Assembly (NCBI GenBank): GCA_031763025.1
Contig: JASSKH010000011.1
Location: 868,001 to 932,000, forward strand
Length of the DNA stretch: 64,000 nt
Direction of reading: 5' to 3'
DNA from: Macrocystis pyrifera
Lineage: Eukaryota > Sar > Phaeophyceae > Laminariales > Laminariaceae
Made by a program: the position numbers and the translations under genes. The notes below the pieces were generated by a model. The model was not told the DNA's origin. It saw nothing but the letters and a program-made list of their open reading frames with translations, and searched no databases. The first letter of the stretch is position 1, and every line of letters starts with the position of its first letter. Shown here piece by piece: positions 1-64,000 of this stretch.

Positions 1-59
1 GGAGGAATCCCCGCAAAAAATGCCTCATTTTTTGTGGAAACCCCGCCAGGCACACTCGC

Positions 60-850
60 ACGCGTACAAGTTAACACGGCAGTAACATATTATTGACTGT
101 AGATTGGGGGTGTACGTTATCTACTAACTTGTGTCACTACCTACATTGCATACGAGTTAACAACATTAACATAATAATGCTATTAATTGTGTTTTATCGA
201 TCATATACGTTATCCGTTTGGCGTATGTATATTTTATGTTGTTATGGTAGCAAGACTTCCGTAAAACGCTCACATAACGTCGCTCGAAACGGACTGCTGC
301 TGCCTGGCTGTTCACAGCAACGTTGTATTGACCATGCACGTCATCCCTCTAACGTACGTTACGATAGCCCCTAGGAATTTCACTAACACACTAACATAGT
401 GTTATGTACGTGTTTATTTGGCCGTGTACGTTATCCGTCGAAAGGGTGTCACGGTAGCACGAAGAATCCCGCTGACACAATAACATAACGTTACTCGCTA
501 TACGGGCTGATGCCGCTAACACGGTAACATAATGTTAACGTTTAAGTGACCATGTACGTTATACCGCAACGTGTGTGTGTTCCGATAGCCACCAGGAATT
601 CCGCTAACACGCGAACATAGTAGTGGTATACTCGCTATATATATGTGGGCTGCATACCCTAACACCCCGTAGTAACACATATATATACTGCGGTCAGTAC
701 GAGATCAAGGTAACACTCTATCCAACACAATGTTACGCGATCGCCCGCCAATATCGTAACACACTAACACCATGTTACCACAAAATCCAGAAAGTAGTAG
801 TTAACAACGTAGTAACGTAATGTTACATGTTGTTACGGTTTTTTTTTCGC
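60..850. repeat. Degenerate tandem repeat rich in TAACATAATGTTA palindromes
   Basis: About 0.8 kb in which related phrases recur at irregular spacing: variants of TAACATAATGTTA, of GTACGTTATCC and of AGGAATTCCGCTAACAC. The first motif is a near-perfect palindrome and occurs in at least six variants. No coding frame persists. The array looks like an old minisatellite with units of roughly 100-180 bp. Confidence 0.6.
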
Positions 851-1247
851 TGACGCCTAACATTAACATGAAACGTTAAGTTGCCGGGTTGTGATACATT
901 GTTGCCCGGCGCGCAATTGAAGTCCGCGAAAGCTGTCCAGTGACGTTCAAATTTTGCCATATGAGATAGGCCTCTTTCATCGCTCACCTCAGGACTGGTT
1001 ACATGTCTGATCATGCTGTACGTACGTTGTGTTTGTTTCTTGTTCTTATCATACATCACATAATACGAGTATAATGTATAATATACAGTACATACGGCTC
1101 TTCCTTTCGCACGACATCCCCTTCGAGCATAATATTTTTTTTTCGGCTTGGTCTTCACACCACCACCAGCAACAAGCAACAAGCCCATGCAAGAGAAAGG
1201 ATAAACTAATTGAACATCGTGCTGGATACAGCCCGCTTTAACGCACA
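851..1247. other. Intergenic stretch, no gene recognised
   Basis: AT-rich sequence with short open frames on both strands that show no recognisable motif or splice logic. It ends where the first Z repeat copy begins. Confidence 0.5.
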
Positions 1248-2005
1248 CAGTAGAAGGGAAACCGCGGTAGAAGAGAGTAGCAGAGAGACCGCAGATAGGG
1301 TAGCAAGGTACCAGGCCGACTAATAGGTTGGACTTTTCTTTGCTACTCGTACCGCCAACTGCTGCGGCCGTTCGGTATGCGTTTTGATTTTTTTCCCTTC
1401 TTTTATCCTTATGAAAGAAGTACTACATAGTGGGTGGGTGACGAGCTTATTTTGGCCTACTCACTGGAGTGTTTGCGATTATTTATTTTTTTACTTTTAC
1501 TTCTCTACAAATTCTCCCGAGGTAAATTTTTGAGGTAAACTATTGCTCTTTTTACTTAGTTAAGTGTTCACCGGGATGCATAGTCCCCTTTTTCCTTCTC
1601 GTATCTTTCCCCTTGCACGTCCCTGTTGGCTCATGCTCGGGGTAAGTATGTATGTGTCTGAGCTTTAGCTTCCCATTTTATATTTTATTTGGGATTCTTC
1701 TCCTTTTCTTTTTCTTTTTCTTGTTCTTTTTCGGTTTGGTTTTTTCGTTGCTTCTCTTTCTTTATGGTGTATTTTGGTTGCTGGCGTATGTATGTATGTT
1801 GTGTCGGCCGCACCTAGTGCGAAGGCATGGTATTGCGTAGGCTATTAATGCATTACGGTGTGTTATCTCTGTGTCGTAGTCTGTGACCACAGAGCTCGTA
1901 TATTTCTACGTAGGGTGAAGAATCAGCACGGACACTGGGCTTGCTGGATGTCGACGAGTAGAAGAACGGTTTTAATGTGAAGAACACACACACACACGTA
2001 CTGTA
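1248..2005 (+). repeat. Dispersed repeat family Z, copy 1
   Basis: Shares long blocks with 4632-5074 and 5600-6305: a purine-rich head around GGGAAACCGCGGTAG, a middle block with CACCGGGATGCATA, and a tail ending in ACACACAC. The middle is very T-rich, and its open frame (Phe/Leu-rich) is low-complexity and not a convincing gene. A tail-only fragment lies at 41792-41880. The family is probably a non-coding TE or a solo-LTR-like unit. Its class is unknown. Confidence 0.75.
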
Positions 2006-2175
2006 TTTTCAGCGTATTTTATGTTGCTCACAGCCGAGTGGAAAGGTCCCGGAAAGTGCTTCAGGTCTTGAGGTGCACTCACACACACCACAGACAGGTT
2101 CAACCAACAGCAAATAAATACGTACACGTATGTATATCTTCTTGGTGAAAAGATTTGGGGATCGGCACAAAAGAC

Positions 2176-2284
2176 TATTACGGGGGTCCATTGTTAATGG
2201 GACCAAATTTTGTCACTAAAAATAGGAAATTATATAGGTTTTTATATAAACCATTGGTCCTATTAACTATGGACCCCCGTAATA
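2176..2284. mobile_element. MITE copy 1 (TTACGGGGG family)
   Basis: About 109 bp including flanking TA. Terminal inverted repeats (TIRs) begin TTACGGGGGTCCA and end with the complement, and the AT-rich core has no coding capacity. TA duplications flank the TIRs, as in Tc1/mariner-type MITEs. Confidence 0.9.
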
Positions 2285-2490
2285 ATAACGCATTATCTTT
2301 ATAAAAACGGATGACGTGAGAGGAGGAGCGACGAGATGATTTCCCCTTCCTTCTTCAAAAACCCCACCCCACTTCACCACACTGCTCGAGCACGAGCCAC
2401 CCCCCCCTCACTTCCAAACACCGCAGGTCGAGACCTGCCCGAAGCCGTAGCCCGGTCCGTCAAACAGCGCATCGTTGTGTTCGAGGAGCA

Positions 2491-2878
2491 ATGAGTGCTA
2501 AGTCTCGCTGGAGCTACAACAAGAAGGTCAGTTGTTGTCTGTTATCTCTGTCATTATTATCTCGATAAATATACTACGAGTGTCTGCAGCACCAGCATCT
2601 TGTATGCAGGTTGATTTTTATTTCAACCACTTTGCATGTTCCGTTTTTGTACGAAGTGAACATATTTTCACCAGCAGCAGCAACAGCAGCAGCCGCAGCA
2701 GCGACACCAAACAAGCAGCAACGTATATACGACGTTCGGAGCTCAGCTAGCTTCTGGAAATCTGCTAGGAGCGCCCATGTCCCCAGTACCAATGGCTCCG
2801 CTCGTCGAAGCAGCAGCTCGTGTCGTGTGTGTACCACCACCACCACTCGTGCCCCCTCCGTTGCTTGCTTCTACTTGA
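2491..2878 (+). CDS. Possible small Q- and P-rich protein, two exons
   Basis: An ATG at 2491 in good context (GAGCAATG) opens 12 codons, MSAKSRWSYNKK, that stop at an AAG|GTCAGT donor (2526/2527). A CACCAG acceptor at 2674 leads in phase into a glutamine run, then a stretch containing FGAQLASGNLLGAP and a proline-rich C-terminus, ending at TGA 2876-2878. That makes 79 residues in all. The GC-rich block at 2330-2490 would be the 5' UTR. What is seen is phase agreement, splice signals and amino-acid bias; no family is recognised. Simple CAG repeats can create such frames by chance, and a GTGTGTGTACC donor near 2825 could extend the gene into further exons. Confidence 0.3.
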
Positions 2879-2884
2879 TGCATT

Positions 2885-3906
2885 GATCATAGCTTCAAAA
2901 AGCAAAAATCGTTCGAGAATCAACTGCTGTCTGTAATCGCCTGCTCCTCCTGCTCCCTCGCGTAACGACAAGCGACAAGCAAGCTAGTGATGGGCGTGTG
3001 GGCGTGCGTTTAAGCCGTGTTCTTTGGTGCTCGCTGGCAGCTGGCTGTCTGGTGCTGGCTGACGTAGCCAAAGAGAGCACCCGGTTATTTCATCTTCTTG
3101 CGGTCTGCCTAATGATCACACAGCATTCCATTCTTTTGGTCCCTGTTTGCTGAGTTTTTGACTGATCATCCATCATCTTATCATCTGGAGTAGCTCCGGC
3201 CGGAAATCGTTGTAAGTAGCACGAAACACGAGCAGACGAGTTGCTGCGGCGTCTAGACTCGAGGTTGTTTAATGCCATGTATCTACCAGCGCGGGTAAGA
3301 ATAGTTCCAGGTACCAGGTATTAAATAGTACTGCTGCTGTTACCTGGTACTGCTGACATATACAGCAGGTCAGGCCAGTAAGCTGCTGCTGCAAACCATC
3401 TTATATATTATCATAGTGTGGGTGTACAGCAGTTAGTCTGTAGTGCTTGCTGCTGCGCTGCTGCGTACTGCTTGTCGTACAGGTACGTATGGGTGAAGAA
3501 ACATATATACGAGGTAGATTGTACGTATTTGATGGGATGTGCGGCGTAGCGTTATACTTGTCTTTATGTCAGGTAGGTACATGACATATATATTTCATGT
3601 ACATTAGTTGCTTGTACCAGTAATGCTGCTGTACACGTACTGGCGTCAGTCGGGAGTAAATACTCGTACTTACCTGGTATGTCAGATGTTCTCGAGACGA
3701 AAGCCCTCTCGGAGCAGACAGACTCTGTTCCTTCTGTTGCTGCTGACCCGTTATGTACAATACGAATGCTGCTGCTTTTATGGGCTTCGTCTGACGTAGC
3801 TACTAGTCGGGCTTCAGGGCATACTTTTGTATGAGCTGTGAGTATCAACAGCAGTGTTGGTGCTGTTGTTTCTCATCGCCGCAATACGTCGTACAATAAA
3901 TAATAC
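2885..3906. other. Intergenic stretch with short CTG/TACCTGGTA motifs
   Basis: No gene recognised. The stretch is rich in TACCTGGTA-like and CTGCTGCTG motifs, which are scattered throughout the window. A 62-codon ATG-started frame on the minus strand (3278-3090) has ordinary amino-acid composition but no recognisable domain or splice context, so it is not called. Confidence 0.4.
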
Positions 3907-4296
3907 ATTCTGGGGTCGCAGGACAGACTCCAATAACTCAGGAGTGGAAGAATACCCCGGTAGAAATATAGAACAAGAAAAGAATAACACCCGTGATGGT
4001 CAAGCACACCCCCGTGGCTTGGTAGGTGGTCGGCGTGCCTATCAAAATCAGTTGCTTCGTGGGCTCAAGTCTCACCGAGTGCATGCTCGTAATGACTTTT
4101 TCTGGCATAAAAAATTGATATTGGTAGGCGGCAAGCGCGAGAGCGTGAATTATAGCTGCATTCGATAAATTTCGACGAGCAGTGGGAATGCTGAACCCTA
4201 TGCGCGACGAAAAATAAAAGGCACGTGCCGGGGGGGAGAAGGGACGACACCTACCTGTGACCACGGCTTGTCCCTGATCCAGGAGATCGCTGCGGG
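3907..4296 (-). repeat. Dispersed repeat family X, copy 1
   Basis: In reverse complement it matches 21757-22030 over its length: blocks around GGACAAGCCGTGGTCACA, CCACTGCTCGTCGA and TTGATAGGCACGC. It also matches 5075-5485, and a 50 bp piece recurs at 10979-11031. No coding frame is shared among copies, which suggests a non-autonomous TE. Confidence 0.75.
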
Positions 4297-4631
4297 TAAA
4301 ACCTCCAACAGACAAAAATAAAAAGTGAGGTTCGCGCATGTGCATGTACGTACGTATCAGTTACATTACAAGTCGCCATAGAAACCGAGAAGACCGCATA
4401 CTACCCACTCCCCCTTAGTCTTTGGAGTTGGGACCGCACTACTGTGGCCCACTGCTGCAAAACAGACGGGAAAGTGGTACCGGGGAATCCTCGAAGCAGC
4501 AGTTTTGAACAGTTCCATGGGCAGGTGGCACGAGGCTTAGGCAAAGCTGAGTAGACAGCGCCGTGCATCCGCTGCGGGTAGTGTTAGAGGGAATGGGGGG
4601 AGGGGTAACAGCAGGAGGGGTAGAAGGAACA

Positions 4632-5074
4632 CCGTACAAGTGTATGGGGGCAGGGGGGGAACAGGAGGAGTAGAAGGGAAACCGCGGTAGCAGAGAGTAG
4701 CAGAGAGACCGCAGATAGGGTAGCAAGGTACCAGGCCGACTAATAGGTTGGACTTTTCTTTGCTACTCGTACCGCCAATTGCTGCGGCCGTTCGGTATGT
4801 ATTGGCTTGGTGCTTTGATTTTTTTTCCATGGCTTAACTTTTTCCTATATTTTCCCCTTCTTATCCTTATGAAATAATTACTACATAGTGGGTGGGTGAC
4901 GAGCGTATCTTGGCCCACTCATTTTTCTCTTTTTACTTAATTAAGTGTTCACCGGGATGCATATTATAGTTCCCTTTTTCCTTCTCGTTTCTTCCCCCTT
5001 GCACGTCCCTTTTGGCTCATGCTTGGGGTAAGTATGTGTCTGAGCTTTGGCTTCCCATTTTATTTATTTATTTA
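4632..5074 (+). repeat. Dispersed repeat family Z, copy 2 (3'-truncated)
   Basis: Same order of blocks as copy 1 (purine head, CACCGGGATGCATA block, TTGGCTTCCCATTTTATT). It stops abruptly near 5074, where X-family sequence begins. The tail present in copies 1 and 3 is missing. Confidence 0.75.
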
Positions 5075-5485
5075 GGATCTACAGATGTAGTGATATCAGT
5101 CGGCCTTAGCAGGTGGTCCGCGTGCCTACTATTAATACTGATATTAATTCGTAGATCAATTTCGTGGGCCGCTATTCGTTATTACGGGGGTCTATAGTTA
5201 ACAGGACCTATGACATACATAAAAACCTATATATTAGGTATTTTTTTTTATAACAATATTTGGTCCTGTTAACTATGGACCCCCGTAATAGGACTTTTTC
5301 TTATTGACTACCAGGTAAGTTGTTTATAGCAACATTCGATGAGAATCGACGAGCAGTACTTGTAAAAATGTTGGACCGTGTGCCCGATAAAAATGAAGGC
5401 ACGTACCGGGGGAGAAAAGGGACGACACCTGTGAGTGAGTGTGACCACGGCTTGTCCAGAAGAAGACCGCTGAGGATAGAACCTG
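5075..5485 (-). repeat. Dispersed repeat family X, copy 2, split by a MITE
   Basis: Reverse-complement match to 21757-22030 and 3907-4296. It is interrupted at 5180-5290 by a MITE. The uninterrupted copies supply the empty site and show a TA at the target. Confidence 0.75.
5180..5290. mobile_element. MITE copy 2, nested in X copy 2
   Basis: TIRs TTACGGGGGTC.. and complement, with an AT-rich core. Family X copies at 3907-4296 and 21757-22030 run across the same point without it, so both the insertion and the TA target can be read directly. Confidence 0.92.
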
Positions 5486-5599
5486 CTGCGTGTTGAGCTG
5501 GAAAGTAGAAGTGATCCATGAAAAAAAATCAAATATGGCATGTGCTTTTGATTCGTACCTACTACTAAAAACCTGGTACTTTTGCTGTACCACCAGGTA

Positions 5600-6305
5600 C
5601 GTTCGTACGTACGTGTGAGGGCAGGGCGGGGGGGGGGGAGGAGGAGTAGAAGGGAAACCGCGGTAGAAGAGAGTAGCAAAGAGACCGCTGACGGGGTAGC
5701 AAGGTACCAACCAGGCCGACTAATAGGTTGGACTTTTCTTTGCTACTCGTACCGCCAACTGCTGCGGCCGTTCGGTATGTATTGGCTTGGTGCTTTGATT
5801 TTTTTTCCATGACTCAATTTTTTGCCGTCTTTTCCCCTTCTTATCCTTATGAAAGAAAAACTACATGGTGGGTGGGTCACGAGCGTATTTGGCCCACTCA
5901 TTCTTTCTCTTGTTTCTTGGTTAAGTGTTCCCCCGGATGCATATTTCCCTTTTTCCTTCCCGATTCTTCCCCGTTGCACGTCCATTTTGGCTCATGCTCG
6001 GGGTAAAGTATGTGTCTGAGCTTTGGCTTGCCATGTAGTTTATTTATTCGGGATTCTTCTCCTTTTCTTTTTCGGTTAGGTTTCTTCGTTGCTTCTCTTT
6101 TCGTTGTGTCGGCCGCACCTGGTGCGAAGACATGGTATTGCGTAGGCTATTAATGCATTACGGTGTGTTATCTCTGTGTCGTAGTCTGTGACCACAGAGC
6201 TCGTATCTTTCTAGGGTGAAGAATCAACACGGACGCTGGGCTTGCTGGATGTCGACGAGTAGAAGAACGGTTTATTTAATGTGAAGAACACACACACACT
6301 TCCTG
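5600..6305 (+). repeat. Dispersed repeat family Z, copy 3
   Basis: Full-length by comparison with copy 1, from the GGAGGAGTAGAAGGG head to the ACACACACAC tail. The block reading GTTGTGTCGGCCGCACCT is shared with copy 1 and has distant relatives at 15740-15800 and 40450-40520. Confidence 0.75.
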
Positions 6306-7691
6306 TTTACAGCAGCCTTGTTGTTTCCTATTTTTAGTATATATTTCCTATTTCCAGTATTTCCACATTCACCAGTCGTCGGTGCAAAAGCGAAAGTGTG
6401 GAAAAGTGTGGAAATGTACAGCAGTTCAGTTGTTACACCAACCCAACCCAACCAACGTGGCATCCTGATTTATCTTCGAATATTAATATTTATTTTTCCC
6501 TCGTGCAAGTCAGCAGGGCTTCGTACCGAATATATGCTATTGTACTGCTGTAGTACAACCAGGGTACGAGTACGTGGTACGTACGTATGCATGTATGTAC
6601 GTATGCTGTACGTAGCTCAAATATTATTCCTACCATAGGAACTTACGAACATACCTGGTACGTATGCTTCGAGTACTGCCTTGACCCAAAGGTTTGTGAC
6701 ACAAAAACCGAAAGTCGATTTTCTCGGTCGGGTGTTGTCCGTTCTTCCCGACCCGACCAGACTCCGACTCTGTTTAGTCTGTTTTTCGGTTGCCAAAACG
6801 AAATAGAAAAACCGAAAAAGAACCCGTTTGCCCGCTCGTTTTTTTCTTGTCCCCGACGGCAATAACGCCTACCCTGTTACATGTCTACTGTACGGAAACC
6901 CCTTAAAAATCGACCCTAACCCGACCGACTGAGCCACCGATGATGTCGCGGATAAGCCCGAGGGTCCTTGTAGCCGTCGTTACGGCCGATGTAAGCCGAG
7001 CAGAGTTATTTCTTGTATTTAGCAAGGAGTTGTCAGACCCAAGGGGGTCGAGGTTACTAGAGTAACACCGCAGGGGGTCACTAGGAGGATTTGTATCACC
7101 ATGGGTTCCAAAGGTTACAAACTCAACTACAAACCAACTGACTGACTGCATGATGAAATGATGAGGAGATAAAAAAGGAGATTTTTTTACCATGTCGCTG
7201 GTGCGTACGTACAATTTATCTGGTATGTACGAGTTCAGAAACCAAAACTGCAACATGATTACCATGACTTATACTGCTACTATTAATACTGCTGTTGTAC
7301 TCTGCTTGTACAACGCACTGCTGCTGCTGTGTTGAACTTAAAGCCAGTTCGAATACCCCAAGAGATCCATGATTGGTCCGTATCTATTGCATGGGTGCTT
7401 GACCACTGCCATTACAACACTATTAATAGTTTAGCTGTTAAAGAACACACACTTACAGCAGTAGTATTAATAGTATTTATAGTTAATTCCGCTCTATTTC
7501 ATTCACCAGCATATACGACGAAGCAGAAAGTAGGCACTACCACGTACCAGTCAAGTATCATGTGACAAGTGTGGATCGTATTAAAATAAACGGAACGCAT
7601 ACCATGTGGACCCTTGGGTGCAAGAAGACCACGGATACTTCTGTAGCTAATGCTATAATGCTGATATCAATAATAATACGATTACTATATA
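6306..7691. other. Intergenic stretch with one half of a repeat pair
   Basis: No gene recognised. 6947-7110 is a diverged copy of 8907-9045 (shared AGAGTAACACCGCAGG and GACCCAAG blocks). 6690-6850 contains GGTCGGG/CCCGACC blocks that also occur around 14530-14610. Confidence 0.45.
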
Positions 7692-7800
7692 TATTACGGG
7701 GGCACATAGTTCACAGGACCTATGGTGTACATAAAAACCTATATATTTGCCTATTTTTACTAACAAAATTTGGTCCCGTTAACTATGGACCCCCGTAATA
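7692..7800. mobile_element. MITE copy 3
   Basis: Same TIRs, length and TA flanks as copy 1, with a few substitutions in the left arm. Confidence 0.9.
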
Positions 7801-8465
7801 GTACAATAAGTAATCCTATTTATTGATTCGATTTACGTAGATACGGTCAGAAACCAAAAACCGTCAGAACGGAGGAGAAAAAAACGCGAATCTTACGAAT
7901 TTCTGTTCTTTTGGTGGAAACGGTCGAGACGTGAACAGGCCAACGTGGTGGTGGGTGTTGACGTAGTGACTTGTTACGTTTGTTGTTTCATGGTGCGGAC
8001 GTACGAGTATACTGCGAGTACTCCCCCTTCGCCTGACGATACCGCCAGTCACAGCAGATGGTCAGGGGATGACGCCGAACATGTTGCTGTGCATCGGGAG
8101 TATGTGCGCATGTACCCTGACAGCTGACGTACGAGGAAGTCGTAGCGAATTTGAGGTAAGGTGACGACAGGTTAGGGCCATTTCGCCGTCATATTTTATT
8201 GTTTGTGCGTATAAATATGGTTGATACGTACGTACGACGTTCTGACGCACTGGCTTACGAATCGCCATCGGCATATCGTCGCCCAACAGCCCGGCGAAAC
8301 TGCCCCTTTGGAAGGTGACAACATTCGACAACAGCAGACGGTAAAAATACAAAAATACCCAGTTGACATTTCGCCGTCGTGCGGTCGTCGTTTTTGGTTC
8401 TCTTTTTCCTTCCTTCCCATTCATTATCTGCGCTGTTTTTTTTCTCTTGTTTTTCCTTCCCGTGG
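7801..8465. other. Intergenic stretch, no convincing gene
   Basis: Long overlapping open frames occur here on both strands (up to 142 codons on the minus strand, 8490-8062). They are mutually exclusive, low-complexity in part and without any recognised motif, so none is called. Confidence 0.4.
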
Positions 8466-8573
8466 GACCGCAGTCCCGTTTTGAGGGCAAAGCACTTTAA
8501 TTCTAAGTACTTTGTCCCCGAAAGTGATGTAAAGAGACTTGTCACATTATTACTAATAAAAGGGTTAACACGT
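8466..8573. repeat. Short palindromic repeat family M, copy 1
   Basis: Contains CGCAGTCCC, then TTTGTCCCC and AAAAGGGTTAA. Same layout as 17077-17176 and 23743-23825, where inverted GGGGACAAA / TTTGTCCCC arms flank an AT-rich spacer. Looks like a tiny MITE. Confidence 0.6.
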
Positions 8574-8906
8574 CATAACTCGAATCCGGGGTGACTGATT
8601 ACTCAAGACACATCATATCTTCATTATTTTTTGCTGCTCGGTAGTATTAATAGTGATGATGATGGTATCCGTATATACCAGGTACGTATTTTAAAACAGG
8701 AATATGTTAAGGCCAGCTCGCCGTTAGTGCCGATGAAGTGCGCGGAGAAGTCGCCGTAAAAAAAGGTCCCGAAGCGAGGGTTCAGGTGGTCATGTACAGC
8801 AGCAGCAGCAATACTCCTACTCGTCACTCCGAATCGCACGGTGGTCAGCAATCAATGTAAATTAAGCCTATGCTCGCCGTTCGACCCGATGAGGACGCGG
8901 AAAAGT

Positions 8907-9045
8907 CGCCGTGCAGAGGGTCCCCTGCAGCCGTCGTTTTCGGCCGACGTGAGCCGAGCAGGGTTGTTTCGGGTATTTTGCAAGGCAGCGCATTGCCAGA
9001 CCCAAGAGGATCTAGGTTCTTAAGAGTAACACCGCAGGTGGTCAC
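8907..9045 (+). repeat. Dispersed repeat, pair of 6947-7110
   Basis: Aligns with 6947-7110 in the same orientation (blocks GCCGTCGTT, GAGCCGAGCAG, CAGACCCAAG, AGAGTAACACCGCAGG). A related shorter block occurs at 8703-8775. No coding assigned. Confidence 0.6.
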
Positions 9046-10079
9046 ATGGACCGGGCCTGTTCGATTCTGGAGGTATCCGTAGTCAGCTTGAGGGAAAGCT
9101 CAACGCGATCTATGCTGCGGACCTCTGAACAACCCGAGAACTAAGAGGGTTAAGGCAACACTTATCACCCGGGTGATGAGATAGCACACCTCCTCTGACG
9201 ATATTCCCATCTGATTCCATCGACGACGGAGAGAAAGTGGAAACGCCGGGCGACAACGTCCATGGAAACGATACCGACGAGATCTTCTCGAATTCGTCAT
9301 TTTCGTTGTTTGTGGACACGCACGCACCCCGAGTTTTCGGAAAAAATACGCTCTGAAAGTTAGCACCCAGCGAAACAGGGGCGCCCGGAAAAAAAAAAAA
9401 AAATCAACCGTCACATCATTTTTTTTTCGCTAGACAGGGGACGGGGGGTTTACTAGAACCAAGTAAAGAAAAATGAAAAATATGAATATATATATATATT
9501 CGTATATATTTCATCATGTGCATGTGATCACAACGGCGGTTGCAACGGTTTTTCATTCCGACCTCTGGGGGGGGGTGTGTGCTGTGTGAGACTTCGCTGT
9601 GACGTTTTGCGTCGTGATTGATGCTTACCTCTCTGTTACCTCGCAGTAACGTCCTACCAGATACAGGAGTAAGTCATGCTGCCCTCTCGATACAGCAGTC
9701 TTGTATGCGATCCATCTCATTCTTGATGTACGAATCCCGCCCACACCCCCTGTGCGTTGACTGCTGCCTGCGTACCGCTGTACGCACATGTTCCCTTTCA
9801 CACGGTTTTTTTTTCGAAACTGACGTTGAAAAAATCTTGAATAAAAAAAAAAAAAAAAAAAAAAACGTTTCGTCCCAGCGCGTGAAAAAAAAAACGTTAC
9901 GGCATACGAGTTTCGATACGCAGTTCGAAAAGCGGAAAGTACTGACGCTTGAAAAAAAACGCAGTTCGCCACGCTCGCATTCGAGGTCGATCTAAGCGGA
10001 AAGTACAACACCGCCGTGGAAAGAAAGGAAGAATTACCTTGATCAAGATCGTAGGACAAGGAAATCACCTACCTGGGCA
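9046..10079. other. Intergenic stretch, possible minus-strand exon at 9319-9110
   Basis: The minus-strand frame 9319-9110 reads like ordinary protein (acidic and serine-rich) but has no ATG and no family I recognise. The remainder holds poly(A) tracts (9842-9865) and a TCACCCGGGTGA palindrome near 9168. Nothing else is supported. Confidence 0.3.
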
Positions 10080-10440
10080 CAAGACAGCCCAGCCCGTTCC
10101 AGGTAAAAGACCCCTCCGCCACACACCGCCCGCCCACCGGGCAGGCAGCGAGGTGGTGGTTTAGCACGCGAAATGGCACCATCGATGCTGTGCCGGACCG
10201 CTTGGCACGCGGGAGGCAGGCGCTCGACAGCCGCAGCCGCCGCAGCAGTCGGCCGCAGAAGGCAGAAGCGAGAGCGGCCTTAAGGTCTTCGCGCCTCTTG
10301 GACAAGGGATTTCCCGTCGGTTGTCGCTGTCTTCGTCAACTCAAGCTCCCGGGACGAGATCATCGCGGGGGAGTGCTGCTGCAGGCGTCGGCGGTGGTTC
10401 TACGAGAGCCACCGCCTTTGGTGTGAACGGCGCCGTCAAC
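10080..10440 (-). other. GC-rich block, candidate exon of unknown gene
   Basis: About 360 bp much richer in GC than its flanks, as real exons are in this window. On the minus strand it ends at a strong donor, GCCCAG|GTAGGT (10080/10079 region). Open frames exist on both strands but none matches a family I know, and one minus frame is broken by a TAA. The strand is uncertain. Confidence 0.25.
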
Positions 10441-10595
10441 TGTGCTGGGTGAGAGCTTACTGCTGACAGCTGTGTTCATTTTGTTGTTCTCGGGATGTTT
10501 TTGTTGGTGGTGGTGTTTGGTGGTGGTGTTGGATAGTTTCTTTTTTGGGGCTAATTTTTTTGTGAATCTTCCTGACTACGACTGACTTCCTTACT

Positions 10596-10624
10596 TACGT
10601 ACTTACTTCCTCACTTACTTCCTC

Positions 10625-10676
<52 letters not shown>

Positions 10677-10782
10677 CCTCACTTACTTACTTACTTGCTT
10701 ACTTACTTACTTACTTACTTGCTTACTTACATACTTACTTACTTACTTACTTGCTTACTTACATACTTACATACTTACTGCC
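10596..10782. repeat. ACTT microsatellite
   Basis: Nearly pure (ACTT)n with scattered TTCC, GCTT and CATA interruptions. Confidence 0.97.
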
Positions 10783-10978
10783 AGACAGAGATCCTCCAGA
10801 GGTCGGGTTGGTGATTGCTCACGATGGTCGGGTTATTATTGATGTACTGCTGTAGTAATAGGCAGAACTTCCGAGGGTGGGATCACTTTTTTTCTTTTCT
10901 TTTTTTCCGTCTGAGGTGTAGATGTGCTTGAGTTATCATACCTGGTGTGTATTAGTCTTTTGCTTGCTTTTGATCTGT

Positions 10979-11031
10979 TCCCGAGGTATTCTTCCACTCC
11001 ACCCAGAGTTATTGGAGTTTGTCCTGCGCCC
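10979..11031 (+). repeat. Family X fragment
   Basis: Matches the reverse complement of 3907-3960 (TATTCTTCCACTCC.. GAGTTATTGGAGT.. GTCCTGCG). Only the end of the family is present. Confidence 0.65.
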
Positions 11032-12229
11032 ACGGACTGCTTTGTGTTGTGGCGACGAGTTAAATGTGAAATCAACAACAACAACAACAACAAACAACAA
11101 CAAGGCACGGCCGCAGAGTAGACCCAACCTGACCCCAACCCGGACCCGAAACTAGCGCAGCTCGATCTTTTTTTATTACGAGTATCTGAGGTATGTATCC
11201 TAAGTCGTTCCCGGTCTACGAACTGTTTTTTGTTGGGGGTGTTGTTTTTGTTCGAACGTTTTTGATGTTGTGTTGAAGTTGGGGTATTGTGGACTCTTCG
11301 CATGATGCGTGGCTCCCTTACGTGTATGGCGGAGCAAAGATGTCGGGAGTCAGGAGACATGGCTATTATTTAATACGAAACTATTACCAATAGTAGCAAG
11401 GCAAAACGTGCACTGAGTGCACTGTGAAGGGTGTAGGGGCGAGCGTTTTACACTACCGCAAAACCTAACTGGTACCAGGTAGTCTTTGCGTGTCCGACTG
11501 CGTGGACAGTAGAAGTAAGTACATGCTCAAAGCGACTGCCCAGAAAAAAAAAAAAAAAAAAAAAACGCCGGTGCGTGCGTAGTACGTACGGACGAGCGCA
11601 TGCAACGACTGCTATCAATAACATAATAAAGAGGGAGAAACGAAAACAAACGTGGGTGCGATATACGTATGCACGCACCGTTTCCATTCACACCTATCAA
11701 TACCTATTGAATACCTACCTTCGACGACCCTCCCCCCCACGACAAAGATGTCGGGAGACAGCATTTGCAACCCCTCAACCTACCGCCGTAGACTGTGCTG
11801 ATGCGAGTGCCTCGACTTACGGGCGAGCGATGCGGTGTTCAATACCTGGTAGACGATTAAATCCTTACTACTGCTGTAAAAAGCGTTACCTGTGAATTCG
11901 ACCAACTGGGTGATCAATCACACCGCTACTTGCGCGAAGATGACTGCTGTCGAGACAATTTTCTACATCGTAGTTTGTGTTTTTTCTCAATACACCCGTG
12001 TATTTTTGTATTTTTTGTCGGCGCGTGTTGGAATGAACTAACCAGTGACCGAAGGGAATGGACGAGGAGCGTAAACATTCTGTAACGAAAAACGCTTCCA
12101 GAACCCAAAGATCGGTCTATTTCGTTTTTCTTTTTTTTTTCTTGGCGGGTTCGTTTTGGTTGTATTACTTGTTGTAGTTTTTTTTACAGACGAAAACGTG
12201 ACTCAATCGCGAACGTCTCTCGGTCAATT
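11032..12229. other. Intergenic stretch, no gene recognised
   Basis: Contains a CAACAACAA run (11070-11100) and a 22-23 bp poly(A) tract at 11543-11565. Open frames on both strands have no supporting motif or splice context. Confidence 0.4.
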
Positions 12230-12619
12230 TCCTTTTTTTGCCTCCCCGTTTGTCCTGGCTGTCCTTGTGGCTTTTGTTTAGCATTCAATTATTTTGCATT
12301 CAGTTCAGTCCTCCGCTCGACATGCGAAAACGTCTCACAGCCATGTGGTGTCTCCTATCAATGCTTCGTTTTCCTTGCCTTTTCGTTTTCGTCTTCTTGG
12401 TTTTTTTTTCCCCATCGCGTTCAGGACTGCTTGTAATCCCGTTTTGGAGGACATATTACTTGGAATTCGAGTCCGACATATATTTTAATAAGTGCAGCGC
12501 GGTACTTAACGGGTCAATTTGATATATTTAGTAGGCATCGCTCAATCGTTTCCTTCCCTTTTTTGTTTCCTTGCCGTTTTTGGTTGCGGCTCTGGACGGG
12601 GTGGGGTTTCTTCAATCAG
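12230..12619 (+). other. Sequence upstream of the first visible nadB exon, probably intron
   Basis: T-rich sequence ending in the acceptor CAATCAG (12619). The first exon visible downstream enters in phase 2, so at least one upstream exon with the start codon and any targeting peptide is missing from my call. An ATG at 12322 starts a hydrophobic frame, but its phase does not join the next exon. The acceptor and first exon bases (CAGTCCTTCGCTCGACA) recur with one mismatch at 12305-12321. Confidence 0.4.
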
Positions 12620-12855
12620 TCCTTCGCTCGACACCGACCTACTGGTCATCGGCTGCGGCATCGCGGGGGCGGCCACGGCTCTGCAGGCGGCTCGACTGGG
12701 CATGCAAGTGACCATGCTATCGTCCGCCCCGAAGAAGGACGACTGCAACTCCTTCTGGGCACAGGGGGGCATAATCTACAAGGCGGATGTGAGTCTTCGG
12801 TTTGACTGCTTGAATGCTTTCAAGCCCTCGAGTGCTTGCTACGCAGACGAGCATG
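12620..12855 (+). CDS. nadB: nadB exon a (FAD-binding domain)
   Basis: Acceptor CAATCAG|T. Encodes [13 protein letters not shown].. through [13 protein letters not shown]. Two donors are possible: GAT|GTGAGT at 12788/12789 and CATG|GTAAGG at 12855/12856. Only the second keeps the frame into the next exon, but it adds about 22 residues not expected from the family. Confidence 0.85.
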
Positions 12856-15800
12856 GTAAGGTCGAAAATAGCTCTTGGCGCGGTTTGACTGCTGGGGCGT
12901 TTGGCCCCTTGCCTGGCCCTGCATTACTGTTGTAAGGATTACCCTGAGCTGGGTAATCGATCGATCTTTTACTCCTGTAGCTCAGTGGTAGGTAATACCA
13001 TCACATGTGACGTCGTCCAGGTCACGGGTTCGAACCTCTTTGGAACCTTTCTTTACTTGCGCATGCGTGCCTAAAAAAAAAACGCATCTCCCTGGTTCCC
13101 CAGGTAATGAAACGAATAAGCGGGTAGGTCAGCGTACAGACGTATACGGTTCCGACGCACCCTAAGATCCCGCCGTTGAGAGGGGGGGGGTGTTGTAAGG
13201 ATCACCCTGGGCTGGGTAATCGATCGATCTTTTAACCCTAATAGCTCAGTAGGTAACCCGTTCACATTACTCTGTAGTCAGGTATATTGTGCCACATGTT
13301 GACCCCTTGACTGCTAGTGTATACTTTGATCCTAGACTGTACTCCTGCTCGTATTTATAGTTTTTGCTGCTGATGCTGCTCCTGTGTGTTGTTTGATGTC
13401 TTTCTTCAGGACGACACCCGGAGCTGCTTGCATCAGACGTCCACATCGCCGGCGCCGGCATGTGCAACGACTCCGCCGTCATGAAGCTTGCAAGAGAGGG
13501 ACCGCAGAGAGTCGAGGAGATGCTGCTCAGCGGCACAGCAGAGGTGAGCGAATATATTTTTCGGTTTTCATTTGGCTTTTTCCTCCTCTGGATGGTTGAT
13601 AAAACTAAACCTTGAAAAGCGCGTCACACTTCACATCAGTCTATATACTCGTACGGGTCTCAACTGGCCCTCAAGAAAAGCACCGATCAAAAATACATAT
13701 GAAAACCCCTCCCCCCCTATATCCCCCCTCTTTCCTCCCCCCTCCCTCCCCTCTCTCCCCCCCTCTCACTTCCACCCCGCCTGTCTCATCACCCCCCTCC
13801 TTCCCTTGCTGCATCCCTCCCTCCCCTATCTGCCTTCCCCATCCCTCCCTCTTCCCCCCCCTGTCCTCAATCCTCCCTCTCCACACCGCCCTCCCCATCC
13901 CCACCCCGTCCCCGTCCCCCACCGCCTCCACCTCCCCTGCCGCCTGTATGTTGCCTGTAGGTACCGTTTGATCGAAACTCTCAGGGTGGGCTAGCCCTCT
14001 GTCTCGAGGCATCTCACAACCGCGCCCGCATCATCCATTGGCGCGATGAGACGGGCAAGGCCATCACTACCAGCGTTCAGGCGGCCGCCGCGCAACACCC
14101 CAACATCCGACTCATAACCGCCGCAACGGCCGTGGACATGGCCATGGCGGGGCAGCAGTGCGTGGGCGCTCACGTCCTAATCGAGGTAAGAGGCCCCGAG
14201 GCCGCGCGTCCGTAACAGGAACAAAACGTTTCGGGGTGTGGGATTTTTTTTTCTGAATTGAACACAGGGGTACTACAACACGACACCCAATGAAAAAAGG
14301 AGGAAGACGGAGCCGCATTCGCCACCGTATGTCGGAATTGAAAACAAACTGCGTAACGGGTTGGAATTTTGGCCAGCAGTGAGATACATAAATCTTGTTT
14401 TTTTTCGGTTTTGTTTCACTTGATTTTTGTATACCTCCCCATGTCTCGGACTCGAAAAAAAGAAGTGGGGAGTCCATTTTTTTTTTGCCCCCGTGTACCG
14501 TTGGCCGTGAGGCTGTTTTTGTTTTTTTTCAGGACTGTCACGGGTCGGGTCAAAACTCGCTTGTCGGGTCGGGTCGGGTCGGATCATCTAATGTGACCCT
14601 GACCCGACGCGTGAGATGGTAAACTCTGGCGGCGGCGCTCCTTGATCCTTGGGTTGGTCCGCTCAGTTTCTTGTTTAATTCCTTGATTTTTGTTTCTTTT
14701 CTTGAATTTCTCGATTTGTTTCCTTCCTCCATTTATCATTTCCTTCTGTTCGGTTTCCTTCTTGCAATTAGAACCCCGTCAATGGCGTCGGCGGCACCAG
14801 CGACCAAAAGTACAGCCTGCAATCCATCCACGCCCCGGCCACCATCCTCGCCACCGGTGGTCTTGGCGACCTCTACGCCCATACCTCCAACCCCGCTAGC
14901 GCTAAGGGTGCGGGGTTCGCCATGGCGCTTAGGGCCGGCGCCGCCCTCTCCGGAATGGAGTACGTCCAGTTTCACCCCACAACCCTGCACCTTCCCGGGC
15001 AACGCAGCTTTCTGCTGACCGAGGCCCTTCGGGGGGAAGGGGCGAGGCTGATCGACCAAAACGGCGGGTGCTTCGCTAGCAACTATCATCCCGATGGGGA
15101 GGTGAGAAGAAAAGGTTGGAGGTGTTCTACACCAAAAGAGGGATTTTTTTTTTTTTTTGTGTTTCGTTTCTGTCATGTTATTTTTTTCCGTGTGCGCTTG
15201 TCAACTGTACGTGTTGTGTTTGTTTTGAAGAGATGCTGAGGTTGCGGAAGACCATGAGAATTTTTTGGTTGTGTTTTTGCTTGGAAGGTATCTGAGGAGA
15301 GTACGAGGAGGGATGATTTTCTATTTCTGTGTATTTTTTTTCGAGAAATTACGAGAGGATTTGTGTTTTGTTGACGAAGGCTCTTGTATTGGAGAGGGAG
15401 CAAACACAAAGCTGATCGGCTGTTGATCAATCCCCACCCCTCCCACCCTCATCCCCTACACCCACTAATGTCTGCTCTTGTACTCGTACCGGTTATCCAC
15501 TCCCACTCTACCTATGATGTTATATTGGTTTTGCACGGCCAAGGGACGGGGTTGGCGTGCTTATTCCACGCGTGTGTGTGTTTGTGGTTGGTCGGGTTTG
15601 TATGAGGAGAGTTGGGACAACGCATCAGCACATCTTTTGGTCTCTGCTTAACACCCCCACGCGCTGAAAATCTGCGAAAATCTGCGTATTTCCTTGTGTT
15701 TTCTTTCCTGATTCTTGTTTTTTCTCTTTCATAGAAGTGTATGTCGTGCTTGTCATGTCCAGTAGGATGAGGTATGGCATTGCATTGTCTACTGCTGCTG

Positions 15801-18800
15801 CTGCTGTGCTCACTTGCGCACGTAAGAATGGACTAAAAATAAAAAAGGAAGACAACGAAGCGAAGCAAAAAGAAAGAGCAGATAGCAAAAAAGCGAAAAG
15901 GAGGATACAGACCAAGAGACACAAGAAGACAGAGACACAAAGAGGAGCAAACGGGAAAAAAGGAGGGAGGGAAAAAAATAAAAGGAAAAAAAGGGACAAA
16001 AAGGAGCGGGGAGGGGAAGATGATGCGAAAGGCAGGCACTGGTGCATACAGACACGCAAAGTTGCCCGGGGGGCACCATGCTACTGTAGTTACTTGGGTC
16101 CCAAACAAGGGAGCGCATCATGACGAGATGATGGCCATACCCAGGCGTCAGTCTGTTGGGTAGACAGCCTCCCCCCCCCCGGTGTAAGACATAGCAGTTG
16201 TTCGTAGTCGCGCGCAAATGTCTGATGCGTTTTGATTGGCTGATTGGTGTATTTTGGAGCCTCAAATTGTCCTACGGGATATATGCGGTGGGTTTTATGT
16301 TTTCCCGAATGGGTTGCATAAAAATATATTTGGATGATTTTCGAGGGTCACGGGGAAGAGGGCTGAGAGGCCCCTTGCAGCTTGACCTCAGTATTCTACG
16401 ACAACGACGATAATAATAATGACATTGCTTCTTTAGCTCCCGCGCCTCATGGCAAGGTCGAGCGGTGCACCACCCGGCGCACGAGTTGTCCCCTCACACT
16501 AGCGGCAGTGCTCTACGACTCGTCGTGGTCGCAGAGTACTGCCGCTGGCGTGAGGGGGCAACTCGTGCGCCGGGTCGTTCACCGCTCGACCTTGCCATGA
16601 GGCGTGGGAGCAAAAGAAGCGATGATACTATTGTTATTATTATTATTATTATCGTCGTTGTCGTAGAATACTGAGGTCAAGCTGCAAGGGGCCTCTCATC
16701 CCTCTTCCCCGTGACCCTCGAAAATCATCCAAATATATTTTTATGCAACCCATTCGGGAAAACATAAAACCCACCGCATATTCCCGTCGGACAATTTGCG
16801 GCTCCATAAAATCACACCAATCAGCCAATCAAAACGCATCAGACATTTGCGCGCGACTATGAACAACTATTATGTCTTACACCCCGGTACCAGGTATCGA
16901 CTAAAGCGGAACCGGTTCCACCTGAGTGCGGCAGCCGCTCCCGCACCGCACTTATTCCTCTCGAGTGCGGTAGCCGAACTTCAAGTGGGGTGAATTTGTG
17001 TCTATTAGGACCGGGTAGAGATTTTCACCGCATTTATTACGTGAGGCCCCGCACTCAATGGGACCACACTTTTAGGACTGCAGTCCCATATGGGGGACAA
17101 ACCATTCAAATTTCAAGTACTTTGTCCCCAAAACTGATGTAAAGATACAAGAGACTGCAGCACTAAAAGGGTTGATTAGGTGGGGCCGTCCCTCGCCGTA
17201 CTGAAAAATATACGGAATAAAGACCGAAAGGATTTACGAGTTTCTAAATGGTAAAATTCGGTAAAAATGGAATATAGACGAGGCGTATTACGCAGCTTGC
17301 AAAGTTGAGTATCAACCATTTAATCAGTCGAACTCACAGCTGACGTATTTCAAAATTTATAAAATGGCGGTCATACCGGAATAATTAACGCAATTCGGAA
17401 ACGGTGTTGTTACGTTACGTATCATGAAGCTTTAAAAAATATGGCATTTTAAGAAAAATGAAGACGGGGACGTAGCGGTCCGAACGCATACAGGAGTAAA
17501 AACTCGGCGAGTAAAAGATACTATCGCTCGTAACACAGCAGTAGAGTATACTCCCGTAACTGCCATCATTGTTTAGGACCGCATTATCGTTTTAGAGGTC
17601 AGAGTACCTACCACATGACCAGGTAGGAGGGAGGGAAGGAGGCAGGGAGCAAGGGAGGGGTGGAGAGAGGGGAGGGAGCCTCCGCGAGGACTTCGACCTG
17701 ATGCGTGCGGCATGTGTCTAGCCGTTTCGAAAGAAATTTGTCCGTAGGTGACCATTGAGTGACCCTGATCGGACAGACAGACAGACAAGACAGACAGACT
17801 GTTTCTGAATGCGTTCTAGAGACAACAAGTGTACCGCCACTTAATTGTGGAGTGTAAGGCTAAGTTTACTGCTGGGTCTGCGGTATGTTCGAAAAAACAA
17901 AGTCGATTTATCCCCACCGCGGTACGTCAGTAATAAATAGTATCATTCGATAGTACGTGCATGTCATTTTTTTTCTTTGTTTTAATCCGTAGCGCGTCCT
18001 CCCCCCCCCACCCCCCCCTTCTATATACCTGGTATATATATATAGAGGTTTGATTGGTGTCGGTTGGCGACGACGCTGTAAAACACGCCTCTCACTGCGT
18101 GAGATAGACAGCCAGGGTACCGGTTTTTTTTTTTTGGCGGTCGGTCACAGCTGGTTGTAGAGTTAGATCATTTTTGTGCGGGGAGAGCCTTTACTCCGCA
18201 CAAAGGGGATGATCGTATCACGTAGTGTGTATATGGTGAGGCACCCACGAGGCAGTTACATAGTAATACCCATTGCTATCTCTGGAAGTGGCCACACCAG
18301 AAATTAAATCAATTCGTTGATGCTGTCATCCATATGCAAGAAAATCCGCCTCTAAGACTGTTCTTTGTAGGATGCAGCTCGCCCTTCATGCGACTAGCCG
18401 GACACCTCATGGCGCTTCGCGCTTTGCGCTTGGTGCAAACAATGTCTGCCTGGTCGGTGAGAACCCGACGCGCTCCGTCCCGGCATTGTAGGGACGCGAG
18501 GGTCTATCTATGGCCATACCACTACGGACGCGTTCTACGATAGAGGGAGCAAGCACATTTCCGCTAAAATGTTTTCTGAATGACGGGGCTCCTTACCCCG
18601 AAATCGTCGGGATGCCAATCTTGTCTCGAAAAATAACGTTGCTGTATGCTTGGGAAATGGGATTATTCATCGGGATGCGATTTAATTTTTGCTGGAGTCA
18701 GGTTTTGGGTGAGGTTTGGAGCTCCTTAAGGTCAAGTGAGGAGCCTCAGAATAATTAGCGTGAGCCTCTATCGTAGAACGCCTCTACGGCCGTGCGTGAT

Positions 18801-19367
18801 AACAAGTACACCCCCCCCCCACGCCTCCCACCCCCCTTTTGACCGATTGACCGATCCAGTTGGCTCCTCGTGACGTCGTGAGCCGTACCATCCTCAGTGA
18901 AATGCGGCGGCAGAAGGCCTCCCACATGTACCTCGACATCTCGCACCGCTCTCCTGACTGGATCAAAGGCCGCTTCCCCGGCATCGACGAGCACTGCCTC
19001 GGCCAAGGGTTGGATATGACCAAGCAGCCCTTGCCGGTGGTGCCTGCCGCGCACTATTTCTGCGGAGGCGTTTCGACTGATCTGATTGGACGTACCACTG
19101 TCCGCGGGCTGTTCGCTGCCGGTGAGGTGTTCTGGTTGGATTGGGTTTTGGGGAGGTCGCGATTGACCTCATTAGTCGTACCACTACGGTTCGCGGGCTG
19201 TTGGCTGCAAGTCATCTTTGGGATGGGCTTGCGTATTGGCGAGGTTGGGTTGGGTGCGACGCACCTGTCGTATGCTTCTCTAAGGAACTGCCAAGAAAAA
19301 CGTGCAGCGTTTTATTTGGTTCCTGCTGAATGTACCTCCCGCCCCTCCTCTCTTTATCCCCCCCCCT

Positions 19368-19401
<34 letters not shown>

Positions 19402-20502
19402 ATCACTCGACGTGCTCCGTCTGGGCATTGTATGGATGCGAGGGTCTATGGTAATACGACTGCGGCCATGCATGATATTGAGTACACCCCCCCACCCGTT
19501 ATCCACTCCCTGACCCTGCCCCCCTCCCACCCACCCCCACCCCCCCCCCCCAAATTGATCATTTTTTTCTGTTTCTTTCGTCCAGGGGAGGTTGCCTGTA
19601 CCGGTCTTCACGGGGCCAACCGTCTCGCCTCCACCTCCCTCCTCGAGGGTCTCGTCTGGGGCTGCTCCATCGCCGAGCACCTCGCCGACCGCACTGTATC
19701 GGACTCAAGGGATGGCCTGGCAGCTTCCGCGGACATGAGTGCGCTGGAGGCCCCGAACGTTCCTGGGACCGGTGCTCCTGAAGCTTCCCACAGGGCCCTA
19801 TCGTCTGCCTGGAAGGACATCAGGTGCGTGTTGGTTCGGGTTCAGGTTTTATGTTTGGCTCTTGAAGCTCACTTCAAATGGAAATACATCGACCGTTTAC
19901 ATAGTGACAATGAGCACCGAATGGTCCTTGAATTTCCGTCCAGATTGGAAAGGCTGTGCGTACGTAAATTGAGTGTTTTGTGCAAAATTGAAGTAGCATC
20001 GCGTAAAAATTGGGCCGATTTGGTGCATAATTTAGTCGACTTTCGTTGGTGTACGTGATATAACCTGATCTAAAACATATTTTTCTTGTTTATTTGTACC
20101 AGCGGTATTCTTTTTCATGCGCGCGTCCCAGGAGAATACACACACCTGTGGCGCACCACCTGTCTTTTTTTCTAACTTTTTCCTACTTTTTGTGTCTTGT
20201 TCATTTCTGCGGGCTCCAGGAACACCATGTGGGAAGAAGTCGGCGTCGTGCGCACGACATCCGGACTCCGTGATGGCGCCAATGCCCTCTCGGACCTTGC
20301 CGAGCACTGCACCGCGCTGTACGAGACGACCGCGCTTTGCCCGGACACCGTGGAGATTCGCAATGGCGCCCAGACGGGTGCTGTAATCGCAGCGGCTGCC
20401 TACAATAACCCCTGCTCGGTAGGAACCCACTTCATCATGGAGGATGAGGAGGAGATGCTGGAGGAAGAGGAGGAGGAGGACCAGGTGGAAGCTCGCGGCT
20501 GA
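12620..20502 (+). CDS. nadB: L-aspartate oxidase, seven visible exons (5' end missing)
   Basis: Flavoenzyme oxidising L-aspartate to iminosuccinate with O2 or fumarate, the first step of de novo NAD synthesis, followed by quinolinate synthase. In plants it is plastidial. The exons join to about 569 residues, close to the family's ~540. Order seen: Rossmann FAD site [17 protein letters not shown], then FWAQGGI, the capping region, HPTTLH, ALRGEGA (substrate arginine), [16 protein letters not shown] (active-site histidine), [18 protein letters not shown] (FAD/substrate closing motif) and the C-terminal helical domain ([10 protein letters not shown]). It ends in an unusual acidic tail ([15 protein letters not shown]). 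Exons: 12620-12855 (or -12788), 13410-13543, 13961-14185, 14772-15101, 18860-19121, 19586-19823, 20220-20502. All later junctions agree in phase. The first junction has two candidate donors (see findings). The 5' exon and any plastid presequence were not found. Confidence 0.95.
12931..13080 (+). mobile_element. tRNA-derived SINE-like copy 1, in nadB intron 1
   Basis: Carries A-box-like TAGCTCAGTGGTAGG and B-box GGTTCGAACC, 42 bp apart, and ends in an A-run. The stems of a working tRNA do not pair (no matching acceptor arms), so this is not a tRNA gene. A leader starting TGTAAGGATTACCCTG is shared with the copy at 13194. Confidence 0.6.
13194..13290 (+). mobile_element. tRNA-derived SINE-like copy 2, truncated
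   Basis: Same leader (TGTAAGGATCACCCTGG.. GGGTAATCGATCGATC) and A-box-like TAGCTCAGTAGGTAA. The B-box part is lost or diverged. Confidence 0.55.
13410..13543 (+). CDS. nadB: nadB exon b
   Basis: Acceptor TTCTTCAG|GA, donor GAG|GTGAGC. Encodes [15 protein letters not shown].. through LSGTAE, the start of the capping domain. It needs one base from the preceding exon to be in frame. Confidence 0.93.
13690..13925 (+). repeat. Long C-rich polypyrimidine tract in nadB intron 2
   Basis: About 235 bp almost free of G on the + strand (C with T and few A), leading to the exon c acceptor. Could form triplex or i-motif structures. No coding. Confidence 0.85.
13961..14185 (+). CDS. nadB: nadB exon c
   Basis: Acceptor CCTGTAG|G, donor GAG|GTAAGA, phase 0 at both ends (75 codons). 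Encodes [19 protein letters not shown].. with [10 protein letters not shown], the conserved capping-domain strand seen in the family. Confidence 0.95.
14772..15101 (+). CDS. nadB: nadB exon d
   Basis: Acceptor GCAATTAG|A, donor GAG|GTGAGA, 110 codons in phase 0. Holds [29 protein letters not shown] and [12 protein letters not shown], which are core FAD- and substrate-binding motifs. Confidence 0.97.
16181..16884. mobile_element. Foldback (hairpin) element, arms about 350 bp
   Basis: Sequence from GGTGTAAGACAT inward to 16519 is repeated in reverse complement from 16528 to ATGTCTTACACC at 16884, roughly 90% identical, with a loop of only about 8 nt at 16520-16527. Arms share all landmarks (AATATATTTTTATGCAACCC, the CGACAACGACGAT run, CATGGCAAGGTCGAGCGGT). 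No open frame of note. It sits in a nadB intron, so the pre-mRNA should fold into long dsRNA. No target duplication was found. Confidence 0.92.
17077..17176. repeat. Short palindromic repeat family M, copy 2
   Basis: GACTGCAGTCCC, then GGGGACAAA, spacer, TTTGTCCCC, ending GACTGCAGCACTAAAAGGG. Best preserved of the three copies. Inverted arms suggest a very small MITE. Confidence 0.65.
18245..18560 (+). repeat. Dispersed repeat family R, copy 1
   Basis: Matches the reverse complement of 50760-51035 (GAAGTGGCCACACC, GCTGTCATCCATATGCAAG, TGTCTGCCTGGTCGGTGA, GACGCGAGGGTCTAT). A tail at 18733-18790 (GAGCCTCAGAA.. TCGTAGAACGCCTC) also occurs at 48983-49045. Confidence 0.75.
18860..19121 (+). CDS. 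nadB: nadB exon e
   Basis: Acceptor CGATCCAG|T, donor GCCG|GTGAGG (phase 1). Begins LAPRDVVSR, directly continuing exon d, and ends [19 protein letters not shown] 3.76 kb intron precedes it. Confidence 0.97.
19369..19400 (+). repeat. Poly(C) run of 32 in nadB intron 5
   Basis: An uninterrupted run of 32 C. Followed directly by a family R fragment (19401-19490) with GTGCTCCGTC.. TGGATGCGAGGGTCTAT. Confidence 0.9.
19586..19823 (+). CDS. nadB: nadB exon f
   Basis: Acceptor CGTCCAG|G, donor CAG|GTGCGT. Continues the glycine codon from exon e into [18 protein letters not shown], then a variable linker of small residues before SAWKDIR. Confidence 0.96.
20220..20502 (+). CDS. nadB: nadB exon g (C-terminus)
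   Basis: Acceptor GGCTCCAG|G completes an arginine codon. Encodes [16 protein letters not shown].. and [18 protein letters not shown], the helical C-terminal domain. Ends at TGA 20500-20502 after a run of Glu/Asp. Confidence 0.95.
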
Positions 20503-20525
20503 GGAAGGGAGTTGGACCACCGCAC

Positions 20526-20526
<1 letters not shown>

Positions 20527-20558
<32 letters not shown>
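20527..20558 (+). repeat. Poly(C) run of 32 in the nadB 3' region
   Basis: An uninterrupted run of 32 C, starting 25 bp after the nadB stop codon and so probably in its 3' UTR. Confidence 0.9.
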
Positions 20559-20659
20559 ACCACTCTACCACAACACGCGCTCGTTTTCTTGTTGTTGTGG
20601 CGGGAAGTCGTTTTTCCAACTCATTTTTTTGCTGTTATTCATTCCCGAAACGGGGCGGT

Positions 20660-21270
20660 GGTAAAATGGATAAGATATTGATACTTGATTTAATATTTGG
20701 ATAAGATCTCGATCTGATTATTAATAGATGGGATAATATATTTGGATGGGATGGAATCCCGTTGTATGATTTCACGCAAGCGAAATATCCAGTGGTATGC
20801 TTTTGTTTTTCAAGCACAAACTATGGATTGGAATCCCGTGTGTTGGGCTTGTACGCACCAATATATGGGTTGGAGTTTGGGACAAAGATATGGATGGGAT
20901 TGGAATCCAGGAGTGATTCCGTACGCAAGACGTATACCATGGTATATTTTGTATCCCACTATCTGTTGAGTGATTTCACGCACAAACTATGGTGTGGATT
21001 GGTCGGCCTGTAGTTTGTAGGCTAGCGTCGTTAGTCCCGCGGTACACCCGACCTTTTGGGGGCATGTTTTTTATGCTCTACCTGGCACCCTGGTACAATA
21101 CGAGTACTTTTTTTTCCATGTTCTATCCGGTATCAGGTACCTGTTAGTTTTATGTTTCTTTCCCGACTCTGAAGACCTCTAGGGGGTTAAGCTAGAGCAG
21201 TGAGTGGCGCTGTATGCCTGTTCATTTGGGGGCATGTTTGTTTATGCTCCACCACTTGGTTCTTGACATG
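20660..21270. repeat. Degenerate repeats downstream of nadB
   Basis: 20680-21010 repeats phrases such as GGATTGGAATCC, GATTTCACGCA and CAAACTATGG at irregular spacing. 21040-21260 holds two copies of TTTGGGGGCATGTTT..TATGCTC. No gene recognised. Confidence 0.5.
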
Positions 21271-21647
21271 ATGTACGTTCTCAGTTGATATAATGTATTT
21301 TATAAATGCAGTAGGCGGTACCTGTGGAGGGGGGTGGTATCATGTACGACGACGCCGCTTCGTGCAAGAATAGCAGAAAAGTCCTGTTCAGTGTTACGTC
21401 TATTCAAGAACGCAACGTGTTGGGGTGTCCCCGTATCCCCTCTGTTGATAATGTAGGCGTGTTTGAAAGAGGGACCACTCGCCCATTCGGTCGCAAGACA
21501 TCCGGCCGAGGCAATAAGAGCTATGAATGCGTATGAGATGAATACAACAACGACCACATGTGAGCTGTGATCAAGGTTTACCAGAGACAATCTGCATACT
21601 ACTCGTTACAATAGTCGCCTGTTGTGATTTGTAGTCCGTTGAACATG

Positions 21648-22292
21648 CAACATGATATTCGTGGAACGAAGAATTAACTCGCCCTAGGAGGTATAAAGCA
21701 ATACCGTGATTTTGGAGCCGATGATCGGCAATTCTTTTTTTTTTTTTTTTTCCCTCGGCCGTCTTCTTCTGGACAAGCCGTGGTCACACTCACTCACAGG
21801 TGGCGTCTCTTCCCCCCTGTACATGCCTTCATTTTTTGTCGCGCATAGGGTCCAGCACTCCCACTGCTCGTCGAGTTTCATCGAATGTAGCTAACTCGCG
21901 CTCTCGCGCCATCCGCTAATTTATTTTAAGGCAAGAAAAAGTCCCTACGAGCATGCCCTCGATGAACCCACGAAATTAATCTTGATAGGCACGCGGACCA
22001 CCTACCTAGCCACCGGGACGCCGATATTGCACTCTAATGTACTCGATCGACGTCGGCGTGCAATCTTTATGAGCTTTTGTTTTTTTAATGATGGGTTTTG
22101 TTAATAAAGCGAAGCTGTTTTGTAATTTTGTGTGTCGGCGGCGACTACCGTTGAGACTCAACGACTATCTCCCCGAATATTGTCCCGATTTTTCATTATT
22201 TTTTTTTAGTTCTGCACGCCGACCGCAATCACTTATGATCAAACAGAAAATCTCCGAAAAAAAAGTCTTCGTTCCAAAAAAAATCACGAAAA
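21648..22292 (+). repeat. Dispersed repeat family Y, copy 1, split by an X element
   Basis: The ends match the reverse complement of 62885-63268: TATTCGTGGAACGAAGAATTAA and TTTTGGAGCCGATGATCG on the left, GTACTCGATCGACGTCGGCG, TTGAGACTCAACGAC and CAGAAAAT on the right. The middle (about 21740-22030) is foreign X sequence. Confidence 0.8.
21757..22030 (+). repeat. Family X, copy 3, nested in Y copy 1
   Basis: Matches X copies 1 and 2 in the opposite orientation. It begins after a run of T and replaces only about 20 bp of Y relative to the other Y copy. Confidence 0.8.
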
Positions 22293-22783
22293 GCTATTAA
22301 TGGTTTATTCTTCGTCAAACGTTCAATTAATTCTTCGTTTCACGCATATCATGTTCTATACTGCTGCATCATGTCTTCCTAGTGATACCGCTGTTGTCCC
22401 TTTACGCTGTCAGGCTGACTCTTATGGGAGCCGAAACCGAAAACATAAAAAGGTTTGTAAGGAGATCCAGGAAGAATTTCGTGCCAGATCTGATTTATCG
22501 AATATTTTTATCGATGGACCCAAAATGGAAATCTCCTAAATACTTCTTGTATTTCGATCAGAAATGGCCTGGCCAGACGAAACCAGACACCAGTTCTGTA
22601 CGTTCTCAAGAGCTGGCCGAAACTGAGGTTTCGAACCTCACACAGGAGGTTAACGTGGCGGGCCTAATACTCGTACATGTCATCACTATTCCACTTACTA
22701 CTGCTGCTGCTGTTTTATCTCGGTATCTCTTGACACGGTATCCCATATAGCGAGCGGTAGCTAGAGAGATTCCAAGCCCGGTG
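22293..22783. other. Open but unidentified stretch
   Basis: The plus-strand frame 22382-22750 (about 120 codons) contains a coding-looking part (SRKNFVPDLIYRIFLSMDPK) but ends in a CTG-derived alanine run and has no family I recognise. Could be an exon or chance. Confidence 0.25.
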
Positions 22784-23070
22784 ATGGCGAACAACCGACC
22801 ACACCGCATGCTCTTGGCGGTTGTCGTTGTGTGCTTGAGCTTTCTGCAATATGTGTAGGCCAACGCACTGCTCTTTGTTGATGCTACTGCTGCTGAACAG
22901 CAGACTGCCAAGCTTGAGGACCCTTCGTCGAACGAAGCCAACCCAGTCCGGGAAGCTCGAGTCTGCGAAAGCAAGCCCCATGTTACCCGGCAGGTACCAA
23001 GCAGGATGCGTGGGTGCCGTGCACCACTGTGTGTCCGTCGAATTCAAACATTGCGGTAACTCCTCCCTCC
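22784..23070 (+). pseudogene. Decayed gene for a short secreted protein
   Basis: ATG at 22784 opens a basic N-region and a hydrophobic core (MLLAVVVVCLSFLQYV), typical of a signal peptide, then an in-frame TAG at 22856. Beyond it the same frame stays open (ANALLFVDATAAEQQ.. to CESKPHVTR, about 22985). A shift into another frame near there continues with a cysteine-bearing segment (AWVPCTTVCPSNSNIAV). One stop and one frameshift in a signal-peptide frame suggest a broken gene. A very small intron removing the TAG is the alternative. The minus-strand frame over the same bases (23239-22715) is longer but has no recognisable features. No family is identified. Confidence 0.35.
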
Positions 23071-23223
23071 AACGTCCTCCCAACTCAAACGAAACCTCAG
23101 CATAATTACACAAAACACCATAAAATGGGAAAAGAAGAAACTCGACATACGGATCTGGGCCATAAGAAACAGAATTGCATGCCAGTTCTGTTTTCCGGTT
23201 TCGGTTTGCATAAAATTCAGGCC

Positions 23224-23340
23224 TATTACGGGGGGACATAGTAAATAGGACCAGATACTCTTAGTAAAAATAGAGACCTACGTAAGTTTTTTGTGTGCAC
23301 CGTAGGTCCTACCAGGTATTTAATACGGTCCCCCGTAGTA
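23224..23340. mobile_element. MITE copy 4
   Basis: TTACGGGGGG left end and CCCCCGTAGTA right end, with a core slightly longer than in other copies. The right TIR carries substitutions, so it is an older copy. Confidence 0.85.
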
Positions 23341-23742
23341 GTACACATCCCAACATAATTTCAATTATTTCACATCTATCTCCGGCAGATAATCGATTCC
23401 CATTTCCTGATCCACATACGTCAGGTCAGACATATTTATTCCCGATCTTGTGTACGCGATCCAGCTCATGATTCGTATATTCTGCATGATCTACTTGGGA
23501 CATGTTTCCTGGATTGGATATGCACTCCCGTAGGCAGATCCGCTGTGCTGATGGACTCTGATGCGGGGTTTCGCTTCTTTTGTTTTTTTCATGGATGCTT
23601 TTTCTTTTTCGGAGATCGCGGTCGTGCGTAGATCCACCTGACAGCGATTTCGATGACGCGCGCTAAGATAGGGTCGTAGTATTGTTAGCCAAAACATCTC
23701 CAACCCCTTCGACTGTCGGGGTTCCCCACCTCTTTTCGGGCC

Positions 23743-23825
23743 GCTGTTCCATTTTGGGGACAAATGACCTCGGATTTAAGCAGTTTGTCCCCAAAACGGG
23801 ACTACTGCAATCCTAAAAGGTTAAC
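23743..23825. repeat. Short palindromic repeat family M, copy 3
   Basis: TTTTGGGGACAAA and TTTGTCCCCAAAA arms about 20 bp apart, followed by GGGACTACTGCAATCC and AAAAGGTTAAC, as in copies 1 and 2. Confidence 0.65.
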
Positions 23826-24420
23826 CGAGGAACTCTCTGCGACCTCTTAATAGTTCGTTGGGCTACTGGCTACTGTGGCTAAAAAAGGTTAACCAATCGC
23901 CTAACCAATCTAAGCCCTACAAACACCAATGATAACATTTGGAACAGCATTGAAAACATACCGGTGGGTAGTGTTTTCATTAGTTGTGTGTATGCCTGTT
24001 AATAGGCCATCGGGTTGGACTCCACTCTTTTTTTGTCAAAGGCAGAGTGGTAGGGGGTGAGGTACATAACTCCTACCAGTATACGATAATCAACTCGGGA
24101 CCCCAGAAAAATAGGTACACGCATCCCTGTCTATCATGTAAGCACGTCCCTTCCTACCAATTACCTGACTATTTTTTATATTTTTTTTATTCTGCATTAT
24201 TTCCCTTTCAGATATATATGCTACATTGTGGGCCCTGTGCTCTCAGGGCTCCTCAGCGTTTTTTAGACGCATTTTTTGCGTTGTTCGTGCTATAGCGCGA
24301 GATGAGGTTCACCTCGCGGGACGAAAATGCCTCATCGTGATCCCCGATCCCGACTGTGCCGGGGGCGGCCTCGGGCGTGCTTGCGCCGTGCCCTGACGGC
24401 CGGCTGGCCGGGTGTGAATA
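23826..24420. other. Intergenic stretch, no gene recognised
   Basis: AT-rich, with short open frames only and no repeat family identified. Confidence 0.4.
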
Positions 24421-24424
24421 TGTC

Positions 24425-24810
24425 AGCTGTGAGTTGGACCAGTTGAGTGGTCGATACTTGATTTATCACAGTCTCGTGGCCAAAGAATTTGGTTGTCGGC
24501 CTACCTTTGCCCCGTCAGGCCTACTCTTGGCCCGTCAAAAACCCTCTTCCGAAATATTATTGTTGTTACCATTAGGATGTCCTTGACAGCTGTGGCCGGG
24601 TGCGCTGCGCTCTTTTCTTGCAGAAGCTTTTTATAGAAACATCGGCCGTGACTTGGACGAGTTGAGTGGTCGATACTTGATTTATCAGTCTCGTGGTCAA
24701 AGATTTTGGTTGACGGCCTACCTTTGCCCCGTCAGGCCTACCTTTGACCCGTCAAACCCTCGCCTGAAATACAATACTTTTGATCATTGGGATGTCTTTG
24801 ACGGCTGCCT
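24425..24810 (+). repeat. Diverged tandem duplication, unit about 220 bp
   Basis: 24425-24580 and 24648-24800 share GTTGAGTGGTCGATACTTG, TTGGTTG.CGGCCTACC and GCCCCGTCAGGCCTAC in the same order. The copies are clearly diverged by substitutions and small indels. Confidence 0.8.
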
Positions 24811-24879
24811 GTTAAGGGGCAAATGTGCCGTCAACCGACATCTATGCTCGCTCGTGACGGTTTAAATATTCTGTTTTCG

Positions 24880-25265
24880 ATGCCAGCATCCAGATTGGAC
24901 CTCTTCTCCTGGCCGTAATGGGAGAGGCCGAATCCTCCACGGCTTTCAACAGCTCATGGCGGCAAAAGTGCGGGAAATATGGGCTGGGGTGGCCGGTCTC
25001 ATACTCCGCCGTTGCTTCTGCATTGAGGGTTGGGCGTTTCAGAAACGAGGGTGGAAATTGCGATTCGGGCTATTTTACGTGTGAAAGCACGAGTTTTGCG
25101 CAAAAATGTTGGAATTCGTAGGCTAGCATATGGTCGGGAAACGAACGTCACGGGCCTCTTCGGCTGCTGTGCACGCCGGGCGATCAGGCTCCGTGAGGCA
25201 GAGAAGACGGGGTCTTTGGTTTCGACCGAATCGGATGAGTCCACGCCGCGGGAGGAGCGGTAGAG
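24880..25265 (+). other. Possible coding stretch, unidentified
   Basis: GC-rich block after a GATGCCAG acceptor-like site. Two overlapping + strand frames look protein-like (around 24920-25060 and 25030-25263), the second with an Arg/Lys-rich part and an acidic end. No family recognised and no consistent exon model. Confidence 0.25.
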
Positions 25266-25327
25266 TGGTGGAGGTACAAACGGTGTCTACGATTTAGTTT
25301 TTGGTTTAGACGCAGCAGGTAGCAGCA

Positions 25328-25413
25328 ATGGCAATGATTGCCATCAATGGGAATGACTATAGTCATTCCCATTAGGCTCCAGCAGTGGCAAAGACGAGTA
25401 CTCGTCATTGCCA
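25328..25413. repeat. Cluster of three palindromes
   Basis: 25328-25344 is a 17 bp odd palindrome (ATGGCAATGATTGCCAT). 25346-25373 is a perfect 28 bp palindrome centred on CTATAG, with arms AATGGGAATGA. 25386-25413 is a 28 bp near-palindrome centred on GTAC. All three share ATGGSAATGA-like arms. Confidence 0.9.
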
Positions 25414-25486
25414 TTGGGCATCAGTATCACATGAGGCGTGGAGTTTCGGTTGTATTGTGAAGGCGTTTTTATTTTTTATAGTGTAG

Positions 25487-25651
25487 CTACCAAGCAAAAA
25501 TTAAATGCCATGGACATGTACCGTTTACGACGAAGGGGTGCAAGTAAAACCGAGGGACGACGGGAGCGAAGCGCGAAAAAGAAGACGAAAGCGCGACCCG
25601 TTGCCAGAACAAATATGCTCCGTAATACTGTCGATCGAGCTAAAAAAAGGT
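25487..25651 (+). CDS. Candidate internal exon, basic protein
   Basis: Open between a TATAGTGTAG acceptor and an AAAAAAG|GTATGG donor. It encodes a strongly basic segment including MDMYRLRRRGASKTEGRRER and ARTNMLRNTVDRAKKR. Composition suggests a nuclear or nucleic-acid-binding tail, but no domain is recognised. Flanking exons were not found. Confidence 0.25.
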
Positions 25652-27295
25652 ATGGAAAGTAGTATTTCCTTGTGTTACGTTCGCACACTAAGAAACTACT
25701 GGAGGCACACCCTACTCAGAATCTACAGTACATGACTTGTGTTGGTATTTATAATTCACAAGCAAGTACTAATGATATCAAAACTGCAGTGAATCACTCG
25801 TTTGTCGTTATTTGTAGAAAGAGCGGTAGATTAAAAAAATCGACCCGTCCGGTGAAATCAAAATATATATATACTGGTGCCAACAGCTATGCACCGTACA
25901 CAATCAACCCCGCACAGGATGATGTCTCCTCAACTCCACTCACCAATGCCCTTATTGGACCACCAAGTATCATACGTTCTCGATGCCGGTTATCAACATC
26001 CCAGTATAAGTCAATGTATCAAACGAGCACCTGTACAAGGTGAAAATCTCGTTTTTCCCCTACTTGAGGCTCGAGAAAATGTAGCTCGCCGAAAATCCGA
26101 CAGACAGAATCAGAACCACGTTTCGGTTCTTGTGACAAAACACCATCCATACAGGACATAGCATCGGCCTGCGCATCAAATCAGGTATGTTTGAACCGAA
26201 GCCAAAGCTGCATGTAGTCTTAGTGCACGGAAAGGAGTGAACCCATCAAAAGCTGGCCGACCTTGTTCACATCAATACTGATGACACAAACCCCCGGTTG
26301 GCCAAGCATAACCATTTTGGCATTTTTACCCCAGTGCCGGTAAGAAGAGGAGCCGCCATGTACGATTTCGCCACCTTAGCTCTTTACCATCTCGGCTAAC
26401 CGGACCGTTTTCTGGTCCATGTATAACTTACTTGATGGCTACAAAACAAAGCGCATCTTAGCTTGCGGCCACCCTAAGAGTTGCTCCGGGACGGATTCTC
26501 GAGCGTTCAGTCCACGCACACGAGACAGAAATTTACCACGTGCGACTAAAACAAAAAACAGGTTGTGTGTGCTTGCCTAGTCGTCTCGACTCGGGACTGA
26601 AGTTTCGTCCAAAAATGGCTAAAAAAAGGCCCAAAAAGAAAGCACAACCCACCAGAGCCTCGCCAGGCGTTCGATGTAGAACCAAGGGGAAATATGAATC
26701 GATACTCGTAGTAGGGTGCTCCATGATCCATTCGGAAGAATGCCTGCAACCAAGTAGTGCAAACCCGACCAGTCTCAACCTCGGCAGAATGCTGCACATG
26801 GGCACTAACTGTACAGCCAGCCATACTGACCTTGCCTGTTAGAGATACACCCCAACCTCACCGGTGACTGTCAGCTCAGTCGATATGGTGTATATCTAAT
26901 ATTGCCTCTCAACAAGAACGTGGACCAACAAGGTCCAGACACAGACACACCTATATATATCATAATCTGCCGGACAATCGCTGATTGGTCGGTTGGTTGG
27001 TCGATCGGTTTCATTCCGTGGTGTTACCCCCCCCCCCTTGGCTCTGTCTGCATCTATGACTGCGACGTAGGGCTTGCACTCCTGGAACCCCCTGGTGGTC
27101 TCTTTGTCTTGCGAGGGGGGGTCGACATGGAAGGATTACTCGATGGACTCCCCGAATTCGTCGACACATTTTTCCGCAGAACATTCTGTACTGATAAAGG
27201 AGCTTTGTTTCGGTCAAACGACATCACAGCGGTAGAAGCGTGGGAAGAAGAGGAGTGAGTTGGGAAAATAGAAGTCGCCAGCTTTTAATAGGTAT
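25652..27295. other. Mostly anonymous stretch with weak coding hints
   Basis: Protein-like frames occur at 25960-26160 (+), 26600-26840 (+ and - overlapping) and 27045-27258 (+, ending in EAWEEEE). None has a motif or exon model I can defend. No repeats of the other families were recognised. Confidence 0.3.
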
Positions 27296-27404
27296 TATTA
27301 CGGGTCACCATAGTAAATAGGACCTACGGTACACACAAAAACCCGTATATTTCCCTATTTTTACTAATCATGTTTGGTCCTATTTACTGTGGTCCCCCGT
27401 AATA
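27296..27404. mobile_element. MITE copy 5
   Basis: TTACGGGTCACC left, GGTCCCCCGTAA right, TA flanks, 109 bp. Confidence 0.9.
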
Positions 27405-27719
27405 GCTGCCTACTGTAGGTATTATAGTTAGCTGCAGCGGTGCCAACTATCTGACTATTTGGATTTTCTTGTTTATGACAGGCTTCTTTGCTATGGGGTG
27501 CGCATTTCTGCCTGATATCACTCGTTCATAGAGGAGATGAGAGCCGAGGGGTTTCCTGTGACTCATGGCGCATCTAAAGCCACTGGCACCGATGGTGCCG
27601 GTGCCGGTGCCGACGGCAGTGCCCGAGGTCGTTGGCGTTTACCAGCTACATTTACGTGTTGTTGGCACGTAAAATGAAAGCCCAACAGCGCCAGCCGACT
27701 AGCCAACTAAGGACGTTAC

Positions 27720-27828
27720 TAGTACGGGGGACCACAGTAAACAGGACCACATATTGTTAGTAAAAATAGGTACATATATAGGTTTTTGTATTTACCGTAG
27801 GTCCCATTTACTATGGCCTCCCGTAATA
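27720..27828. mobile_element. MITE copy 6
   Basis: GTACGGGGGACC left end (one substitution in the TIR), CCTCCCGTAA right end. Lies only 315 bp from copy 5. Confidence 0.88.
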
Positions 27829-29582
27829 GTTGGCCGGTTTTCGTAAGCCAAATGAACAAACAAGCAAACAAATGGGGGATGATCCGGTGCTAGACTATAC
27901 CAGGTACATGAATATAACATTCTAGTTTCACCAGGGTTTGGTACTGTTAGCCACATATGATCTAATTTTGCTCGAAAAAACTGTACTTGGATAGTTGGGT
28001 ATGGTTTTATACAATGCTTTCAATAGTTGCACACTTGTTTTTCTTGTACGGGCTCGACGACGGGACCGGGCAGGTGTCCATCAAAATCGGGCCGCAAGAG
28101 AAAACAAGAATAGAGCTGCACCTACGGTTTTGGGGACAACTTACATGGAATTCGTGCGCAACGCTATGCCCTGACTGGTGACAGGATTAACAGTATAGCT
28201 CTGACATCCACGTCGCATGCTGCACTGCATGGGAGAAAAAATCTGTCGGAAAACCGAAAATGCACCGAAGGCTGCTCCCAACTACAAGTTGTGCCCACCT
28301 CGTCGCACTGCTCGAAAAACAAAATATTGGCAACGCTCGATCGCAAAAGATCGCTGTCGCATGTCGTGATTTTTGCAACGTAAACGTAAGTACGGCGTAC
28401 CAGGTAAGTCACAAGGTCGTGATTTGTACAGTACGCAAACACAGGGATTCTTAAGGCTCGGGTGTGCGAGAAAAGCAGCAACAGCGAAGCCACGAGGATA
28501 AGGGCGTCTATCTCGTAGGACCGTACGGTCGAGATCGAGCCATTTTGTTCGAGCTCGTACATACCTTAGAGCGGGCTCCGGCGATCGTGTTTTGGCAGAC
28601 ATATCGAGGCTCGGTCGCGTCCTTGGTTGACACCGGCGAACTCGTTGGTCTCGAGGATGTCAAGGCACATAACTGCAAGGCATATATCCATCGGTTGTTG
28701 GGTTATAGGTTTATCTACTGCTGTAAGGACACATTGTAAATTTGAGGGTTTCATAATAATGTCGCAGAAAAGGTTTGATGGGGGCCCTGCACAACTCGTA
28801 TCGTTTATATGTGCACGAGAAGGCTGTCGGGGTACAAATAAGCAAAATACACGTGACTAAAGGGGGCTGTGTGCGAGTTGGCCTAGCTTCCACAAACTCT
28901 AACCCTAGGCGAAACCCTAACCCATACCGCCTGGGAAAATTCTGGGAACGAAGGTGTACGTAGTGAGGATTAAGTGTGGGGTGTACACTGAATAAAAGGC
29001 AACTGGAAATGTAAGGGTTTACGGCAAGGAACACGTTTGCCACAAGGTGTGTTGTATGCTTCATGTGCATGCTTTCGTTTCCTGCATCCCCGTACCCACT
29101 GTTGTTGGCCATGCCCTTCCCCAAACCGGACCTAATCTGGCGTAGACACCCGGTCGTGTTGTCTGCTTTCAGGCCTCCGTGTCCTCGTGTCATCAACAAC
29201 CTCGCTCATGCCTACCTTCGCCCGCTTAGTACCGCGCCGAATCAATGCACGTTCGTGTAACGTCCAAGAGACACACGCGACAAGCGCACGGAAGTATAAG
29301 AACTAAGCCTCCTTTTTGAAATACCTCGAAGTATGAATGGTGGTCAGATGAATCGATTGCAAGAGAGGTCAGCAAGGTCGGTGGCACGCTTGGGGTGCTG
29401 GTCGTTTCTTGCGGGAAAACGGGAAAAAGTGGGGTAATCTTTGGTGTTTACGGCGGGCTGTAGGACAGGAGTGTCGCGGTGGTTTTTTTTCATATTGTAC
29501 CGTATACAGCACCAGTATGCCGTACCTTAAGTTAGAACTCGAGGCGCCTGTTGAAAGTCGGACGAGAGACATCGTATCGCGC
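27829..29582. other. Anonymous stretch, no gene recognised
   Basis: Overlapping frames at 28164-28602 (-) and 28464-28739 (+, protein-like with RAPAIVFWQTYRGSVASLVD) lack recognisable domains. 28900-28925 has AACCCTA-like pieces too short to call telomeric. Confidence 0.3.
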
Positions 29583-29691
29583 TATTACGGGGTGGCACAG
29601 TAAATAGGACCTATGGTACACACAAAAACCTGTACATTCAACTATTTTTACTTACAATATTTGGTCCTGTTTACTATGGCCCCCCGTAATA
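29583..29691. mobile_element. MITE copy 7
   Basis: TTACGGGGTGGCACAGTAAA left, CCCCCCGTAA right, TA flanks. Confidence 0.9.
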
Positions 29692-29899
29692 GTACACGAA
29701 AAAATCAACCAAGCAATCTGTCCCCAAGTACGTGATCACAGTACTCGTACTTCTCAAGGGGTTGGGGCAGATTTCGAGCGGAGGTGCTACTAGGAGCCTG
29801 GTCTATAGTCCTAAAGGCCACACAACGCACCGGTTAATCGCCGGTTCTCCCCGGTCACCGGTGAGCCCATCTGACCAGAAAACAAAAGTACGGCTATGA

Positions 29900-30660
29900 A
29901 ATTCGTTAGTCCGATCACTCGCAGGCGCTTGGTGGGCTGCCATGCACCGCGAACCGCGTTTTCTTCAAATAGTGCCCACCTTTACTTCGGAGTCCCCGCG
30001 GGATCTACGTCCCTCCGTCGAACTTCGGTGGGACATACGACTGTAGATCCCAGTGGGCGTCAAGGGATATATAGCTTTTTCAGCTTCCCATGAAACTTCG
30101 ACCGCACTCTCGTGGTGCTGTGTGGGACTTCCATGGGACTTTCAATATCCCATGAGATTTTCATGGGACTTCCGCGGGACGGCTGCAGCTTCCTCGTCGC
30201 GCACGCCGCTACCTGCCCCGCTGCTCATCCCCCCCCTCGACGCTATCGGTGGTAATGATACTGGATCGCAGACAGTACGAATAGTGAACGAGATGGAGAC
30301 GGTCTTTCGAAACAGCTGGGATAACCCAGCAGCTGCATGTGAAAAAACTACTCGTCAAAGTAAAACATTTGACTACTAAAATTGATGTTTCGCATGGCTG
30401 CTAGGCCGTCCGAGCTGATTTGAAAGATAACCTCCGTCTCGTGTACGACTCATACTATCTGCAGCCCAGTTCGATTACCAACGATGGCATCGAGGAGTTC
30501 CTCCAGTAGTTCCTACAAGACTTCCTCGGGACTCGCAACGTCTCGTGGGACTTCTTTAGGACTTCCATAGGACTTCCGTGGGACTTCCGTGGGACGGCTG
30601 CATCTTCCTCGCCGCGCGAGGATGTCTGCCTGCCCCGCTGCAGAGCAAGAACCGTTAGAG
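29900..30660. repeat. Direct duplication with GGGACTTCC runs
   Basis: 30110-30235 and 30500-30645 share strings of GGGACTTCCATGGGACTT-type 12-mers followed by GGGACGGCTGCA.CTTCCTCG and TGCCCCGCTGC. Probably a diverged duplicate of a TE piece. The intervening + frame (30053-30379) is open but unidentified. Confidence 0.6.
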
Positions 30661-31194
30661 CCTCAACATTACAAACCAAACGACCGTTGCATATCCGGAC
30701 AAAATAGTACGTGACACAGCCGGACGTGCGTGCGCTTCTACTACCAACTCGAGAGAAGCAGTGTCGTGCATTCGTATTCATGTATCATACCTCAGGCTTA
30801 CACCCGTCAATACTTTCATCGGGCAATGTTTCAGCAGCAATATTTCCTAAAATATTTATGCCAGTAGACCAGTGGTTAAAACTGCCATCGAAAGAGTATC
30901 TTAGAGCAAAGCGTGTTGTGCTATCTTCATGATCATATACGTACATCTTCGTGGTGGTGTTCCTGCGATACTAGTTTTACACCTGTTAAACTTGCGCGGA
31001 GTACTGCAGGCTACCGTGATGAGGGAGAACAACAACACTTCGAAATACCGGATACTTACTGTTTTACAATAATAAAAACACTCGTATGTCATATCATACA
31101 TACTTCGAAGTATACCTCCACCAATCATACATGCCAGTACCGCACTGCTTGGTTCGCTTCATAGCGGTTGTTGTATATTCGAGTAGGGTCCTGT

Positions 31195-31258
31195 CGCTCT
31201 CTCTCTCTTTCTCTTTCTCTCCCCCCCTATCTATCTCTCTCTTTCTCTCTCTCCCTGG
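31195..31258. repeat. CT-rich microsatellite
   Basis: CTCTCTCT / TTTCTCTCTC repeats with a short CTAT interruption. Confidence 0.9.
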
Positions 31259-31419
31259 CTCGCGAGGAGCCACCGTGTACCGTACCTGACTTTATTGCTT
31301 AGATTATATGTTTATCAGCTGTCTTTCCTTGCATGCACCTTGCGTGCATTGATTGGTTGCACACAGGACGGCCTCTCCAACGGTGAACTCCGCAAGGGGC
31401 ACGAGACACATTAGCAACG

Positions 31420-31690
31420 ACGACAAATGGCGCTTCCTCTACGAGCACACACCCTGGAACCCCCACGGAGACCAGGCACCTGGCGGAACGTGTCGACATT
31501 GAGACGGAAGCGACAAGGGGTCTCCTCAGCACCTGGTGCGACTAGTCGGTACCAAGAGTGTGCGCATCATGTGCTAGGAAGACCGCTTGCCACTTCCTTC
31601 CCCATGTCCACAGGTTTCGCCAGGTGCTTGCACTTCGCAGGGGGGGTGCTGATAGAGGGAGCACCCTTGTCGGTGTCGCTTCCGCCTCCC
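31420..31690. repeat. Imperfect inverted repeat, arms about 105 bp
   Basis: 31424-31525 matches the reverse complement of 31570-31690 (shared GCACCTGGCGRAACST, GACATKGRGA and CGACAAGGG blocks), roughly 65-70% identical. No coding called. Confidence 0.5.
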
Positions 31691-31974
31691 ATACCGATCT
31701 AACCGTGGAGAACAACCGTTCTCTGTAAAAGCAATCAAGGCACCTAAGGCGCACAGAAGGAAGAGAGGCTCGTAAAATAAAAATTTCAGCGGTAACGTCA
31801 GAAATGGTACACTGCAGTTCACGAGGGAAAGAGAGAGAGCACAGAGAGAACCGGTATACCGCTGAGGTATGAGACAGCCGCCGTATAGCGGGTTATGCTA
31901 TTTGGCACTAGTACATATTGATTGAGTTATACGTATTATAGGATCTGCCAATATTCCCGAAAAGTGAAATCTAT

Positions 31975-32180
31975 GTAGGACGCACACTGCCCCACATAAG
32001 AAGCTGGGCCTGGCCCAAAGTACGTCCCGTACTTGTACTGTATTTGTATCTGCTTCATCACTTACATCAAGTGAAGGTTTCGCGGCAACAGAATGGCACC
32101 GCGTAGGCCAGATGCCCTTGCACATGGGATGGTAGCTGGTAACGCCACCTAACCGCCGATGCATGCTTTGCTCGCTAAGA
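31975..32180 (-). repeat. Dispersed repeat family Q, copy 1 (coding-like on minus strand)
   Basis: Pairs with 46871-47100. On the minus strand both read a shared peptide of the form VTSY....GIWPTR.HSVA..SLD. Conservation at the protein level suggests the remnant of a TE or multigene-family coding exon, but I do not recognise it. Beyond it, 32240-32290 and 47650-47700 also share a block, so the second copy has an insertion between its parts. Confidence 0.5.
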
Positions 32181-32503
32181 TGTACATGTATGGTCTATGG
32201 ATGGCCTCACGTGGAAGGCGTATTATTTGTCAGTGAATACTTTCGCCTCCCACTACCGAACATTTGAGCTCAGGCAGTACTGTATTATGCAACAAAAAAA
32301 GAAACCTGCTCGTTGGCTCGCTGTATTAGGAGGCATTTGAGCGCACGCACTAGGATGTGGCTGCCAACGAAACGTACGCTGCTTCTCCAAATTGGGAGGC
32401 TTCCCACCATTCGGCGTGCACCACGCCTTGTGAAACAATAGCCCCGGGATGACGTGTGTCGCCCGAGTTCTCCCTCCCAACAACTCGTTTTTTTTGTTCA
32501 TAC

Positions 32504-32612
32504 TATTACGGGGGTCCATAGTTAATGGGACCAAATATTGTTAGTAAAAATAGGTAAATATATAGGTTTTTATGTATACCATAGGTCCTATTAACTATGG
32601 ACCCCCGTAATA
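32504..32612. mobile_element. MITE copy 8
   Basis: Near-perfect TIRs (TTACGGGGGTCCATAGTTAA and complement), TA flanks. Among the best-preserved copies. Confidence 0.93.
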
Positions 32613-33479
32613 GTATATCCCCGGGAGCGCCCGGCAGCGCGCAAGATCCACTTGGAGTAGGCCGTAAGGACGATGTCCAAGAAAATGGGTTTCAAATCAC
32701 CCAGTCTTCAGGCCGGCGAAGATTACATTAATGGAAGAGCTTGAAACGTTTCACGACGTCGCACTAATTTCACGAGTACGACCGATTTTTTCGTTCCGTC
32801 GTCCGTGGTTTTCTAAGCCTTTGGAGCTGTTGACGTCGTGGGTGGTACTCAATTTACACGCTATATTGTGCGACTTTTCTCGTCCAGTTTGGTATTTTTC
32901 GTTAAGAGTGCTCGTACATGTTGTTTCAACACGGACTTCGGTAGGGTATTGCGTTGCGAAAGCGTATCCTCAGCGGCAGTGGCGGAGACGACGGTGGTGT
33001 TACCAACGCTGCTGGTGGAAGTGGCAGTGGAGTCGGTGCCCCGGACACTGACGGCGCTTCCGGCGAGGAAGCCACCGGGCACGAGAGATGTCCAGCAAGA
33101 AGAATTAGACGGACGTCGACGACGAGAACGGCAGACCTGATCTTCGGGAACACCATCCTCGTCATCGCCATCCTTCCAGATTTTCTTGGCGGACACCAAT
33201 CGTACCCGGTGGTCCCAGCACCCGAAGCGGACTTAACGGTCGCGGCAGCGGGGTCGGCTCCCTCCACGGTAGGCACACAACCTCGAAGGGCAGCAGCGAC
33301 AGGAAGGCCCAGGACAGCGGCAAGTGTTAATGGTACCGTCGAAAGTAGGCATGAATAGTGTTCTGAGCAAAGGACTCACAGCTGTACGGTAACTACATGT
33401 TCTCTCCGTTTCAGCTTACTACTATTCCACAACGCGAAACTCGCCCCACTCTTGGTCGTGTGTGCTGGTGGCAAAGGGG
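32613..33479. other. Anonymous stretch with GC-rich open segment
   Basis: 32950-33350 is GC-rich and open on both strands (up to 134 codons on +). The translation is Gly/Ala/Arg-rich without a recognised domain. Could be an exon or TE piece. Confidence 0.25.
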
Positions 33480-36080
33480 GGTGAAAAATACACAGCAGTC
33501 ACGGCTTATACCGCACTACTGCAGCACCACCCCTTCCACAACGTCGGCAACGGCAATATCTCTCTTTCAGTCTCCTGCGTTACTGCCACCTCAGCCTTCC
33601 GTGCTGTAACTGCGTTCTGCGTTTCAGTTGATGGTCACATCGTGGCGGCATGGCGTCATGGTCGATACTCTGATTTTGGCGGTAGTTTACGGAATGCCAC
33701 TGCAGGCGCCTATACATATCCCGGCAACGGAATCGACACAAAACCAATCCACATGGAATTCTGTTTTACCCACGGCCTGTTGGACTTGACATCTCATCAG
33801 GTGCTAGCGCGCCCGACACGCTACAAATGGGCCTCGTGACACACGTGCGTATAGCTTCAAGACAATGTCTAGCTATCGAATGGATATCTGTCTCGGGAGA
33901 TGCCCTGCATGGCGTGGGTCCACAAGCGAGGCTGATCATATTTTGGGGTGTGTGTGATCGACATGCCACACAAACAACACCCGCACAGAGCACCTGGTCC
34001 GACCACTGGATACAGCGGTCGACCCAAGACACGGCTGTGCGTGAGATTCGCGGGGCCCGCTCAGGGCTCCATCCTGGTGTACGGGCAATGAAGAATCTGT
34101 TGCAAAACCTTATGGTAGCGCCTTTTAGTATCCGTGTTCATAATCGTCGCTTCGTCAACTGAGCTGGTCGGGAGTTGTCGCAAAGTTACGACGAGATCCG
34201 GACACGACTCTGTGATCGTCAGGCTGGGCAGTAGAGGTCCCAGGCAAGGCACCGGCAGCTGCCTCATCGCGGCGTCATCGAGGGCTCATCGAGAACTTCG
34301 TGGTTCAGGAAGGCTAAAAAACGACCGTTTGTGTACCTTTTGATGTAGCAGACGGCTAAGCGCGCGATCCACACAAACTGACCGAGCGAGATCTGCCGGG
34401 ATAAATATCAACTGTCAAAACGCTGTATTTTGCACCACCCGGTGGTTGTTTCCGCTTTTTCGCTCAGGAACACCCTTCCTCGCCACACCCATGGCATCCC
34501 AGACGGCTCTGCTCGGGACGATGTGCTCTGGATGGAGACACCAGCCACGAGAATAGCCATTCTACTCTGTGGTATTCTGCTTGGCATATCACCAAGCACG
34601 GAAATATAGAACAAATTATCAACACGCTTCAATAATTTAGGAAGGGAGCAGCACTTGCCCAGCCCTAACATCAGTCCCACCCCTAACCCTAGTCACAGCC
34701 CAAGTCCAACCCAACACCCCCAACCCCACCCCCAACCCAAGCGTCACCCCCGAGCCCTAGTCACAGTCCTACAACCAACTCCAGCCCCTGCCCCAACCTC
34801 AACCCCACCCGTAGCCCAAGCCCCACGCCAAGACCCATACCCAGCCCCTGCCACAGCGATGCCATTTCTACTAGCCGCACGAGCACAAGTAGAAGAAGCG
34901 TCGCTACCAGCAAGGACGAGTTCTTCCTCCTGGCGTTAGCCCTTCTTGTCACAAGCGCCAGCCCCGGCGGGGTCACGTGCGTCACGGACGCCACTAGCAC
35001 CGTCGTCCTCGGTACCGCTCGATAATGCCCGCGGGTTATCTCTGGTCGGAGTAGCCTTGTGCACTAGCTTCCGCCGCTCCCACCGCAACTCCAGCCCCCG
35101 GGTCTTGCCAGTCTACCCCCCTCCACCTTTACCATGTGTCGACGGATCTCGGATTCGCCCATGACACAGCTTCGCGTCACCCAGCATGAGTCCGAGGCCT
35201 GCCAAGACATGGCAAAGATGGATGATGAAGACTGGGTTAACACAGGGGCAGGGGTTGCGGTGGGAGCGGCGACTAGCAAGTCAACAAGACTACGGCGATT
35301 AGAAATTCCCCTCGGGCATTACGTCGTGCAATTTCGAAGGCGGGGGTGCTGGTGACGGCCGGGACTCATAGACTCCATGGGGGCTAGCGCTTGCGGCAAG
35401 TAGCGGCAGTTCCAGAACGAAGAACTCGGCCATGATTACGGCCGGATGGTTCTTCTAGTGGTACCCGTGCTGCTGATAAAGGTGGCATCGCTGCGGCAAG
35501 GGCTGGGGTATGGACCTGGGTCTTGGCATGGGGCTTGGGCCTTGGGCTGGGCTTGGGGTTTGGGTTGGGGCAGGGGCTGGGGTTGGTTATGGGACTACGG
35601 CTGGGGCTGGGGTGGGGCTTGGGCTGAGGTTGGAGTGGCGGTGGGGCTTGGGCTGGGGCAGGGATTGGAGATGGTGTTGAGGAGAGTGCCGGGGAGAAAC
35701 ACAAATCTCCTTCGAGCTAGACGAAAAAGTTAAAGTGATTAGTAGTAAAACACGTTCGTACGTGGAAAAAAAAAAAAGATAGTTTGCATCAGTTTGTGCG
35801 CTGGCTCGCATGTGGATCAATTTTTCCTCCATGATGTTCCCGAGATGTAGCCTCTTGCAGTGGCGCTACGAAACATATCGCTAAACTCAGGCATCGACCA
35901 TGACGCCATGACGCTACGATCTGACTATCAAATGGAACGCAGAATGCGGCTAGAGAAGGCTTAGATAGCCGTCGCGCCACTCGTAGAAGCTGGAAGGGAG
36001 GCTGTGCTGTTGCCGACGTTGTCGAGTGGATGGTGCTACGAGTACAGCAGTGATGGACTGGTATACGACGCATCATCTTC
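33480..36080. repeat. Large imperfect inverted repeat (2.6 kb)
   Basis: Two block pairs lie in mirror order: 33500-33730 with 35830-36075 (inverted; shared CGTCGGCAACRGCA, GCATTCTGCGTT.CA, GTCATGGTCGATRC), and 34660-34920 with 35450-35700 (inverted; CCCAACCCC-type runs, then GCGATGCCA...CTAGAAGAA). The left arm has about 0.9 kb extra between its blocks. Looks like two inverted copies of one element, or a large foldback transposon. Coding frames inside are low-complexity (Pro-rich). Confidence 0.65.
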
Positions 36081-37638
36081 CCTTCGGGTCCAATCTCGCG
36101 CCCGCTTGCTTATGCGGCAACTCAGTGCTTCGTGCATGTATCCATGCGGGCACGAACCTTTGTAACTCCGTGAATATGTCCACGCCGCAACTTCAAGTAG
36201 TGGTTCTGTTTGCTTTTACGTACCACGAATATACCTGGTAGCCTATACTGGCAACACTCGCGCATTTGCAATCAAGATGGAAGGAATATTCGCACGTGTA
36301 CGATCACCGGATGGGTTTTTACGTGACTCCTGCTTGCGTATCCTGTGAACTCAGGAGGATTTGATTCCCGCGTGTACCGTCAAATTATAAGCCTCGTGCG
36401 TATGTAGCCTCTGCCCTCCAGGTGCATTGTTACCGCTGCTTGCATATATAATGTAACTCAGAGCTTCGCGCGGAACCTTGGTCACTCAGTAATTCTGTCC
36501 ACGCTACTTCAAATAGCGCTGCTGCTTGCATTCTGTCCACGCTACTTCAAATAGCGCTGCTGCTTGCATTATTGAACTGGGTACAGTAAACGAATTCACG
36601 TACTGCGTATATACTCATACATCTCAGCGAAAGTGTTACAGGTAACTTCAAGTACAGGTTCTGCTTGGTTACGGTATACCTAGTCACCCTTCGTACTGAA
36701 ATTCGGTAATTGTGTTTACGATACTCGCGGACTCTTCGTGGAAGGAAAAATAGAAACAGATGCTGCGCGAAGTATGATATGATATACAATATACCTGGTA
36801 TATGATGCTACATACCACCGTACCCCACGCCGGACCAAGGATCTAGTTCTGATATCACATGACACAAGTTTCTGCTGTGCATGTACCTGGCAAATAAAAT
36901 TACATAATACACCCTACGCTGCATTTTCGTGTGTTAACTTCTGTGCTTTCAGTGTGCAGGCAACGCTTGCTTCCTGCCCCCCCCGCCCCCCCCCCGACTC
37001 TAAGCGGGGTCAAGACTGCTAGCGTGGAAACACGCGCAGAGACGACAACCACGAGAGGAAACAGACTACAATCGCGAAAATGCCCTGAATTTGAGTCTTG
37101 AGTGGTGCCAGCCCATACCATCCGCTGTCCCGCTCAACCATCAAAATACACCAGGAAATAGAGTGTCCCACGCCCACACCGGGCCAAGGATGAAGTCTTT
37201 TTTTTTCTGCGTTCTGCGATCTCATCTTTGTTAGGTATATTCGTATTTTTTCAGTGCGCTCGCTCCCCCCCCCCCCCCCCCAACTCCAAGTAGCGATCAG
37301 GAATGCTATTCAATAGAGCACTAGCATACTCGAAGCGTGGCAACACACGAGATACGACGACTGCTGTAATGTCTCTTCCTACAGAAGTAGTACACGTGTA
37401 GTATAGCACCCAATGCACACTGCTTATTGCACCGCATTTGTACTTTAGAGCGACATCTGTTCTGTGCCCGTACTCTGTACTGCAAGTACAGCAGCAGACT
37501 ACTCGTAGTGAGGTATCGATTCACCTCCACTCTAAATGAAATTACAGTATTGGACTGAAATGAAAAGATGCCTCTTGCAGGAACGGCTGGTCACCTGGTA
37601 CTTATTAGCCCTGCGTTGATTATGGTATTTCAACGAGG
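36081..37638. other. Anonymous stretch, no gene recognised
   Basis: Includes a 40 bp direct duplication at 36498-36570 (TCTGTCCACGCTACTTCAAA twice), C-runs at 36980-37000 and 37266-37281, and scattered TACCTGGTA motifs. No coding supported. Confidence 0.4.
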
Positions 37639-37848
37639 CATGCAAATGATCAGAGAGCAAATAACCACTAAAACGAACTCGTTGCCCTGCTATCTAAAAT
37701 ATACTGGGCATTCAAATGATCAGAGAGCAAATAATTACTGGAACGAACTCGTTGCCCTGCTATCTAAAATATACTGGGCATGCAAATGATCAGAGAGCAA
37801 ATAATCACTGGAACGAACTCGTTGCCCTGCTACCTAAAATACACTGGC
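37639..37848. repeat. Three tandem copies of a 70 bp unit
   Basis: Units start at 37639, 37709 and 37779, each with CAAATGATCAGAGAGCAAAT and CGAACTCGTTGCCCTGC. Very similar to one another, so recently expanded. Confidence 0.95.
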
Positions 37849-39229
37849 CCTTTTCGAGCGACTGGAATGCGCAAATGGTTACGACCTGTCTTAACGAGAA
37901 ACCTTTTTCATGATAATCGAAAAGGAAAAAATGAATTCTGTTAGGTTTGAATAGAGTTTCGAGAAAATTATTCTTTTGGGTCCCATCGAGGAATAGCGTA
38001 TTTGAAAAAAAATCAAATAACGCGCAAGGGTCAACGAACACTCGAGGGCAACCAACGAGGCGAGCGACGGCCCGCGTCCTCCCCGGGGCCCCGCGGTCAG
38101 CGGCCGATTGCTTCTGCCGGCACCGCCGAAGAGGTTATCGCTCTTGGGATGTTTTGGGTGGCTAGCACAGCCCCGAAGCCCCACGCAGGCAGTAGCGACG
38201 GGGATACAGCGATCGAACGTCTGAGCGAAGTCGTGACCTGGTCGGTGCTCGTGTGGTTCGCGAGGCTAAAAAGGAATGAAAGACTGGGTTTGCGACGGCC
38301 TTGTAAGTTTTTGAGGCGCGCCGTCGGACCTCGCGCTGCGGCTGCTCCGGTGGCCCTGTCTCCAGGGAGTGGTGGATCTCACCCGTGAAGCAGTTGACGA
38401 CACGACTCAAGTTTGCGTGGCTTGCTTCGGTTCCAGGGACATGCCACGTCGAGTTAGACAAACTCCTTAAATTGAATAACACGAAGAGCAAAATAAGTCC
38501 CAAACCAAAGATTTCTAGTTAAATCGTTTTTTTTGCGTTTGATTATAATCAAAAGTCAAAACGCCCCTGCTTGGTGATTCACTTGTTGACCAATCAGATG
38601 CAAATCAAATCAAACACAAAAAAATGGCAGAATATCATAAAAAAAAGTTGCTCGTTAATACGGGCCCTGACTGTGGTGCCTCGGGGGATCTTGGCGTAAA
38701 TTTACGCTAGTGATGAGAACTTCAGAACCCAACTGTGATCCTACACGTATCCCAGACATCATATTCTGCTTCGAGTGCATACTACTCTACATTCCAAAAT
38801 TCCAAGCACATGGGATACCTGCCATTTAGCTTCGGTCACCTGTACGCTAAATCTCAACTGAAGAAAAAGTTGTGAACTTGTTTTCGTTGAACTACGCAAT
38901 ACATATTTACAGCAGTGCACGATCCTACTCAACGACTCTCGGCCTCTCAAGACACCAACAGCGAAGGTCCACCAAACAAAACATTGCATCGAGGTGTTCC
39001 ACCTCTCGGTTGGGCTAGGCTCCCACGAGCAAGCAGGCCCACCAATTTGTCATTGTGGGGTTTCACGGCCGTCTGTCCCAGTCTACGCGCTCATTGCCCC
39101 AGATCTTGTTCCACTCCCTCCTACCTCCTACACCATTTACCGACGTTTAGTTTTATATTGCCGATCCAACGATCGATCAAACCTACCTCCCACCATTGCC
39201 CAAGTCCCAAAGAAACGTGCGTGACTGAG
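37849..39229. other. Anonymous stretch with GC-rich open segment
   Basis: 38000-38390 is GC-rich and open on both strands with no domain recognised. The rest is AT-rich without repeats of the named families. Confidence 0.3.
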
Positions 39230-39495
39230 ACTAGTGTAATGTAGTGTAGAGCAATGTAATGTAGTGTAGTGACAACACGCGCGCGACCAATACGGGGGCC
39301 AGTCCCCACCGATCTTACCTCCCAGCATGGAACAGAGACCGTCTGGGCGTCCGCTTCGACCTGCATAGCCCACTCGATGTTCTCGGGGAGCGGCGGACAG
39401 TTAGCTGCCATATTGTAACCCAACTTCCGTTGCCCGTAGGCTCTCCGTTATTGCTATTAATAGTGTAGTGTAGTGAAGTGTAGTGTAGTTACAGG
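39230..39495. repeat. GTAGT-type microsatellites flanking a short segment
   Basis: 39234-39272 and 39460-39490 are runs of TAGTG/GTAAT units. The 190 bp between is unique. Confidence 0.75.
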
Positions 39496-40575
39496 TGCGT
39501 TGAACGGGAATGACAAGGCGGGGGCTTCCGCTCTTTATTTCCACAGTCGTTCCGAAATCCTGGAACCATTCTTCGGTTTCCGCGTTTAGGTTCCACCACT
39601 TCTGCCCGATATTACTGATGTACCAGAAAGGGTTCCCTCCCTTTAATGTCGCGCTCTTGCGTCGGCGCAACAATTGTCATAAAATCAAGCATATATATGC
39701 GCAATGTTACACGCGCCGAATGCGTGTTGCAGCTTTGCACAACAAGCGACTAGAACTGTGCAACGCGTTTCGCCTCAGGCGCAATAATTGTTGCGGAGCC
39801 TTTAGCGGTGCGGGTGAAAAACATGTGGAGGTAGTTTTCTTCGCCCCAGACTCGCAAAAGTTTTAGGCGGATTTCGCCGCTGTAGTGTGTAGTTTTACAA
39901 ATATTAATACTTTTTACAACTGTGCCGGTATTTTGGGGCAAACTATCTTGAGGCAAAAAAAAATGGAAATACCTGGTACTCGTAGTACCGCAGTAACGTA
40001 GTACGTATACCCACCTACCGGTATGGGATACGTTTTGGTTCTCTAAAACGGTGAAAACGACCCGGGGAAACGTGTACTTGAAGGGTATTTCAGGCGTTTC
40101 TTCACGTATGCCTGGTGCCTAGTACCACCAGGTATATCGCAAGGTTTGGCTGCGCGGGGAGCGGCCTCTGGCGGCCTTCTGAGGGCCCTCCGGGGCCCTC
40201 TGCGGGGTACGCAACACGCGCAACAAGTAAGTGCCGGTGGCCTATAAAAAGCCCTGGTGCCAGGTACCGGTAATACATTACCAGGAACAGCAGCAGTACC
40301 AGGTATCTGTTTGCCGCAGCAAACAACAAAAATGTTTTGTGTTGTCTGTCGCATCTCCTGCTTGGGGAGGGCACGCATTTCGTTTCGTTTCTTTTCTTTC
40401 TTTCTCTCTGTGCTCTTTCGTCTTTCTCTCTTTCAATGCACCTGGATTGCTTGCGTGTGTATGTTGTGCCTGTCGCATCCAGTACGACAATACCGTGCAT
40501 GGCATTGCTTCGTCTGCTAAAAACAAGCTACGTAAGAATATCGCGCGGGAACACACAGTAGTAATCAGAACCAGA
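39496..40575. other. Anonymous stretch
   Basis: No gene recognised. 40424-40520 is a distant relative of the Z-family block (TATGTTGTGCCTGTCGCATCC). Confidence 0.35.
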
Positions 40576-40604
40576 TATGGTGTGCAAAAAACAAATATAT
40601 GGGG

Positions 40605-41685
40605 ACAATTATGCGAAGCGGACAGAGGTACATGGTTGAATATTGTTTTTTCATGAAGGCTGTAGTTGCAAACTGGCGACTTGATAATGTCAAGAGTCCC
40701 GCCGCCATGCTTCAGGAGAAAACAACTCGGACGCCACATACGCTTCGCGTCGCGGGCGGTTTTCCGCTACGCTCGCTCACATGTCGTACGTACGTACACA
40801 CCCCAGGTAGGGTACAATTTTTCTTCTTTAGATATGCTCTCTGTCTGCACTCGTATGTATGAAAGATAAAGCACAGCACTGCACAGCAGCACAGCAAAAA
40901 CAATGAAAATGAAACAAAAAAAATCTGAACAAAAAAAATCCCCGTCCCCTTTGGTGTAATAATTTACTGCCTGGTTGGAACACCTTACACCAGTCAAAAA
41001 GAAAAAAATCGAAAAATAAAAAAATCAAACAGCAGAGCTTCTCCCTCAGCCTCGTACGCCGCCCGCCCCTCTCGCAACGATCTCGCCACCGATTCGGTCC
41101 GGGCAAAGCTTCCCTCACTCTCTGCCACAGTGAGCCCCGTCGCCCGCCTCGCATGAGGCCCGGTGCTCACCGTGGCCGTGGTTCGCCAGCAAAGAAAGGT
41201 TGATGCTCAGCCTGCGTACCTCTTTCTTTGAGCTTCAAGCCCGGTCGCAAAAATAAGCACCGCATGAATCTTATCTTGCACTCCCGAACGACCCTTATAA
41301 ACTCGTAGATAGTCTATCAGAAACCACGAATGGAGGCCAGACAGAGCCCATTCATGCTTCCCTACTGTCTCGAGGCACACGCAACGCCTAGCCACGAAAC
41401 CGGCGACCACGCTCCTTGCAATCCCCTCTCTACCGGCCACTATCCACCGACACCCGCGACGACGCCGGGTTCGCCCGCGATGCCGTTCCCCGAGTACACG
41501 CACGCACACGAAACGAAAGAAGAAGAAAAGAAGGACTGAAAGTGCCAAGAGAAATGGAGAAAACAAAGACCCTCTGGAAAGGTCCGGCAAGTAATAAAAG
41601 GAGGCGATTCCCAAGTGGGAGCTCTGAGAGGCCAGGGATGTACCAACCGAGCACGCTCAGAGATCGAGATATCTATAAGTAGTTC
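40605..41685 (-). mobile_element. Dispersed 1.1 kb repeat family P, copy A
   Basis: Reverse complement matches 61339-62421 end to end, around 85-90% identical (from AGAACTACTTA.AGATATC to CGTCCGCTTCGCATAATT). Flanked by near-identical direct repeats: 40576-40604 and 41686-41712 both read TATGGTGTG.AAAAA.CAAATATATGGG. Open frames in the copies disagree, so it is probably non-coding (LTR-like or non-autonomous). Confidence 0.85.
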
Positions 41686-41791
41686 TATGGTGTGTAAAAA
41701 CAAATATATGGGAATTCATGATTTCTTGGTCCATCGTATTAATAAGTTCTGCTTACTATGGCCCAGCCCAGTAATAGTGACCACGAAGCTT

Positions 41792-41880
41792 GAAATACGA
41801 ATATCTCTCTAGAGTGAAGAATCTGCACGGACACTGGGTGTGCTGGGTGTCAACGGGTAGAAAGAAGAACACACACATAC
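41792..41880 (+). repeat. Family Z tail fragment
   Basis: Shares GGTGAAGAATC.GCACGGACACTGGG..GCTGG.TGTC and the ACACACAC end with Z copies 1 and 3. Confidence 0.7.
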
Positions 41881-43324
41881 GAATCTAAACGTGTCGAAGA
41901 TCCTCGATGCCTCGATGCCTCGATGTTCACAAAGCAGTGCAGGAGCTGTGGTACAGATACACACAGTAAAATGCTAATACATAATATGAAGAGTCTCTTA
42001 CAACAGACTGCCTTAGTTACATTTGAAGTGTATGAGTCTAGCGATTGTATGTACTCGTCACTGTTTTTTATTTGTCACTGCATGTACAAGGTGGCGTATG
42101 AACAACAGAACTATCGCCCGCCATCACCACACCCTACACCCTACCCACGCCAAACTACAAAGTGGTCAGTTCTGTTGTGCTGTACATGAGAACGTTCCGA
42201 TCTCCGATCCCCAAGTTCTTGCCAGAAAATGGATCAGAAAAAGAGATGGCACTCACATGCAGGCGCTTGGGCGCGTTCGCACTCACCACACAGAATCTCT
42301 TCCAGAAGGTCCTGCTCGCAGCCAGGTACCCTGGTTGGGTATCTCGGTCACAGGCCTTGCTCTTCTATAACAATAGTGGCAATCAAAATCGTCGAGTCTC
42401 ATTTTTTTATTTTGATTACTCGCAGCTTTGTAACACCCTGCATGGCGTTTTGTTGCACAGGGCCTGGGGTGACGATTAATTCGTCCAATCAGTGCAGCTG
42501 TTTCGGCGGTTTTACGCCGCGTTTTCTGGATTTCGTCTTTTTTCACGTTTGCCACATAGAAGGCAGCAGCATCAGCACCAGCACTGCTGCTGCAACCTAC
42601 ACAACCATTGCATTAGGATCTACTCAGGCGTCGCATAGTTAGCAAGACGTAAGTTTAGTGGTCTTTGTCTGAGCCTCAGTGCATACTCTTTTGACAGCAC
42701 GAGTACGCAGTGGCGATCTGTTTCGAAAGATCATCCATCGACACCTCTTTTTTCGTACTGTCTGCAATTGAGTGTTGTCATCACCAACGATAGCGTCGAG
42801 GGGGGTTGACTAGCAGGGTCGACAAGTATCGGCGCGCGTGGAGGGAGCTGCAGCCAACGCAAGGAGGCCGGAGGGTCTGCTTCAGGATGGTGAGAGGGCG
42901 GAACCTTGGGAGGATGATTTGTGAAAGAGTGCCTGCATTGTTTGTTTATAGCGCGCGCGGCTGGAGGGGGACAATCGGATACCCTGGTAGAAAGCAAGTG
43001 TTCGTGTTTGTTGTGCGCAACGGATTCAAAATACCGGGCAGGATAGCACTCGCACCAACATGGTGACACAAAGTGCAGGCGACTCATGTAACACGCGTGT
43101 GTGCATGCATACACGAACACCCAGCTCTATTGGACGATCTCATGTGCGCATCCTTATCCGATAGTCCGGGCACCAGGGCAAGGCGTGGTGTCGTCGTTGC
43201 CGCGAAACGCCGCGCGACCTCTCTTTCCAAAATTTACGATCACGACGTACAGCAGCTATTAATAGCTGTAGATACACTTTTCCCGTGAACAAATACGGAC
43301 ACATTGGTTTCTAGTCAATTGAAG
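41881..43324. other. Anonymous stretch, no gene recognised
   Basis: Overlapping open frames at 42160-42640 on both strands (up to 137 codons) are unsupported by motifs. No named repeats. Confidence 0.35.
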
Positions 43325-43337
43325 AATGCTGTGAGGA

Positions 43338-43583
43338 GTGGAGAACATCGCCAAGGTCGAAGAACATAACGCCCGTGTTCGGCGCTGGCTCGAGTTCCTT
43401 TCGGCGTATACGTACACGCTGAAGTACCGGAAGGGCACGGCCAACGGCCACGCCGACTTCCTCTCCCGGCTTCCCCACACAGCCACCGACGCCGGCAACA
43501 CCGGACGCAACCGCCTTAATGGCCCCGACACCGTCGGCATCTACCTTATCTGCCCCACCGGCTCACTTCACAATGTTCCTTAA
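43338..43583 (+). pseudogene. Ty3-type retrotransposon RNase H fragment
   Basis: 81 codons with the C-terminal RNase H signature of Ty3-like pol: NARVRRWLEFLSAYTYTLKY, then GTANGHADFLSRLP (the conserved N..AD.LSR) and a GIYLI tail as found before the integrase linker. The rest of pol (protease, RT, integrase) is absent on either side, so this is a truncated relic. The frame itself is open and GC-rich compared with its surroundings. Confidence 0.8.
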
Positions 43584-44697
43584 ATTTCCGGACCAATTGG
43601 TACGTGCTACAACCAACCGGTGGAACAGACTTATTTGGCAAAAAATGACTGCCATACGTTAGCTGTGTGCTGTACGGTGTACGTACGTGTATTGCCGTGC
43701 TCGTAGAGTGCGCCCGTACACGTGAGTTCAGCGAGAGTGCTGCGGGCAAGGTTGGAGGTACTGCGCTCACGTGCCCAGCAGCAATATCTACTCGTGAGAA
43801 GCCCACGTTCATACCTTCATACAATATGTCCTCGGGGTTTGCGTTTCTCGTGTTCAGGTGCCTTCTGCTACTACCTGTGGTGGTGTGAATACCTGTCAAT
43901 CGGGCTGTATATATTTCAGAAAAATACGCTGTTAATATTTATATTTATAGTGGACAGTGCAGTGAGTAGTCGCTGTTACAGTAGTACCACCAACCGCAAG
44001 GTGTAACCGCATGCAACGCGTGTTTCGCCTTCTTCATGCTGAAAGTATCTCTTTATTTGATTCATGTTTTTTTAAATCTTCATGATGTACTTTATGTACG
44101 AGTAGACATAGTAATATACGGTAGGTTACTTCGTAAATAGTTTGCGATCATTGAAGCCTCCTGCTGCAACCAGCTGGAAACTCTCACCCGGCCCGCGGGG
44201 ATACTATCTCCGCGTTGATTATCTGGCAATCAATGCGGCACCTCGTCGCAGAGAGTAGGTACGTGCCCCGGAAGAATGAACACTAACAAACCTGATGTTG
44301 ACGATGGTACATCTCGCTGCCGACGATGGGAGGGCGGAATGGTCTGTTTTCCCTATTACGTGTTTCTACTTTGTCGTGCTGTTGTCGAGCTGCGGTGTCG
44401 TCCACGGGGTGGGTTCGAATCACTGCCTCCCAGTGCAACACTGAGGAAACCCGAAGAGGGGTCCGCCCTGCTGGCGTCCCTTCTCTTCCTCCTTTGTGGG
44501 ATTACTGCTGTAGCATTTCGTCTTAAAATAGTCCCATTCGTATATAGTTTGTGATCAAGGAGGCCTCTCTGCTGCGGCATGAATCACACCCATACTATTA
44601 ACAGTTGGCCCTTCCCATATTTTCAATGTCGTCGCTCGTTCATCTCTCATCCTTACCGCGGGTTTCTTTCCATTCGCATTATTCCCAAACTTCTAGC
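43584..44697. other. Anonymous stretch
   Basis: No gene recognised. A GGTTCGAATC B-box-like sequence at 44413 lacks an A-box at tRNA distance. Small open frames only. Confidence 0.35.
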
Positions 44698-44777
44698 CTA
44701 GCCCTTCAAGGGTTCTGACACCGAAAGTTGACCTGTGGGAACGCCGCGTACGATTGTCCAAACCCCATCGATAGTGA

Positions 44778-45721
44778 TCAAGCATTTGCCTGGATGAAGA
44801 CCGTGTCGCGCGAGCGCTTCGTTCCGTTCGACGCGGACGCGGATGCTGTTATCCCTACGCATCCGCTGGCCACGAACCCCCATCCAACGTACTCCATAAC
44901 CAGGACGTCCATGGTCGTTCCAACCATATGGTGACTCGCTGCCCCCCCTACATGGAAAGAGTGCAACGTGTACCGCTTGTGCCCTATGCTCGCTGCTCGC
45001 AAATGGACCTGGAAGTTCGAGGTCATCTGCGCCGGCGTCAGCGCCAGGTTCCCTTTGTTTCAGCTCTCGAGGACGCTCGGGAAAAATAATCTTGACTCCT
45101 CCGCGGGTACCTACTGTATGGACGCCGCTGCCTGTCGGTACTCGATCATGGCCGCCACTACACAGATTTCGAGGCAGTCGACGTTCCTTCATACCACTAT
45201 CGCTCGGGACGACCCCTCAGCGATTTACCGAAAATGAATTTGAAAATGAAAGCCTCGCCCCTAGACACCTGCAACATCTAGGACACAAGTGCTACTGACA
45301 GCTCAAAGCCGCGCTTCATGGTGTTGGAAGCGCCGCATAAAATTGCCACATCCCGTACCAACGCGATTCGTTCTGCCACCATTGGCAGGGTGGGCACGCA
45401 ACGGCGCATGTCCCCGATCAGCTTTCGCAACTGACTCGCCACCAACGGGGGCGCTTGTTTCACCGACACCCCCCCTCGCCACCGTTCCTCTTGCGCCTTC
45501 GCCAAGTAGCCCCGTGCTAGCGGGCTCGCTACGGGTTTTCCCCGTTGTTCGGCGGGTTCCCAGTTGCTGTGCTTGCCAAGCTGCTCTATCATGGCCCATT
45601 TCAGCTCCGAAACTTTCCTTTTGTCTGGAGGCGCTGCCGCGTACGGCTTCCTACACCTTCCACCGCGCATGCACTGCGTGCTGTCGTTCAACCCCATTCC
45701 CGGGCACGTTACGTCGTGCAC
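44778..45721 (-). pseudogene. Tyrosine recombinase of a YR retroelement, inactivated
   Basis: Reading on the minus strand, 45721-45278 encodes a 147-residue N-terminal part: a Cys-bearing start, then KRKVSELKWAMIEQLG, a helical core-binding region and FELSVALVS. After a stop, FIFKFIFGKSLRG matches FGKTLRAS of the + strand copy at 52 kb. 45026-44778 then gives the catalytic C-terminus (FQVHLRAA.., LHSFHVGGA, EYVGW). Against HSFRMGG and YYIG of the other copy, the catalytic Arg is His and the nucleophile Tyr position is Cys, and several stops or shifts occur. This is a dead copy that still shows the N-terminal domain lost from the other. Confidence 0.75.
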
Positions 45722-45739
45722 CTACTTCGTGCTAGTTCC

Positions 45740-46091
45740 GTGCGAGTTCAGCCAACATAACCACTCGTGCTTGGAGAGCGCCGTGTTTTCGTTGAACGTT
45801 GCTGGTGTGCTATACCAGGTACCTGGTACTGTTACGTATGGCGAGGTCTTGTAAAGGACGAATCACCGCCGTCACAGTACTGTAGTCACCGATATATCAG
45901 ATTAATATCATGTGTGTACGCGTGATGCGGAGCTATTATTCCTGTTTACCTGGGGTGGACAAACACGTACCTCGTACTGCTGCACGTCACCCCGCTGGGG
46001 AACAAGCACACTTGGACATACCGACGAACTGCTTGAAACTGTTGCAGCAAACTCGCACAGATAGCGTACGTATGCTGTTGTAACTCTGTCA
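45740..46091. other. Anonymous stretch
   Basis: No gene or named repeat recognised. Contains a TACCAGGTACCTGGTA palindrome near 45814. Confidence 0.4.
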
Positions 46092-46200
46092 ATGCACACC
46101 AGCACCGCGGGTTAAAAACCGTTTCAGAACGGTTGATTGTGTTAAAGTGCACACCAGCACCGCGGGTTGAACCATTTCAGAGCGGTTGATTGCATTAAAC
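46092..46200. repeat. Tandem duplication, 55 bp unit
   Basis: CACACCAGCACCGCGGGTT starts at 46095 and 46150. Both copies continue to AGCGGTTGATTG-type ends. Confidence 0.9.
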
Positions 46201-46445
46201 TTCAGTAGAATACCGCCCCCCCTCTCCCCTTCTCTCTCTTGTTCCCTTGCTCACCACCGTGTACCATACATACCTTACTTTGTGGCTGACATACAGTACA
46301 CACCTTTCATAACCTTTCACAGAAGCCAGACGATCGGGCGGCAGCCGCGCCGACAGCGCGCATCTGAACACGGACCCGTGAGGAGCTGTGGACATGAGGG
46401 CGGGAGTCGAATCGTGGTCATCGTTGAAAATGGTGCGAATCAGTC

Positions 46446-46605
46446 GGTACCAATATTACCGGGTTAAGGTACAGTTATTGCCGGGATAGGGTACCAATGT
46501 TACCGGGGGAAGATACAATAAACTGCCGGGATACAGAACTGTTATTGTCGGGGTCGGGTACCATTATTGCCGGAGTAAGGTACCGTTATTGCCGGTGTGT
46601 CCCCT
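46446..46605. repeat. Minisatellite, about 24 bp unit
   Basis: Seven or so units of GGTACCATTATTGCCGGG(G)TAA type with variation. Each unit has a KpnI-like GGTACC. Confidence 0.9.
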
Positions 46606-46870
46606 TACTCCCTGAACCTCACCCCCGTATAGGGAAGTAAACGCTTGGAACTAGAGTAGGATCATTATCGGAGTTGGGAAAGGGTCCGACGTTAACTTGC
46701 GTGCCTAACATATTTATTGAGATGGAATACTTATAATCTTCTTGTGACGGTAATCCTGCGTACAAGACGTGGCAGCACGAACAGCATTAAAGTGGGGGAG
46801 GTTAGAAAGGTTGGCTCGACTTTTGCACGAAACATGATAAAAACAGTTTATTTGTACCGAAATTAGTGTA

Positions 46871-47100
46871 GGATACACCCTTCCCCACAAACAAAACTTG
46901 GTCGTGGTCTATCGTAAGTCAGGTAGTATGCTGTATGTGCATCAAGAATATCATCAAGTGAAGATTCCACGGCAACAGAATGACGCCGGGTAGGCCAGAT
47001 GCCCCCAATTATAGAACGGTAGCTGGTAACGACGCGCAACGATCGCTGCATGTTTTGATCTCTGTGGTGTACGGTGTATGGATGCCCGGCATTGAAAGGC
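46871..47100 (-). repeat. Dispersed repeat family Q, copy 2
   Basis: Pairs with 31975-32180 (CAACAGAATG.C.CCG.GTAGGCCAGATGCCC and GGTAGCTGGTAACG blocks). Shared minus-strand peptide as described for copy 1. Confidence 0.5.
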
Positions 47101-47779
47101 GCGAATTTCGTGGGCATTGTCTTACTACTGCTGTACAATACACCAAACCTGCCTAAACGATGACCATGTCAGTGGACGTACGTAACGTGGAGCAGGGTTG
47201 TCCCGGTACGCTGTGGCCAGAAACTCGCGTATTGCTCCAGTTTAGGCGAGGAAACCAACCCCAAAATTAATGAACGCCGTCCCTGATCCTCAATCGTTCT
47301 TAAAATCTGCCCTCCCCTATTTCCCCCACTGCTGTGGTTCCTCTCCTGGCACTCACGCTGTTGATGGTGACTTGTTACGTTTACCACAATGATTGTCATT
47401 TCTTGCTCCAACTCGAAACACGATCGTGAATGTGAAGCCCTAGCCCCGTTTGAGAAGGAGGAGAGGGAGGAGTGGAAGCGAAGGGTGGAAACATTTCAGG
47501 CGCAGTATTTATTAAGTGCGGATACATACATACGACTCCGTTTGCAGGTCGCGTGTTGATATTTCTGCTGTTACTAGTGCTGCTGGTGCTGCTGTCGTAT
47601 TGTCGTATAGTACTATCAATATGTAGTCTCTTTAGTCGCGCTTGTATCACCTTCACCTCCCGCTGCCGGTTATTTGAGTGCAGGCAGTACGGTACAACTG
47701 ATTTCCAAAGCTCTACATTGGTTCTCCTCAATTAAACGTTGCGTACACCATTTGGCATTTACAACGCCTTCTTGCCAGG

Positions 47780-47982
47780 TATGCGACAACAGCTTCGTCA
47801 TGACACCAAATATATTGCCTGACTTCTCCCGCCCAAGAACTCGATACTATGCTGGTTCGATACGATATCACCGACAGGACCTAGAGGCGCGCCTGGCGGT
47901 GTGCGGGCAGGCTACCAAGAACAGGGCCAAGAAACTGGGCATCAAATTGCTAGAGTCCGACGACGGTGAGGATCGACGGTGA
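47780..47982 (+). CDS. Candidate exon, unidentified protein
   Basis: Follows a CTTCTTGCCAG acceptor, is open and GC-rich, and encodes a charged helical-looking stretch (RYHRQDLEARLAVCGQATKN) and an acidic end. It ends at GACG|GTGAGG; a 13 bp duplication places two such donors in a row (about 47964 and 47977) before an in-frame TGA. No family is recognised, and neighbouring exons were not found. Confidence 0.3.
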
Positions 47983-48655
47983 GGATACGATGTCAGCTAG
48001 ACCCTGACATGTACAGTGACATTGCCACCCTGATGAGTATGAGCCATCTTTTTGTTTCAGGGTCTCAATCTACTCCTGCATTGGAACTAGTATCATCGTG
48101 GATCATGCTCCATGACACGCTGTGCTGTTTGATGCGTCTGCTTCGATGTTTTTGGTAATATAGCTGTTTGTTTCCCAGGATCCCGTGAAGCAATTGCGGT
48201 ATGGTAGGGTATCTGTTTAGAGCAATATCGGCAGAATCTCAACCCCCCTCGCCCGATGCTCATGGCGATTAAATTGTCTCTATTTGATCTTTTGTATCGC
48301 TGCTGTCGGTGCTTCCTACCTGTTAAACAGAGCAATAAAGATCGGAACTAATCCTCAACCCTTGCATCGATGAGTCCTCTTTCAGCCTACGGTAGTTAGG
48401 TAGAGGTTCAAGTCAGACACCAATTGTCAAGAACAGCTACCATCGCTCCGCAAACCGTATTTGTCTTCCATGGATGCGATCTCTGATAGCACCACTTATA
48501 GCCACCGTAGCGGGGTGAAAGAGTACCCGCAATGTGACCATAAAACGTAGCATATGGTACATTTACAGTACCAGCTATGCCAGGTATATACTAGCAGCTA
48601 GTCTACAGGACGAGCTGTTCTACTACAGCACCACTTCGACAAATATCACTATTTC
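47983..48655. other. Anonymous stretch
   Basis: No coding supported and no named repeats. Confidence 0.4.
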
Positions 48656-48659
48656 TAAC

Positions 48660-49610
48660 GGTATGGTCGAACTTTGAAACGGCGGCGACTGACGTCACTG
48701 ACGACATGGTTGAAAGATGGAATGGGTGTGGCTGATATCCCTGATGTCACTGATAACATGGTTGAATGAAGGCGATCTACGATAGAGGTTTCACATTTGG
48801 GGAAAAAAACTTTATGAGCCACCACGGCGTCCTGACCGGACGCCAGCTGAAGGAGGTACAGTACCACAGTCAGATAGTGGGGATATTTGTATCTAAGTTT
48901 TGAAGGTGCGCGCCCCACACATCCCGAGCATCAGTCAGTCGTATTCTTCTGCCTGTCCCCGTTGAAGTCCGCAATATGCCTCGGGGGGACAAAGGAGCCT
49001 CAGAAAAAATACGGTGAACCTCCATCGTAGAACGCCTCCATCGTGAAATGGCTGTCGCTGATGTCACTCATGTCTAGAGGTCGATACCATGCATCACGAG
49101 AGCGAACAGATCATATTACGGTATGTTGTTACGATGTGAGAGAAACATGATATATGGTATGTCATACGTATCGCATGATATTCATGATAATTGGTAAATC
49201 AAACCATATCACATTGTATCACCTAGATATGGCATACGATCGTACCAGGTATCAACAACGTGGCCTTTTTCTTGATGTTGATAGTGAGATACTTGAAGTA
49301 CAAAGTATAATATATACCAGGTGTACATGATATATCAAGACTCATGATAGATATACCGACCTCAGTTGATGCCACTCATGACATGGTTGGGAATTGAAAC
49401 GGCTGTGGCTGATGTCATTGATGTCACTGATGACAGGGTTGGATGCCGAAACGGCTGGGGCTGATGTCAGTGATGAGTGGTTACATGCTTGGGCGTCAAA
49501 ACGCCTAAGGCGCATGTCACTGATGTCACTGATGTCACTGATGCCTTGGCTAGCCTGTTGAAACGGGTGTGTGCGGCTGATGTCACCGATAATACTGGTG
49601 TAAGGATATC
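48660..49610. repeat. GATGTCACT minisatellite in several blocks
   Basis: Runs of GATGTCACT / GATGACATGGTTG with GAAACGGCTGTGGCT occur at 48680-48780, 49045-49075 and 49365-49600. Between them lie a family R tail (48983-49045) and an AT-rich segment full of CATGATAT/ATATCATG motifs (49140-49360). Confidence 0.8.
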
Positions 49611-50404
49611 GTTGGATGATGAAAAGGCAGCAAATGCAGAAGTTGTTCGTGTATTATAGGTAGGTTGTTCGAATCAGTTGGACCTCCTGCGACACATGGT
49701 GTCGTCATCGTGAGCAAGACCACAGCCGAAGAAGAAAGTGCCCCTCCAACCAAAGAAGGAGAAAAAAAGGAGAGGAAGGTCCCGGACTCGGGAAAAATAT
49801 GGAGCATGGAAGGTGGGCCGCTACATTTGTCCTACAGTGCGGCGCGATTGCATGCATATATTTTGGAAATCATTTTTTCCGACAGGATGCCCGGTACGCG
49901 CGCTAATCCCACCAACTTTGCACAGTCGCGGTAACGGTACGTCTCGGTCGCGATCGAGGTCAATTGCAGCTGAATCCCAGTGGTGGATCGTTAAGATCCC
50001 CCTGGAATAAAAGTTGCGAAAAGTCTGACGTTTTCCATTCTAACGTTGCCATTCCGAGGATTGTCTGTTCGTTCGAGACAGGCCCTCTGCCTGACTTCCC
50101 ACAAGTCGTGCCTTGAGCATGACTACGTATGTATGTTGACCACCGGGAAAGAACTCCTAGTATTAGGTTGTCCTGGGTTAACGACTTTTAATAGGGGTTT
50201 CCAAAGATCAGTAAGGACATCAACAATAACTACATCCAAATTTAACGTGAACTAGCCCCCGCTAGGAACTGACGCTGATCCATCTTGTGACTAACCTCAC
50301 AGCGTCCTGAATGGTCTAGCCGCCAGGAGCTTAGCGATCAATGCACAACGACAACACCAGCAGTAACAAAGACAACCACAAAGACAGCAACAACAACGCT
50401 AGAA
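49611..50404. other. Anonymous stretch
   Basis: Overlapping open frames at 49660-50010 on the + strand lack motifs. No gene called. Confidence 0.35.
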
Positions 50405-51250
50405 GCTAAGCGCTAAAAATGTCAATTGACGTTCCCCTCGCACGCCCCCAGGCCCCAACATGAAGCATCTCGATTTTTTCATGCACAAATCCGAGGCCCT
50501 TGGTGATCTCTCGAAGATCACCAGAAACGACTGGACAAACGGGGCTAAGGCGAAGCAGCACCGACGCCAAAAGGAAGATGGCGACGCTTCTGTGGCTGGC
50601 GCTGGTGGTGCTGGCGCTGGGCCTGGGTTGAGGCCTGGTCTTCTGGTTGGCGGCGGTGGCGGCGGTGGGGGCGGGAGCGCAGGTTGGGCTGCTGGTGCTG
50701 GAACGGGGGTTGGGGGTGGGGCTTGGGGCGGGGGGTGGTGGGGCTGGGGGGGGGGGTGTACTCGATAGGAGAGATGTGCTCGATCTCATGCATGGCCGTA
50801 GCCGTATGACCATAGACCCTCGCATGCCTACAATACCGGGACGGAGCATGTCGGGTTTTCACCGACCAGGCAGACATTGCTTGCACCAAGCGCGAAGTGC
50901 AGTGAGGTGTCCGGCGAGTCGCATGAAGGGTGAGCTGCTTCCTACTAAGAACCGCTTATGAGGCGGACTTGCATATGGATGACAGCTTCAATGAGTTAGT
51001 TTAATTTCCGGTGTGGCCACTTCCAGAGACAGCAATGGGAGTGCTGGGGGGGGGCTGGAATTGGTCTTGGGGTTGGCGTGGGGGGTGGGGTGGGTTGGGG
51101 ATAAGGGTGGGGGTGGCGGTGGCGATGGTGGCGGGACTCGTGGTGGCACTGGGAGTGGGAGTGGAGGTGGCCATGGCCGGGGTGGCCATGGTGGTGGGGA
51201 TTGAGATTGGGGTGGGGTTGGGGTGAGGGTGGGGGGGGGGGTTAAGTTGA
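50405..51250 (-). repeat. Family R, copy 2, with G-rich tracts
   Basis: 50760-51035 is the reverse complement of 18245-18560. It is flanked by very G-rich tracts (50590-50760 and 51040-51245, GGGGTTGGGGTGGGG types). The Pro-rich minus-strand frames and Gly-rich plus frames across it are composition artefacts. Confidence 0.7.
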
Positions 51251-51611
51251 GGGGTTAGAATGAACATGCGGAGTAGACTTGGGAGACGGGAGAAGCGCGG
51301 AAGTGTGTCTTCTACCCCAAGTCCACTTGCGTTTCGACAGGAGGGTTTGAGTGTGCTGGCCACCCCAGGCACGCCAGGATAGCCCGGAAAACCTCTGGCT
51401 TTAGCAGGGGTGATGGCGGTGGGTGGGTGGTGGTGGTGCGGCCGATAGTACCGCTGGCGGAAGTGGCGATGCGGTTGGTGCCTCGAGTTGAGCCGTAAAC
51501 AAAAAATGACGATCAAACAGGAGACGAAAAAAGGTCAACCAGCCACTTTCTTCCACACCCAAAAGCCTAAAGCCCAATACTATTACGGTGGTAATCCAAG
51601 GATCCGAGGAG

Positions 51612-51777
51612 TAAAATTGGCGATGACATCAGAGGTGATGATTTGGCACAAATCATGGAACTGAGGGTGCCATCAAAAATGTCTTGAATCTGTATTGTGG
51701 AGTGGTCGCTTACGATCACTCGTCATTTCGTTCGCAAAACCTCGTGAGCAGAGGGGGACACGAAATATTTATTGAGA
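51612..51777 (+). repeat. Split direct repeat A1 (left terminus)
   Basis: Starts TAAAATTGGCGATGACATC. Matches A2 to ..TTTATTGAGA. Confidence 0.9.
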
Positions 51778-51797
51778 GGTGAACGAGATGCCTAGAG

Positions 51798-52613
51798 ATG
51801 CCTAGGACCACGCGGTCGACACCGACTCCAACGCCTCTGGCGGACGCGACGGCTCCGGTCCCGGCGGCGCCCACGTTGCCCTTGCCCAACCCCAACCCTG
51901 ACCTAGCGTCTGCTACATTCGTGGACTCGATGACCCCCCCGCTGGAAGATCTTCCCTGCTTCATGCCGGGTACCTTGGGGGCGGGCATGGTATTGGACCT
52001 GGAGCGCGTATTCTTGGCGACGGGCAACAGCTGTGCCGATGGTTCGCGCTTCCAAGTCTCGTGCGCCCTAGGCTGGGTGGCGATGAGGCTCCCAGCGTCT
52101 AGAGGCTTGATTTTTAATTTTCAGTTTGGTAAGACTCTTCGTGCCTCTAGCGAGGCGGTAGTAGTGTTGGCAGACCGGGTCTGCCCGGAGACGTGCGCGA
52201 GCCGGGCGGTTACGGCGTACATATCAGCCGCGCAGCGGATTGGGTGGGATTTAACCGCCGGGCATATTTTCCCCGTGGTTACGACAGAGGGCGGCCGACC
52301 TCTCCGCATCCCGAATGGCCGCTTCCCTGCAGGTTCATTTGCGGGAAGCAGGCCTGCCGGACCATTTCACGATGCACTCCTTTCGAATGGGAGGCTCCCT
52401 CACCAGATCCCTGGCCGGGACGGCGGTGGACGAGATCGTGAAAATAGGTGGTTGGAAGACGGAGGCAATAGCAAAGTACTACATCGGCGCTACTTCTAGT
52501 GACCGGGTCCAAGGTGGCAAAAGAAAACGCGGCCAGCGCTACGCGGACGCTATCCAGCTTCCTCTGTCGCCCGAGTTTGAGAAGGATTTCGCAGCATGTG
52601 CGAGACAGGGTTG
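51798..52613 (+). pseudogene. Tyrosine recombinase, catalytic half, one frameshift
   Basis: The first frame (from ATG 51798) starts with a Thr/Pro/Ala-rich part (residues 1-40), possibly the start of a gag-like protein. It then enters recombinase sequence with FQFGKTLRAS, AYISAAQRIGWDLTAG and HIFPVV, to about 52310. The catalytic C-terminus continues in the +1 frame from about 52315: SLQVHLREAGLPDH, then HSFRMGG (His and Arg of HxxR), GGW and YYIG (nucleophile Tyr), to TGA 52612-52614. The core-binding N-terminus seen in the minus-strand copy at 45.3-45.7 kb is missing, consistent with an internal deletion. Either a mutation or a programmed shift separates the frames. Confidence 0.85.
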
Positions 52614-52733
52614 AGGCAAGCGTAAGGAAGTTTGGGTGAGACAAGTACGTATCCGACCCGTGGTCTATTAAGAGGACACACAACAAAATGCTATCCAACG
52701 ACGATTGAAGTATGGGCGAGACCACGGGTCGAC

Positions 52734-52803
52734 GCAGGAGACCTCATCCAAAAATCCAATACTTACATCAAATGTTCCAGGACATCGAGTCAGAATACTA
52801 CAG
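52734..52803 (+). repeat. Split direct repeat B1
   Basis: GCAGGAGACCTCATCC to AATACTACAG. Four mismatches to B2 in 70 bp. Confidence 0.92.
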
Positions 52804-52965
52804 TAATATTGATGACATCAGAGGTGATGATTTGGCACAAGTCATGGAACTGAGGATGCCATCAAAAATGTCTTGAATCTGTATTGTGGAGTGGTCGCTT
52901 TCGATCACTCGTCATTTCGTTTCCAAACCTCGTGAGCAGAGGGGGACACAAAACATTTATTGAGA
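52804..52965 (+). repeat. Split direct repeat A2
   Basis: Starts TAATATTGATGACATC directly after B1. About 93% like A1. Confidence 0.92.
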
Positions 52966-53105
52966 CCTCCCACCCACCCGTCAGTAGAATGATCATTCAT
53001 AGGCTTGGAGTCCAAGATCATTTGCAGGTACTATCCCCGCGCAGAGCAGGCGATGCGCTCGCCCACTCAGCGCGGGGCAAAATACCGGATGAGGACCCCT
53101 GCCGA

Positions 53106-53175
53106 GCAGGAGACCTCATCCAAAAAGCCAATACTTACGTCAAATGATCCAGGACATCGACTCAGAATACTACAG
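53106..53175 (+). repeat. Split direct repeat B2 (right terminus)
   Basis: Ends CTACAG exactly at the boundary given by the empty LTR. Confidence 0.92.
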
Positions 53176-53616
53176 TTTCCAGAAGTGGACACGGCATGTA
53201 GGCAAAGGGGATATTGCGAATTGAACCCGGAGACTGTGGGGATGTGAGCAGACGGTCATACCCCTTTTCCACCCCTTCAGCTTCTTATAGTTCGTCCTGT
53301 TGCCGGCAGTGTTCCCCTACACCAGAAGAGTACCGACTGAGACAACTAGGAGATGGCTCAGGCGTACGTTCCGCAGGCTGGGTGGAACAACGGGAATGCA
53401 GGTGGCAGTCTTTGCAACGAACTGAAAGAACTTGAGCGTGTAAATGTGTGCCAGACAGCCTATGGCCCTGTTTGTTGTGAGAACGAATTAATACATGATG
53501 CTTTACAGTGTGAGTATACCTGAGCAATCTTTCGAGGAACGTGAGCTATATCGGCCGGAGAGCCTGACGAGACTACGCCATCATGCATGACACCCACACC
53601 GCTCGACTCTGTGACA

Positions 53617-53634
53617 TGGTCTCCAATCCGGTAG
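53617..53634 (+). promoter_or_regulatory. Primer-binding-site-like sequence
   Basis: TGGTCTCCAATCCGGTAG abuts the 5' LTR. TGG complements a tRNA 3' CCA. The tRNA species was not identified. Confidence 0.5.
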
Positions 53635-53867
53635 CATAGTATGTGCCTGCAAACGACCGTGAGCGCCTAAAAGAGAACCCTCTTTGCAGGCTTTCTAATA
53701 TATGTTGCTCCTCCTGGTTGATGTTGCTCCTGCTGGTCGAGGCTTCTCTTGAGGTGTGAGGGGGTTCTTGGGGACTTTCCTCCTCACCTTGATCACCATG
53801 GTTCCTTACTGGGTAGACTCGTACCTGGTATCTCTCAATACACTACAGCCGATAAGTAGCGACTCCA

Positions 53868-54700
53868 CTAGGCAAACACTGCACTCACGAACGGGACATG
53901 GTAAAGCGAGCAATCGGCCACGGCGACCTCCGGAATGTGGCGGGTTTGCTCCCCGTCCGCGTGTCGCTCGGCGCCGTGGGTCCCGATTTTCACAGAAGAT
54001 ATGATAGCATAGTACCCGCGGAGGGTGGCCACCGCAGAGGCGATGGCTAGCTCCGAATCCGTAAGCTGTGCTGTGAGAGGTCTAGCACGAGTGAACGAGG
54101 GCTGGGTCCACCCCCCTCGAGAGAGCGCTGCGTGGTAGGAGTCGTTCAGCAGAGTCTGTCCTCTGCTGAGCTTCGGTATGCACGAGTGTCCTAGTCGCAC
54201 GCACACCTCACACGCGTCCGACGGGATTCTGTTCGATGGATTTTATCCTGCATCCCGTGTATTGCATCATATTTTCGCGCCGTGTTCGGCACCAAGCCCT
54301 CTCTGGATGATTCAAAGGGGGGCGAGGTTGCTATTGGCTTCCCATGCCGAAATCTAGACGACTATGCCTATAGACGCGGAGAGCAACCACAGCGTAAACA
54401 TCAGTAGTGAACCCTAGCTTTGAGCAAAGATTTCGACGGTGCGTGCAGCGGAGAGGTCGTGACAGAGTCCGTCGTTCAGAGGAACCTTCGGTAGGTCACG
54501 ATGGGTTCGCATCACGGTCCTCAAGCGGGACCGCGGGCGGACACCGTGTGGGTCTCGCGGCTGCACGCCGTGGGAGGTTTAGTGTGGGTGAATGAGAGCT
54601 GACTCCGTCCCCCCGCGAGGGGGGTGGCATACGCCTCGTTTAGCAGAGTCTGTCCTTAGCTGAGCTTCGGTATGCGTGAGCGTGTAGTAGCCCACACTTC
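53868..54700 (-). pseudogene. Two diverged coding-like copies inside the LTR element
   Basis: On the minus strand, 54206-53868 is open (112 codons) with CIPKLSRGQTLLNDSY and a later SELAIASAVATLRGYYAI. 54700-54560 repeats the first part as RIPKLS, a stop, then GQTLLNEAY.. and SFTHTKPPTA. Differences keep the peptide similar, which suggests both derive from a real coding exon. The second copy is broken by TAA (54656-54658). Family not recognised. Whether they belong to the retroelement or to a nested insertion is unclear. Confidence 0.4.
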
Positions 54701-54845
54701 TTTCATGTTTTCAACACAGGTCTGTTTAGTGGATGGAGGTATCCTGCAGTCTGCCGCGGCACATAGTCTCTTTTTAGTGCGCAGCGCCCATCCCTCGTCA
54801 CATTTGAGCTTTGCAAACTCAGGCGAGGGAGGGGGGGCTAGTCGT

Positions 54846-55187
54846 GACGCCCCGCTAGTTGATATAATGTCCCCCATACGGATCACACGAAATAATACAT
54901 ACCGCGTATAAAGCATAAGGAAAATACAGCACCCGAGCAGTGAACCACACGCTCATTAATAACACAGGAGTCGTAACAAATACAACAGCGATTTATGCAA
55001 CGAAATACCTATTCGCGACGCCCCGCTAGATGAAATAATGTCTCTCATACGGACCACACTAAAATTTTATATACTGGGTATAAAACATAAGGAAAAGACA
55101 GCACCCGAGGAGTGAACCACACGCTCATGAAGAAAACAGGCGTTGTAATAAATATAACAGCAATGTATACAACGAAATACCGATTAT
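54846..55187. repeat. Tandem duplication, 171 bp unit
   Basis: Units start GACGCCCCGCTAG at 54846 and 55017 and share CAGCACCCGAG.AGTGAACC and ACGCTCAT. About 80-85% identical. Confidence 0.9.
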
Positions 55188-55689
55188 GCTAGCCAACAGC
55201 AACGCGAGGCGATCCTCGCGCACGAGGCATAAGACCAGCCCCCTTCGTACGCCAGCAGGGGCGAGAAGGGGAAGGGCACGGAGGTGAGTGGAATCGATAA
55301 AAGGCCGTATCGCCGGTTTGCTCGCCAGAGGGCCCGCAGAGGAAAGCACGGGGACGAGAAGAGACTACTAAGAGACGCTGCTGACGGCACTACCTACCGC
55401 ACGAACGTCGCTAGAACCGTCCGCAAGCTGCATATTTCGTACCCATGCTTGATGCTCGCTCGTATACTAAATGGCTTGCAACCGTACAGGAACCCGCGGC
55501 ATGCGAGATACCTTATTTCAGTAAGTAGGTATTATACTGCAAGTACGGGTCGCTGCGTTTTCGTGATTCGATCTTGACTGTAGTGTAGACAGGAAGGTAG
55601 TCATGCTCGGGGTTCGTCCGTGTACGCATCGGCCGTACAGCAGTATCATTTATAGGGCTCGGCATGTTCATCAACTTTCTTTCGTTGTC

Positions 55690-56110
55690 AGAACTCGTAA
55701 GCCGCGTGTGCGGTCCAGTTAGAAATTTACTGGCATGCTGCGCAATTTACAACGGCGTCCAGAGTTGTACTTTTCTCCAACATACGCCGGCATGCTGCAC
55801 GCAATTTCAACAACTGGCTACGTACTGCATTGGTAATTATGTACCGGCAGGTTAACAAACATTCAACGATGTACTCACGCATGGATAACTTGTTGGCCGC
55901 GTGTTCGATCTAATTGGTGCACTTTTCTTTGCAAGGTACCGGCATGCTGCGGATTTGTTCAGCAACGTCCAGTGTTGTAAGCTCCTCTGATGTGTACCGG
56001 CATACTGCACGAAATTTCGACTACGCAGGGCCACACTGCTTCAACTATAGGGGCATGCTGCACGAATATTCAACTACGCACCGGCGTACTACACCATTTA
56101 ATAACAGTCC
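55690..56110. repeat. Degenerate minisatellite (CCGGCATGCTGCACG)
   Basis: Six or more irregular copies of a unit containing CCGGCATGCTGCACGAA.TT and CAAC.ACG, spaced about 30-110 bp. Confidence 0.7.
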
Positions 56111-56920
56111 CGTTCCCGGTGTAACTGAACAATTGCCAAAACGTGCGGACATTCTGATCCGACAGGCAACAATGTACCCACACGCTGCACACATTTCCAC
56201 CAATACCCCGGATTGCCTGTTCGCAGTGTTATCGTGTCCGCTGTGCCTCCCCATTTGGGGCCACAGCTTGGAACCGTGGCAGCCACGTTTTGCAATGCAG
56301 TGTTGCCTCACCCCCGCCGGAATTGCCCAATGCGCGGTGAACATATTGTTTCCCTGTAGCGCGCGATGTTTTTTTTTCATACAATTTTCAACACGGTTCC
56401 TGCATGATGTGCAAATCCTTCCAGATGTACCGACCCGTATTTAGTTTTTTGGTGTTGTTGTAATGCTCTCGTGCTGTTGCGGGCTGATCGATTCCGGTTT
56501 AGGGATGGGCTCAGAGGGTCGAGAGATTAGTAGTTGGTCGAAACACCATCATGGTCGATATCCTGTCCACATATGTAGGTATTTTACAACCGATACAGCG
56601 TATTCGTGCCCTCCCTTGCGTAGGTAGTGCACAAAGGGGGGTGATGAGTATGACCGAATTAGCGAGTTTAAGAACATGTAGCCGGGACAGCCGAGCGGCG
56701 GTTATACTCTTATTTAAGCTACAGCAACAAGACTTTTCATTACATGGATCGCCCAACTCTTGAGCGACTCGACCGCCCAGTAACTTATCATGAGAGTCAC
56801 GATCACGCCGCACACCACCGAACCCTGCTCGCTGAAACCACGCATGCTGTGACCACGCCCGCCCCCTGCGCCCTCGCTGCTTGGAGCCATTGTTGACAAT
56901 ATCCCTCAGACTCACCGCGG
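56111..56920. other. Anonymous part of the LTR element interior
   Basis: No gag or pol motif recognised. Open frames on both strands are unsupported. Confidence 0.35.
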
Positions 56921-57069
56921 CGCCGTCTCCCTTCAGACATCTGGGGAAGGGGGCTTTGCCTGACAGACAGCTGGGCACCCTCGCGTTTCACGACACGCCG
57001 TCTCCCTTTAGACGTATAGGGAAGGGGGCTTGACTGACAGACAGCTGGGCACCCTCGCGCGTCACGACA
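56921..57069. repeat. Tandem duplication, 75 bp unit
   Basis: CGCCGTCTCCCTT starts at 56921 and 56996. Both units contain GACAGACAGCTGGGCACCCT. Confidence 0.93.
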
Positions 57070-57640
57070 GGCTTGCCGTCATGCTCGGGCTTGCCACGGT
57101 AGGGATGGCCACGTCGATGATGGCGCTTCGGCGATCGGCACGGGCGTCCGCGCCGTCCGTGTGGCCCCGACCACGTGACTCGAGCGGTGCGGGCACCTCG
57201 GGCGGCGACCCCGGCCCCTCCTTTCCGCACGGCATCGGCGCGTTCGCCGTCGACGGGGGTGGACGGGCAGCGTCCAAGAGGAGGCGGCGTTACAGAGAAG
57301 CGTCGTCAGCTGTGTCGCCAACTTGTCGTGGGATAACCACGGCAGTACTCTGGGGTAGCTCGGGTGGACCCTCCACGAGGGGGGAAGGGTTGCTGCATAA
57401 CGAGCAGCCGCCGGAACGAGCGATGGTGGAGGTGGTGATTGAGGGCCTGAGCGTCGTCATCTAGATGGAGGGCTGAGCGACGCACTCCAGGACGGTCTCC
57501 ACCGCATCGCTGAAGCCATTCTACACGAGGCCATCCACTCTTTGGCACCCCATGGAGGAAGAATTCGCGCATATGGCGTGGGGAGCAGACCTGGGGCATC
57601 CCGCTCATCTTCCCCATTGTAGAACAAGCGCTTCAAGAAT
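57070..57640. other. GC-rich open stretch in the LTR element interior
   Basis: Open on both strands (to 57464 on +) with Arg/Gly/Ala bias. No domain recognised and no choice of strand justified. Confidence 0.3.
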
Positions 57641-58545
57641 CACCACCCCGGAGCAATAGAGTAAGACGCTCCTCGTCCATCAACTCCCCTGAAGCCCCGA
57701 AGCCGACACCACCAAGACAGATGAGTCGGTGTTGCGCGCAACTGTACTTGAAGATGGACCCCGGACGAGCTGCTCGATCTTCGGTCGGCTGTCCGAGCGG
57801 TGGCGCGAAAGACACAGTCGCGGGCGTAGGCACAAACACGCGCGCCCATACACCCAGCAACATGCCCGAGGGACGGCGAGGGAGAGGGAGAGGGGAGAGA
57901 GGGAGAGCGAGCGAGAGCGAGAACGAGGGAGGGACGGATTGAGAGATAATTCGCGAAACGGCGCGCCCGCGGGCCCACCTTCGCATTCCCACTCCAAATC
58001 CCTTCATTTCTGATGCCGTCAGCTCTTTCCAATCGTTGTCGGCGAAGCGGACGCGCCGATGCGGCGAGTGAAGTCGTAAACCTGCCCGGGCCGCCCCGCG
58101 CGCCATTTTCCGCCCTCGACCGGCTTGATGACTTTCGTGCCGATCGCGAACTTTCTTAGCGCCTCCTTTCTACTCAGCGCGGGGCGTCTTTTCGCCCCCT
58201 CGTCTCGGGCTGCGGGGCGGCTCCGCTCGCTGCTCGGATCGTACATGTTCCACCACTTGTGAAACGTGTCCAACTGCAACGGAGAGAAGCTTGTCCAGTG
58301 ACTCCGCCTCCAAGACCCAGTCCGACGCCTCCCCGTCGAGGTACCCGCCGCGGTACCCCCATCTCGCGACCCCGGTAGCGCTGACCATCCTCCTCCTGTT
58401 CAGTAGCGTGTACGTTGGTGCTGATGTAGTCGAGTGCCCTCCGAGCGCTGGGGGGCGTTGTTCAAGGCCAGCGGCACTTGGGAAAACTACCCCACTTAGC
58501 TCGGCAACGGCACCACGAATTTGCAAGAGTTCATTGTTTTGGTAG
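57640..58545 (-). pseudogene. Broken coding remnant, probable TE C-terminus
   Basis: On the minus strand three frames join by shifts: LEAESLDKLLS, then TFHKWWNMYDPSSER.. with GTKVIKPVEGGKWRAGRPGQ, then VRFADNDWKELTASEMKG (58050-58000). The pattern G-V-K..W.G....V.FADNDW.ELT..E resembles the small C-terminal module common at the end of stramenopile TE proteins (Y.V.Y.DGD.EDLT..E), by my recollection of the pattern only. 57880-57945 is a GA-rich run. Confidence 0.4.
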
Positions 58546-59014
58546 GCGCCAGGTGATTGCTATGTTGAAGTCATGCAAAAAAGACCCTGTCATCTCGCAA
58601 TACCGTCGCGATCTGTGTATCTATGGCAGGAGTAGGGGGCAATAAGAGACTATTGTCCGAAGGAACGGGGTTCCTTGCGATCTCTGACGTTCTGTTTTAG
58701 CCTAGTTTTCACCTTGGAGGCGCGACGATTGTGATATTCCCTATCGATTGGCACGATAGTGTTAGGTGGGACAGGTATTGTAAGTCGGGGGAGATGTAGT
58801 TAGCTTAAGAGCCAAGCGAGCATTCAGGAACGTGGTTGGAGGAGGCGTAACATTGTACGCCGAGCAAGGCGACGCATGTAGTGTGCGTAGTGGGGAAGGC
58901 TTTTCCTACCGGAAAAAAGTGGCCGGGTTTCTTCGCTCAGTTTGGTTAGTATAGAATGTTTCGGGTCCACCGTCTAGGATATCGCGTGGCTTGCCTTGTC
59001 CGTCTAAACCAGCT

Positions 59015-59022
59015 GGGGAGGA
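59015..59022 (+). promoter_or_regulatory. Polypurine tract (GGGGAGGA)
   Basis: Purine run immediately before the 3' LTR, in the position of the plus-strand primer. Confidence 0.6.
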
Positions 59023-59493
59023 TGTTACGGTCGTAATCCAAGGATCCGAGGAGTTTCTAGAAGTGGACACGACATGTAGGCAAAGGGGATAATGCTAATT
59101 GAACCCGGAGACTGTGGGGATGTGAGCAGACGGTCACAACCCTTTTCCACCCCTTCAGCTTCTTACTGCCCGTCCTGTTGCCGGCAGTGTTCCCCTACAC
59201 CAGAAGAGTACCGACTGAGACAACTAGGAGATAGCTCAGGCGTATGTTCCGCAGGCCGGGTGGAACAACGGGAATGCAGGTGGCAGTCTTTGCAACGAAC
59301 TGAAAGAGCTTGAGCGTGTGAATGTGTGCCAGACGGCCTATGGCCCTGTTTGTTGTGAGAACGAATTAATACATGATGCTTTTCAGTGTGAGTATACCTG
59401 AGCAATCTTTCGAGGAACATAAGCTATATCGGCCGGAAACCCGACGAGACTACACCATCGTGCATGACACGCGCACCGCTCGACCCTGTGACA
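59023..59493 (+). repeat. 3' LTR (empty site for the YR element)
   Basis: 471 bp, uninterrupted. The point matching the insertion is 59053/59054. About 29 differences from the 5' LTR, mostly transitions. Confidence 0.9.
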
Positions 59494-59761
59494 ATACAAC
59501 ACCTTTTGTAATCGTGTCAGGAAGTATAGTACGGTTTCGTCCATCACGAACACTTGCAATAAGTCCCTTAAATATGAAACCGAGCTAGATTTATCATGTG
59601 GAAAGGGGTGTGCGCCACACTAACTAACTTCTGAATCAGTATTAACACTCCCCAAAGTATTATTTCGCCAGAAACGTCAGACTGGGTTCGCCGTGAGGCT
59701 CTTTTGAGAAGGTTATTACGGTGGTGTAAGCCACCCGTACTTGGACAAATCCACTGAATTA

Positions 59762-60200
59762 GTCTGCTCGTAGCGACTAAGCACATCGGAGTGGTCTATT
59801 CGTCAGCACATCGAAGTGCTCCACTCGTAGCGACCAGGAACATTAAAGTGTTCTATCTATTCGTGGTGACCAAGCACGTCCAAATGGTCTACTCGTACCG
59901 ACCGGACACATTCAAGCGCTCCACTCGTAACGACCAAGCCCATCAAAATGGTTTACTCGTAGCGACCAAGCGCATCAGTGGTCTACTCGTAGCGACCAAG
60001 CACAACAAAATTGTCCATTCGTAGCAACCAAGCGCATCGAGTTGCTCCACTCGTAGCGATCAAGCACAACAATTGGTCTATCTTCGCGACCAAGCACACA
60101 ACTTTGTTCACTCGTAGCAACTAAGCACATCGAAATGCTCCAGTCGTAGCGACCAAGCACACCAAAGTGGTTCTCTCGTGGCGGCCAAGCACTCTTCTCG
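59762..60200. repeat. Minisatellite, 31-32 bp unit
   Basis: About 14 units of CTCGTAGCGACCAAGCACAT plus a variable AAAGTGGTCTA-like part. Length varies by a few bases and no frame is kept. Confidence 0.95.
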
Positions 60201-60499
60201 TGTGCCACCCTCCCTGATCCAAAAGCGCGAAGCATATTAGATACTCTACTGTAGGAATAACACGAGTGCCTGAAATCAAATATACCTGGTACTACTACAG
60301 CAGTGTACAATTTGGCTATCGCAGGTGCTTTCAGTCTTTCAATGAGCCGCCGGCACTTTTGCCTGGAGCTACTTACCTCCCGAAGTACGTTGCTGATTAC
60401 CGCTCAGAGCATACCTATCATACCCCACAGTACCTGCTACAGCATATCCATTCTGCATCTATTGTACTCGGGCTGCTGTAGCAACAATAAAAGTTGCAC

Positions 60500-60821
60500 A
60501 TATTGGGCATATCTGATCCCCTTTTCACATATCAGACATATCAGAGCCCCATTTCACACATCGGACAGGTCAGATCCCCCTTTGAACATAAAGGACATAT
60601 CATATCCCCATTTCACATATCGGACATATCAGATCCCCACTTCACATATCGGACAGATCAGATTCCCCTTTCACACATCGTACATATCACATCCCCATTT
60701 CACATATCGGACATATCAGATCCCCATTTCACATATCGGACATATTAGATCCTCGTGTCACATATCGAACATATCTTATCCTCTTTCACACATCGGACAG
60801 GTCAGATCCCTATTCCACATA
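60500..60821. repeat. 30 bp satellite array, left part
   Basis: About 10-11 units of CACATATCGGACATATCAG plus ATCCCCATTT, with point variation. Confidence 0.95.
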
Positions 60822-61140
60822 GAGTAAGTTTAGCAATCTGGGAGAAGGGATCTTTAGGGGTGTTTTGACTAATTGCGTAGCGCGGTCTGCACTTCGGAAT
60901 CGTCGTCTGCAATTGAGAAATTTCCTCGTTCGATGCAAACGCGGCGCGCAGCCGCGTTTATGACTAGTTTTGGCCCGTTTGGGCTGCGGTTTGGGGTCAG
61001 GGTTAGGGTTAGGGTTAGGGTTAGGGTTAGAGTCAGGGGTTGGGTTGGGTCTTCGCCCGTACCTTGATCCCAACAGGAACCAAAATACCTGAACAGCCTA
61101 CCAACATAAAGATCCCTTCCCCAGATTGCTTGGAGACCTC
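60822..61140. mobile_element. 319 bp TIR element carrying telomere-like repeats
   Basis: TIRs: AGCAATCTGGGAGAAGGGAT (60832-) and its near-perfect complement ending at 61130. The outermost bases also begin GAG on both sides. The flanks are an 8 bp direct repeat TCCACATA (60814-60821 and 61141-61148). Removing the element and one copy restores a 30 bp satellite unit in register, so the duplication is a true target site; 8 bp suggests a hAT-type MITE. The interior contains five TTAGGG units. Confidence 0.88.
60997..61032 (+). repeat. Interstitial telomere-like repeat (TTAGGG)5
   Basis: GGTCAGGG then five TTAGGG units, then TTAGAGTCAGGGG. Within the TIR element. Confidence 0.95.
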
Positions 61141-61292
61141 TCCACATACCGGACATATCAGACCCCCATTCCATATATAGGACATATCAGATCCCTGCCG
61201 CCCATGTCGGGCATATCATATACCCGTTTCACATATCGAACAAATGAGATCCCCACTTCATACATCGGACAGGTCAGATCCCCATTGCATGA
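61141..61292. repeat. 30 bp satellite array, right part
   Basis: Five more units in the same orientation as the left part. Confidence 0.93.
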
Positions 61293-61338
61293 TCTATATT
61301 CTTGGGTATTTCAGGGCAGATAAACTCCTCGATAGGAT

Positions 61339-62421
61339 AGAACTACTTACAGATATCTCGATCTCTGAGCGTGCTCGGTTGGTACATCCCTGGCCTCTCA
61401 GAGCTCCCACTTGGAAATCGCCTCCTTTTATTACTTGCCGGACCTTTCCAGCGGGTCTTTGTTTTCTCCATTTATCTTCGTACTCTCAGTCCTTCTTTCC
61501 TTTTCTTCTTTCGTTTCGTGTGTGTGCGTGTACTCCGAGCGCGGCGCCGCGGGCAAATCCGGCACCGTCGCGGGTGTCAGCGGGTGCTGGCGGGTAGAGG
61601 GGGAGCTGCAAAGAGCGCGGTCGCCGCTTTCGTGTCTCAGCGTCGCGTGTGCCTCGAGACACGAGGGATGCATCAATAGGCTCTGTCTGGCCTCCAGTTG
61701 TGATTTTTGATAGAGTACGTACGAGTATTTAAGGATCGTTCGGGATTGTAAGATAATATTCAAGCGGTGCTTATTTTTGCGACCGGGCTGAAAATCAAAC
61801 CCATGCTGAGCACCAACATTGTCGAGTTGGCGAACCACGGCCACGGTGAGCACCGGGCCTCACGCGAGGCGGGCGACGGGGCTCACTGTGGCAGAGAGTG
61901 AGGGAAGCTTTGCCCGGACCGAATCGGTGGCGAGATCGTTGCGAAAGGGGCGGGCGGCATACGAGGCTGAGAGAGAAGCTCTGCTGTTTGATTTTTTTTT
62001 CTTTTTTTCTTTTTGACCGGTGTACGGTGTTCCAAGCAGGCAGTAAATCATTACACGAAAGGGGACGGGGGGGAAGTTTCTTTCAGAAGTTTCGGCTTCA
62101 TTTTCAGTGTGTTTGTTCGTTGTATTTGCTGCTGTGCCGTGCTGTGCTTATCTTTCGCACATACGAGTACAGACACAGAGCATATCTAAAGAAGAAAATA
62201 AGTACCCTACCTGGGGTATGTACGTACGTACGGCATGACATTGTGAGCGAGCGTAGCGGAAAACCGCCCGCGATGCGAAGTGTATGTGATGTCCGAGCTG
62301 TTTTCTCCTAAAGCATGGCGGCGGGACTCTTGGCATTATCAAGTCGCGAGTTGGTAACTACAGCAAGCAGTCATGAAAAAAACAATATTCAATTATGGAC
62401 CTCCGTCCGCTTCGCATAATT
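61339..62421 (+). mobile_element. Family P repeat, copy B
   Basis: Opposite orientation to copy A (40605-41685), full length. The flanking sequences do not share the 28 bp direct repeat seen around copy A. A GAGCGAGCGTAGCGG..CCGCCCGCG motif in it (62244-62275) recurs just outside at 62440-62480. Confidence 0.85.
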
Positions 62422-62884
62422 TGATGTAGTTTCCTTCCTGAGCGAGTGTAGCGGGCTGCGTAGGCCGCCCGCGGAGCGAAGCGCCTTGTTTTCGTACGAT
62501 ATTCCTGGTCTAGATCGTGTTGCCGGGTGGGAGCTGTACGACCTATCCGCATGACATGATCTAGCGCATGCTTCCTCGGTAGGATCATAACGAAACGGAG
62601 ACCCTGCACAATTTCTCACGCCGGCAGATACAGGATCTGGTCGGTGTAGATCGTGATATGTTCGGCGTGCTAAACAATTGCCTGCGTCCAATAGGTTTTT
62701 ATTCTAATTGGCGCCATCGGCGTGACGCCAGTTTCTATACAGTACAGACGTACATTGTACCTGGTATTCATAAAACAGTGCATCAAAAAAAGTTTCAGTT
62801 TCCGCTGCTTGCTCGCGAAAACAACACCAAACATGATATTGAAAATGCTTGGAACGAAGAAGAATAATAAGCCGATATCAGCAG
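62422..62884. other. Anonymous stretch
   Basis: No gene recognised. 62440-62485 repeats a motif of the P element. Confidence 0.4.
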
Positions 62885-63268
62885 CTTTAAAAAAAAACGT
62901 GATTTTGGAACGACGATAGTTTTTTTTAGACATTTTCTGTCTGATCAGAAGTGATCGCCGTCGGCATGCATTCTTCGAAAAAAACAACAACAATCGGGCC
63001 AATAATCAGGGAGATAAGTCGTTGAGTCTCAAAGTAGTTGACGCCGACACGCGAAAATGCCCAAAAGAACACCTTTTGCCTATTTTTCGTTTAAAAATCC
63101 ATAATTTAAAGAATTAAAAAAATCATCAAGATTCCACGCCGACGTCGATCGAGTACCATTAATAAAGTTCAACACTTGAATTGTCGATCATCGGCTCCAA
63201 AACCACGATAGTAATATTGATTTATTCTCCTTGACAAGTTTAATTCTTCGTTCCACGAATACCATGAT
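62885..63268 (-). repeat. Family Y, copy 2 (uninterrupted)
   Basis: Reverse complement matches 21648-22292 without the X insertion. Ends GGTATTCGTGGAACGAAG on the minus strand. Confidence 0.8.
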
Positions 63269-64000
63269 ACCAACAGATAGATCGCTGCCGATACAGCAAG
63301 CAAAACTATACTCTAGATCAACGCACTTTCAAGTACCAAATACATGTCAAGAAGCAACATCAATCAGCCGCAGCGGCGGCAAGTCATAATTATGTTATAC
63401 AGTGTTAATAGTGCAAGTAGTACGCGTGTTACGGTAGTATCACTATCAATAGCTGAAGGTGTTTCCGCTTCGCGACAGCAACAAAAAAACCAACGCCCCA
63501 AAGGGTAGGGTGGACCGTAACTGGTCCGAGTCCGGCGGGAAGGCCTCATAGCCTTGAGTTTTGTTAGTGGGTGAGCTCGCGCAAGTCTCACACTACCCGG
63601 GAGAGATGACTCTCCCGGGTGGCTATCTCCACCGCACCTGCTCCTCTCGGGGGTCAGGTCGGGTCAACGTGCCCAACTGGGCTAAATTGACACACGACAC
63701 GAAATTGCGAACGTGGAAGTGTGGTGAGCTTAAGCTTTATTTTTACCAATCCGCCGGAGGATAAAAAAAAAAAAAAAAACAGATCGTACGGAATGCGAAC
63801 ATAAAGCAATAAAAACAACTCCCCAGGAATGAACGAATTAACCAATATATTATGGCCGCCGACAGCAGCACCAGCTGACTGCTCGCATGCAAAAAACACG
63901 CACACACCACCACCACCACCAGCAGATGACGCAGATGACGCTTAAGACCCTGATATAGTACGAAACTCGAGCCCCTTGGAACAAAAGCGTAGTATCTCTA
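63269..64000. other. Anonymous end of window with a strong hairpin
   Basis: 63595-63620 is a perfect hairpin (stem ACCCGGGAGAG, loop ATGA). 63764-63779 is poly(A), and 63905-63921 a CAC repeat. No gene called. Confidence 0.5.

Follow-up and report, generated by a model that had tools for sequence, protein, structure and literature searches.

A probable internally deleted copy of an ALOG-type, DIRS1/PAT-like tyrosine-recombinase retrotransposon nested in a long terminal repeat of the giant kelp Macrocystis pyrifera

The 64,000-nucleotide stretch of giant kelp DNA analysed here, referred to below as the window, carries a 1564-bp element at positions 51612..53175 of the forward strand. This element is very probably an internally deleted copy of an ALOG-type, DIRS1/PAT-like tyrosine-recombinase (YR) retrotransposon of about 11 kb, inserted in the left long terminal repeat (LTR) of an older LTR element. 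The short copy is an instance of ordinary decay of a known kind, if a very clear one. The family to which it belongs has about two dozen separate insertions showing the ends and the landing site (G|NAWW, no target duplication; the bar marks the junction) of a brown-algal ALOG-type element.

An earlier note on this DNA had proposed split direct repeats in the arrangement A1-ORF-B1A2B2 for 51612-53175, and direct reading together with repeat finding confirmed this plan to the base. All the parts lie on the forward strand. The repeats are A1 (166 bp, 51612..51777) and A2 (162 bp, 52804..52965), and the two 74-bp B repeats, B1 (52730..52803) and B2 (53102..53175, the right end of the element). In BLAST alignments A1 and A2 are 94.9% identical over 156 bp, and B1 and B2 93.3% identical over 75 bp; compared end to end, the A pair differs at 11 of 162 positions plus four gap columns and the B pair at 7 of 74. 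B1 directly adjoins A2 at 52803/52804, as the note had it, and the contact reads CAG|TAA. Joining B2 to A1 gives CAG|TAA again, so the proposal that closing the element into a circle would recreate its internal B-A junction holds. With GAG closing the left flank and TTTCC opening the right one, the element in between reads TAAAATTGG...CTACAG; because a G (AG in the window copy) stands both before the insertion point and at the B end, the two ends are ambiguous by 1-2 bp.

Between A1 and B1 there are two coding remnants separated by a deletion junction (52084..52085), at which TG is common to both sides. The left remnant (51798..52083) derives from the first ORF of the long copies described below; it matches the long copy on contig C222 in two frames and is gag-like by position only, with no family match. 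The right remnant (52086..52704) is the C-terminal part of a tyrosine recombinase, interrupted by one frame change and by stops. Its match to Phage_integrase (E 0.0028) is under the cut-off. It retains HSFRMGG and IGGWKTEAIAKYYI, which we take to be the His-x-x-Arg and Tyr regions of the recombinase. The note's phrase "half a recombinase" is apt, as only this C-terminal remnant is present, without the first part of the protein.

The insertion itself can be read from an empty site in the same window. The joined flanks align unbroken to a sister repeat at 59025-59493 (442 of 470 columns identical, one gap), and this repeat reads GAG|TTTCT at the insertion place. The sister LTR is thus the uninserted target, at 59053/59054, and it bears out the claim that there is no target duplication, beyond the shared G (AG in the window copy). 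The host repeat is a multi-copy, LTR-like sequence of about 471 bp, with a TG start and a CA end in all 11 uninterrupted copies read. Among the 40 scored places (434 candidates), 39 are intact across the insertion point, including the right copy in the window (59023..59493), and only the left copy in the window (51581..53616; about 471 bp without the insert, starting with TA where the others start with TG) is interrupted there. By eye, the window LTR pair is bounded by a 4-bp target duplication, ATAC, at 51577..51580 and 59494..59497, and because of this we read the whole as a single LTR element whose left LTR was the landing place of the YR element. Between the two LTRs, 27 of 469 bases differ. 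The host repeat as part of a coding LTR element was considered and rejected, since there is no stop-to-stop frame longer than 178 aa between 53650 and 59020. The window also holds a 1.1-kb inverted pair with 86% identity (40607-41688 and 61337-62421) and an imperfect 0.7-kb palindrome (16181-16883, a self inverse match of 90%).

The family was sought in the Macrocystis pyrifera assembly (537,376,219 bases, 223 contigs) using the whole element (40 places scored of 946 candidates) and its left 472 bases (40 scored of 270). Among the 40 places scored for the whole element, the window copy was alone in having matches to both sides of the junction. In other copies the match covers either the right part, starting at about base 473 or beyond and reaching the right end, or the left part, starting at base 1-3 and stopping at base 455-472, and the two parts are far apart. 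When left and right ends were paired by position and strand, 16 copies of 9.6-18.3 kb with the same ends were obtained, 11 of them 10.9-11.8 kb long; the longest may hold further insertions. Two of these, on C222 (11,270 bp) and C206 (9,599 bp), were read through in pieces. By their shared flanks the 16 long copies amount to 13 separate insertions, with the copies at C219:18788643, C154:176206 and C151:77087 being one insertion and the two at C191:5860117 and 6087197 another. The same insertion with the same flanks is also seen at C218:4087624, 4184682, 4290713 and 4343658. All three sets represent duplicated genome blocks or assembly duplicates.

The ends seen in the window are the ends of the family. 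In the best-scoring loci fetched, all 29 other left ends start with TAA and all 29 other right ends finish with CAG, which is 24 and 26 separate insertions, respectively, once shared flanks are removed. Because other copies share this start and finish, a chance origin of the ends at 51612 and 53175 is excluded. In the longer lists of 40 scored places each, the left match begins at element base 1 in 35 places and at base 3 in 5, and 37 right ends reach the last base while 3 stop short. The abutment of B1 and A2 is found in 29 of 29 right-end loci, in five of them after extending an alignment clipped by 1-4 bases. In a genome-wide pattern search allowing up to three mismatches, the B-A junction occurs at 266 sites, compared with none for a reversed control; the 266 sites include a few B2 ends with an A-like target, and the number of B1A2 blocks is somewhat lower. 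Two exact B-A junctions lie only 376 bases apart on C206 (5713086 and 5713462), with a second A-like start after B2, being either a tandem unit or a target that resembles the circle junction. A variant B-A junction beginning with GACAG occurs on C18, C34, C42, C50, C51, C57, C64, C145, C150, C159 and C166, and also on C209 and C218; among the sites listed, 11 of 13 with one mismatch are on low-numbered contigs, perhaps unscaffolded ones.

The repeats within a copy are not each other's closest relatives as a rule. A copy's own A2 ranked first for its A1 in 4 of 14 copies, three of these being ties, and an A1 often has a closer match in the A1 of another copy than in its own A2. Because of this, the data give no support to a simple scheme in which every cycle recopies the ends from the inner repeats, and the divergence between A1 and A2 was rejected as a clock on the same ground.

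The earlier note had suggested that longer copies with a reverse transcriptase would reveal the parent, and longer copies do exist, one of them with a reverse transcriptase. A Pfam scan of seven ORFs from one of the 16, the C222 copy, found RVT_1 over the cut-off (E 6e-8) as well as ALOG_dom (PF04852; E 1e-6, 29.4 bits against a cut-off of 26.6). Two further matches fell under the cut-off: RVT_3, which is RNase H-like (E 0.16), and the C-terminal part of Phage_integrase (E 0.0026). NCBIfam gave nothing over its cut-offs, its RNase H match (0.012) included. The three ORFs in the 5' half had no Pfam match, and no methyltransferase was matched among the seven ORFs. For the N-terminal zinc ribbon and inactive adenine methylase, there was no Pfam match in two ORFs covering part of the region; cysteine pairs were noticed by eye in the ORF list. 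As to ALOG in other copies, the domain was matched in 3 of 9 stretches from six loci, always under the cut-off, four of the nine stretches lying mostly beyond the domain. A genome-wide ALOG search had one place over the cut-off of 8 scored, and it is not a census, because it missed the C222 copy, which is not among the places listed. In both long copies read, the 5' half is rich in a degenerate tandem repeat of about 110-120 bp (L061, about 1600-4600; L064, about 2300-3700). This array may explain part of the spread in length among the long copies.

Against this parent, the loss in the window copy can be placed closely. The left part of the window copy aligns to the C222 copy to about base 658 of L061, and the right part from about base 4479 of L062, with identities of 91% and 92%; both alignments stop at the junction. 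Compared with the C222 copy, the window copy is short of about 9.7 kb, in which lay the reverse transcriptase and the ALOG-bearing part of the recombinase, and the 2-bp microhomology TG marks the join. Splicing was rejected by eye as an origin of the gap: however the microhomology is placed, the junction accommodates no GT...AG pair, which makes an origin from spliced RNA unlikely. Trees were made for the right part with 31 other rows and for the left part with 30, midpoint-rooted for drawing only. In the left-part tree the window copy falls together with the long C222 copy (SH-aLRT 93), and in the right-part tree with the C189, C195 and C222 places (SH-aLRT 90); among these three kin places, only C222 is known to be long. 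Because both halves group with the C222 copy, the window copy is, judging by these trees, a branch of the C222 lineage rather than a separate class. In the two trees its terminal branches (0.016 and 0.023) are shorter than the difference between the host LTRs, and this fits nesting in an older LTR element. The earlier note had left a choice between a compact deletion derivative and a recombinase-only class; the deletion derivative has stood, and the long copies, with a reverse transcriptase in the one scanned, speak against the other.

That other reading takes the short form as complete, a recombinase-only element with Ngaro-like ends that moves as DNA by its own recombinase, in the manner of a Crypton. 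Cryptons are DNA transposons with a tyrosine recombinase and without reverse transcriptase. The window copy resembles them in its tyrosine recombinase and its small size, and it does hold nothing but recombinase remnants. The kelp family differs, however, in having split repeats and, in the one copy scanned, a reverse transcriptase; the long copies are flanked by the same ends and repeats, and the recombinase remnant in the window is broken and lacks its first part. A 120-base query across the window junction found a high-identity match once, in the window, among 40 scored of 205 candidates. A second copy with a similar junction should have ranked above the one-sided matches that make up the list. 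The check for a mobilised 1.5-kb family, which had been proposed as a sign of mobilisation, was thus negative in these scored places, and a Crypton-like origin of the short form is extremely improbable.

The question of when the middle was lost is more evenly poised. The deletion may have happened in place, with a full-length copy inserting into the LTR and its middle being lost later by end joining, and we give this about an even chance. The 2-bp microhomology and the junction found once among the scored places agree with it, and so do the differing junctions in two other short copies, which have 0-3 bp of microhomology. A template jump would leave the same scar, however. It is also quite possible, if somewhat short of an even bet, that the short form itself moved, the deletion having preceded insertion through a template jump or an earlier short copy, with the recombinase supplied by long copies. 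The ends and repeats needed are all present in the window copy, and the repeat plan is complete in three other short copies: 1737 bp (C191:3836051-3837787, with two deletions), 2723 bp (C221:6410365-6413087) and 4480 bp (C213:7068722-7073201). In a fourth, L065, A1 and a single B are left. Among the scored places, though, the window junction did not turn up a second time at high identity, and the short copies each have their own breakpoints, which fits separate losses too. The microhomology is 0-3 bp at both junctions of the 1737-bp copy and at the single junction of the 2723-bp copy. Short two-ended copies form repeatedly, and the scored places give no sign of amplification for any of them. 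We regard deletion in place as about as likely as loss during reverse transcription.

While the four short copies besides the window copy all have breakpoints other than its own, those of L065 come close. This 1265-bp copy (within C221:13423800-13427300, reverse strand) has A1 and one B, with no A2 and no second B; it spans the window junction at 75-78% identity, and on both sides its join falls no more than about 10 bp from the window breakpoints. A query across the L065 join was spanned only by L065 and the window copy among 40 scored of 106 candidates, and in the search across the window junction, too, these two were the only spanning places among the 40 scored. One could take this as a shared ancestral deletion, an old short lineage. 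Such an ancestry is very unlikely, given that both trees (midpoint-rooted for drawing only) put the window copy with the long C222 copy and away from L065, which forms a long branch apart, and that L065 has a scar of its own, its left and right kin overlapping by 5 bases at the join (query 70-74). The simplest reading of the alignments and trees would be two separate events at nearly the same place, and this closeness is odd and something that we cannot explain well under separate events. Two routes could account for the absence of A2 and B2 from L065: recombination of a circle at its two B-A junctions, or an ordinary B1-B2 recombination. A broader idea, which we consider unlikely, is that compact A1-ORF-B forms recur through one favoured jump from first ORF to recombinase, keep both ends and are moved by long copies, L065 being a recombination product of a circle's two identical B-A junctions.

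The separate insertions of the family also show a preference in the target, counted with shared-flank loci removed (two plus three loci on the left, two plus one on the right) and the window rows set aside. Immediately before the element stands a G in 23 of 24 cases and an A in one. After the element, the first base is free (T 10, G 8, A 7, C 1), the second is A in 23 of 26, and the third, fourth and fifth are A or T in 25, 25 and 23 of 26, giving the consensus G|N-A-W-W. At the B-A junction of the element itself, most copies have G|TAAAATT and the window copy has G|TAATATT, which means that target and circle junction have a core in common. The target of the window copy, G|TTTC, departs from the consensus at the A. 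We infer that the pattern fits exchange by the recombinase at a short shared core. In the cycle that we propose for the family, RNA would be reverse transcribed, the internal B1A2 block would bridge the two ends to give a circle with a B-A (CAG|TAA) junction, and the recombinase would exchange this junction with a chromosomal G|NAWW, leaving A1 on the left, B2 on the right and no target duplication. For the window copy, the middle would have been lost by joining at the 2-bp microhomology, either in a template jump during reverse transcription followed by insertion of the 1.56-kb form, or in repair after a full-length insertion. Because its recombinase remnant is broken, the copy would be movable only with help from a long copy.

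The element kind is already known, and the G|N-A-W-W preference is the new detail. The family also shows that large ALOG-type elements leave compact two-ended derivatives. The ALOG domain has been proposed as the source of a family of plant developmental regulators (PMC3537659), and for this reason it is of some interest which DNA its recombinase relatives act on. Among the top-ranked titles in literature searches on DIRS, Ngaro, ALOG and split direct repeats, none dealt with such elements in giant kelp, and a literature search for a short relative in Chlamydomonas gave no paper. In the main text of the giant kelp genome paper, "DIRS" has 0 occurrences (PMC10498591).

The closest published counterpart is the ALOG-type DIRS1-like retroposon of another brown alga, Ectocarpus siliculosus, which is longer than 9 kb, with 159-bp terminal direct repeats and with a reverse transcriptase-RNase H upstream of a recombinase whose DNA-binding domain is ALOG (Iyer & Aravind 2012, PMC3537659). 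The kelp family resembles it in its terminal direct repeats (A is 166 bp in the window) and, in the C222 copy, in having the reverse transcriptase upstream of the ALOG-recombinase, the RNase H match being only weak. In the parts tested, the C222 copy matches the published architecture. The ALOG part is present in the parent and deleted from the window copy. The kelp element differs in its length of about 11 kb and in its B repeats and B1A2 block, and the window copy in being without the middle. "Split direct" has 0 occurrences in the text of the Ectocarpus article, and the detail of ends and target given here is absent from its passages on the element (PMC3537659). In the Ectocarpus element, the 5' ORFs that are reported to diverge fast might be a tandem array like that in the long kelp copies.

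On the mode of integration, DIRS1-like elements are described as integrating at a 3-bp junction without target duplication (PMC3266345), and insertion without target-site duplication, a general mark of YR retrotransposons, is what the empty site in the window displays. The split direct repeats A1-B1A2-B2 define PAT elements and also occur in Ngaro (PMC4157794), and Ectocarpus is credited with 15 Ngaro and 5 PAT-like families (PMC12477816). With PAT and PAT-like elements (Pat1, Toc, Kangaroo; PMC4157794), the kelp family shares the split repeats, the tyrosine recombinase and the reverse transcriptase; it differs in the long 5' minisatellite of the two long copies read and in its ALOG-type recombinase, and the definition of PAT includes a methyltransferase. 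With Ngaro (PMC4157794), it shares the split direct repeats and an inner block downstream of the recombinase, and the absence of a methyltransferase would be a mark of Ngaro. The "Ngaro-like ends" of the earlier note are therefore a fair description of the repeats; the ALOG-type recombinase, in contrast, is reported for DIRS1-type elements, and a PAT-like rather than a Ngaro family would seem to fit best.
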